From: Alicyclobacillaceae bacterium
GTDB lineage: Bacteria > Bacillota > Bacilli > Kyrpidiales > Kyrpidiaceae
NCBI GenBank assembly: GCA_029961045.1
Contig: JASBVN010000028.1
Coordinates: 1 to 36,266, forward strand
Length of the DNA: 36,266 bases
Reading direction: 5' to 3'
The notes under the pieces are model-generated. The model saw only the letters and a program-made list of their open reading frames with translations. It was not told the origin of the DNA and did no database searches. Below are positions 1 to 36,266 of the stretch, piece by piece (within the stretch, counting starts at the first letter, position 1; each line of letters begins with the position of its first letter). The translations under genes and the position numbers were made by a program.

Positions 1-1980
1 GACGACCGGTTCGGCCACGCCTTTCCGCCGCCGAGTCCCGGCGCCCACCGGACCGTCGTGTACCTCCGGAAGACGGCCAGTCCGGGCCTGTATACCGTCG
101 AATCGGTGGAGGAGAACACCGGCATTCCGGTGCTGCCCGCCGGCCGGGCGGTATTGACGGGACACGCCCAGTGGGCGGATTGGCTGTTGCAGAACCTGGT
201 TCCCGGCGAAACGATCCGGATCGACCTGGATACGTCTCCGGACTGGCGGGCCTTCCGGACGGTCATCGGGGGCGGACCGATCCTGTTGAAAGACGGCCAA
301 GTTTACGACGATCCGGACAAGCCGGTGCCCGAGGCCTACCGCGTCCGCAACCCCTTGATGGCGGTGGGGATTTCGGCGGACGGCCGCACCGTGTCCATGG
401 TGGCGGTGGACGGCCGGCGGCCGGGTACGAGCATCGGCCTGACCCCCGGCGAGATGGCCGCCTATTTCAAGACACTGGGGTTCCGGGACGCCATCGCCTT
501 CGACTCCGGGGGTTCGGTGGCGATGGTGGTCCGCAAACCCGGGGATTCCGCCGTGACCGTCGTGAATCTCCCCAGCGACGGCCGGGAACGCCGCGTCGCC
601 AACGGGCTGTTCGTCTACAGCAGCCAACCTGCGGCACCGCCGCCCCCCGCAAACGGCGGCCAGCCCGGAGGTGGCGGGCAGCCGGGCGGTGGATCGCCCG
701 GAGGTGGCGGATCGCCTCCCGGCGGCTCGCAGCCCGGCGGCGCCGGGCGCGGACTGCCCGACATCGCACCTTTGGTGAGCGGGTCGTCCCAGGTCTGGAA
801 TGAAGTGGCCGTAACGGGCGGAAGCGGAGGGGAGATCACCGCCCGGGTGATGGTAGAAGCGGCCGACCGGGTCATGGGCGCGGCGCCGGGCACCTCGACG
901 TTCGTGGTTCCCGTCGCCGGGAACGCGTCCGCCTTCCGGGTGCAGATTCCGGGGATCGTGTGGCGGGCCGTCGCGGACAAGACTTCAAAGGCCGGGGCGG
1001 TGGTGATCCAGACCCCCGCCGGAGCCTACAGTCTGCCGGTGTCCGCCGTGGACCCAGCCGGCGCTCCGGACGGCGTCGAGGTGGTGATCCGGCGCCCCGA
1101 CGCCGGAGCGGCGCCCACCGATGTTCTGCTCCGGCAGACCGGAGGGGTTTTGGCCGGGGCGCCGGCGGCGTTTGAAGTGTACAGGCTCGCCGGCGGCGTC
1201 CGCACCCCCGTCGAGGACACCGGGCGGCTGTACGTCCGCCGGCTGATGGCCCTCGACCGGGGCGATGCCGGGGCGGGACGGACCGGGGTGTTCGCGTACG
1301 ACCCGGCCCGCGGCCTCTGGACGCCGGTGCCGGCCAAGTTCGTCCGGCAGGCGGACGGCTCCGTATGGGCGGTCGTTTCCCACCCCGCCAACCGCGTGTA
1401 CGCCGCCGTGAACCGGTCCAGAACCTTCCAAGATCTCAACGGCCATTGGGCGGCGGCGGAAGTCGAAAAACTGGCGGCCTACGGAGTGGTCAGCGGGGTG
1501 GACGAACGCCGGTTCGATCCCGACCGGCCGGTGACGCGGGGACAGTTCGCCGTTTTGTTGGCCCGTGCCCTCGGCCTTTCCGACAAGGCCGCCCGGGCGG
1601 CGGCTTTCGCCGATGTTCCCGCCGGCGCCTGGGACCGGCACGAAATCGACGTGGTCGCCCAGGAGGGCCTGATGTCCGGATTTTCCTCTTCGCTCTTCGG
1701 GGACGGGCAACCGGTGACCCGGGAGCAGATCATGGCGGTGATCGGCCGGGCCATGCGGTACGTCAACCCGAGTGCGGCGCCCGGCGATCCCGGCGTGCTG
1801 GCCCGTTTTGCCGACGCGGACCGGGTGAGCGGATGGGCCCGCAGCGACGTGGCGGCGGTTGTCCAGGCCGGGGTGGTGCGCGGCACCGGCGCGAACTTGG
1901 AGCCGGCCCGCCCGGCCACCCGCGCCGAAGCGGCGGTCATGCTCGCAAAATTGCTGTCGTCGGCCGGCCTCGCCGACTGA
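1..1980 (+). CDS. Phosphodiester glycosidase (NAGPA-like) with three C-terminal SLH domains, 5' partial
   Basis: The frame is open to the window edge, so the N-terminus is missing; a GTG at 58 is only an internal codon of the likely larger gene. Counting from 58, residues about 78-188 carry the phosphodiester glycosidase (NAGPA, formerly DUF2233) signature: VIGGGPILLKDGQ, a GRTVSMVAVDGR strand, LTPGEMAAYFKTLGFRDAIAFDSGGS and RRVANGLFVYS. A Gly/Pro/Gln-rich linker follows at residues 190-225. Three S-layer homology repeats lie near residues 457, 517 and 584, starting FQDLNGHWA, FADVPAGAW and FADADRVSGW. Family knowledge suggests cleavage of a phosphodiester-linked sugar, with the SLH repeats binding pyruvylated secondary cell-wall polymer outside the cell. 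The substrate is unknown. The gene ends at a hairpin terminator just downstream. Confidence 0.85.
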   Translation, partial: DDRFGHAFPPPSPGAHRTVVYLRKTASPGLYTVESVEENTGIPVLPAGRAVLTGHAQWADWLLQNLVPGETIRIDLDTSPDWRAFRTVIGGGPILLKDGQVYDDPDKPVPEAYRVRNPLMAVGISADGRTVSMVAVDGRRPGTSIGLTPGEMAAYFKTLGFRDAIAFDSGGSVAMVVRKPGDSAVTVVNLPSDGRERRVANGLFVYSSQPAAPPPPANGGQPGGGGQPGGGSPGGGGSPPGGSQPGGAGRGLPDIAPLVSGSSQVWNEVAVTGGSGGEITARVMVEAADRVMGAAPGTSTFVVPVAGNASAFRVQIPGIVWRAVADKTSKAGAVVIQTPAGAYSLPVSAVDPAGAPDGVEVVIRRPDAGAAPTDVLLRQTGGVLAGAPAAFEVYRLAGGVRTPVEDTGRLYVRRLMALDRGDAGAGRTGVFAYDPARGLWTPVPAKFVRQADGSVWAVVSHPANRVYAAVNRSRTFQDLNGHWAAAEVEKLAAYGVVSGVDERRFDPDRPVTRGQFAVLLARALGLSDKAARAAAFADVPAGAWDRHEIDVVAQEGLMSGFSSSLFGDGQPVTREQIMAVIGRAMRYVNPSAAPGDPGVLARFADADRVSGWARSDVAAVVQAGVVRGTGANLEPARPATRAEAAVMLAKLLSSAGLAD

Positions 1981-1996
1981 TGGATTCGGTACAATG

Positions 1997-2026
1997 GCGG
2001 TGGGTGAGTGAAAGCTCGCCCACCGC
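1997..2026 (+). terminator. Hairpin terminator after the SLH glycosidase gene
   Basis: Arms 1997-2008 and 2015-2026 pair over 12 bp with one G-U wobble around a 6-nt TGAAAG loop, 16 bases past the stop codon. The following CTCTCTACATTTT is only moderately T-rich, so termination strength is uncertain. Confidence 0.55.
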
Positions 2027-2241
2027 CTCTCTACATTTTCCTGAAAGGAACCGGTCAGTTCCAGATCGACGGAGAGTTGGTCGACGTTCGCGAAGGCACG
2101 GTCATCCGCGTCGCGCCGGAGGGGGTTCGGGCGTGGCGCAATCATTCGACGGAGGATCTATACTTTATTGTGATTCAGGCGCCCGCAGGAAAACTGGAAA
2201 CCTGGACGGGCACCGACGGCATCAAGATCGAGGGGGAGTCG
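2027..2241 (+). pseudogene. Cupin-domain protein remnant, N-terminally truncated
   Basis: The stretch encodes LYIFLKGTGQFQIDGELV followed by a VREGTVIRVAPEGVRAWRN strand and LYFIVIQAPAG, the second half of a single-domain cupin of about 110-140 residues. The first half, with the metal-binding HxH motif, is absent: the reading frame enters directly from the terminator hairpin of the preceding gene. The nearest start (GTG 2008) lies inside that hairpin, with no ribosome site. After about 2241 the frame runs on without cupin character to a stop at 2415. I read it as the remnant of a deletion that removed the promoter and 5' half. Expression as a fragment cannot be excluded. Confidence 0.6.
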
Positions 2242-2402
2242 TCTGGCCGCAGGCCTGAGGCTGCGGCCGTTGTGCGGGTGTCGGCAACGCACCATTGCAA
2301 TGCAGCCCTTGACGAGCCGGCACCTCATCAGGGGCTCTCATGTGTGCCCGGCAAGGCAGGCGCCCCAACTTCTTGTCCATCACAGAGCAACGACAGTTGT
2401 AA

Positions 2403-2416
2403 TATAATGGTATAAT
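2403..2416 (+). promoter_or_regulatory. Two tandem TATAAT -10 elements upstream of the response regulator
   Basis: TATAAT occurs at 2403-2408 and again at 2411-2416, 25-38 bases before the start codon. No good -35 hexamer stands at 16-18 bases from either copy, so an activated promoter is possible. Between the cupin remnant and here (2242-2402) I see only a GC-rich 8-bp hairpin (GGCCGCAG/CTGCGGCC near 2245-2270). Confidence 0.45.
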
Positions 2417-2440
2417 GGCGATGAAAAGGGAGGAACCGGC

Positions 2441-3130
2441 ATGAGGACCATCTTGATCGTCGAAGATGAGCCGGCCATTTCCCGAGTCTTGAAAGCCTAC
2501 CTCCAAAGGGCCGGATACGCGGTGGAACAGGCGTGGAGCGGGGAAGAGGGGATTCGCAAATTCGATACTGCCCGGCCGTCCCTGGTCCTGCTGGACGTGA
2601 TGCTCCCGGACCAGGACGGTTGGAACGTTCTTGCCCACATTCGTGAACGGAGTGCCTGCCCGGTGATCATGCTGACGGCCCTAGGAGACATCGACCACAA
2701 GCTGCAGGGATTCAACCGGGGAGCCGATGATTATTTGGCCAAGCCCTTTGTGGCGGAAGAGGTGGTGGCCAGGGTGAATGCCGTCCTGCGGCGCCCGACC
2801 TACATCGTAGAACATGACGGCATCACTTGTTTTGGCAGCCTGAAGGTCGATTTCAAGGGGCACGCCGTGTTTCTCCACGGCGTCAGATTGAGCTTTACAC
2901 CGCGGGACCTGTCCCTTTTCCTCTTCCTGGCCCGGCACCCGAACCAAACGCTTACTCGCGAACAACTGATCGAACACGTCTGGGGGCTGGACTACGAGGG
3001 CAGCGACCGGGCGGTAGATCTGGCGATCAAACGGATTCGGAAAGTCCTGCAGCATTGGCCGGCATCGGAAGGCGAGATCAAAACCGTGAGGGGATTGGGG
3101 TATCAGTTCTGTGTTTATTCGCAGGCGTGA
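2441..3130 (+). CDS. OmpR-family response regulator
   Basis: A 229-residue two-component regulator. The receiver domain (residues 1-118) opens ILIVEDEP and has the phospho-acceptor Asp52 (LLDVMLPD), Thr79 (VIMLTALG) and Lys101 (DDYLAKPF). The C-terminal winged helix (about 130-228) contains FTPRDLSLFLFL and the recognition-helix region REQLIEHVWG...AVDLAIKRIRKVL, ending in the GLGYQF wing. The start ATG has AAGGGAGG seven bases upstream. The partner kinase gene starts at GTG 3111, inside this gene, so the two are translationally coupled. The best local target is the TGACA direct repeat at 4568-4583. The stimulus cannot be read from the sequence. Confidence 0.92.
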   Translation: MRTILIVEDEPAISRVLKAYLQRAGYAVEQAWSGEEGIRKFDTARPSLVLLDVMLPDQDGWNVLAHIRERSACPVIMLTALGDIDHKLQGFNRGADDYLAKPFVAEEVVARVNAVLRRPTYIVEHDGITCFGSLKVDFKGHAVFLHGVRLSFTPRDLSLFLFLARHPNQTLTREQLIEHVWGLDYEGSDRAVDLAIKRIRKVLQHWPASEGEIKTVRGLGYQFCVYSQA

Positions 3131-4544
3131 ACGGCCCTCATTACTCCGGTACTGGACCACCCGTTATTTGCTGACCCTTTGTGTGGGGTTCCTGATCATC
3201 GGGGGCCTCTCTACCGTCTGGGTGCGCTACGTGACCGTTGAAAAACGCCTCGATGTCATGCGACTGGTCTCGACGGAAATCGCCGAACGGGTGACGGACG
3301 GCGCGGGCAACCTTCAGGTTGGACCCTTCCTGCACCGTTTAATCGAAGAAAGGGAGAAGTTTTCAGAACCGCGCTCAAGGTGGATTGTTTTCATTTTCAA
3401 TGACAGGGGAGAAGTGGTCTTTCGTCACCCAGAACCTCCCCCGGGGCAAGAGGATCATCCCCCGCCTGCCGAACTCCCCCTCCCGGAAACCCTGAAATCG
3501 GCGGAGGATGGGACGACCAAGATCCAGCGGGGTATTGGGGATGACCTGTGGCTGGTCAAAACGCGGATCGAATCTTCCCGGGGAACCGTGGGGTGGGTGA
3601 ACATGTTGAGCCCGGAACGGGATGTTCACCGGGACGCCCACGAGCTGGTCCCGATGGGGATTTTGCTGGCCAGCATGATCCTCCTCGGATGGACGGCGAT
3701 CTACTTGCTCACCCGGAAACTGTCCAAGCCGATCCTGGAGGTGGCCGACGCTGCTAAACAGATTGTGGCCGGCAATTACGACGTCCGGATCGAAAAAAAT
3801 ATCCGGGAGCGGGAAGTGTACGATTTGGTGGATTCGTTCCGGGAGATGGCGGAGCGCCTGCAGCAGTTAGAGGCGCTGCGCAAAGAACTGCTGGCCGGGG
3901 CAGCCCACGAGTTGAAGACCCCGGTGACGGCCATCGGCGGGCTGATCCAGGCGGTGAAGGATGGAGTGGTGACCGGGGAGGAAGCCCAGGAATTTCTGGA
4001 GATCTGCGCCGGGGAGACCCGCCGCCTACAGCAAATGGTTGAGGATTTGCTTGATTTTCATGCTTTTGCGGCGGGGGCGGTGGCGGTCCGCTCGGAGCGG
4101 CGAGAAGTGGGCCGATTGGTGTCGGAGATCGTCCACCAGTGGCTCCTGGTCCAGGGGGAACAGACTGTTCACGTGGATGTCCGGGTGCCGGACCGGCCCG
4201 TGCAAGCTGCTGTCGATTCCCTGCGGGTTCAACAAATTTTGATCAATTTGTTGAACAATGCCAAGGAGGCGGTTGGGGCTGGTGGGCGGATCGAGGTGAT
4301 CCTGGAAGAGCGGGGAGACGAGATCCGGATCGACGTCCAGGATGACGGCCCCGGCATCCCGGAGGACGAACGGCCGTACATTTTTGAGCCATTCTTCCGT
4401 GGGCGGCACAAAAAGCGCGTGGTTCGCGGATTGGGATTGGGGCTGCCCTTCAGCCGCCTGATGGCCCGGGCTCTGGGTGGGGATCTGGTGTTGTCGAAAA
4501 GTTCCCCGGAAGGCAGTGTGTTCACGCTGATTTTGAAAAAATGA
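3111..4544 (+). CDS. Membrane sensor histidine kinase
   Basis: A 477-residue kinase overlapping its regulator gene by 20 bases. Transmembrane segments lie at about residues 18-38 and 181-200, enclosing a roughly 140-residue extracytoplasmic sensor domain with a Pro/Glu-rich loop (PEPPPGQEDHPPPAE). A HAMP linker follows (about 201-255), then the HisKA helix with His266 in AAHELKTPVTA. The ATPase domain shows the N box (LLNNAKEAV, Asn382/383), the G1 box DDGPGIPED and the G2 box GLGLGLPFS. It should autophosphorylate on His266 and pass phosphate to Asp52 of the upstream regulator. The overall plan is that of the common Firmicutes OmpR-linked kinases; I do not recognise a specific orthologue. 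Confidence 0.92.
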   Translation: MFIRRRERPSLLRYWTTRYLLTLCVGFLIIGGLSTVWVRYVTVEKRLDVMRLVSTEIAERVTDGAGNLQVGPFLHRLIEEREKFSEPRSRWIVFIFNDRGEVVFRHPEPPPGQEDHPPPAELPLPETLKSAEDGTTKIQRGIGDDLWLVKTRIESSRGTVGWVNMLSPERDVHRDAHELVPMGILLASMILLGWTAIYLLTRKLSKPILEVADAAKQIVAGNYDVRIEKNIREREVYDLVDSFREMAERLQQLEALRKELLAGAAHELKTPVTAIGGLIQAVKDGVVTGEEAQEFLEICAGETRRLQQMVEDLLDFHAFAAGAVAVRSERREVGRLVSEIVHQWLLVQGEQTVHVDVRVPDRPVQAAVDSLRVQQILINLLNNAKEAVGAGGRIEVILEERGDEIRIDVQDDGPGIPEDERPYIFEPFFRGRHKKRVVRGLGLGLPFSRLMARALGGDLVLSKSSPEGSVFTLILKK

Positions 4545-4567
4545 GAGAAAGTCGGGAGCTGTCCGTT

Positions 4568-4600
4568 TGACATGTGCCTGACACATTGTCCTCCTATAGT
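4568..4600 (+). promoter_or_regulatory. TGACA direct-repeat operator and -10 before the PepSY-type gene
   Basis: TGACA occurs at 4568-4572 and 4579-4583, an 11-bp period typical of OmpR/PhoB-class binding sites. A TATAGT -10 candidate lies at 4595-4600; the -35 position expected for it (about 4572-4577) falls within the repeat region. The TTGACA at 4567 is 22 bases from the -10, too far for an ordinary sigma-A promoter, which fits activation by a bound regulator. Control by the adjacent two-component system is inferred. Confidence 0.45.
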
Positions 4601-4652
4601 CGGTGGCGTGCCCGTTATGTGGGCCAAACACCGGTACGGGAGGAACGAATCC

Positions 4653-5105
4653 ATGAAAAGGGTGCGAAAGCTGCATTTGTGGATCGGTCTGTTGTCTTCC
4701 CTGTTTCTATTTATGGAGGGAGCGACGGGACTGGTAATGATGGAACCCTGGCTGGTGGGGATGAGCCGTCCCGAAGAACACCGTTTTGAGGGGGCGGCGC
4801 AGGGGACGTTCAACGAAGGCGGCCCTACGGAAATCCGGTCCGGGGGTGCTCCGATTGTCCAGGAAAATCGGCGTTCGGCTCGGCAGGGGGCCGGCGAGTT
4901 CGAGCGAGAGGGATTTGGGGCGATGGGGATCATCCGCGGTCTGCACGTCGGCCGGATCGGAAATGTCGATGTTTCGTGGCTGGTGGATCTGGTTGCCGTG
5001 GCGTTGATGGTTCTTTCCGGGACGGGAATCTATTTGTCGGTGAAGATTTTGCGGGTAGAAAGAAAAGGGAGGCTCAAGCCCCAAGGGGGAAGCGCCGGGA
5101 CGTGA
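4653..5105 (+). CDS. PepSY-associated transmembrane protein, small
   Basis: A 150-residue membrane protein starting MKRVRKLHLWIGLLSSLFLF. The frame is open back to 4572, but ATG 4653 is preferred because GGGAGG stands ten bases upstream and the lysine/arginine-rich start leads straight into a first membrane helix (about residues 8-28). The middle (about 35-90) is a polar external loop. A second helix (about 108-130, VDLVAVALMVLSGTGIYLSV) follows the RGLHVGRIG motif, and the tail is basic. The two-helix layout with KLHLWIG and LHVG...SGTGIYL matches PepSY-associated TM helix proteins (Pfam PepSY_TM group). Such proteins often accompany two-component systems, and the gene follows one here. No enzymatic role is visible. 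Confidence 0.7.
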   Translation: MKRVRKLHLWIGLLSSLFLFMEGATGLVMMEPWLVGMSRPEEHRFEGAAQGTFNEGGPTEIRSGGAPIVQENRRSARQGAGEFEREGFGAMGIIRGLHVGRIGNVDVSWLVDLVAVALMVLSGTGIYLSVKILRVERKGRLKPQGGSAGT

Positions 5106-5149
5106 GGGATCGGGGTTGACCTTTCTAAGTCCTGAGACTGAATCCCCTT

Positions 5150-5179
5150 TTGCAAAGCGGATGCAGAATCAGTTATAAT
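5150..5179 (+). promoter_or_regulatory. Sigma-A promoter of the toxin-antitoxin operon
   Basis: TTGCAA at 5150-5155 and a perfect TATAAT at 5174-5179 are separated by 18 bases. Transcription should start near 5186, just before the antitoxin ribosome site. Confidence 0.7.
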
Positions 5180-5196
5180 GACCACAGAGGTGGTCA
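5179..5196. promoter_or_regulatory. Palindromic operator overlapping the antitoxin promoter
   Basis: TGACCAC-AGAG-GTGGTCA is a perfect 7-bp inverted repeat with a 4-bp centre. It begins on the last base of the -10 hexamer and covers the transcription start and the ribosome site. This is where a Phd/YefM-type antitoxin, alone or with its toxin, would bind to repress its own operon. Confidence 0.55.
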
Positions 5197-5198
5197 CC

Positions 5199-5459
5199 AT
5201 GAAAATGGTCAGCATTAAAGAATTCCGCGATCACGCGACTCAACACTTGAAAACGTCTGAACCCATCATCATCATGCGTGGATCTACACCCGCCGGAGTC
5301 TTTTTGCCTTGGGATGAGTCTATGTTGCCGCCTGAGCTCGTGAAAAAGGCCATGTATGAGGTTCTGACCCGCCAATTGCAGAAGCAAATGGAGAGGTCGC
5401 ATGTATCCGAGCAGGAGGTCCTGGCGGATTTTGAAGCCTATCGAAAAGATCGTCGTTGA
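5199..5459 (+). CDS. Phd/YefM-like antitoxin of a type II toxin-antitoxin system
   Basis: An 86-residue protein with the Phd/YefM N-terminal DNA-binding fold: VSIKEFRDHATQHLKTSEPIIIMRGSTPAGVFLP, where the family usually shows a short helix and strand pair followed by residue changes at a G-x-P-x-A/G-V-hydrophobic strand. The C-terminal half (ELVKKAMYEVLTRQLQKQME...ADFEAYRKDRR) is helical and charged, the toxin-binding part. The frame is open from ATG 5178, but that ATG lies within the -10 hexamer, before the transcription start. ATG 5199 follows the GAGGTGG site at a normal distance; ATG 5205 is the alternative. The toxin gene overlaps its 3' end. Confidence 0.75.
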   Translation: MKMVSIKEFRDHATQHLKTSEPIIIMRGSTPAGVFLPWDESMLPPELVKKAMYEVLTRQLQKQMERSHVSEQEVLADFEAYRKDRR

Positions 5460-5781
5460 TGCAAACGCACTGCTGTCCATTTTGATTGGCGGAAAGGCGG
5501 CCCGTCGCATTGTCCTGCACCCGAAAGCGCCAAAACTATACGTGGCGATGCAGGCGTATTCCGAAGTGGAGAAATACCTTCCCATCCTAGCTGAGCGGAA
5601 AAAACTGAACGAACAACTGTTGTGGTCCATATGGCGAATGCTCCCGGTGGAGATCTTGACTCCATCGACAAATGGACCAGCCTGGGAGAAAGCGTGGGAG
5701 TGCCTGCACCAACGCGATCCCGACGATGTTCCTACGTTAGCTCTCGCTCTGGAACACCACTTTTTTCTGCTCGCGCATTGA
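5401..5781 (+). CDS. PIN-domain toxin (VapC-like), apparently C-terminally short
   Basis: The protein carries IVVDANALLSILIGGKAARR, an internal acidic YSEVEKYLP segment, and RDPDDVPTLALAL, the three acidic positions expected of the first part of a PIN ribonuclease active site. VapC toxins cleave RNA in the cytoplasm and are held inactive by the cognate antitoxin. ATG 5401 has GGAGAGG four bases upstream and overlaps the antitoxin gene by 59 bases; TTG 5431 is a possible shorter start. The protein ends LALEHHFFLLAH. Relatives continue about 15-20 residues through a W(S/T)ND-type motif that supplies the last acidic residue; no neighbouring frame restores it. The toxin may be weakened or dead, which would need testing. 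Confidence 0.72.
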   Translation: MYPSRRSWRILKPIEKIVVDANALLSILIGGKAARRIVLHPKAPKLYVAMQAYSEVEKYLPILAERKKLNEQLLWSIWRMLPVEILTPSTNGPAWEKAWECLHQRDPDDVPTLALALEHHFFLLAH

Positions 5782-5820
5782 AGATGTGAATGTTGACACG
5801 CATTGTTGTGAAAATATGGT

Positions 5821-5848
5821 TTGCGAAAACTACGAATCTGTTTAGAAT
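5821..5848 (+). promoter_or_regulatory. Candidate promoter before the structured leader
   Basis: TTGCGA (5821-5826) and TAGAAT (5843-5848) are 16 bases apart. A second candidate is TTGACA near 5792 with TATGGT 16 bases further on. Either would transcribe the structured region into the zinc-ribbon gene. Confidence 0.45.
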
Positions 5849-5891
5849 AAGTATTATAAGGCTTTGATCGCCGCCTGTTCAACAAGCGAAG

Positions 5892-6062
5892 CTGCCAACC
5901 GGGTAAGGAAATCGGCAACCCGCGGCAGGCGAGAGAACCGGGCTCTCCGGGTGTCGCAATCGCCTCGCTGAAGCGGGAAAGGTCGCAATCGTCGCGTTTC
6001 GGCAGGAAAATCCTTACGGCCTGCCGAATTGGATGAAAGGGGCAGGTCGAAAGGATTTTCCT
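5892..6062 (+). ncRNA. Unidentified structured leader or small RNA
   Basis: The 322 bases between the toxin and zinc-ribbon genes lack a convincing coding region but are rich in pairing potential. Arms 5892-5896/5924-5928 and 5900-5904/5918-5922 form one compound hairpin. GAGAG/CTCTC (about 5931-5947) forms another. GTCGCAATCG is repeated at 5953-5962 and 5982-5991. Most striking, 6004-6025 pairs with 6041-6062 over 22 positions (one A-A mismatch, one G-U) around a 15-nt loop. An alternative perfect 9-bp hairpin, TTCGGCAGG (5998-6006) with CCTGCCGAA (6020-6028), cannot coexist with it. Such exclusive folds resemble an attenuator. I could not match purine, ykkC, c-di-AMP, c-di-GMP, T-box or 6S consensus motifs. 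Confidence 0.4.
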
Positions 6063-6103
6063 TTGTCTGCATAAAGGATCATTACCTCAAAAAGGACGGT
6101 GGG

Positions 6104-6271
6104 GTGCAGATGGTATGCCCCGTCTGCGGGAAGAGCGCCGTCGGCAAGATCGGCGGACACCATTACTACTGCCGGGAATGTTGCCACGTCATCCAGAAGC
6201 AGGGCGACCAGATTAAAGTCTATGAAATCAGCGAGGACGGCAAACTGACGTTTTTGCGGACAGCCGGGTGA
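6104..6271 (+). CDS. Small zinc-ribbon protein, unknown function
   Basis: A predicted protein of about 55 residues. CPVCGKSAVGKIGG is followed by YYCRECC: two CxxC pairs 15 residues apart, the layout of a zinc ribbon. The C-terminal half is a plain beta-type segment, DQIKVYEISEDGKLTFL. GTG 6104 has AAGGA eight bases upstream; ATG 6110 is equally plausible and removes only two residues. The frame opens earlier, but upstream codons lie inside the strong hairpin ending at 6062. Similar tiny zinc ribbons occur in Bacilli as uncharacterised proteins. I infer binding of metal but no activity. Confidence 0.6.
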   Translation: MQMVCPVCGKSAVGKIGGHHYYCRECCHVIQKQGDQIKVYEISEDGKLTFLRTAG

Positions 6272-6305
6272 GCCGTCCGGCAGACGGCAGGCGGCGGGTG
6301 TTGCG

Positions 6306-6338
6306 CGGAGGGCCGGGCAGTGGGGCGCTCCGTTTTTT
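6306..6338 (+). terminator. Weak candidate terminator after the zinc-ribbon gene
   Basis: CGGAG (6306-6310) pairs with CTCCG (6328-6332), directly followed by six T residues (6333-6338) and further pyrimidine tracts. The stem is short and the loop long, so this is tentative. Confidence 0.35.
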
Positions 6339-6462
6339 CTACATTTTTCCTCCTTCTTTTTCCTCCTTCCCCGTCCGGCCGAATTTCGACAGGGTCAAGC
6401 AGGGATTTTGCCCGTCCGTGTCGAATATATGCTTCGGTTTTTGAGCACGGAGGGAGGGAGGC

Positions 6463-7623
6463 TTGTTGCAGCACCGCGGAATCTCGGCGGTTGTGGCCGG
6501 GCTCCTGTTGATGGGGGCCGTCATGCCGGCCGCCCGGGCCGATGTGGCCGAGTCCCAGCGTCAACTGGACGAGATCCGGGCCAAGCACGAAAACACCGCC
6601 GCCCAGATTCGGCAGCTCCAGAGTCGAGCGGCGACGCTGCAGGAGCAATTGCAGCAGTTGCAGAATCAGATCAATCTCACGGAGCAGCAGATTGCGGAGC
6701 TGCAAAACCAACTCCGCATTCTCAACGGACAGATCGCGGACACGGAAGGGAAGCTCATCGCGGCGGAGGAGCAACTTCAGCGCCGGAAAAACCTCCTCAA
6801 CGAACGGTTGAGGGCGATGTACGAGGACGGCAACGTCAGTTTTCTGGAGGTGCTCCTCTCCTCGACGAGCTTCAGCGACTTCGTCGATCGCATGTATACC
6901 CTGTCGCTGATCGCCAAACAGGACCGGCGGCTTCTGGAAGAGACCAAGCAGAAGCGGGACGAGGTCGCGGCCCTCAAGAGTCAGTTGGAAAGCCAGCGTC
7001 ACCAGCAGCAGGCCGCGCTGGACCAACTGTCCGAAACCCAGCGCCGGATGAACGCCCAGAAACAGATGCAGCAGGAACAACTGCAACAAGTGCGCCAGGC
7101 GAAACAGCAACAGGAACGGCAATACGCCCAGGAAGAAGAGGCGATGAACGCCCTGAGCCGGGCCATTCAGGCGCAATGGATGGCCATGCAGCAGCAAAAC
7201 ATCACCGTCGAAGGGACGAGCCATCCGTGGTTGTGGCCGGTGCCATCGTCCCGGCTGATCACGTCGGATTACGGCGACACCGAAGGCCGGAGCCGGCCTC
7301 ACAACGGCGTGGACATCGGGGCGCCGCTCGGCTCGCCGATCGTCGCCGTCGACGACGGAGTCGTGGTGTACGCGGGTCCGGCGAGCGGGTTTGGGCACTG
7401 GATTGTCATCCGGCATGCCAACGGGCTGATGAGCGTGTACGGCCACATGTACGGCAGCGGGGTTCTCGTGTCGCCCGGTCAACAGGTCAAGCGCGGCCAA
7501 GTGATCGGCCTGGTCGGGTCGGACGGCGAATCCACGGGGCCGCATCTGCATTTCAGCGTCATCACGGGATTCGACGGCGCCGGGCGGATGATCACCGTCA
7601 ATCCGCACAGCTATCTCGGGTGA
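6463..7623 (+). CDS. Secreted coiled-coil murein hydrolase with M23 (LytM) domain
   Basis: A 386-residue protein of EnvC/PcsB-like build. A signal peptide (hydrophobic VVAGLLLMGAVMPAA, predicted cut after ARA at about residue 26) is followed by a long Gln-rich coiled coil (about 28-245) and a C-terminal M23 metallopeptidase domain (about 275-386). Zinc-site residues visible are His280 and Asp284 (HNGVDIG), the YGHMY histidine (328), and His361/His363 (PHLHFSV). It should cleave peptide crosslinks in peptidoglycan, with the coiled coil controlling access. In many Firmicutes such proteins depend on FtsEX; no ftsEX lies here. TTG 6463 is chosen because GGAGGGAGGGAGG stands directly upstream. A strong terminator follows. 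Confidence 0.88.
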   Translation: MLQHRGISAVVAGLLLMGAVMPAARADVAESQRQLDEIRAKHENTAAQIRQLQSRAATLQEQLQQLQNQINLTEQQIAELQNQLRILNGQIADTEGKLIAAEEQLQRRKNLLNERLRAMYEDGNVSFLEVLLSSTSFSDFVDRMYTLSLIAKQDRRLLEETKQKRDEVAALKSQLESQRHQQQAALDQLSETQRRMNAQKQMQQEQLQQVRQAKQQQERQYAQEEEAMNALSRAIQAQWMAMQQQNITVEGTSHPWLWPVPSSRLITSDYGDTEGRSRPHNGVDIGAPLGSPIVAVDDGVVVYAGPASGFGHWIVIRHANGLMSVYGHMYGSGVLVSPGQQVKRGQVIGLVGSDGESTGPHLHFSVITGFDGAGRMITVNPHSYLG

Positions 7624-7684
7624 AGAGGACCGGGACACCGGGGCGGACACCCGAGGTGCCGTCGACATCACACCATCACATGGG

Positions 7685-7714
7685 GAGGTCGGGGGAAACA
7701 CCCGACCTCTTTTT
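7685..7714 (+). terminator. Rho-independent terminator after the M23 hydrolase gene
   Basis: GAGGTCGGG (7685-7693) pairs perfectly with CCCGACCTC (7701-7709) around a 7-nt loop and is followed by five T residues. It separates the hydrolase from the moxR operon, whose ribosome site starts only five bases later. Confidence 0.88.
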
Positions 7715-7732
7715 CGCCGGAGGGAAACGGAC

Positions 7733-8725
7733 ATGGAACGTGAACGGCCGGGGCGCGCGGTCCGGGCGGAAGCCGCTCCGGAACCTTTGGCTCGGGTGAT
7801 CGAACAGGTCGGAAACGTGATTCTCGGCAAGGAGCCGGTGGTCCGCCTCGCCCTCGTGGCCGTCCTGGCCGAAGGGCACGTGCTTCTCGAAGATGTCCCG
7901 GGGGTCGGAAAGACGCTTTTGGTCCGGGCGCTGGCTCAGAGTCTCGGCTGCCAGTTCCGGCGGATTCAATTCACGCCCGACCTGTTGCCCGCCGACGTGA
8001 CCGGCGCGGCGATTTACAATCAGAAAACCCAGGAGTTCGCCTTTCACCCGGGACCGATTTTCTCCGAGGTGATTTTGGCCGACGAGATCAATCGGGCCTC
8101 TCCCCGCACCCAGGCCGCCCTGCTCGAAGCGATGGAGGAACAGTCGGTGACCGTCGACGGGGTGACGCATCCGCTGCCCCAACCCTTTCTCGTCATGGCC
8201 ACCCAGAACCCCGTCGAATACGAAGGTACGTATCCCCTTCCCGAAGCTCAACTCGACCGCTTTCTCATGCGCCTTCAACTGGGCTATCCCGAGAGACGCC
8301 AAGAGATGGACATGCTCTCCCGTTACCGGTTGCGCGCCCCAGACCGGGAGGTCGTCCCGGTGCTCTCGGTGCCGGAACTGTTGCAGTGGCAGGAACGGGT
8401 GCGGGATGTCTTTGTGGACGAGGTCATGGAAGGGTATATCGTCGACTTGGTCCGGGCCACCCGGAGTCACCGGGAAGTGGAGCTCGGAGCGAGTCCGCGG
8501 GCCTCGCTGGCCCTGATGCGGGCCGCGCAGGCCCATGCCGTGCTGTGCGGACGGGAGTATATCGTTCCGGACGACGTGCTGGCGGTGGTGGAACCGGTGC
8601 TCGCCCACCGGGTGGTGCTGCGGCCGGAGGCGCGGTACGAAGGCCGGACCCCCGCGGCGGTGATCGCCGACGTGTGCGGGCAAATCGAGGTGCCGCGGCT
8701 GCGCGGGAGGTCGGGGGTCCCTTGA
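7733..8725 (+). CDS. yeaC: MoxR-family AAA+ ATPase (YeaC-like)
   Basis: A 330-residue ATPase with Walker A GVGKT at residues 57-61 (EDVPGVGKTLL), Walker B LADE at 115-118 followed by INRASPRTQAALLEAMEE, and sensor 1 MATQNP. MoxR proteins act as chaperone-like ATPases that assemble or activate partner complexes, usually with a DUF58 protein, which is the next gene. GGAGGG lies eight bases before ATG 7733. The next gene starts at a TTG overlapping the TGA stop (TTGA), so the two are coupled. The order moxR-DUF58-transglutaminase-guaA is the same as yeaC-yeaD-yebA-guaA in B. subtilis, which supports the symbol. The client complex is unknown. Confidence 0.9.
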   Translation: MERERPGRAVRAEAAPEPLARVIEQVGNVILGKEPVVRLALVAVLAEGHVLLEDVPGVGKTLLVRALAQSLGCQFRRIQFTPDLLPADVTGAAIYNQKTQEFAFHPGPIFSEVILADEINRASPRTQAALLEAMEEQSVTVDGVTHPLPQPFLVMATQNPVEYEGTYPLPEAQLDRFLMRLQLGYPERRQEMDMLSRYRLRAPDREVVPVLSVPELLQWQERVRDVFVDEVMEGYIVDLVRATRSHREVELGASPRASLALMRAAQAHAVLCGREYIVPDDVLAVVEPVLAHRVVLRPEARYEGRTPAAVIADVCGQIEVPRLRGRSGVP

Positions 8726-9846
8726 AACCGGTACCGGCGCTGTTGCGGCTCTTCCTTTGGTCGGCGGCGGTCTTGGCCTTGGGATACGCCTTCGCGAAGA
8801 CCCAGGGCGGATTCTCCGGATGGTTTCTCTTTACGGCGGCGGCCGCGATCCTGGTCTACGAGTGGTCGGTGGCTCTGGCTGGAATGGCCGGATGGCGGGT
8901 GGAAGTCAAGCCGGAGCGGGAAGAGATGTGGGAGGGGGATGCGGTGGAGGTGGAGATCGCCTGGCGCCGGCCGTGGTGGGGTTGGTTCGTCTGGGCCCAC
9001 GTTTCCACCCCGGTGCCGGAGGTGCGGCTGACCTTGCCCCCGGGGGCCGGCACCGGGAGGAAGCGCCTTGCGTGCGCCGAGACTTCGCGGGGCCGGTACC
9101 CCCTGTCTCCGGTCACGTTGGAGTTGAGCGATTTTTTCGGTTTGTATCACGTCCGCCGGGAAATGGAGGGCGGACCGGTGCTTCGCGTTTATCCGCGGCC
9201 GCTGGTCGACGGCTCTTGGCCTCTCCGGCACCGGGGGGCGGGTTCGCGCGCCGTCGCCGGTCCCGGCGCGCGTCCGGGGATGGTGCCGCGGCCGTACCGC
9301 CCGGGAGACCGCCTTCACTGGATTCACTGGCGGGCGACGGCGGCGAGGGGGACGCTCTACGCCCGGGAGGCGGAAAGCGGGGAGGGCGTCCGGCGGATCG
9401 TGTGCCTCGATTTGCGGAGCGGCGCCTATGGCGGGGCGTCCGGAGATTTTGAGACGGCCCTGCGCCTCGCGGCCGCGCTGGCGATCGCGGAAGGGAGCGG
9501 CGCTCCGCTGTGCGGGATGTGGACGACGGAAGGGTGGTGGGCTCCGGTGAAAGCCGGCGTGCCGCTGTGGCCGGCGGTGCGGGACCGCCTGGCGGATGCC
9601 CGGTGGACCGGGGAGGGGGCGCGCGGGGCGGGCGGTTCCGGAAGGGCCGTGCCCGACCGGGCGATTCGGGAGGTTCAGGTGCATCCGGGGGACGACGTCC
9701 GGGTGTTGACCGGGGTCGAGGGCGCGCGGGATTGGGAGAAGGTCCGGAATCTTTGGACGGCTCGGGGAGCCCGCGTGGCCCTGTATGCCGTCCGGTCGGG
9801 CCGGCCGGACGCGGGGACCGAAGGCCGGGAGGGAGACCTCCGATGA
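8722..9846 (+). CDS. yeaD: DUF58 membrane protein (YeaD-like)
   Basis: A 374-residue protein with two closely spaced N-terminal hydrophobic segments (about residues 8-24 and 31-52), then an immunoglobulin-like stretch and the DUF58 core: RPYRPGDRLHWIHWRATAAR plus LYAREAE, the family's most conserved feature. The last third is a von Willebrand A-like region (RRIVCLDLRSG). The upstream frame is open to 8386, but TTG 8722, overlapping the moxR stop and preceded by GGGAGGT, is the natural start and gives the expected length. The 3' end overlaps the transglutaminase start (ATGA). DUF58 proteins pair with MoxR ATPases; the biochemical role is unproven. Confidence 0.87.
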   Translation: MKPVPALLRLFLWSAAVLALGYAFAKTQGGFSGWFLFTAAAAILVYEWSVALAGMAGWRVEVKPEREEMWEGDAVEVEIAWRRPWWGWFVWAHVSTPVPEVRLTLPPGAGTGRKRLACAETSRGRYPLSPVTLELSDFFGLYHVRREMEGGPVLRVYPRPLVDGSWPLRHRGAGSRAVAGPGARPGMVPRPYRPGDRLHWIHWRATAARGTLYAREAESGEGVRRIVCLDLRSGAYGGASGDFETALRLAAALAIAEGSGAPLCGMWTTEGWWAPVKAGVPLWPAVRDRLADARWTGEGARGAGGSGRAVPDRAIREVQVHPGDDVRVLTGVEGARDWEKVRNLWTARGARVALYAVRSGRPDAGTEGREGDLR

Positions 9847-12176
9847 AGAAAGACGGCGCGAAAGCCAGAAAAGCGGTCGCCTTGGAAGGCGGGCGTTCCG
9901 TTTCGCCGGCGGATTGGGCGATTCACGGCCTGGCGGCGCTCTGGTTGGCCTGGGTGGTGGGCGCGGTGGCCTATGCCGGCGACGAGGACCGGCCTTGGGT
10001 GTGGGCCCTGTATTCGGCGGCGGTGTACCTCTTGGCCGTGGCGTCGCCCCGGCGCGGGGGGTGGGCGGTGTGGGTCCTCTGGACGGCCGCCGCGTGGTTC
10101 TGGGAAGGATGGGGGCGCGGCCTGCCCGCCGGGCCGGCCGCCGGCCCGGGCGGAGGGTTCCCGGTTCCCGCTCCAGGGGGTTTGGGAGCGGGGGCGGCGG
10201 CAGCGGCGGATCAGGCGGGCCGGATCGCGGACCTCCTTTTGTCGGGAGATTGGCTCGCCGCGGCGGCCGCCGCCGGAGGACCTCTGGGCCGCCTCTTGTC
10301 GTTGCTTTTGTGTGCCCTGACCGCCTGGGCCTTTGCCCGCTCGGTGGAACGGGCCGTTTTGTGGACTTGGCTGTTGGCCGGGGAAATCGTATTGGCGCTG
10401 ACCGATTCCTTTCTCGTCAGCCAGAAGCCGGCCTTGGTCGGCACCGTGGCGCTGGGCGTCATGCTGGCGGCTCTCTCCCGCGGCTGGTGGTGGGGCCCGG
10501 TGAGGCGCGTCCCGTGGCGGGCCGCTTTGGCGGGGATCCTGGTGGCCTCCCTGGTCGTGGGGGCGGGGATCGCCGTTCCGAAAGCGGGGCCGGTCTGGCC
10601 GGACCCCCTCCATTGGTTCGGCGGGCGCTCCGGCTTCGGGGCGGTCAAGAAAATCGGGTACGGGGAGGACGACCGGGAACTGGGGGGTCCTTTCGTTTTC
10701 GACGGCACCGTCGCCTTTGCGGCGATCAGCCCGGAGCCGGTGTATTACCGCGGGGAGACGCGGGATGTATACACCGGGCGGGGATGGGAGAACAAGTCCG
10801 GCACTCCGGGAGACCGGGCGGTCCTGCGGTCGCTCCTGCAGGGTTCCCCGGATCTGTGGCCTCCGGAATCCCGGCTCCGGCGGATTCCCGTCAAAAGGAT
10901 CCGGCAGGAGATCTGGGTGCAAAACGGCTCCCTGCCGGTGCTGGTCGGGGCCTATCCGCTGTCCCGGTTGGTGGAGCTCACGCGGCGGGGGGAAATCGAG
11001 GTGCGCGTCGATCCCGCCGGACGGTGGGTGTCAGCGGGGAAGCTCGGCCCCGGCGATCACTATGTCGTGGAGTCGGAAGTGCCTGCGGCCCTGCCGGAGG
11101 AGTTGAAAAGGGCCGCCCCGGCCGCCCCCGAGTCCCTCCCCCCGTCCGTCCGGGCCGATCTCCAGCTTCCGCCTTCCCTCCCCGCCCGGGTGCGCGCCCT
11201 CGCCCGGGAAATCACCGGCGGGGAATCTTCCGTTTACGGCAAGGCCCGGGCCATCGTCGAATATTTGCAGGCCCAGTACCGGTACGAAACCCGCGATGTG
11301 CCCGTGCCGCGCCGGGATCAGGATTTTGTCGACCAGTTTCTGTTTGAATCCAAGGCGGGCTATTGCGATCACTTTTCTACGGCGATGGCCGTTCTCGCGC
11401 GCAGCGCCGGGATTCCGGCCCGGTGGGTCAAAGGGTTCACTCCGGGGGAACTGGATGCCGGGCAACCGGACCAAGCCGGGGGCCACCGGTATTTGATCCG
11501 CAATTCCAACGCCCATTCGTGGGTGGAGATTTGGATTCCCGGGTACGGGTGGATTCCCTTTGATCCGACCCCCGGATTCGCGGCCGGCCAATCCCCTGCG
11601 GAATCGGGACGGGACCCCGCCGGCGGAAGCGCGGCTCAGACCCCGCCGGCGCCGCCGCCCGCTTCTCCGGAGAACGGCGGGCCGGCGCCGGAACCCGGAA
11701 GGGCGGAGGAAGGGCGGGCTTCTCCGGGAGGCGGGGGGGAAGCGGCGCCCGGAACGGGTGCGGCTCCCGGCCGGATCGGCGCGGTCGCCGTAGGGATTGC
11801 CGTCGCGGCGCTTCTGGGAGCGGCGGTGTGGAGGGCGGGTCTTCGCGGCGGCCGGATTCGCCTCCGGAGGCGGTCATTCCCGGCGCTGGCGGTGTTGGCG
11901 GCCGGTTCGCCTCCCGCCGACGCCGACGCGGCGGTCTTGCGCCTCCAGCGGTGGTACGTCGAGCAGGGAGGAGTCCTGGTTCCGGGGACGACCTTGCGGG
12001 ATATCGCCGCCGCCGTGGTCGCCTCGGCTCCCCGGGCTGCCGGACCGGCGGAGCGGCTGGTGTCGGCCATCGAGGCGGCGCAGTACGGCGGAGAAGCCGG
12101 GAGGGCGAGGGCCGCCGATCTTCCCGGCCTGTGGGAGGACTTCGTCCGGGCTCTCGGTGCCGGGGGCACCGATTGA
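9843..12176 (+). CDS. yebA: TgpA-like membrane transglutaminase (YebA-like)
   Basis: A 777-residue protein. The N-terminal third (about residues 25-260) is a multi-helix membrane domain of DUF3488 type. An external region then carries the transglutaminase core, with the catalytic triad Cys508 (AGYCDHFSTAMAVLARSAG), His558 (NAHSWVEIW) and Asp574 (PFDPTPGF). A Pro/Gly/Ala-rich disordered linker (about 580-645) leads to a further membrane helix (about 650-665) and a C-terminal DUF4129-type segment ending ERLVSAIEAAQYGG. It should act on proteins at the outer membrane face as a transglutaminase or related cysteine hydrolase. The start overlaps the DUF58 stop (ATGA). The guaA promoter begins on its stop codon. 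B. subtilis YebA has the same plan at slightly shorter length. Confidence 0.88.
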   Translation: MKKDGAKARKAVALEGGRSVSPADWAIHGLAALWLAWVVGAVAYAGDEDRPWVWALYSAAVYLLAVASPRRGGWAVWVLWTAAAWFWEGWGRGLPAGPAAGPGGGFPVPAPGGLGAGAAAAADQAGRIADLLLSGDWLAAAAAAGGPLGRLLSLLLCALTAWAFARSVERAVLWTWLLAGEIVLALTDSFLVSQKPALVGTVALGVMLAALSRGWWWGPVRRVPWRAALAGILVASLVVGAGIAVPKAGPVWPDPLHWFGGRSGFGAVKKIGYGEDDRELGGPFVFDGTVAFAAISPEPVYYRGETRDVYTGRGWENKSGTPGDRAVLRSLLQGSPDLWPPESRLRRIPVKRIRQEIWVQNGSLPVLVGAYPLSRLVELTRRGEIEVRVDPAGRWVSAGKLGPGDHYVVESEVPAALPEELKRAAPAAPESLPPSVRADLQLPPSLPARVRALAREITGGESSVYGKARAIVEYLQAQYRYETRDVPVPRRDQDFVDQFLFESKAGYCDHFSTAMAVLARSAGIPARWVKGFTPGELDAGQPDQAGGHRYLIRNSNAHSWVEIWIPGYGWIPFDPTPGFAAGQSPAESGRDPAGGSAAQTPPAPPPASPENGGPAPEPGRAEEGRASPGGGGEAAPGTGAAPGRIGAVAVGIAVAALLGAAVWRAGLRGGRIRLRRRSFPALAVLAAGSPPADADAAVLRLQRWYVEQGGVLVPGTTLRDIAAAVVASAPRAAGPAERLVSAIEAAQYGGEAGRARAADLPGLWEDFVRALGAGGTD

Positions 12177-12201
12177 CGCCGGAACGCCGCTGCTGTACGA
12201 T
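12173..12201 (+). promoter_or_regulatory. Sigma-A-like promoter of guaA-pbuG
   Basis: TTGACG (12173-12178) overlaps the yebA stop codon. TACGAT (12196-12201) lies 17 bases further on. Transcription should begin near 12208, about 33 bases before the guanine aptamer. Confidence 0.6.
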
Positions 12202-12240
12202 GATGTGGACAAGCTGAACCGGCGGCCGCCCGGGCCGCCG

Positions 12241-12308
12241 CCCCGTATAACGCCGGGAATGGGCCCGGCGGTCTCTACCAGGCGACCGGAAATCGCCTGA
12301 CTACGGGG
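12241..12308 (+). promoter_or_regulatory. Guanine riboswitch aptamer of guaA
   Basis: This is a canonical purine aptamer. P1 pairs CCCCGTA (12241-12247) with TACGGGG (12302-12308). J1/2 follows, then P2 CGCCGGG/CCGGCG, the invariant junction GTCTCTACC, and P3 AGGCGA/TCGCCT. In J3/1 (GACTAC) the discriminating base is C, so guanine or hypoxanthine, not adenine, should bind. Ligand binding should favour the downstream terminator and lower guaA and pbuG expression. Confidence 0.93.
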
Positions 12309-12336
12309 AGCCGGGTGCGGGATTTTATCCGTCTAT

Positions 12337-12416
12337 CCGTCTGCCTCGTATGCCTGTGGTAGGGATGGGTTATGTTGTGACTGCCTGGGCGACGGGGCAG
12401 GCGGATTTTGTTTTGG
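12337..12416 (+). terminator. Expression platform and terminator of the guaA riboswitch
   Basis: GCCTG (12383-12387) can pair with CAGGC (12398-12402). Alternatively CCGTCTGCC (12337-12345) can pair with GGCAGGCGG (12396-12404) over nine positions with one G-U. Both end just before ATTTTGTTTT. The two 5' arms compete for the same 3' strand, as expected in a switching region. The exact partners need folding software. Confidence 0.55.
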
Positions 12417-12446
12417 GTCAAGGAGTGTGAACGGGGAGAGTCGGTC

Positions 12447-13982
12447 ATGAAACCGCGGGAATGGGTGGCTGTCATTGATTTCGGGGGGCAGTACAACCAG
12501 TTGATCGCCCGGCGGATCCGGGAGTTGCAGGTGTATTCGGAATTGCTGCCTCCGGATGTCGATCTGGACGAACTGCGGGCCCGCCGGCCCAAGGGGATCA
12601 TTTTCTCCGGCGGGCCCAACAGCGTGTACGCGGAGGGGGCCCCCTCCCTTTCCCCCGAAGTGTACGAGTGGGGCATCCCGATCCTCGGCATCTGTTACGG
12701 CATGCAGTTGATGGCCGCTCATTTTGCGGCGAAGGTGGACCGGGCGGCGGTGCGCGAGTACGGGAAGGCCACCCTGGAAGTGGCGGAGGGAGCCGGTCTG
12801 TTCGCGGGGTTGCCCCGGACGCAAACGGTGTGGATGAGCCACGGCGACGTCGTGGCCGCGCCTCCGCCGGGGTTTGTGGTGGACGGGCGCACCGAGCACT
12901 GTCCCGTGGCCGCCATGCACCACACCGAGCGGCCGCTGTACGCCGTGCAGTTTCACCCCGAGGTCCAGCACACCGAGTATGGACAGGACATGCTGCGCCG
13001 GTTCGTTTTCGACATCTGCCGCTGCGAAGGCGGTTGGACGATGGCTTCCTACGTCGGGGAGGCGGTGGAAGAGATCCGGCGGGAAGTGGGCGGCGGGCGG
13101 GTCCTGTGCGCCCTGTCCGGAGGCGTCGACTCCGCGGTGGCGGCGGTGCTCGTCCACCGGGCGGTCGGCGATCGCCTGACGTGCGTGTTTGTCGATCACG
13201 GGCTGCTGCGCAAGGGCGAGGCGGACCGGGTGATGGAGGCCTTTGCCGGAGGATTCGGCATGAAGGTCGTGCGGGTGGACGCCGCGGAGCGGTTTCTGAA
13301 AAAACTGGCCGGCGTCCGCGACCCGGAGCGCAAGCGCAAAATCATCGGCGAAGAGTTTATTCGCGTGTTCGAAGAGGAAGCCGCCCGGCTCGGGCATTTC
13401 GATTTTCTCGCCCAAGGTACCCTCTACACCGATATCATCGAGAGCGGAACAAAAACGGCGGCGACCATCAAATCCCACCACAACGTGGGCGGGTTGCCCG
13501 ACGAGATGTCGTTCCGGCTGGTGGAACCGCTCAAGACTCTCTTCAAGGATGAGGTTCGGGCTTTGGGGACGGAATTGGGGCTGCCCGACGACATCGTCTG
13601 GCGCCAGCCCTTTCCCGGGCCGGGATTGGCCATCCGGATCATCGGGGAGGTGACGCCGGAACGGCTGGCGATCCTCCGGGAGGCGGATGCGGTGGTCCGG
13701 GAGGAGATCCGCCGGGCCGGCCTCGAGCGGGAGATTTGGCAATACTTCGCCGTCCTCCCCGACATCCGCAGCGTCGGGGTGATGGGGGACGGGCGCACAT
13801 ACGCGTACACCGTCGCCATTCGGGCGGTCACCTCCCGGGACGGGATGACCGCCGATTGGGCCAGGATCCCGTACGACGTCCTCGAACGGCTGTCCACCCG
13901 GATCGTCAACGAAGTGCCCCAGGTCAACCGGGTGGTGTACGATATCACGTCCAAACCGCCGGCGACCATCGAATGGGAATGA
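12447..13982 (+). CDS. guaA: GMP synthase (glutamine-hydrolysing)
   Basis: A 511-residue enzyme (B. subtilis GuaA has 513) that converts XMP, ATP and glutamine to GMP. The class I glutamine amidotransferase domain (about 1-195) has Cys83 (GICYGMQL), His170 and Glu172 (QFHPEV). The ATP-pyrophosphatase domain has the P-loop SGGVDS (residues 224-229). The C-terminal dimer domain carries [11 protein letters not shown] and ends KPPATIEWE, the usual GuaA terminus. ATG 12447 follows GGGGAGAG; an upstream open frame from 12408 lies in the terminator tail and is not used. The gene is controlled by the guanine riboswitch and is followed 56 bases later by the purine permease gene. Confidence 0.97.
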
Positions 13983-14038
13983 TCCGGCGGTTTTGCCGGC
14001 GGGTGTATTCGGGTGTATGAAAGAGGGAGGGGTGGACG

Positions 14039-15421
14039 ATGGAGCAATTTTTTCGCCTCCGGGAGCGGGGCACCAGCGTCGGGACGGAACTTCTGGCCGG
14101 CCTGACGACGTTCATGACCATGGCGTACATTCTGTTTTTGAATCCGAACATTTTGTCCAGCACGGGGATGGAAAAGAGCGCCGTGTTTTTCGCCACCGCC
14201 GTGGGCGCCGGTATCGTCTCGATTTTGATGGGGCTGGCGGCGAATCTCCCGGTGGCCCTCGCCCCCGGAATGGGTCTCAACGCCTATTTCGCGGTGATCG
14301 CCGCGGCCAAGGGCGGCATGATGTCCTGGCAAGTGGCCCTGGGAGCGGTCTTTATTTCGGGCATCATTTTTATTCTTTTGACCGTGACCAAAATTCGCCA
14401 GCTCCTCGTGGCGGCCGTGCCGGACGCGCTGAAAATGGCGATCACGGTGGGCATCGGGCTGTTCATCACCCTGATCGGCTTGAAAACCGGGCAAATCACC
14501 AGTGTCCAGTACGTCGGCGGGCCGTCGCAGCAGGCGATTTCCCAGGGCGGGACGCCGGTGCTTCAGTTTTTTGAATGGAACATCCTGCTGACGAATTTTG
14601 TCCACAACAAAGCGGCCCTGCTGACTTTGATCGGCCTGGCGATCACGGGGGTGCTCATGGCCCTGCGGATTCGCGGGGCGCTGCTCATCGGTATTTTGCT
14701 GACGACCCTGATCGGCATTCCCCTCGGGGAGACGGATGTGTCCAAACTGGTCCAAACGCCGGTGTTGCCGGATACCGCGCACCTGGCGGTGGGCCAGCTG
14801 GACATTCCCGGGGCGATTCACCTGGGGTTGCTCGAAGTGGTGGCGGTGTTCACTTTCGTGGAATTGTTCGACACCTTCGGCACGCTGGTGGGCACGGCGA
14901 ATAAGGCGGGCTTGCTGGAAGGCAAGGAGGGGGAAAAGACCCTCGGCCGGGCCATGCTGGTGGACGCCACCGGGGTGAGCCTGGGCGCGTTGTTGGGAAC
15001 CAGTACCATCACCGCCTACATCGAGAGCGCGTCGGGCATTGCGGAAGGCGGTCGCACGGGCTTGACGGCGATCACCACCGGCGTCTTGTTCCTGTTGGCG
15101 ACCTTCCTCCTCGCGCCGGTGGCGGCGATCATTCCGGATTCGGCGACGGCCCCCGCGCTCATCGTCGTCGGGGTGCTCATGATGCAAGCGGTCCGGAACA
15201 TCGATTTCACCGATCCGGTGAAGGCCATTCCGGCGTTCCTGACCATCGCGCTCATGCCCTTTACCTACAGCATCGCCAACGGCATCGCCGCGGGCATCGC
15301 GTTTTACGTGTTGCTGGCCGCGATTCGCAACGCGTTCGGCAAGGAGAAAGAGCGGATCCACTGGCTGATGTGGGTGCTCGCCGTTCTCGTGGTGTTGCGG
15401 TATATTTTCTTGAACGAGTGA
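14039..15421 (+). CDS. pbuG: NCS2/AzgA-family guanine/hypoxanthine permease
   Basis: A 460-residue polytopic membrane protein with about 12-14 hydrophobic helices. AzgA/PbuG-type signatures include ELLAGLTTFMTMAYILFLNP near the N-terminus, LPVALAPGMGLNAYF, and FVELFDTFGTLVGTANKAG with the later SLGALLGTSTITAYIESASG. It should import guanine and hypoxanthine with protons. GGGAGGGG stands before ATG 14039. No separate promoter or aptamer lies in the 56-base gap after guaA (only a short CCGGC/GCCGG hairpin), so the guaA riboswitch should govern both genes. This lets guanine shut off its own synthesis and uptake. Confidence 0.93.
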   Translation: MEQFFRLRERGTSVGTELLAGLTTFMTMAYILFLNPNILSSTGMEKSAVFFATAVGAGIVSILMGLAANLPVALAPGMGLNAYFAVIAAAKGGMMSWQVALGAVFISGIIFILLTVTKIRQLLVAAVPDALKMAITVGIGLFITLIGLKTGQITSVQYVGGPSQQAISQGGTPVLQFFEWNILLTNFVHNKAALLTLIGLAITGVLMALRIRGALLIGILLTTLIGIPLGETDVSKLVQTPVLPDTAHLAVGQLDIPGAIHLGLLEVVAVFTFVELFDTFGTLVGTANKAGLLEGKEGEKTLGRAMLVDATGVSLGALLGTSTITAYIESASGIAEGGRTGLTAITTGVLFLLATFLLAPVAAIIPDSATAPALIVVGVLMMQAVRNIDFTDPVKAIPAFLTIALMPFTYSIANGIAAGIAFYVLLAAIRNAFGKEKERIHWLMWVLAVLVVLRYIFLNE

Positions 15422-15448
15422 GCGGGTGCCGGGCGCAGTGAATGAACA

Positions 15449-15483
15449 GGGGCCGTCCCACGTGCGGTCGTCGGGACGGCCCC
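15449..15483. terminator. Strong terminator between convergent pbuG and the cytochrome gene
   Basis: GGGGCCGTCCC (15449-15459) pairs perfectly with GGGACGGCCCC (15473-15483), an 11-bp stem with a 13-nt loop. T-containing tails on either strand are modest. It probably serves both converging genes. Confidence 0.75.
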
Positions 15484-15515
15484 TTCGTTGTGCCGGTCGA
15501 GGGTTAAAGGAGGCG

Positions 15516-16367
15516 TCAGGAGGCCGGTCTGCCTTTGGGATAGTCGTTGGCTTTGCCGGGAAACTTCGGCCGGTCGTGGGACAGGATCCAGGCGGAGACG
15601 TCCCTCGCCTGTTGATCGGTCATGGCCCCCGGCTTGATTCCGCCCATCTCCACCTTCGGCATGTTGACTTTGACGAAGGCCGCCATTTTGGACAGATTGG
15701 CCATGCCCGCCCCGTCGTTGAACGAGTTGGGCCCCCACACCGCCGGGCCCGATCCCCCTTCGCCGTTGGCGCCGTGGCAGGCGGCACAGGCCTGGGCATA
15801 GATTTTCCGCCCCTCTTCCAAATTGGGGTTGGAGACGTCCACCTTGACGCTCTGGCCCCGCCAGGGCGGGTTGGTGCCGATGGGGATATCTTTGGAAATC
15901 CAGGTTAGGTACGCCATAAAAGCGCGCATTTCCGGGCTGTTGTACGGCAGGGGTTTGCCGTTCATGCTTCGCTCAAAACATTGGTTGATGCGTTCCTCGA
16001 GGGTCACCACCGCAGCTTCCCGATCCCGGTATTGGGGATAGACGGCGGCCACGCCGACCAGGGGCGCCTCGGTTTGGACGGTGCCGGCTCCCGCATGGCA
16101 GCTCGAGCAGGACAACTGGTTGCCGACATAGGCGGAGGCCAGTTTGGCGGTGTCGTTCATCAGGTCGTACCCCAGCTTGATGGCCTTTCCGTTCTCGTCG
16201 TTGGGAATCTCGTCGATTTTCGGCGGATGAAAGGAAAGGGACACTTGGGACGAATTCGAGTTGACGGGCGACTGGGACGGCGCGGAACCGGATGAGCAGG
16301 CGGAAAGCAAGATCGCAGCCGTCGAGAGAACCGAGAACATCACGGTGCGCGATCGCCGCATAAACAT
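15516..16367 (-). CDS. tsdA: Dihaem cytochrome c lipoprotein, TsdA-like thiosulfate dehydrogenase
   Basis: A 283-residue lipoprotein: the signal sequence ends in lipobox LLSAC with lipidated Cys24, so it sits on the outer face of the membrane. Two c-type haem motifs are present, CSSCH (87-91) and CAACH (194-198). Between them are VYPQYRDRE and LEERINQCFERSMNGKPLP; the Cys (130) in this block corresponds to the unusual haem-ligating cysteine of TsdA enzymes, which convert thiosulfate and tetrathionate. The ligand set and segment order support TsdA over a generic cytochrome. Starts at 16367 and 16361 share one GGAGGGGG site. Direction of catalysis and electron partner are not visible. Upstream lie a 7-codon reading frame and an inverted repeat. 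Confidence 0.8.
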   Translation of the reverse strand: MFMRRSRTVMFSVLSTAAILLSACSSGSAPSQSPVNSNSSQVSLSFHPPKIDEIPNDENGKAIKLGYDLMNDTAKLASAYVGNQLSCSSCHAGAGTVQTEAPLVGVAAVYPQYRDREAAVVTLEERINQCFERSMNGKPLPYNSPEMRAFMAYLTWISKDIPIGTNPPWRGQSVKVDVSNPNLEEGRKIYAQACAACHGANGEGGSGPAVWGPNSFNDGAGMANLSKMAAFVKVNMPKVEMGGIKPGAMTDQQARDVSAWILSHDRPKFPGKANDYPKGRPAS

Positions 16368-16411
16368 TCCCCCTCCACTATTTCGAACTCCCTACCGTCC
16401 GTTCGGTGCGA

Positions 16412-16435
16412 TTACCATGTCGATGCGCGGATCAT
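16412..16435 (-). CDS. Seven-residue upstream reading frame (possible leader peptide)
   Basis: On the minus strand a perfect AGGAGGT (forward 16441-16447) stands five bases before an ATG that encodes only MIRASTW and a stop, 44 bases ahead of the cytochrome gene. Such a good ribosome site on so short a frame suggests translation, as a leader peptide or ribosome landing pad. It may also be chance. Confidence 0.3.
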   Translation of the reverse strand: MIRASTW

Positions 16436-16488
16436 ACCCCACCTCCTATCCCTGTTATGACACAAGGGAGAGTGGATGGCGTGGTATG

Positions 16489-16515
16489 AATCGGCCATTT
16501 GAGAATCAGCCGATT
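16489..16515. promoter_or_regulatory. Inverted repeat upstream of the cytochrome gene
   Basis: AATCGGC (16489-16495) and GCCGATT (16509-16515) are perfect 7-bp inverted arms with a 13-bp spacer, so their centres are 20 bp apart, two helical turns. This fits a dimeric repressor or activator site for the minus-strand tsdA gene. No confident -35/-10 pair was found beside it. Confidence 0.45.
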
Positions 16516-16530
16516 GTCCTATATTTTTTG

Positions 16531-16571
16531 ATAAAAATAAAAAGCCGCCGGATCTTTCCCCGATCGGCAGC
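16531..16571 (-). terminator. Terminator of the minus-strand serine proteinase gene
   Basis: Read on the minus strand, 16571-16562 pairs with 16554-16544 (GCTGCC plus GATC against GATC plus CGGCGGC, with a small bulge) around a 7-nt loop, followed by TTTTTATTTTT. It lies 23 bases after the stop codon. Confidence 0.8.
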
Positions 16572-16593
16572 TTGCGTTTTCGGGCTGTGGGGT

Positions 16594-17427
16594 TTACTGG
16601 TTGCGGGCCGGGGAACGGGGTCGGGTGTAGGGCAAGGGGATGTATTGCACCGTGGGCCGGCGCTGGGCCGGCTGCGGATAGAGGTCCATCAGGGCGTAGA
16701 TGTCCTCGGGCATGTCGGTGGACACCGGCAGCCCGAAATCCCGCAGTTGTTGGTACATGAGCGGATAATCGTGGGTCCAGGTGCCTTCGGAGAGAATCCG
16801 CGCCAGATCCCGAGCCCGTTCTTCCGGCAACCGCTCCCGCAGGAGGTCGGTGACGAACTCCCGGACCTGGTGTACGGCTTTCTCCGCGATGTCTGCCATA
16901 ATCCACGTCTCGTCTTCGATGTCCTTGGCTTCCTTGGTGCGGGTGAGCCGCAGGATGGAGGCGGCCGGCCACTGGCCCAACTGGGGGTCCACCGGCCCGA
17001 GCACCGCGTTTTCGTCCATGACGATCTGGTCGGCGGCCAGGGCGATCAGGGTTCCGCCGGACATGGCGTAGTGCGGGACGAAGACGGTCACCGGGGCCGA
17101 ATGGCGTTTGAGGGCCATCGCGATTTGTTCCGCCGCCAAGACCAGTCCTCCCGGGGTGTGCAGGACCAAATCGATGGGCATGTCGTCCGGGGTGAGGCGA
17201 ATCGCCCGCAGGACCTGTTCGGAATCTTCGATGTTGATGTAATGGCGCAGGGGGATCCCGAGAAAACTGAGGGCCTCTTGGCGGTGGATCAAGGTGATCA
17301 TGCGGCTGCCGCGCTTGTTTTCCCAGCGGCGGATCGCCTGGATGCGCTGGAATTCGACGGTCCGCTGGCGCACCATCGGCCACAGGAAGGATAGGAAAAT
17401 CAACAGCCAAACGAGATCGAAGGACAT
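16594..17427 (-). CDS. Membrane-anchored serine dehydrogenase-type proteinase (Clp-fold, SDH family)
   Basis: A 277-residue protein with one N-terminal membrane helix (about residues 3-18, FDLVWLLIFLSFLWP). The rest has the ClpP/crotonase-like fold of the SDH proteinase family (Pfam SDH_protease): the HTPGGLVLAAEQIA oxyanion segment (TPGG 91-94) and YAMSGGTLIALAADQIVMDE with the likely nucleophile Ser123, then LGPVDPQLG. Relatives include SppA-like membrane proteases. It probably degrades membrane or peptide substrates at the cytoplasmic face; the substrate is unknown. The frame extends to 17493, but ATG 17427 is preferred because GAGGGG is properly spaced and the helix follows at once. It diverges from gerA and is followed by a good terminator. 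Confidence 0.8.
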   Translation of the reverse strand: MSFDLVWLLIFLSFLWPMVRQRTVEFQRIQAIRRWENKRGSRMITLIHRQEALSFLGIPLRHYINIEDSEQVLRAIRLTPDDMPIDLVLHTPGGLVLAAEQIAMALKRHSAPVTVFVPHYAMSGGTLIALAADQIVMDENAVLGPVDPQLGQWPAASILRLTRTKEAKDIEDETWIMADIAEKAVHQVREFVTDLLRERLPEERARDLARILSEGTWTHDYPLMYQQLRDFGLPVSTDMPEDIYALMDLYPQPAQRRPTVQYIPLPYTRPRSPARNQ

Positions 17428-17510
17428 CAAGACCCCTCCCGCCTCTCCCCTACCAACGGGGGCGCCGCCGGGCAGATCAGACGCCCGCAGCACGCGCGAT
17501 TTTGCCTTTT

Positions 17511-17541
17511 ATTATAAACGCGCTCCCCGAAAGCGATGCAA
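17511..17541 (-). promoter_or_regulatory. Promoter of the serine proteinase gene
   Basis: On the minus strand TTGCAT (forward 17536-17541) precedes a perfect TATAAT (forward 17511-17516) by 19 bases, slightly long for sigma-A. Confidence 0.5.
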
Positions 17542-17555
17542 TGGCGGTTGCCGCA

Positions 17556-17586
17556 GTATGAATGATTTACCGGTGCGGACACTATA
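17556..17586 (+). promoter_or_regulatory. Candidate forespore (sigma-F/sigma-G) promoter of the ger operon
   Basis: GTATG (17556-17560) and GGACACTATA (17577-17586) are 16 bases apart. They resemble the forespore consensus GYATA with GGnnAnAHTR, with one mismatch in each element. Germinant receptor operons are forespore-transcribed in Bacillus, which makes this the best candidate in the gap. Confidence 0.45.
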
Positions 17587-17656
17587 ACCGGGGATCAGGC
17601 CGGGCTGCGGGAAGCGCGCCGGAGCCCCTGCAATGCCGGAAGAGGAGGTGGCGGCC

Positions 17657-19459
17657 GTGTCCCGACGCGTAGGCCGGAACGGACAACAAGGACCGCCGTT
17701 CCGGCGTCCGCGCCCGATCGGCGCCCGGTCGCTCCGGGCCGCCGCTTCTCGGGACGGACGGAGACCGGGGAAGCGGGACGCCGGCGGCCCGGGTCGGGAC
17801 GCCGGAGGAGCAGGCGGCCGGGAAGCCGGTTCTGGAGGCGGGCGATCCGACCCGTTTGCGCCGGCCCTCGGCGACGTGGATCGGACCGTGGCCTGGATGC
17901 GGGAGACCCTGGGCCAAAGCGACGATTTTGTCGTGAGAGGTTTCACCGTGTTCGGCCGGTTCGGCGCCGCCATGTTCTTTTTTTCGGATCTGGTGGATCC
18001 GGCCGTCGTCAATGAGGACATTCTCCACCCGTTGATGCGCCGCCCGCCGCGCCGGTTGGAGGGGGAGGTTTTTCCGGAGGATCTGGCCTGGATCTTGACC
18101 CGTGAGACGATCTACCACTGTGAGACCCGGTTGGAGCCAAAACCGGACAAGGTCGTCGAGGCGGTGCTCCGGGGCCAGACGGCCATCGTGGTGGAGGGGC
18201 TCGGCGGGGCGCTCCTCGCCGATACCCGGACCATCGACAGGCGGTCGGTGGACCAGCCGTCTACCGAGCAGGTCATCCGGGGGGCCCGGGACGGATTTAT
18301 TGAGCAGATCCGCACGAATTTGGCCTTGCTCCGCTATCGCTTGCAAACCCCCGATTTTCGGGTGAAGGTGACCCGCTTGGGCCGGCTGGCGAAAACCGAG
18401 GCGGCGGTGTGTTACATCGAGAGCGTGGCCAACCCCGACCTGGTCAAAGAAGTGCAAACCCGGTTATCCGCGATTGCGATCGATGCCGTGGAGCCGGCCG
18501 GCTATGTGGAACAGTTGATCGAAGACCACCACCTGTCTCCGTTCCCGCAGATCCAGAGCACGGAACGGCCGGACAAGGCGGTCGCCGCCCTCTTGGAAGG
18601 CCGGGTGGTGATCCTGCTGGACGGCACGCCCTTCGCCCTCATCGTGCCGGCGGTCTTCAGCCAGTTCCTGCAAACAATCGACGATTATTCCGAACGGTTT
18701 CTGATGGCCAACTTGGTGCGCTTTGTGCGGCTGTTGGCCCTGGTGTTTTCCTTGATTTTTCCTTCCCTGTACGTGTCCCTGATCTCGTACAATCCCGAAC
18801 TGATCCCCACCCGGTTCGCCGTGGCCGTAGCCGGCGGCCGGGCCGGCGTGCCTTTTCCCGCCGTGATCGAGGTGCTCCTGATGGAAGTGTCGATGGAGGT
18901 GTTGCGGGAGGCCACCATTCGCATGCCCCAGCAAGTCGGCGGCGCGCTGTCGATCGTCGGGGCGCTGGTGATCGGCCAGGCCGCTGTGGCAGCCGGGTTT
19001 GCAAGCCCGGTGACCGTCGTGGTGGTGGCGCTGACCACCATCGGGTCCTTTGCCACCCCGGCCTACAATGTGGCGGTGGCCTTGCGGATGTTGCGTTTTC
19101 CCCTGATGATCCTCGCCGGCATGTTCGGCCTGTTCGGGGTGATGGTCGGCTTGATCGCCATTAGCAATCACCTGCTGTCCTTGCGTTCTTTCGGCGTTCC
19201 GTATTTGAGCCCCGTGGTCCCGATCGACCGGCAAGGGATCAAGGACACCTTTATGCGCGGCCCTTTTTGGACGCTGATCAAGCGGCCGGCGTATCTGCGC
19301 CCGCGACAACCGGCGCGGGTGGGACGGAGGATGTTGGAGGCCCTGAAAAAGCCCAAGGGAGCCCCGCTGCGGCCCTTCCAGTTTGAGCAAGGGGAGGGAG
19401 GAGGACATGGCGCCCCGCGGCCGGATCACGGAGGTTCAAGCGACGGCGGTCCTCGTTAG
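17657..19459 (+). CDS. gerA: Germinant receptor subunit A (GerA family)
   Basis: A 600-residue GerA/SpoVAF-family membrane protein. Residues 1 to about 75 are an Arg/Gly-rich, probably disordered extension. The soluble N-terminal domain follows, with LTRETIYHCE, a GQTAIVVEGLGGALL strand, TEQVIRGARDGFIEQIRTNLALLR, LIEDHHLSPFPQIQSTERPDKA and LLEGRVVILLDGTPFALI, all GerA hallmarks. About five membrane helices come after residue 350, including FPAVIEVLLMEVSMEVLREA. GTG 17657 is chosen because AGGAGGTG lies six bases upstream; ATG 17633 has no such site. With GerB and GerC it forms a nutrient receptor in the spore inner membrane. It overlaps gerB by 53 bases. Confidence 0.92.
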   Translation: MSRRVGRNGQQGPPFRRPRPIGARSLRAAASRDGRRPGKRDAGGPGRDAGGAGGREAGSGGGRSDPFAPALGDVDRTVAWMRETLGQSDDFVVRGFTVFGRFGAAMFFFSDLVDPAVVNEDILHPLMRRPPRRLEGEVFPEDLAWILTRETIYHCETRLEPKPDKVVEAVLRGQTAIVVEGLGGALLADTRTIDRRSVDQPSTEQVIRGARDGFIEQIRTNLALLRYRLQTPDFRVKVTRLGRLAKTEAAVCYIESVANPDLVKEVQTRLSAIAIDAVEPAGYVEQLIEDHHLSPFPQIQSTERPDKAVAALLEGRVVILLDGTPFALIVPAVFSQFLQTIDDYSERFLMANLVRFVRLLALVFSLIFPSLYVSLISYNPELIPTRFAVAVAGGRAGVPFPAVIEVLLMEVSMEVLREATIRMPQQVGGALSIVGALVIGQAAVAAGFASPVTVVVVALTTIGSFATPAYNVAVALRMLRFPLMILAGMFGLFGVMVGLIAISNHLLSLRSFGVPYLSPVVPIDRQGIKDTFMRGPFWTLIKRPAYLRPRQPARVGRRMLEALKKPKGAPLRPFQFEQGEGGGHGAPRPDHGGSSDGGPR

Positions 19460-20525
19460 CACGGCCGTGGGGGTCGGGATGTTGTCGCTCCCCTACTTTG
19501 CGGCGGAAAAGGCGGACACCTCCGCGCCCCTGGCCACCTTTCTCGGAGCCCTGTTCGTTTTGGTCGCGCTGTGGCTCAATACGGCGGTCGGCCTGCGGTT
19601 TCCCACGATGTCGATCATCCGGTACGGCGAGGAGGTTTTGGGGAAGTGGTTCGGCCGCGCGGCGAACATCGCCCTGTCCACGATTTTTGTGGTTCTCACC
19701 GCTTTGGGGGCGCGGGAGTTCGCCGAAATCCTCATCACTTCCATGTTGCCCCGCACTCCGGTCGGGGTGGTCGTCACCTTGTTGCTCCTGATCGCCGCCG
19801 CGGCGACGCGGTACGATCTGGAGACTTTCGCGTATATTCACCTTTTTTATTTCCCCGTGATCGTGATTCCGGTGGGCATCGTGGTCTTGACCGCCCTCCG
19901 CTACGGCGACCCCCTCCAGGTCATGCCGCTGTGGAACGGCGATTGGGCGGGGGTGGCGAAGGGGACGCTCAATGCCGCCGCATTGTTTCAAGGGGCTTTC
20001 GTCATGACCATCCTCATCCCCAATATGCGACGGCCCCGCTCCGCGTGGAAAGTGGGCTTGGCCGGGATGTTCTTGGTGAGCGTGATGATGGTGACGATGG
20101 TGGTCGCGGCCCAGACGGTCTTGGGAACGAACGAGGTCAAGTCTTTCTACTGGCCGACCTTGGTGATGATCCGGTCGATCACCTTGCCCGGGGAAGTTTT
20201 GGAGCGGCTCGACGTCGTGGTGGCCATCATGTGGGTGGTGGCCGTGTATACGACGGTATATTCCAGTTATTACCTCAGTGTGACGGCCTTCGGCGAAATG
20301 ACGCAATTGCGGGATCACCGCCTCTTCTCCTTTTCTCTTTTGCCATTTATTGCGGCGGTGGCAATGATGCCTCCCGATATTCACCATCTCTACCGGACGA
20401 TCGCCCGGGTGGGCTACCTGATCGATGCGGCCGCGGTGGGCTATCCACTGCTGTTGTGGTCGGTGGCCCGGATCCGCGGGAAGGGAGGAACGATGCGCCG
20501 TGGGCAGGAGGTGGGCCGTCCGTAG
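19407..20525 (+). CDS. gerB: Germinant receptor subunit B (GerB, amino acid permease-like)
   Basis: A 372-residue protein of about ten membrane helices from the GerB branch of the APC superfamily. TEVQATAVLVSTAVGVGMLSLP at the N-terminus is the substrate-binding helix region of this family, and RYDLETFAYIHLFYFPVIVIP, ALFQGAFVMTILIP and the later YTTVYSSYYLSVTAFGEM are typical. In characterised receptors the B subunit recognises the germinant. ATG 19407 has GGGAGGAGG directly upstream and lies inside the 3' end of gerA, while its own 3' end overlaps gerC by 26 bases, so the three subunits are translationally coupled. Confidence 0.93.
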   Translation: MAPRGRITEVQATAVLVSTAVGVGMLSLPYFAAEKADTSAPLATFLGALFVLVALWLNTAVGLRFPTMSIIRYGEEVLGKWFGRAANIALSTIFVVLTALGAREFAEILITSMLPRTPVGVVVTLLLLIAAAATRYDLETFAYIHLFYFPVIVIPVGIVVLTALRYGDPLQVMPLWNGDWAGVAKGTLNAAALFQGAFVMTILIPNMRRPRSAWKVGLAGMFLVSVMMVTMVVAAQTVLGTNEVKSFYWPTLVMIRSITLPGEVLERLDVVVAIMWVVAVYTTVYSSYYLSVTAFGEMTQLRDHRLFSFSLLPFIAAVAMMPPDIHHLYRTIARVGYLIDAAAVGYPLLLWSVARIRGKGGTMRRGQEVGRP

Positions 20526-21825
20526 ACCCGGACGTGGGCATGGGGAAGGCGGCGGACGCCGGCGGGCTTCGGGGCGCCGGAGGGGTTGGAAACTGGTGTG
20601 TCTGGCGGCTGTCACCTGTAGCGTTCTCACCGGTTGTTGGGACCGGCTGGAAATCGAGCAGCGGGCAGTGGTGTTGGGGCTGGCGGTGGACGGGGCCGAT
20701 CCCGGGGAACTTCGCCGCATGGGCAGTTCGATCTACTTAGACCGGACGCCGCATGGGAGGGATCTTGTCCCCCTCCGCCTCACGGCCCAAATCGCGGTGC
20801 CCGGCCGCATTCCCCTCGGCCCCGGAGACGCCGGAGGCGGTGGAGGCCAAGGAAGCGGGGGAAGCCAGGGAAGCGGGGGCGACCGCCGGCCGGTGTGGGT
20901 GCTGCGCGCGGTGGGCTACACGCTGGAAGACGCGGTGTCCAACCTCCAGCAACAAGTGGCCGATCCTTTGTTTTTCGGACACCTGCGCATTCTGGTCATC
21001 TCCGAAGCCATGGCCCGCAAGGGGGTGACGGGCATCAACGACTGGCTGCGGAGAAACCCCAACATTCGGCGGACCCTCTGGTTCACCGTGGCCAAAGGCG
21101 ATGCGGCGGACGTGATGGAAGCGGCGCCCGAATTGGAACGGGTGCCGACGTTCTACCTCTGGGCGATGTTCGATCAGGCCCAACACCTGGGGAAGCTTCC
21201 CCCGTCTTACAGCAATGTCTTTTGGCGGGCGTATTCCTGCACGGGCCAGGAACCGTTCCTGCCTTTTGTCGAAATTCGCCAGCGGAACAACGTCTTTATC
21301 CGCGGTCTCGCCTACTTTAAAGGAGACCGGATGATCGGCAGCCTCGATTCCCCGGAGGTCGGTTTATTCATGGTCGTCAAGGGGTTCAAGCCGGCGGGGT
21401 ACCTGGCATTCGTTCAGGGGGCCGGGAGCCGGGAGCACGTGCTGGTCGAAGTCCTCCACACCGTATCCAAAATCGCGGTGGAGGAGGAAGGTGGCCGCCC
21501 TCGGATCAAAATCCGCAGCCATCTCGAAGTGGCGATCCGGGAGAAGCCTGGATCCCGGCTGGATGTGGGTTCCCTGCGCCAAGTTCGGGAATTGGAAGAG
21601 ACCCTTGCCCATTCCGTGGAGCGGGAGGTGATGCGGTTGATCCGCAAAACCCAGGGGGAGGGCGCCGACATTTTCGGCTTTGGCGAACAGGTTCGGGCCC
21701 GGATGTTTTCATATTGGAAGCAAAAGGTGCGCACGAAACAGGATTGGGAGGCTCTGTATCCCTCGTTGCCGGTTCGGGCGGAGGTGACGGTGAACATCCG
21801 GCGTATCGGAACCCTCAACCGGTGA
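20500..21825 (+). CDS. gerC: Germinant receptor lipoprotein subunit C (GerC)
   Basis: A 441-residue lipoprotein. A strongly Arg-rich n-region precedes the hydrophobic segment LVCLAAVTCSVLTGC, with the lipidated Cys46 followed by WDRLEIEQRAVVLGLAVD, the standard GerC opening. Conserved GerC blocks follow: LQQQVADPLFFGHLRILVISEAMA, FTVAKGDAADVM, and the C-terminal REVMRLIRKTQGEGADIFGFGEQVR. A Gly/Ser-rich insertion lies near residues 108-127. The start is uncertain: GTG 20500 has GGGAGG eleven bases upstream and gives a longer n-region than usual, but no better start exists before the signal sequence. It anchors to the spore inner membrane with GerA and GerB. Confidence 0.9.
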   Translation: MGRRWAVRRPGRGHGEGGGRRRASGRRRGWKLVCLAAVTCSVLTGCWDRLEIEQRAVVLGLAVDGADPGELRRMGSSIYLDRTPHGRDLVPLRLTAQIAVPGRIPLGPGDAGGGGGQGSGGSQGSGGDRRPVWVLRAVGYTLEDAVSNLQQQVADPLFFGHLRILVISEAMARKGVTGINDWLRRNPNIRRTLWFTVAKGDAADVMEAAPELERVPTFYLWAMFDQAQHLGKLPPSYSNVFWRAYSCTGQEPFLPFVEIRQRNNVFIRGLAYFKGDRMIGSLDSPEVGLFMVVKGFKPAGYLAFVQGAGSREHVLVEVLHTVSKIAVEEEGGRPRIKIRSHLEVAIREKPGSRLDVGSLRQVRELEETLAHSVEREVMRLIRKTQGEGADIFGFGEQVRARMFSYWKQKVRTKQDWEALYPSLPVRAEVTVNIRRIGTLNR

Positions 21826-21836
21826 TCGGCGCCTGA

Positions 21837-21877
21837 CCCGCGCCGGCACGGCCCGGGGGAGGCGGTGCCGGCGCGGG
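21837..21877 (+). terminator. GC-rich 13-bp hairpin after gerC
   Basis: CCCGCGCCGGCAC (21837-21849) pairs perfectly with GTGCCGGCGCGGG (21865-21877) around a 15-nt loop. No T tract follows, so it may stabilise the mRNA end or attenuate read-through into the small membrane gene instead of terminating. Confidence 0.4.
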
Positions 21878-21935
21878 CGGACTGACGCGGGCGGACTCAT
21901 GGTGAAAACGGCAGCAGGGACGCGGGGGTGGCGAG

Positions 21936-22145
21936 GTGGAAACCTACTGGACCGACATCGGCTTTCTCGCGGGGTTGTTTTTCCTCTCCGGGATGGCGGG
22001 GTTGCGCTGGGACGCCGCGAATTTGGCCGACCGCCGGATGGACCGGGAAGCGGCCTGGGCCAAAGGGATGGGATGGCTGAATGTGGCCATCGGCGCTGCC
22101 CTGTTTGCGGGGCAGTGGGCGTATCGCCGGTGGTTCTGGCCGTGA
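21936..22145 (+). CDS. Small two-helix membrane protein downstream of gerABC
   Basis: A 69-residue protein with two hydrophobic segments: residues about 7-22 (IGFLAGLFFLSGMAGL) and 47-65 (LNVAIGAALFAGQWAYRRW), joined by a charged linker with DRRMDREAAWAKG. I do not recognise a named family. Small membrane genes often end ger operons, where some encode GerD-independent accessory subunits, so a role in the germination receptor is a guess from position only. GTG 21936 has GGGGGTGG upstream. The hairpin at 21837-21877 separates it from gerC. Confidence 0.55.
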   Translation: METYWTDIGFLAGLFFLSGMAGLRWDAANLADRRMDREAAWAKGMGWLNVAIGAALFAGQWAYRRWFWP

Positions 22146-22165
22146 GGCCCGGCCGGGAGGCCGCA

Positions 22166-22209
22166 TAAACCGAACGTTTACAAATTCGATGCGAGTAATG
22201 TTCGCCTTT
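22166..22209. promoter_or_regulatory. PurR operator: two inverted PurBoxes
   Basis: TAAACCGAACGTT (22166-22178) and the inverted AATGTTCGCCTTT (22197-22209) each match about 11 of 13 positions of the Bacillus PurBox consensus AWWWCCGAACWWT. They face each other across 18 bases, close to the B. subtilis arrangement, and end four bases before the -35 hexamer. PurR should repress here when PRPP is low. No purR gene is in the window. Confidence 0.82.
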
Positions 22210-22212
22210 TCA

Positions 22213-22242
22213 TTGACAGCGGCGGAACGGGGTTGATAGACT
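22213..22242 (+). promoter_or_regulatory. Promoter of the pur operon
   Basis: A perfect TTGACA (22213-22218) and TAGACT (22237-22242) are 18 bases apart. Transcription should start near 22249, leaving about 80 bases before the guanine aptamer, including a CGCGG/CCGCG hairpin. Confidence 0.65.
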
Positions 22243-22330
22243 ATAGAAGCGCGGGGAAACCTCCGCGAGCGAACGGCAAAGGAGCATTTGACAGGAAAGA
22301 TCAAGTCGTATGAGATTTCGGAAAGGCGGA

Positions 22331-22397
22331 CTCGTATATCCTCGGGAATACGGCCCGAGAGTCTCTACCCGGCGACCGTAAATGGCCGGACTACGAG
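22331..22397 (+). promoter_or_regulatory. Guanine riboswitch aptamer of the pur operon (first of a tandem pair)
   Basis: P1 pairs CTCGTA (22331-22336) with TACGAG (22392-22397). P2 is CTCGGG/CCCGAG, the junction AGTCTCTACC is invariant, P3 is CCGGC/GCCGG, and J3/1 ACTAC places C at the specificity position, so guanine or hypoxanthine should bind. It is a close relative of the guaA aptamer at 12241. No terminator stands between it and the following aptamer. Confidence 0.93.
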
Positions 22398-22403
22398 GGA
22401 AAG

Positions 22404-22500
22404 TGAGCCTAGGGTTCCGACTGGCGGCCTGAAGCCAGGGCGGTCCGAGCGGCTCAGGCGCCGCGTGTGTGTGGTGTCACACCGTAGGGATAAAAGCCCA
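22404..22500 (+). promoter_or_regulatory. ykkC-class aptamer, probable PRPP riboswitch (subtype 2b)
   Basis: The ykkC scaffold is clear: CCTAGGGTTCCG (22408-22419), GGTCCGAG (22442-22449), and the signature GGGATAAAAGCCC (22487-22499) preceded by CACCGTA. ykkC RNAs include guanidine-I switches and subtype 2 switches for ppGpp (2a) and PRPP (2b). PRPP is preferred because the RNA precedes purE, and published PRPP switches stand in tandem behind a guanine aptamer at purine genes. I did not verify the single-nucleotide determinant that separates PRPP from ppGpp. Ligand binding should hold GCCC in the aptamer and prevent the terminator. Confidence 0.82.
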
Positions 22501-22563
22501 GGCGGCAGGTTTCACTCGTCGGGGAAGCCTGTCGCTTGGGCATTCTTTTTGAGCATTCTTTTT
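22496..22563 (+). terminator. Shared terminator of the tandem riboswitch
   Basis: Arms 22496-22512 and 22525-22541 pair over 17 positions with three G-U wobbles, loop 12 nt, followed by two copies of GCATTCTTTTT (22540-22550 and 22553-22563). The 5' arm begins with the GCCC that ends the ykkC-class signature, so aptamer and terminator exclude each other. Confidence 0.88.
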
Positions 22564-22612
22564 GGACGGCGATCCGGAAAAGCGGCGCAAGGAAACGGAA
22601 GGAGGGCCTTTC

Positions 22613-23131
22613 GTGAGCAAACGGGTGCTGATTCTGATGGGCAGCGATTCCGATCTCAAGATCATGAAAGGGGCTTGCGAAGCCCTGGAAGACTTGGGAG
22701 TCGGATACGAGGTGCGGATTTCCTCGGCCCACCGGGTGCCGGACAAGACGGCCGATCTGGCCAAGGGCGCCGCGCAGCGGGGCTTCGGCGCCATCATCGC
22801 CGGAGCGGGCGGGGCAGCCCACCTGCCCGGCGTCTTGGCGGCCCACACCACCCTGCCCGTGATCGGCGTGCCGATCGACACGGGAAGTTTGCGCGGCGTA
22901 GACGCCCTTTACGCCATCGTCCAAATGCCCAAGGGCATTCCGGTGGCCACGGTGGCGGTCAACGGGGCTTATAATGCCGGATTGTTGGCGGCCCAGATCC
23001 TGGCGGTCGGAGACGAGGCCCTGGCGCGGCGGCTGTCGGAGTACAGGGCGAAGATGGCGGCTCAGGTGGAAGAAAAGGACGCCGACTTGCAAAAGCTCGG
23101 CGTGGAGGGATATTTGGCCCGCCGGTCCTGA
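22613..23131 (+). CDS. purE: 5-(carboxyamino)imidazole ribonucleotide mutase / AIR carboxylase
   Basis: A 172-residue PurE. The N-terminal ILMGSDSDLKIM binds the substrate phosphate, SSAHRVPDK carries the catalytic His, and AGAGGAAHLPGVLAAHTTLPVIGVP with NAGLLAAQIL are family signatures. Class I PurE isomerises N5-CAIR made by PurK; class II carboxylates AIR directly with CO2. No purK follows here, so either purK is elsewhere or this PurE works as a carboxylase, a point the sequence alone does not settle. GTG 22613 follows GGAGGG. It is the first gene after the tandem riboswitch terminator. Confidence 0.95.
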   Translation: MSKRVLILMGSDSDLKIMKGACEALEDLGVGYEVRISSAHRVPDKTADLAKGAAQRGFGAIIAGAGGAAHLPGVLAAHTTLPVIGVPIDTGSLRGVDALYAIVQMPKGIPVATVAVNGAYNAGLLAAQILAVGDEALARRLSEYRAKMAAQVEEKDADLQKLGVEGYLARRS

Positions 23132-23182
23132 GGTGCCGGATGGGGCGCGCGCGGCGCGACGACGCACCAAGGAGGGAATCCC

Positions 23183-24508
23183 GTGATTCCGCGCTATACG
23201 CTGCCGGAAATGGCGGCCATTTGGACGGAAGAAAACAAATTTCGCATGTGGCTGGAAGTGGAGTTGCTCGCCTGCGAAGCCTGGGCGGAACTCGGCGTCA
23301 TCCCCAAGGAGGACGTGCGGGTCCTGCGGGAGAAGGCGCGGTTCGACATCGACCGGATTTACGCCCTTGAAGAGGAGACGCGCCACGACGTCGTGGCGTT
23401 CACCCGGGCGGTCTCCGAGTCCCTCGGGCCCGAGAAAAAATGGATTCACTACGGGCTGACTTCCACCGACGTGGTGGACACGGCCCTTTCGGCGCTGCTG
23501 AAACAGGCCAACGAATTGATTCTGGCGGAGGCGAGGGCGCTCACCGAGACGCTGGCGGAACTGGCGAAAAAACACAAATATACCATCATGATGGGCCGCA
23601 CCCACGGCGTTCACGCCGAGCCGACCACCTTTGGGCTGAAAGCGGCCCTGTGGTATGCGGAGATGCAGCGCAATCTGCGGCGCTTGGAGGAGGCGGCGGA
23701 GCAGGTCCGCGTGGGCAAACTCTCCGGGGCGGTGGGCACCTACGCCAACATCGACCCCTTTGTGGAAGCATACGTCTGCCGGAAGCTCGGCCTCGAGCCG
23801 GCCCCCATCTCCACCCAGACCCTGCAGCGGGACCGGCACGCCCACTACATCGCCATGCTCGCCCTTACGGCGACCACCCTCGATAAAATCGCCACGGAGA
23901 TCCGGGCGCTCCAGAAGACGGAGGTGCGGGAGGTGGAGGAACCCTTCTACAAAGGCCAGAAGGGTTCTTCGGCGATGCCCCACAAGCGCAACCCGGTGAG
24001 TTGCGAGCAGGTCTCCGGCCTCGCCCGGGTGCTCCGGGGATACGTGGTCCCGGCGATGGAGAATATTCCCTTGTGGCACGAGCGGGACATCTCCCACTCC
24101 TCGGTGGAGCGGGTGATCCTGCCGGATGCCACGATTTTGATCCATTATCTCCTGCGGCGGATGAACCGGATCCTCCGGGATCTCACGGTTTTCCCGGAGA
24201 ACATGAAGCGCAACATGGAAAAGACCTTCGGCCTCATCTATTCCCAGCGGGTGCTCCTGGCCCTCATCGACAAAGGGGAAAGCCGGGAACGGGCTTACGA
24301 CGCCGTCCAATCCCGCGCGATGCAGGCGTGGGAAGAGCAGCGCCCCTTTAGGGAATTAGTAGAATCAGATCCTTGGATTTCCTCGCGGCTGACCAAGGAA
24401 GAACTGGACGATTGCTTCGATCCTCGCTGGCATCTCAAACACGTGGACACCATTTTCGCCCGGCTCGGCCTCGGCGGCGCCGGGGGTCCGGCGGGCGGCG
24501 AATCCTGA
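23183..24508 (+). CDS. purB: Adenylosuccinate lyase
   Basis: A 441-residue enzyme of the fumarase/aspartase superfamily that removes fumarate from SAICAR and from adenylosuccinate. Visible motifs: [13 protein letters not shown] with the conserved His, [13 protein letters not shown], the catalytic [14 protein letters not shown] (His141), and the signature loop [17 protein letters not shown] with the catalytic Ser262/263. The C-terminal domain is complete. GTG 23183 has AAGGAGGG upstream. It directly follows purE, where purK would stand in B. subtilis. The length fits the family (431 in B. subtilis). Confidence 0.97.
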
Positions 24509-24526
24509 AACGGGGAGGCGCGTTCC

Positions 24527-25237
24527 GTGGAAAAGCGGGAAATGCTTTACGAAGGAAAGGCGAAAAAGGTCTTCAAGACCGACGACCCCGACCTGTACGT
24601 GGTGGAGTACAAAGACGACGCCACCGCCTTCAACGGACAAAAACGGGAGCGGATCGCCGGCAAAGGAGAGCTCAACAACAAAATCAGCGCGCTGTTTTTC
24701 GAGCTGCTGCGGGAAAAGGGTGTCGAGAGCCATTATGTGAGACGGCTCTCGGACACCGAGCAACTGGTGCGCAGGGTGACCATCATTCCCCTGGAAGTGG
24801 TGGTGCGCAACATCGCCGCCGGCAGCCTGTCCAAACGGCTGGGTTGGGAAGAGGGCCGGGAACTGCCGCGGCCGGTGGTGGAATTTTATTATAAAAACGA
24901 CGAACTGGGGGATCCGTTGATCAACGAGTCCCACATCGCGGTGTTGGGAGTGGCGCCGCCGGATCAGTTGGACGACATCACGACCCAGGCCCTCAAGGTA
25001 AACGAAATCCTGACGGCCTACCTGCGGGAGAGGGGCATTCTCCTCGTCGATTTCAAATTGGAGTTCGGTCTCGATTCGGGGGGGCGGGTGCTGCTGGCCG
25101 ACGAGATTTCGCCGGATACCTGCCGGTTCTGGGATGCGGCCACGAAAGAAAAATTGGACAAGGACCGGTTCCGCCGGGATCTGGGCGGAGTGGAACGGGC
25201 GTACGAAGAGGTTCTGCACCGTTTGGGAGGGCGTTAA
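24527..25237 (+). CDS. purC: SAICAR synthetase
   Basis: A 236-residue phosphoribosylaminoimidazole-succinocarboxamide synthase joining CAIR and aspartate with ATP. Motifs: [10 protein letters not shown] at the nucleotide site, [11 protein letters not shown], the conserved [25 protein letters not shown] and the Mg-binding [14 protein letters not shown]. The size is that of short bacterial PurC. GTG 24527 has GGGGAGG eight bases before it. The stop is immediately followed by the purS ATG. Confidence 0.97.
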
Positions 25238-25510
25238 ATGTACACCGCGCGGGTATACGTGACCCTGAAAGCCAGTGTGCTCGATCCCCAAGGCCGGGCG
25301 GTGGAGCGCGCCCTGCACGCCCTCGGCTACGGCGAGGTGCGCGGGGTGCGCGTCGGGAAGGTCATCGACGTGACCGTGGAGGCGCCGGACGCCGGGGCGG
25401 CGAGGCGGCGGGTGGAGGAGATGGGCCGTCGGCTCCTCGCCAATCCGGTGATGGAGACCTTCGAGATCGAATCGGTAAAACCCGCGTCGGGCGCCGCGGT
25501 GGAGGGATGA
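25238..25510 (+). CDS. purS: FGAM synthase subunit PurS
   Basis: A 90-residue small subunit. [28 protein letters not shown] and [18 protein letters not shown] match PurS, which bridges PurL and PurQ in the three-part FGAM synthase of Gram-positive bacteria. Its start directly follows the purC stop, and its stop overlaps the purQ start, ensuring balanced synthesis of the three subunits. Confidence 0.95.
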
Positions 25511-26193
25511 GGATGCGCTTTGCGGTGATCCAGTTCCCCGGTTCCAACTGCGATATGGACACGGTGCGGGCGATCCGCGAAGTCACCGGCGCCGAGGCGG
25601 ATCTCGTCTGGCACGCCCGGAAAGACCTCTCGGATTACGGAGCGATTTTCCTGCCCGGCGGATTTTCCTACGGGGATTATCTCCGGCCGGGGGCGATCGC
25701 CCGTTTTGCCGAGGCGATGGACGGGGTGCGCCGGGCGGCGGAGGACGGCCGCCTGGTGATCGGCATCTGCAACGGATTCCAAATTCTTTTGGAGGCGGGG
25801 CTCTTGCCCGGCGCCATGCGGCACAACGACCATTTGCAGTTTCGATGCGAAATCGTTCCGGTTCGGGTGGAGCGCGCGGACACCCCGTTTACCTCCGGTT
25901 ACGAGCCGGGACAGGTGATCCGCCTGCCCATCGCCCACGGGGAGGGGAACTATTACGCCGACGACGGGACCTTGGAGGCGCTGGAGCGGCGGGGGCAGGT
26001 GGTGTTCCGGTACGCGGGGGAGAATCCCAACGGTTCGCGAAATGCCGTCGCCGGGATTGTCAACGAGGCGGGCAACGTCCTCGGCATGATGCCCCATCCC
26101 GAGCGTGCGGTCCACCGGTGGCTCGGCTCCGAGGACGGCCGGGCGCTGTTTGTTTCGATGTGGCGGGCGGGGAGGGAACGGCAGCTTGTATAA
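25507..26193 (+). CDS. purQ: FGAM synthase glutaminase subunit PurQ
   Basis: A 228-residue class I glutamine amidotransferase that supplies ammonia to Pur[15 protein letters not shown] opens the domain. The catalytic triad is Cys88 ([11 protein letters not shown]), His197 and Glu199 ([10 protein letters not shown]). [15 protein letters not shown] is the oxyanion segment. ATG 25507 overlaps the purS stop (ATGA); ATG 25513 is an alternative start. The 3' end overlaps the likely purL start by eight bases. Confidence 0.97.
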
Positions 26194-28459
26194 CGAACCG
26201 ACGGCGGAACAGATCGAACGGGAGGCCCTGTACCGGCAGGTGGGCATGACGGAGGAGGAGTACCGGCGGGCGGTGGAACTCCTCGGCCGGCGGCCGAACT
26301 GGCTGGAACTGGGCCTGTTCAGCGTGATGTGGTCCGAACATTGCAGCTATAAAAGTTCCCGGCGGGTACTGAAGCGTTTTCCCACCGAGGGGCCGCAGGT
26401 TTTGCAGGGGCCCGGGGAGAACGCCGGGGTGGTGGACATCGGGGACGGGTGGGCGGTGGCCTTCAAAATGGAATCCCACAATCATCCTTCCGCCATCGAG
26501 CCGTACCAGGGGGCGGCCACGGGGGTCGGGGGAATCATCCGGGACGTGTTCACCATGGGAGCCCGGCCCGTCGCCCTGCTCGACAGCCTGCGGTTCGGCC
26601 CGCCGGACGACGACCGCCAGCGATACCTGATGCGCGAAGTGGTGGCGGGAATTGCCGGGTACGGCAATGCCGTCGGCATCCCCACCGTGGGCGGCGAGGT
26701 GAAATTCGCCGAGCGTTACCGGAACAATCCCCTGGTGAACGCCATGTGCGTGGGCCTGATGCGCCATGAGGATCTGGCCAGGGGCACGGCCCGGGGGGTG
26801 GGCAACCCGGTGCTCGTGGTCGGGGCCCGCACCGGGCGGGACGGGATTCACGGTGCGACCTTCGCGTCGGCGGAAGATCCCCTGGAAAAGGAGCGCTCGG
26901 CGGTGCAGGTGGGCGACCCGTTCATGGAAAAATTGCTCCTGGAGGCGTGCCTGGAGTTGATCGCCACCGGCGCGGTGGTGGGCATTCAGGATTTGGGAGC
27001 CGCGGGACTCACCTCCTCCGGCGCCGAGATGGCCAGCCGGGCGGGCAGCGGGCTGGAGATCGACACGGCTTTGGTGCCCCGGCGGGAGACCGGGATGACG
27101 CCCTATGAGGTGATGCTCTCCGAATCCCAGGAACGGATGCTCGTGGTGATGGAGCGGGGAAAAGAATCCGTCGCCGGGGAGATTTTCAGGAAATGGGGCC
27201 TGGAGGCGGCGGTGATCGGCCGGGTGACCGACGACGGGATGCTCCGGGTGCTGGACGGTGGAAAGGTCGTGGCCGAAGTGCCGGTCAAGGCCCTGGTGGA
27301 CGAAGCGCCGGTGTACGAGCGGCCCGCCCGGGAGCCGGAGGAGCTGGCGGTTTTCCGCTCTTGGCGGTGGGAGGAGACCCCGCTGCCGGAGCGGCTCGAC
27401 GAAGCGCTGCTCGCGCTGCTCGGCTCGCCGGATTTGGCCGACAAGGAGTGGGTTTGGCGGCAGTACGACCATATGGTCTTGGCGTCTACGGCGGTGAGGC
27501 CCGGCGCGGACGCCGCCGTCATTTGGCTGCGGGGGACGCGCAAAGGGGTGGCGGTGTGCACCGACGGGCCGGGGCGCTATGTGCGCCTGAACCCGCTGCT
27601 CGGCGGCATGCACGCGGTGGCCGAAGCGGTCCGCAATCTGGTGTGCGTGGGCGCCCGGCCGCTGGCGATCACCGACTGTCTGAACTTCGGCAACCCGGAG
27701 AAGCCGGAGGTGTTTTACCAGTTTGAGCAGGCGGTGGAGGGGATGAGCCGCGCTTGCGAGGTCCTCGGCACTCCGGTGGTCAGCGGCAACGTGAGCTTTT
27801 ACAATGAAAGCAAAGGGGTCGATGTGGACCCGACGCCGATCGTCGGAGCGGTCGGGGTCGTCGAGGACATGGAACGGGTGTGCACGCCGGCGTGGGGCCC
27901 GGGGATGATCGTGGGCCTGTTCGGGCCGGCGGCGCCGGCGCCGGAGGATCAGGGGCGGTGGCTCGGCGGCAGCGAGTACCTGCTCCGGGTGCACCATCTC
28001 CTGGCCGGGGATGCGCCTCCCCTGGATTTGGAGTTGGAGCGGAAGGTGCAGGAGGCCTGCCTGGAGGCGATCCGGCGGGGGTTGGTGGCGGCGGCCCACG
28101 ACGTTTCCGAAGGGGGGCTCGCCGTGGCCCTGGCGGAGATGGCGATCGCCGGCGGAACCGGGGCGGAGGCGGACTTGGGGGCGGTCGCCGCCGGGGTGCG
28201 GCCGGACGTGCTCTGGCTGGGGGAGGCGGGGTCGCGGATCGTCGTCGCCCTGCGGCCCGAACACGTCGAGGCGGTCCGGCGGTTGGCGGAGGAGGCCGGC
28301 GCGCCTTTTGCGGTGATCGGCCGGACCGGAGGAGACCGGCTGGTGCTGCGCGCCGGCGCGGTGCAGGCGGATCTTCCGGTGGAACGGCTGAGGACGGTGT
28401 GGAAGGAGGCCATTCCATGGGCGCTGTCGGAGAACAGCCGGGTGTCGTCGTCGATCTAG
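26186..28459 (+). CDS. purL: FGAM synthase subunit PurL (small type)
   Basis: A 757-residue synthetase (742 in B. subtilis) that converts FGAR to FGAM with ATP and PurQ-derived ammonia. Motifs include [18 protein letters not shown] with catalytic His52, [28 protein letters not shown], the second-half ADKEW-type PurM-like domain, and NVSFYNES. Although the frame is open from 26105, TTG 26186 is preferred: GGAGGG stands nine bases upstream and [12 protein letters not shown] is the normal PurL beginning. The 3' end overlaps purF by 43 bases. Confidence 0.95.
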
Positions 28460-29889
28460 AAAAACGGCATTGGCACGAAGAATGCGGCGTGTTCGGAGTC
28501 TGGGGCTGCGAGAACGCCAGTCAGTTGACGTACTACGCCCTGTACGCCCTCCAGCACCGGGGACAGGAGAGTGCCGGCATCGCCACGGTGGAGGACGGGC
28601 GCCTGCACCACCACCGGGGGCTCGGGCTGGTGGCGGAAGTGTTCGGGCCCGAAGATCTGGAGCGCCTCCGGGGGCGGGCGGCCGTGGGGCACGTCCGGTA
28701 CTCGACCACCGGGGCGAACAAACTGGCCAACGCCCAGCCGATGGTGTTCGATCTCCATCAGGGGCATCTCGCTCTGGCCCACAACGGCAACTTGGTGAAC
28801 GCGGGGCTCCTTCGCCGGCGGTTGGAGGAGCAAGGGAGCATTTTTCAGTCCACCAACGACACCGAGGTGGTGGCCCATCTCATCGCCCGACGGCCCGGAG
28901 GAATGGTGGAGGCCGTCACCGACAGCCTGCAAACGGTGCAGGGGGCGTACGCCTTCGTCTTTCTCACCGGCGATTGCCTGATCGCCGCCCGGGATCCCCA
29001 GGGGTTGCGGCCCATGGCCCTCGGCCGCCTGGGGGAGGGGTGGGTCGTGGCTTCGGAGACCTGTGCCTTCGACACCATCGGGGCGGTGTTCGTTCGCGAC
29101 ATCGAACCGGGGGAATTGCTGGTGATCGACGACGGCGGGGTGCGGTCGGCGCGCTTTGCCCCGCGGGCAAAAAAAGCCCTCTGCACCTTTGAATACATTT
29201 ATTTCGCGCGCCCGGACAGCGACATCGACGGGCGCAACGTCCACGTGGTGCGCAAGGCCCTCGGCAAGCGCCTGGCCCTGGAGGCGCCGGCGGAGGCGGA
29301 CGTGGTGATCGGCGTGCCGGATTCGAGCATTTCTGCGGCGATCGGCTATGCGGAAGCGACGGGCATTCCGTATGAAATCGGACTCATCAAAAATAAGTAC
29401 ATCGGGCGGACATTCATTCAGCCTTCCCAGGCGCTGCGGGAGCGGGGGGTCCAGCTCAAGCTCAACGCCGTGCGGAAGGTGGTGGAAGGCAAGCGGGTGG
29501 TGATGGTGGACGACTCCATCGTCCGGGGCACCACGAGCCGCCGGATTGTTCAGCTTCTGCGGGAGGCCGGGGCGCGGGAAGTGCACGTTCGCATTTCGTC
29601 CCCTCCGGTGCGGTTCCCCTGTTATTACGGCATCGATACCTCGGCCCGGGAGGAGCTCATGGCCGCCCGGCTGACCGTGGCGGAGATGCGGGAAGCGATC
29701 GGGGCGGACAGTTTGGCTTTTCTCTCGGAAGAGGGGATGCTGGAGGCTCTGGGGGCGGGCCCGGAGGCGGCTTTCGGGGGGCACGAGTTTTGCAACGCCT
29801 GTTTTCACGGGCGGTATCCCACCCGGTTGTACGAGGACCTCGGCAAAAACGTGATGGAGACCGTAGGGGAACGGGGAGGACGGCCATGA
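28417..29889 (+). CDS. purF: Amidophosphoribosyltransferase (iron-sulfur type)
   Basis: A 490-residue PRPP amidotransferase, the first committed enzyme of purine synthesis. A 22-residue propeptide precedes Cys23 ([10 protein letters not shown]), which becomes the catalytic N-terminal nucleophile after processing. The glutaminase domain runs to about residue 240. The PRPP loop [16 protein letters not shown] marks the transferase domain. Cys256, Cys402, Cys459 and Cys462 keep the spacing of the four ligands of the B. subtilis [4Fe-4S] cluster, so the enzyme should be oxygen-sensitive and end-product regulated. ATG 28417 has GGAAGGAGG seven bases before it, inside purL. Confidence 0.97.
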
Positions 29890-31160
29890 GCGAAGCGTAT
29901 CGCCGGGCGGGAGTCGACATCGCCGCGGCGGACGAGGCGGTGGCGCGGATGAGGCGCCACGTCGAGAGCACCCGGCGGCGGGAGGTCTGGGGGGCCTTCG
30001 GGGGTTTCGGCGGCGGGTTCGCCCTGGATCTGGCCCGCTTTCGGGAGCCGGTGCTCGTCTCGGGCACCGACGGCGTCGGCACCAAGCTGATGATCGCCTA
30101 TGCGACCGGCCGGCACGACACGGTGGGGATCGATTGCGTCGCCATGTGTGTCAACGACATCCTCGTCCACGGGGCGGAGCCTTTGTTTTTCTTGGATTAT
30201 ATCGCCACAGGCCGGGTCGATCCGGCGCAACTGGAGGCGGTGGTGGCCGGGGTGGCGGCCGGCTGCCGGGAGGCCGGGTGCGCCCTGCTCGGCGGAGAGA
30301 CGGCGGAGATGCCGGGACTGTACCGGCCCGGGGAATACGACATCGCCGGCTTTGCCGTCGGGGCGGTGGAACGCTCCCGCTATCTCGACGGCTCCCGGGT
30401 GCGGCCCGGGGACGTGATCCTCGGCCTGCCGTCGAGCGGCCTGCACTCGAACGGCTTTTCGCTCGCCCGGAAAATCGTCTTCGAGGAGGCGGGGCTCGGG
30501 GTTTGGGACCCCCTGCCGGGGTGCGGGGGAGCGGTGGGCGAGGTGTTGCTGGCGCCCACCCGGATTTACGTGAAGGCGATTCTCGCCCTGCTGGACCGGG
30601 TGGAGGTGCGGGGCATGGCCCATATCACCGGGGGCGGGCTCCTCGACAACGTGGCGCGGGTGTTGCCCGGCGGCTGCCGCGCGGTCATCGACGCTTCCGC
30701 CTGGGAGGAGCCGGCGGTGTTCGCCGCCTTGCGGAAGCTGTCCGCACAACCCCTTTCGGCGGAAGATCTGTATCACACGTGGAACATGGGGATCGGGTAC
30801 GTGTGCATCGTGGCCCCGGAAGACGCCGGTCGGGCCCTGGCGGTGCTGCGGGAAGCCGGGGAGGCGCCGGTGCGGATCGGGGCGGTGGAGGCGGGGCCCC
30901 GGGGCGTGACGGTTCGGACGCCCCACGCCGGGACGGGGGCCGTCGAGCGCGAAGCGGCGGGACCCGGTCCGGGCGCGGCCGCCACCGGCGGTGCGGCGGG
31001 CCCAGCTGCGGGCGGCGCCGGCGGTTCGGGAGCCGTCCGGGCAGCCGGAGCTGCGGGAGCGGATGGGCCGCCCGCAGGTGCCCGCGAGAACGGCGACCGG
31101 CCCGGGTCTGCTTCGCCGGGATCCGGCCGGTTCCCCGGCGAAGGGGGCGGGCGGCGGTGA
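29886..31160 (+). CDS. purM: AIR synthetase with a low-complexity C-terminal extension
   Basis: A 424-residue phosphoribosylformylglycinamidine cyclo-ligase; PurM is usually about 346 residues. The standard protein is complete: SGTDGVGTKLMIA, DCVAMCVNDILVHGAEPLFFLDYIA, GGETAEMPGLY, LGLPSSGLHSNGFSL, HITGGGLLDN and TWNMGIGYV, ending near residue 345 at GVTVRT. About 79 further residues follow, almost all Gly, Ala, Pro, Arg and Glu (REAAGPGPGAAATGG and similar), probably disordered. The extension runs exactly to the purN start. It starts at ATG 29886 overlapping the purF stop (ATGA). Confidence 0.93.
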   Translation: MSEAYRRAGVDIAAADEAVARMRRHVESTRRREVWGAFGGFGGGFALDLARFREPVLVSGTDGVGTKLMIAYATGRHDTVGIDCVAMCVNDILVHGAEPLFFLDYIATGRVDPAQLEAVVAGVAAGCREAGCALLGGETAEMPGLYRPGEYDIAGFAVGAVERSRYLDGSRVRPGDVILGLPSSGLHSNGFSLARKIVFEEAGLGVWDPLPGCGGAVGEVLLAPTRIYVKAILALLDRVEVRGMAHITGGGLLDNVARVLPGGCRAVIDASAWEEPAVFAALRKLSAQPLSAEDLYHTWNMGIGYVCIVAPEDAGRALAVLREAGEAPVRIGAVEAGPRGVTVRTPHAGTGAVEREAAGPGPGAAATGGAAGPAAGGAGGSGAVRAAGAAGADGPPAGARENGDRPGSASPGSGRFPGEGGGRR

Positions 31161-31801
31161 CGGCGTCCCGGACGGTCAACCTGGCGGTGTTCGCTTCCGG
31201 ATCCGGGTCGAACCTCCAGCGCCTTCTCGATCTGGACCGGGAGGGCGACCTGGCCGGCGGCCGCGTCGTGCTCGTGGTCTCGGACAAGCCGGACTGCCGG
31301 GCCTTGGAGCGGGCCCGGCAAGCGGGGGTGGCGACCTTCGCCTTCAACCCCAAAGACTACCCGGACAAGCCCGCGTACGAGAGGGAGATTCTCGCCCGGT
31401 TGCGGGAACACCATGTCGAGTGGATTGTGCTGGCCGGCTACATGCGCCTCGTGGGGGAGGTGCTCCTCGGCGCTTACGGGGGGCGGATCATCAACCTGCA
31501 CCCTTCGCTTTTGCCGCAGTTCCCGGGCAAGGACGCCATCGGCCAGGCCCTGGCGGCGGGGGTGCGCGAGACGGGGGTCACGGTGCATTTTGTCGACGAA
31601 GGGATGGATACGGGGCCGGTCATCGCCCAGGAGCCGGTGCCGGTGGATCCGGACGACGACCACGAGTCCCTCGCGGCCAAAATCCACGCGGTGGAGCACC
31701 GGCTCCTTCCGTCGGTGGTCCGGTCCCTGGTGCGGGGTGAAGTGTGGTTGGAAGGCCGGCGCGTGTGCCGGCGCGGCGAGGAGAGGTCGGAATCCCTATG
31801 A
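31157..31801 (+). CDS. purN: Phosphoribosylglycinamide formyltransferase
   Basis: A 214-residue GAR transformylase using 10-formyltetrahydrofolate. LAVFASGSGSNLQRLL binds the substrate phosphate. The catalytic triad is Asn113, His115 (IINLHPSLLPQFPG) and Asp151 (VHFVDEGMDTGPVIAQ). GTG 31157 overlaps the purM stop (GTGA). In B. subtilis purH and purD follow; here the next gene is an M20 amidohydrolase whose ATG overlaps the purN stop. The last dozen residues (RRVCRRGEERSESL) are basic and less conserved. Confidence 0.96.
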   Translation: MTASRTVNLAVFASGSGSNLQRLLDLDREGDLAGGRVVLVVSDKPDCRALERARQAGVATFAFNPKDYPDKPAYEREILARLREHHVEWIVLAGYMRLVGEVLLGAYGGRIINLHPSLLPQFPGKDAIGQALAAGVRETGVTVHFVDEGMDTGPVIAQEPVPVDPDDDHESLAAKIHAVEHRLLPSVVRSLVRGEVWLEGRRVCRRGEERSESL

Positions 31802-33063
31802 CGGTGAATCTGGAGAGGCTGAAAGAACGTTTCGAAGTCATATCCCGTTTCGGAAAAATCGGCGATACGGGCGTTTGCCGCCCTGCCCTGTCGAAAACGG
31901 AAAGAGAAGCATTTGACGTGGTGGCCGGCTGGATGGAACAGGCCGGAATGACCGTTCGAGTGGATCATTTCGGCAATCTCATCGGCCGATTGGAAGGGAA
32001 GAATCCGAATGGGCCGGTTCTGATGATCGGTTCCCATCTGGATTCGCAGCCTTATGGAGGGCGTTTTGACGGGACGGCGGGTGTGTTGGCCGGCCTCGAG
32101 GCGGTGACCGCCATGGCGGAGCGAGGCATAGTGCCGGAAGTGCCGGTTGAAGTTGTCTCGTTTTGCGATGAGGAGGGCTGGAGGTTCCAAAAAGGTTTGT
32201 TCGGTTCCAGAGGGATCACAGGGAGAGTGGAGCCGGAGGAACTGGAGTTGATGGACCGGGACGGAATCACCCGCAGGCAGGCGCTGCGGGATTTTGGCTG
32301 CGATCCCGACAAGCTGCACGAATCCGTTTACCTGCCGGGCCAAATCGGAGCTTATTTGGAACTTCATATCGAACAGGGGCCCCTTCTGGAAAGGCAAAAC
32401 CGTCCGGTCGGGATTGTCAGCGGCATTGCCGGACCGCTGTGGCTGACGGTGACCCTGAAAGGGCGCGCCGGACATGCCGGCTCCGTGCCGATGCGGGAAC
32501 GGAGGGACGCCCTCGTCGGAGCGGCGGAGATCGTGGTGGCGTTGAACAGAATGGTGCAGGAGGAAGAAGGCGTTCCGACGGTGGGGACGGTCGGGTCCCT
32601 TCGCCTGTTTCCGAACTCCCCCAACGTCATACCGGAAGAAGTGGAATTTACGGTCGATCTCCGGGATATCGACATGAACCGGCGCCGTCGCATCGAGGAG
32701 CGGCTGCGCGAGGCCATCGCCCAAAGTGCTGACCGGCACGGCCTCGCCTATTCCATCCGGGAATCCGCGAATCTACAACCGCGTTATTGCGCCGAATGGA
32801 TGAAACGGATTTTGCACGAAGAAAGTCAAGCCATGGGGCTGGAGGCCCCCGAACTGATGAGCGGCCCTTTCCACGACGCTCTGGTCATGGCCGATGTATG
32901 CGATTTTGCCATGATCTTTGTGAGGTGCCGGAACGGCGTCAGTCACAGCCCGGAGGAATATGCCAGTTACGAGGATTTGGCTCTCGGTACGAAATTGCTG
33001 TACCGGGGAGTTCTGCGGATTTCGGATCAATTGTCCCGGCGCAGACGACCTACCGTCAAATAG
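31798..33063 (+). CDS. M20-family Zn amidohydrolase (allantoate/N-carbamoyl amidase type)
   Basis: A 421-residue binuclear metal hydrolase of the AllC/HyuC/beta-ureidopropionase group. Metal ligands are visible: His80 (GSHLDSQPYGG), Asp91 (RFDGTAGVLAGLEA), Glu125-Glu126 (CDEEGWRF) and His190 (ELHIEQGP). HAGSVPMRERRDAL is the dimer-interface block, and GPFHDALVMAD with RNGVSHSPEEYA closes the active site. The group cleaves ureido or amide bonds in allantoate, N-carbamoyl amino acids or related compounds; the substrate cannot be chosen from sequence. ATG 31798 overlaps the purN stop, so it is probably transcribed with pur genes, yet its codon use is clearly less GC-rich. A new promoter follows the gene. 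Confidence 0.85.
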   Translation: MTVNLERLKERFEVISRFGKIGDTGVCRPALSKTEREAFDVVAGWMEQAGMTVRVDHFGNLIGRLEGKNPNGPVLMIGSHLDSQPYGGRFDGTAGVLAGLEAVTAMAERGIVPEVPVEVVSFCDEEGWRFQKGLFGSRGITGRVEPEELELMDRDGITRRQALRDFGCDPDKLHESVYLPGQIGAYLELHIEQGPLLERQNRPVGIVSGIAGPLWLTVTLKGRAGHAGSVPMRERRDALVGAAEIVVALNRMVQEEEGVPTVGTVGSLRLFPNSPNVIPEEVEFTVDLRDIDMNRRRRIEERLREAIAQSADRHGLAYSIRESANLQPRYCAEWMKRILHEESQAMGLEAPELMSGPFHDALVMADVCDFAMIFVRCRNGVSHSPEEYASYEDLALGTKLLYRGVLRISDQLSRRRRPTVK

Positions 33064-33107
33064 GAGATTATATGACTAATTTCGTTATGTTATATTCCAC
33101 AGCCATC

Positions 33108-33136
33108 TTGACAAAAGTCAACTTTCCGTGTAAAGT
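33108..33136 (+). promoter_or_regulatory. Strong promoter upstream of the DUF2294 gene
   Basis: A perfect TTGACA (33108-33113) and TAAAGT (33131-33136) are 17 bases apart. The 170-base leader that follows includes GGATAT/ATATCC and GTCTCTG/CAGAGAC hairpins but no aptamer I recognise. Confidence 0.7.
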
Positions 33137-33310
33137 GAAGGCATAGCAAGGCCGTATGAAAAGTCGATTGCTGGAGAAACGGGATGAAGGTAGTGGAAAG
33201 GATATTTGTTTATTGGTTTTTGTTATATATCCTATCGTTTGATCGCAGGTCTCTGTAAACACCTTCACCGAGCGAGCAGAGACACGTTGCGGCTGAAGGG
33301 ATGTACTGGG

Positions 33311-33658
33311 ATGGCCGAGATCGCGAACTACTGTCAGCCTGAGGGAAGAAAGACACTGGCCAGGCTCTACAACGAAGTAAACAAAGAAATATACGGATTC
33401 GGCGTGAACCAGCTGAAAGTGGAGATTGACGGGAACATCATCACGTTTCTCGTCAAGCACCAACGGGTCACCGCGCTGAAAGCTCTGGAAGAACGATATC
33501 CCGTTTTGAAGCAGGTGATCGACTTTGCCCTCTACCATGAATTTAAGCTCCGGTTCAAGAAAAAATTGGAGCAGGAGGCGAATTTGAAGGTCGAAAGTAT
33601 CCTCCGGGATTATGACCCTGCATCCTTGTGGGGATGCACATTGGTCATTCTCGAATGA
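33311..33658 (+). CDS. DUF2294-family protein
   Basis: A 115-residue soluble protein matching DUF2294: a helical N-terminus (GRKTLARLYNEVNKEIYGFGVNQLKVEIDGNIITFLV), a central VTALKALEE...VIDFALYHEFKLRFKKKLEQE helix, and the typical ending VESILRDYDPASLWGCTLVILE. No biochemical function is established for this family that I can name. The frame is open from 33206, but the upstream part is unlike the family, so ATG 33311 is preferred; the ribosome site (GAAGGG, about 11 bases before) is weak. It has its own promoter at 33108 and a very strong terminator after it, so it is probably monocistronic. Confidence 0.65.
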   Translation: MAEIANYCQPEGRKTLARLYNEVNKEIYGFGVNQLKVEIDGNIITFLVKHQRVTALKALEERYPVLKQVIDFALYHEFKLRFKKKLEQEANLKVESILRDYDPASLWGCTLVILE

Positions 33659-33771
33659 CCGAACTCTTAAATGAGACAGGACGCAGCCGAAAGCGATAAC
33701 GTGTGCATCGCCGGGATTCATCTCGGCGGTGCGGGAGAGGCGGACGGTACTGATTTCCTTCCGTTCACGGG

Positions 33772-33826
33772 GAAAGAAAGGCCGTTGTTAGAATGGGTAT
33801 GCGCTTCTAACAACGGCCTTTCTTTC
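33772..33826 (+). terminator. Perfect 22-bp hairpin terminator after the DUF2294 gene
   Basis: Positions 33772-33793 are exactly complementary to 33805-33826, with an 11-nt loop. The 3' arm ends CCTTTCTTTC and is followed by GTTTTC, giving a U-rich run, while the 5' arm is A-rich. It is far longer than an ordinary terminator stem and would work in both directions. Confidence 0.75.
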
Positions 33827-33883
33827 GTTTTCTGCTGCCGGCGTCGAGGCGCAGATTTTGACGTTGCGAGAGGAGGACCCAAA

Positions 33884-34462
33884 TTGGACTTGACGTTGGG
33901 CAAACCGGCTGTTTGCGTGGTGGACATGCAATACGATTTTGTAGGAAAATCCGCAGTCATTCCCTGCATGGCCGACGTAGATGTCATCGCAGCCAACCAA
34001 AGGTTGTTGGAGGCGGCCAGGTCCCGCGGGATTCCCATCATCTACACTCAGGAAATCCATCGTGCCAACCACGTCGACTTTGGCCGGGAACTGGACAGGA
34101 AAGAACCCGTTCACTGCATAGAAGGAACCCGCGGAGTCCAGATCCTAGACGAATTGGCTCCTCAGCCCGGGGATTACATTCTCCAAAAGCGCCGGTACAG
34201 TGCGTTCTTTCAGACCGACCTCTTGCTCCTCCTACAGGGGCTCGGCGTCGACACCCTGATTATCACCGGTGCGGCCACCGACGTTTGCGTGCGGGCCACG
34301 GCGACCGACGCCCAACAGTATGGCTACTTTGTCTTGGTTCCCAGAGAATGTGTGGCGGGGACGAGCCTACTGCAACACGAGGCGGCCTTGGAACATATTG
34401 ACTATGTCCTGGGACGCGTGGTGGCGCTGGAAGACCTGTTGCAAGCTATTCACCGATCCTAA
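33884..34462 (+). CDS. Isochorismatase-fold cysteine hydrolase
   Basis: A 192-residue cysteine hydrolase. The triad of this superfamily is visible: Asp14 (AVCVVDMQYDF), Lys102 (QKRRYSAFF) and Cys135 (ITGAATDVCVRATATDA). ELDRKEPVHCIEGTRGVQI is the substrate-loop region. Members include nicotinamidase, N-carbamoylsarcosine amidohydrolase and ureidoacrylate hydrolase RutB; the neighbouring M20 amidohydrolase makes a ureido or amide substrate attractive but unproven. TTG 33884 is chosen for the AGAGGAGG site seven bases upstream; the longer open frame would run through the terminator hairpin. The ECF transporter genes start 54 bases downstream. Confidence 0.85.
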   Translation: MDLTLGKPAVCVVDMQYDFVGKSAVIPCMADVDVIAANQRLLEAARSRGIPIIYTQEIHRANHVDFGRELDRKEPVHCIEGTRGVQILDELAPQPGDYILQKRRYSAFFQTDLLLLLQGLGVDTLIITGAATDVCVRATATDAQQYGYFVLVPRECVAGTSLLQHEAALEHIDYVLGRVVALEDLLQAIHRS

Positions 34463-34516
34463 ACCCGTTAGACCGCTAGAATTTCGGCGAGCTTGAAACA
34501 GAAAAGGGGAGAGAAA

Positions 34517-36238
34517 ATGCGCCTTCGGGTTGACGGGATATCCTATCGTTACCCCCGCGGTTCTCAATGGGTTCTGCAAGACGTTTCTTTTCATATTCGG
34601 CGCGGTGAGGTCGCCGCCGTCGTGGGGAAAAGCGGAAGCGGAAAATCGACCCTCGGTTATATACTCGGCGGTGTGATTCCCAATTTGGTGCGAGGCGGCC
34701 AACTCGAGGGCGGATTGGCCGTGGAACCGTCCGATGCCGGGGTCGGGCTGGTGACTCAAGTCCCGGAAAATCAACTTTTCGGCTATCGAGTAGAAGATGC
34801 CATCGTTTTCGGTTTGGAAAACATGGGTCTCCGGCCTGAGGAAATTGAGCGGCGTTTCAACAGGGTTCTGGACTTGTTGTCCCTGCGCCCGTTGCGGAAA
34901 AGGCCGGTTCATACCCTCTCCGGTGGGCAAAAGCAAATCGTGTGCATCGCTTCGGTTCTGGTGATGGAACCCGGGGTGTTGGTGCTGGACGAACCGGTGG
35001 GGTCGTTAGACCCAATGGGCAAGGCGCTGGTTCAGCAGGTGTTGAAGGACCTCAAAGCGGGCGGTCAAACGATCCTCATCCTCGACCAAAATCTCGACTG
35101 GTCAGCGGAAATGGTAGACCGGGTCATCGGCCTGGACCGGGGACGAGTGGTCTTCGACGGGTCCCTGCAGCAGTTCTTCATGCGTCAAGACCTGTATCAG
35201 AGCCTCGGGGCGGTTGTGCCGGAAATGGTGGAACTGTACCACGCCTGTGCGGCGCGCGAGTGGAAGTTTCCTTTCTTCATGACGGTGGAAGAGGCATTTG
35301 CCGCATTTAAAGACTGGGGGATGCCCGGGTTGCCGGAGCCGGGACGTCCTTGGCTGCGGGAGGGCAAGGAGAGACGTCCGGTGGCCTCGCCGCCCCTGCT
35401 TGAAGTGCGGAACGTCGTCTGTGATTTGGACGGTTTCCTAGCGCTCAAAGGGGTGGAGACCGCTTTTTCCTCCGGCTGTGTTACGGCCGTGCTCGGACAG
35501 AACGGATCGGGTAAAACGACCCTGGTGAAGCATTTGAACGGGCTGCTGAAGCCCACGTCCGGTTCCGTCCTGTTTCGCGGTCGGCCGACAGAAAAAAAGA
35601 GTGTTGCGGAAATGGCCCGGTCTGTAGCTTTCGTCTTTCAACACCCGGACCACATGCTGTTTGAAGATTCGGTTTGGAAGGAAATCACGTTTTCCATCCG
35701 AGCTCAGGGTAAAAATCCCGAAGACACGGAAGTGGCCCGACTCTTGCAGGCCTACGGTTTGTGGGACGACCGGGATGCGTTTCCTCTGAACTTGTCGATG
35801 GGAAAGAAACACATGCTGACCATTTTGGCCGTGCTTCTCACCGATCCGGAAGTCGTGATTTTGGATGAGCCCACCATCGGCATGGACAACGATTTCCGAA
35901 AAAGGCTGATCCGTCTGATCAAGGAATTGCGCAGCCGTGGAAAAGCAGTCGTTTTAATCAGTCATGAAATCCCCTTCGTGGCGGAGGTATCGGACGTTCT
36001 GGTTTTGATGAAAGACGGACAGATCCTGAATCAAGGTCAGGCTGACCAGGTGTTCGGAAAGAAAGAACTTTTCCAAGAGGTCAATATTCCAAGGCCCCAG
36101 GTTATCCAACTGGTGGAGAAATTGAACTTTTCAAGGCCGGTCGCAACGGTGGACCAATTCGTCCAGCATATTTTGCGCGGAACGGAAATCCCCTGGGCAG
36201 GAGGGAAAGGACGTGAAGTGGACGGGGTATGTGGATAA
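34517..36238 (+). CDS. ECF transporter ATPase, two fused ABC domains
   Basis: A 573-residue protein with two nucleotide-binding domains, as in YkoD-type ECF ATPases. Domain 1 has Walker A GKSGSGKST (37-45), the Q-loop, the signature LSGGQKQIV and Walker B VLVLDEPVGSLD. Domain 2 (from about residue 295) has Walker A GQNGSGKTT, a divergent signature LSMGKKHML, Walker B VVILDEPTIGMD and the switch His in ISHEI. The unequal signatures suggest that the two ATP sites are not equivalent. It would energise vitamin-type uptake with a T component, which starts at 36213, and an S component not seen here. ATG 34517 follows AAGGGGAGAG. Confidence 0.88.
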   Translation: MRLRVDGISYRYPRGSQWVLQDVSFHIRRGEVAAVVGKSGSGKSTLGYILGGVIPNLVRGGQLEGGLAVEPSDAGVGLVTQVPENQLFGYRVEDAIVFGLENMGLRPEEIERRFNRVLDLLSLRPLRKRPVHTLSGGQKQIVCIASVLVMEPGVLVLDEPVGSLDPMGKALVQQVLKDLKAGGQTILILDQNLDWSAEMVDRVIGLDRGRVVFDGSLQQFFMRQDLYQSLGAVVPEMVELYHACAAREWKFPFFMTVEEAFAAFKDWGMPGLPEPGRPWLREGKERRPVASPPLLEVRNVVCDLDGFLALKGVETAFSSGCVTAVLGQNGSGKTTLVKHLNGLLKPTSGSVLFRGRPTEKKSVAEMARSVAFVFQHPDHMLFEDSVWKEITFSIRAQGKNPEDTEVARLLQAYGLWDDRDAFPLNLSMGKKHMLTILAVLLTDPEVVILDEPTIGMDNDFRKRLIRLIKELRSRGKAVVLISHEIPFVAEVSDVLVLMKDGQILNQGQADQVFGKKELFQEVNIPRPQVIQLVEKLNFSRPVATVDQFVQHILRGTEIPWAGGKGREVDGVCG

Positions 36239-36266
36239 AAGCTCCATGCTCCACCGGCTGGATCCG
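36213..36266 (+). CDS. ECF transporter T component, 3' partial
   Basis: GTG 36213 opens a frame that runs off the window and reads VKWTGYVDKSSMLHRLDP. The S-x-L-H-R-L-D-P motif is the usual N-terminal signature of EcfT/CbiQ-type membrane components. It overlaps the ATPase stop by 26 bases and has GGAGGGAAAGG just upstream. Only 18 residues are visible, but the position after a fused ECF ATPase supports the call. Confidence 0.75.
   Translation, partial: MKWTGYVDKSSMLHRLDP

Follow-up and report, generated by a model that had tools for sequence, protein, structure and literature searches.

A guanine-class and a PRPP-class aptamer precede a single terminator in the purE leader of an Alicyclobacillaceae bacterium and likely form an IMPLY gate

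The leader of purE in the 36,266-nucleotide stretch of Alicyclobacillaceae DNA analyzed here (the window) carries a guanine-class and a PRPP-class aptamer in front of one terminator, and we hold with good confidence that this arrangement is likely an IMPLY gate, in which guanine binding with the PRPP site unoccupied would be the single off state. The preliminary description of the locus had predicted expression only at high PRPP with guanine absent, a logic that published tandems do not follow. The assayed guanine-PRPP tandem shuts off under one condition alone, guanine present and PRPP absent; PRPP overrides guanine, and the gate is on with neither ligand, which is IMPLY behavior (Sherlock et al. 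2018, PMC5912903). A 2022 review counts 192 guanine/PRPP tandems as IMPLY gates and sets them against NOT A AND B gates, and in its accessible text they are the sole natural tandem riboswitches seen to act as an IMPLY gate, with the precise structural changes yet to be established (PMC9481103). The tandem in the window clearly belongs to this known class, as the preliminary description had recognized in calling the class a published one, and the locus itself is ordinary for it.

All coordinates refer to the forward strand. An Rfam search of the window matched RF00167 at 22312-22413 (77.7 bits, E 2.1e-12, cut-off 37), a three-way junction in which the guanine-class purine aptamer occupies 22331-22397 and P1 is formed by 22331-22336 and 22392-22397. 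The C of its GACTA motif stands at the specificity position, which we take to set guanine as the ligand. The PRPP-class aptamer (ykkC subtype 2b) follows at 22398-22513, beginning with the 5' tail GGAAAG (22398-22403) and ending with the 3' tail AGGUUUC, which reaches 22513. An intrinsic terminator hairpin at 22496-22541 (-37.7 kcal/mol alone) overlaps the P3 and P0 3' strands of the PRPP aptamer and is followed by ATTCTTTTT; a 13-nt direct repeat (22536-22548 / 22549-22561) doubles its U tract, so that tract and duplicate extend over 22542-22563. The fold of 22395-22570 has a z of -3.48, with 0 of 200 shuffles equally stable, and a scan of the leader listed no terminator between the two aptamers. 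The preliminary description had thus placed the guanine aptamer exactly and had the order right, a ykkC-class aptamer and then a single terminator directly before purE. Its six-base gap is no spacer; these bases are the GGAAAG tail of the PRPP aptamer, and the ykkC aptamer, drawn there at 22404-22500, is longer at both ends.

Downstream of the tandem, purE (22613-23131; TIGR01162, 204.9 bits, cut-off 149.6) starts with GTG at 22613, with AGGAGG upstream at 22600, and opens the gene order purE-purB-purC-purS-purQ-purL-purF-purM-purN read from NCBIfam matches, which we assume to lie on a single transcript. A consensus scan found one promoter-like site at 22213-22242 (TTGACA-18-TAGACT, with TG before the second hexamer) against 0.2 expected in shuffles, a count that is no evidence of function. 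Elsewhere in the window, a second guanine-class aptamer (12241-12308, 70.5 bits) lies upstream of guaA, which is followed by a Xan_ur_permease gene (14039-15421). The region 3' of purN (31744-36238) encodes an M20-family amidase/carbamoylase and an isochorismatase-fold hydrolase, together with an ECF transporter ATPase that has two ATPase halves.

Since no PRPP or ppGpp family of Rfam 15 matched the second aptamer, we built our own covariance models. The PRPP model (R1) combines 30 PRPP-type aptamers, of which 26 come from tandems and 4 are purE singlets, with one further locus (L142) omitted from the alignment owing to its length; the ppGpp model (R2) combines 18 aptamers upstream of ilv or glutamate synthase genes, the downstream gene having been checked for 16 and the other two (L063, L065) included for their likeness to L059. 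The window was left out of both. R1 scored the second aptamer at 90.1 bits over 22398-22513 (E 1.3e-23, E-values of our own models being rough), R2 at 66.9 bits, 23.2 bits less, and the guanidine-I family RF00442, in a loose-threshold Rfam search, at 59.2 bits over 22398-22506. The PRPP model was therefore the best of the three ykkC models compared, which covered the PRPP, ppGpp, and guanidine-I types but not subtypes 2c and 2d. Neither the guanidine-I nor the ppGpp model outscored it, and the PRPP type, which the preliminary description had favored over ppGpp and had proposed to check in this way, is borne out by the scores and by the G at position 96 discussed below.

Controls at 87 loci show how these scores can be read. 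All 30 tandem aptamers outside R1 favored R1, by 14.3-40.2 bits (72.4-104.6 bits with R1, 52.5-75.1 with R2), some of them being close kin of R1 sequences. All 14 ilv-associated aptamers favored R2, which all 14 had helped to train; the only ppGpp-side controls outside R2 were L051 and L057, matches of 94.2 and 78.2 bits to the ppGpp model upstream of acetyltransferase-like genes that fall below NCBIfam cut-offs. Fourteen loci exceeded the Rfam cut-off for guanidine-I. Thirteen of them had R1 scores of 33.7-59.6 bits, and the fourteenth, L028, reached 71.6 bits with the Rfam model and 93.4 bits with R1; passing the Rfam cut-off is thus not enough to tell the classes apart. The control set outside both models includes loci unclassified by gene, such as L028, L029, and L037, the last with 67.2 bits for R1 and 57.6 for R2. 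L028 and L029 (93.7 bits) have PRPP-type R1 scores and come from genomes G031 and G059.

Individual positions point the same way. The available text of Knappenberger et al. 2018 (PMC6031431), which describes the crystallized PRPP aptamer of Thermoanaerobacter mathranii (6CK5), names G96 as the main difference between PRPP and ppGpp aptamers: the G96A mutation moved specificity by a factor of about 40,000, and in ppGpp aptamers the position is absent or not G. We transferred the crystal numbering by hand via two Thermoanaerobacter relatives (L100, L115), which have A101, A103, G104, and G105 at the places given in the available part of that paper. By this numbering the determinant corresponds to G22501, and position 96 is G in all 120 parsed tandem rows, the window among them. 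The pyrimidine of PRPP aptamers at position 49 is present as C22450, as are the conserved tails that form P0, GGAAAG and AGGUUUC. Together, scores and positions support assignment of the second aptamer to the PRPP class rather than to the ppGpp or guanidine classes, and PRPP binding would follow from membership in that class.

One feature of the aptamer is unusual. A single nucleotide, C22506, joins GGCGG to AGG in the window, whereas the joint of most tandems spans two, positions 101-102. A one-nucleotide joint occurs in 10 of the 120 tandem rows parsed (from 121 extracted), the exact geometry of the window in the window only, and three PRPP-type singlets directly upstream of purE (L033, L042, L044) have the same joint with T for C. 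The R1 alignment puts the gap elsewhere in GGCGGCAGG, and the equivalent of position 101 is ambiguous. A joint of one nucleotide at 101-102 possibly removes the crystal contact made by A101, so the aptamer in the window may be missing this contact, which is weakly conserved (a purine in >75% of the consensus, in the accessible text of PMC6031431). We take the short joint as variation within the class that leaves the ligand unchanged.

The two aptamers also share a strand. ACGAG at 22393-22397 forms the 3' half of guanine P1 and is complementary to two copies of CUCGU, one at 22331-22335 within P1 and the other at 22515-22519 on the 3' side of the PRPP aptamer. The latter pairing would prolong the P0 helix (22399-22402/22510-22513) across one G-A mismatch, making 22510-22519 the P0 3' strand UUUC with its predicted extension and ACGAG the predicted 5' half of an extended P0. 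For the T. mathranii tandem, a predicted structure has led to the proposal that P0 and P1 are mutually exclusive (Knappenberger et al. 2018, PMC6031431, available text). Across 83 distinct tandem combinations, a tandem's own PRPP tail re-pairs a mean of 4.61 of the six P1 3'-strand bases, compared to 4.40 when tails are dealt among tandems (0 of 2000 deals reach 4.61) and 3.70 when tail letters are shuffled (maximum 3.98 in 1000). These combinations come from an extraction of 121 rows that include same-place repeats, with 16 unparsed loci dropped and two loci not ending in AAA (L125, L181) excluded. Every combination retains at least three re-pairing bases. At the commonest spacing, two P1 positions are both paired in 62 of 68 combinations and not in the other 6; two-sided changes at these positions read TG/CA in three combinations and AA/TT in one. 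Rare P1 strands (12 combinations) form 4.25 pairs with their own tails and 3.96 with common tails. On average, then, strand sharing across tandems exceeds two controls, by a small margin over dealt tails; margins this small among related sequences amount to support for strand sharing rather than proof, and kinship alone can produce the difference between 4.61 and 4.40.

We propose that bound guanine would hold ACGAG in P1, so that P0 would stay short and the nascent RNA would form the terminator more easily, the 5' arm of which would consist of the P3 and P0 3' strands of the PRPP aptamer. Bound PRPP would lock P0 and P3, take ACGAG from P1, and block the terminator. For a transcript truncated at 22519, folding predicts -82.3 kcal/mol for extended P0 with P3 and -77.7 for P1 with short P0 and P3, and by these 4.6 kcal/mol P1 would cost the PRPP fold stability. 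However, P1 forced alone is slightly better (-83.4 kcal/mol) than extended P0 with P3; by 22530 it stands at -90.5 versus -85.0 for the PRPP fold, and once the terminator is complete the unconstrained fold reaches -112.6 versus -91.2. These energies do not favor the PRPP fold by themselves, so they do not predict the ligand-free on-state on which IMPLY logic is based, and any IMPLY behavior of this leader would need to come from folding kinetics or from ligand binding. Ligand binding, gate logic, and folding order of this tandem are in this sense what we infer from its class and architecture.

Of 398 sampled genomes of the bacterium's class, 48 contain the exact tandem DNA pattern, which is also present in at least 119 stretches of a species-level collection, one of them (L082) an apparent chance match; the same exact pattern for an adenine tandem, with GATTA for GACTA, was found in 0 of the 398 genomes. 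Among the genome of the window and 60 relatives, 58 of 61 genomes have purE, and the 58 leaders comprise 10 tandems, 4 with a PRPP-type aptamer only, 20 with a guanine aptamer only (including 1 that retains a PRPP remnant), and 24 that have no aptamer of either kind. Three purE leaders of the sister genus (L192, L193, L194) show three different breakage states of the same tandem, with no PRPP-model match among the matches listed. In genome G002, the PRPP core has been replaced or lost, but a guanine aptamer of 68.6 bits survives, as does a terminator-like end that includes the PRPP 3' tail; the leader of G001 breaks off inside the guanine aptamer; and G003, an incomplete genome of about 100 contigs, has the P1 5' strand alone beside a terminator-like end. 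Since alignment places the ends of two deleted leaders poorly, these ends were taken from the sequences. In G050 (L197:1276-1403), a guanine aptamer of 96.4 bits is joined to a PRPP 3' remnant of 36.1 bits before purE, and ACGAG and CUCGU remain complementary. This leader is apparently a natural guanine-only derivative of the tandem, and remnants of this kind in relatives suggest that the tandem is ancestral to the family.

Other ykkC-family RNAs were seen alongside these leaders. On contig C45 of the genome of the window, a ppGpp-type leader (L253:1502-1607; R2 68.6 bits, R1 67.2) precedes a glutamate synthase gene and departs from bases that never vary among the 30 PRPP-type and the 18 ppGpp-type aptamers, with CCTGGG for CTAGGG and GCACC for ACACC; three sister-genus copies of it score 86-88 bits with R2. 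It looks as if one genus retains the PRPP gate and the sister genus the ppGpp switch. Four divergent ykkC-family RNAs (L061, L062, L064, L067), with cores such as CACCTATTGACATAAAAGGTCCGAGGGG in L061, are possibly another ykkC subtype; L061, L062, and L067 score below 50 bits with both R1 and R2, and the gene downstream of L062 matches no NCBIfam model.

Four other readings of the leader were weighed. The short 3' joint raised the candidate of a guanine-ppGpp tandem, in which the second aptamer would sense ppGpp ahead of one terminator. The ppGpp riboswitch (ykkC 2a) has the same fold and a similar joint: GGCGGCAGG, one base short, equals GCGGCAGG of several ppGpp-type aptamers, and the second aptamer still reaches 66.9 bits with R2. 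However, the ppGpp riboswitch is without G96, non-G or absent in ppGpp aptamers in the accessible text of PMC6031431, and the window has G22501; its relatives here precede ilv or glutamate synthase genes, and the tandem lies before purE; and the one-nucleotide joint recurs in the PRPP-type singlets before purE. We regard a ppGpp sensor as highly unlikely and reject it on G96 together with the 23.2-bit lead of the PRPP model. A guanidine-I riboswitch has still less to recommend it, to the point of being negligible. Its family, RF00442, was the sole ykkC-type Rfam family matched (E 4.4e-10), and its P1-P3 scaffold is present in the window, but 59.2 bits is below the cut-off of 63, a line that L028 shows not to be clean, whereas another contig of the same genome carries a guanidine-I match of 82 bits. 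Guanidine-I riboswitches have A at position 49 and no P0 (PMC6031431, available text); the window has C, conserved P0 tails, and a purE context.

If the aptamer is PRPP class, the tandem could still be degenerate, with only the guanine arm working, a condition suggested for relatives by G002 and G050. Three broken sister-genus leaders and the unusual joint speak for this, but the window keeps the positions invariant in the 30 R1 aptamers, compared by eye, and its R1 score lies inside the held-out range of 72.4-104.6 bits; degeneracy appears very unlikely. Two independent switches with NOT guanine AND PRPP logic, as the preliminary description read the locus, would agree with the order of an OFF switch followed by an ON switch. 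This we consider very unlikely, given that no terminator was seen between the aptamers and that a single terminator overlapping the PRPP aptamer is the layout set apart from NOT A AND B gates in the accessible part of PMC9481103. An intact guanine-PRPP tandem with a shared terminator and IMPLY logic is thus the reading we prefer.

That tandem resembles those of Sherlock et al. (PMC5912903) in its guanine aptamer immediately 5' of a 2b aptamer, its single terminator, its downstream purine-biosynthesis gene, and its P1 stems 6 nt apart (22397 to 22404), where 5-7 nt is typical. Unlike them, it has a one-nucleotide 3' joint in a geometry of its own and a duplicated U tract. With 6CK5 (PMC6031431, available text), it shares G96, P0-forming tails, and a P0 proposed to be incompatible with guanine P1, but five of its six P1 bases could join the extended P0 across a single G-A mismatch, and it may lack an equivalent of A101. 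A comparative strand-sharing test, a decay series in relatives, and the shortened joint did not turn up in searches of the main texts of an open-access library.

We lean slightly toward a broader model in which all guanine-PRPP tandems run on one strand exchange, the two sensors competing for a guanine P1 3' strand that doubles as the outer part of PRPP P0, and the gate can decay piecewise to guanine-only leaders that keep the P0 pairing as an antiterminator. Under this model, the window would carry the intact member of the family, the sister genus would have lost the gate, and the shortened PRPP pocket may shift its threshold. With strand sharing seen on average and with guanine-only and broken derivatives occurring naturally, the proposed mechanism becomes directly testable by a few paired mutants.
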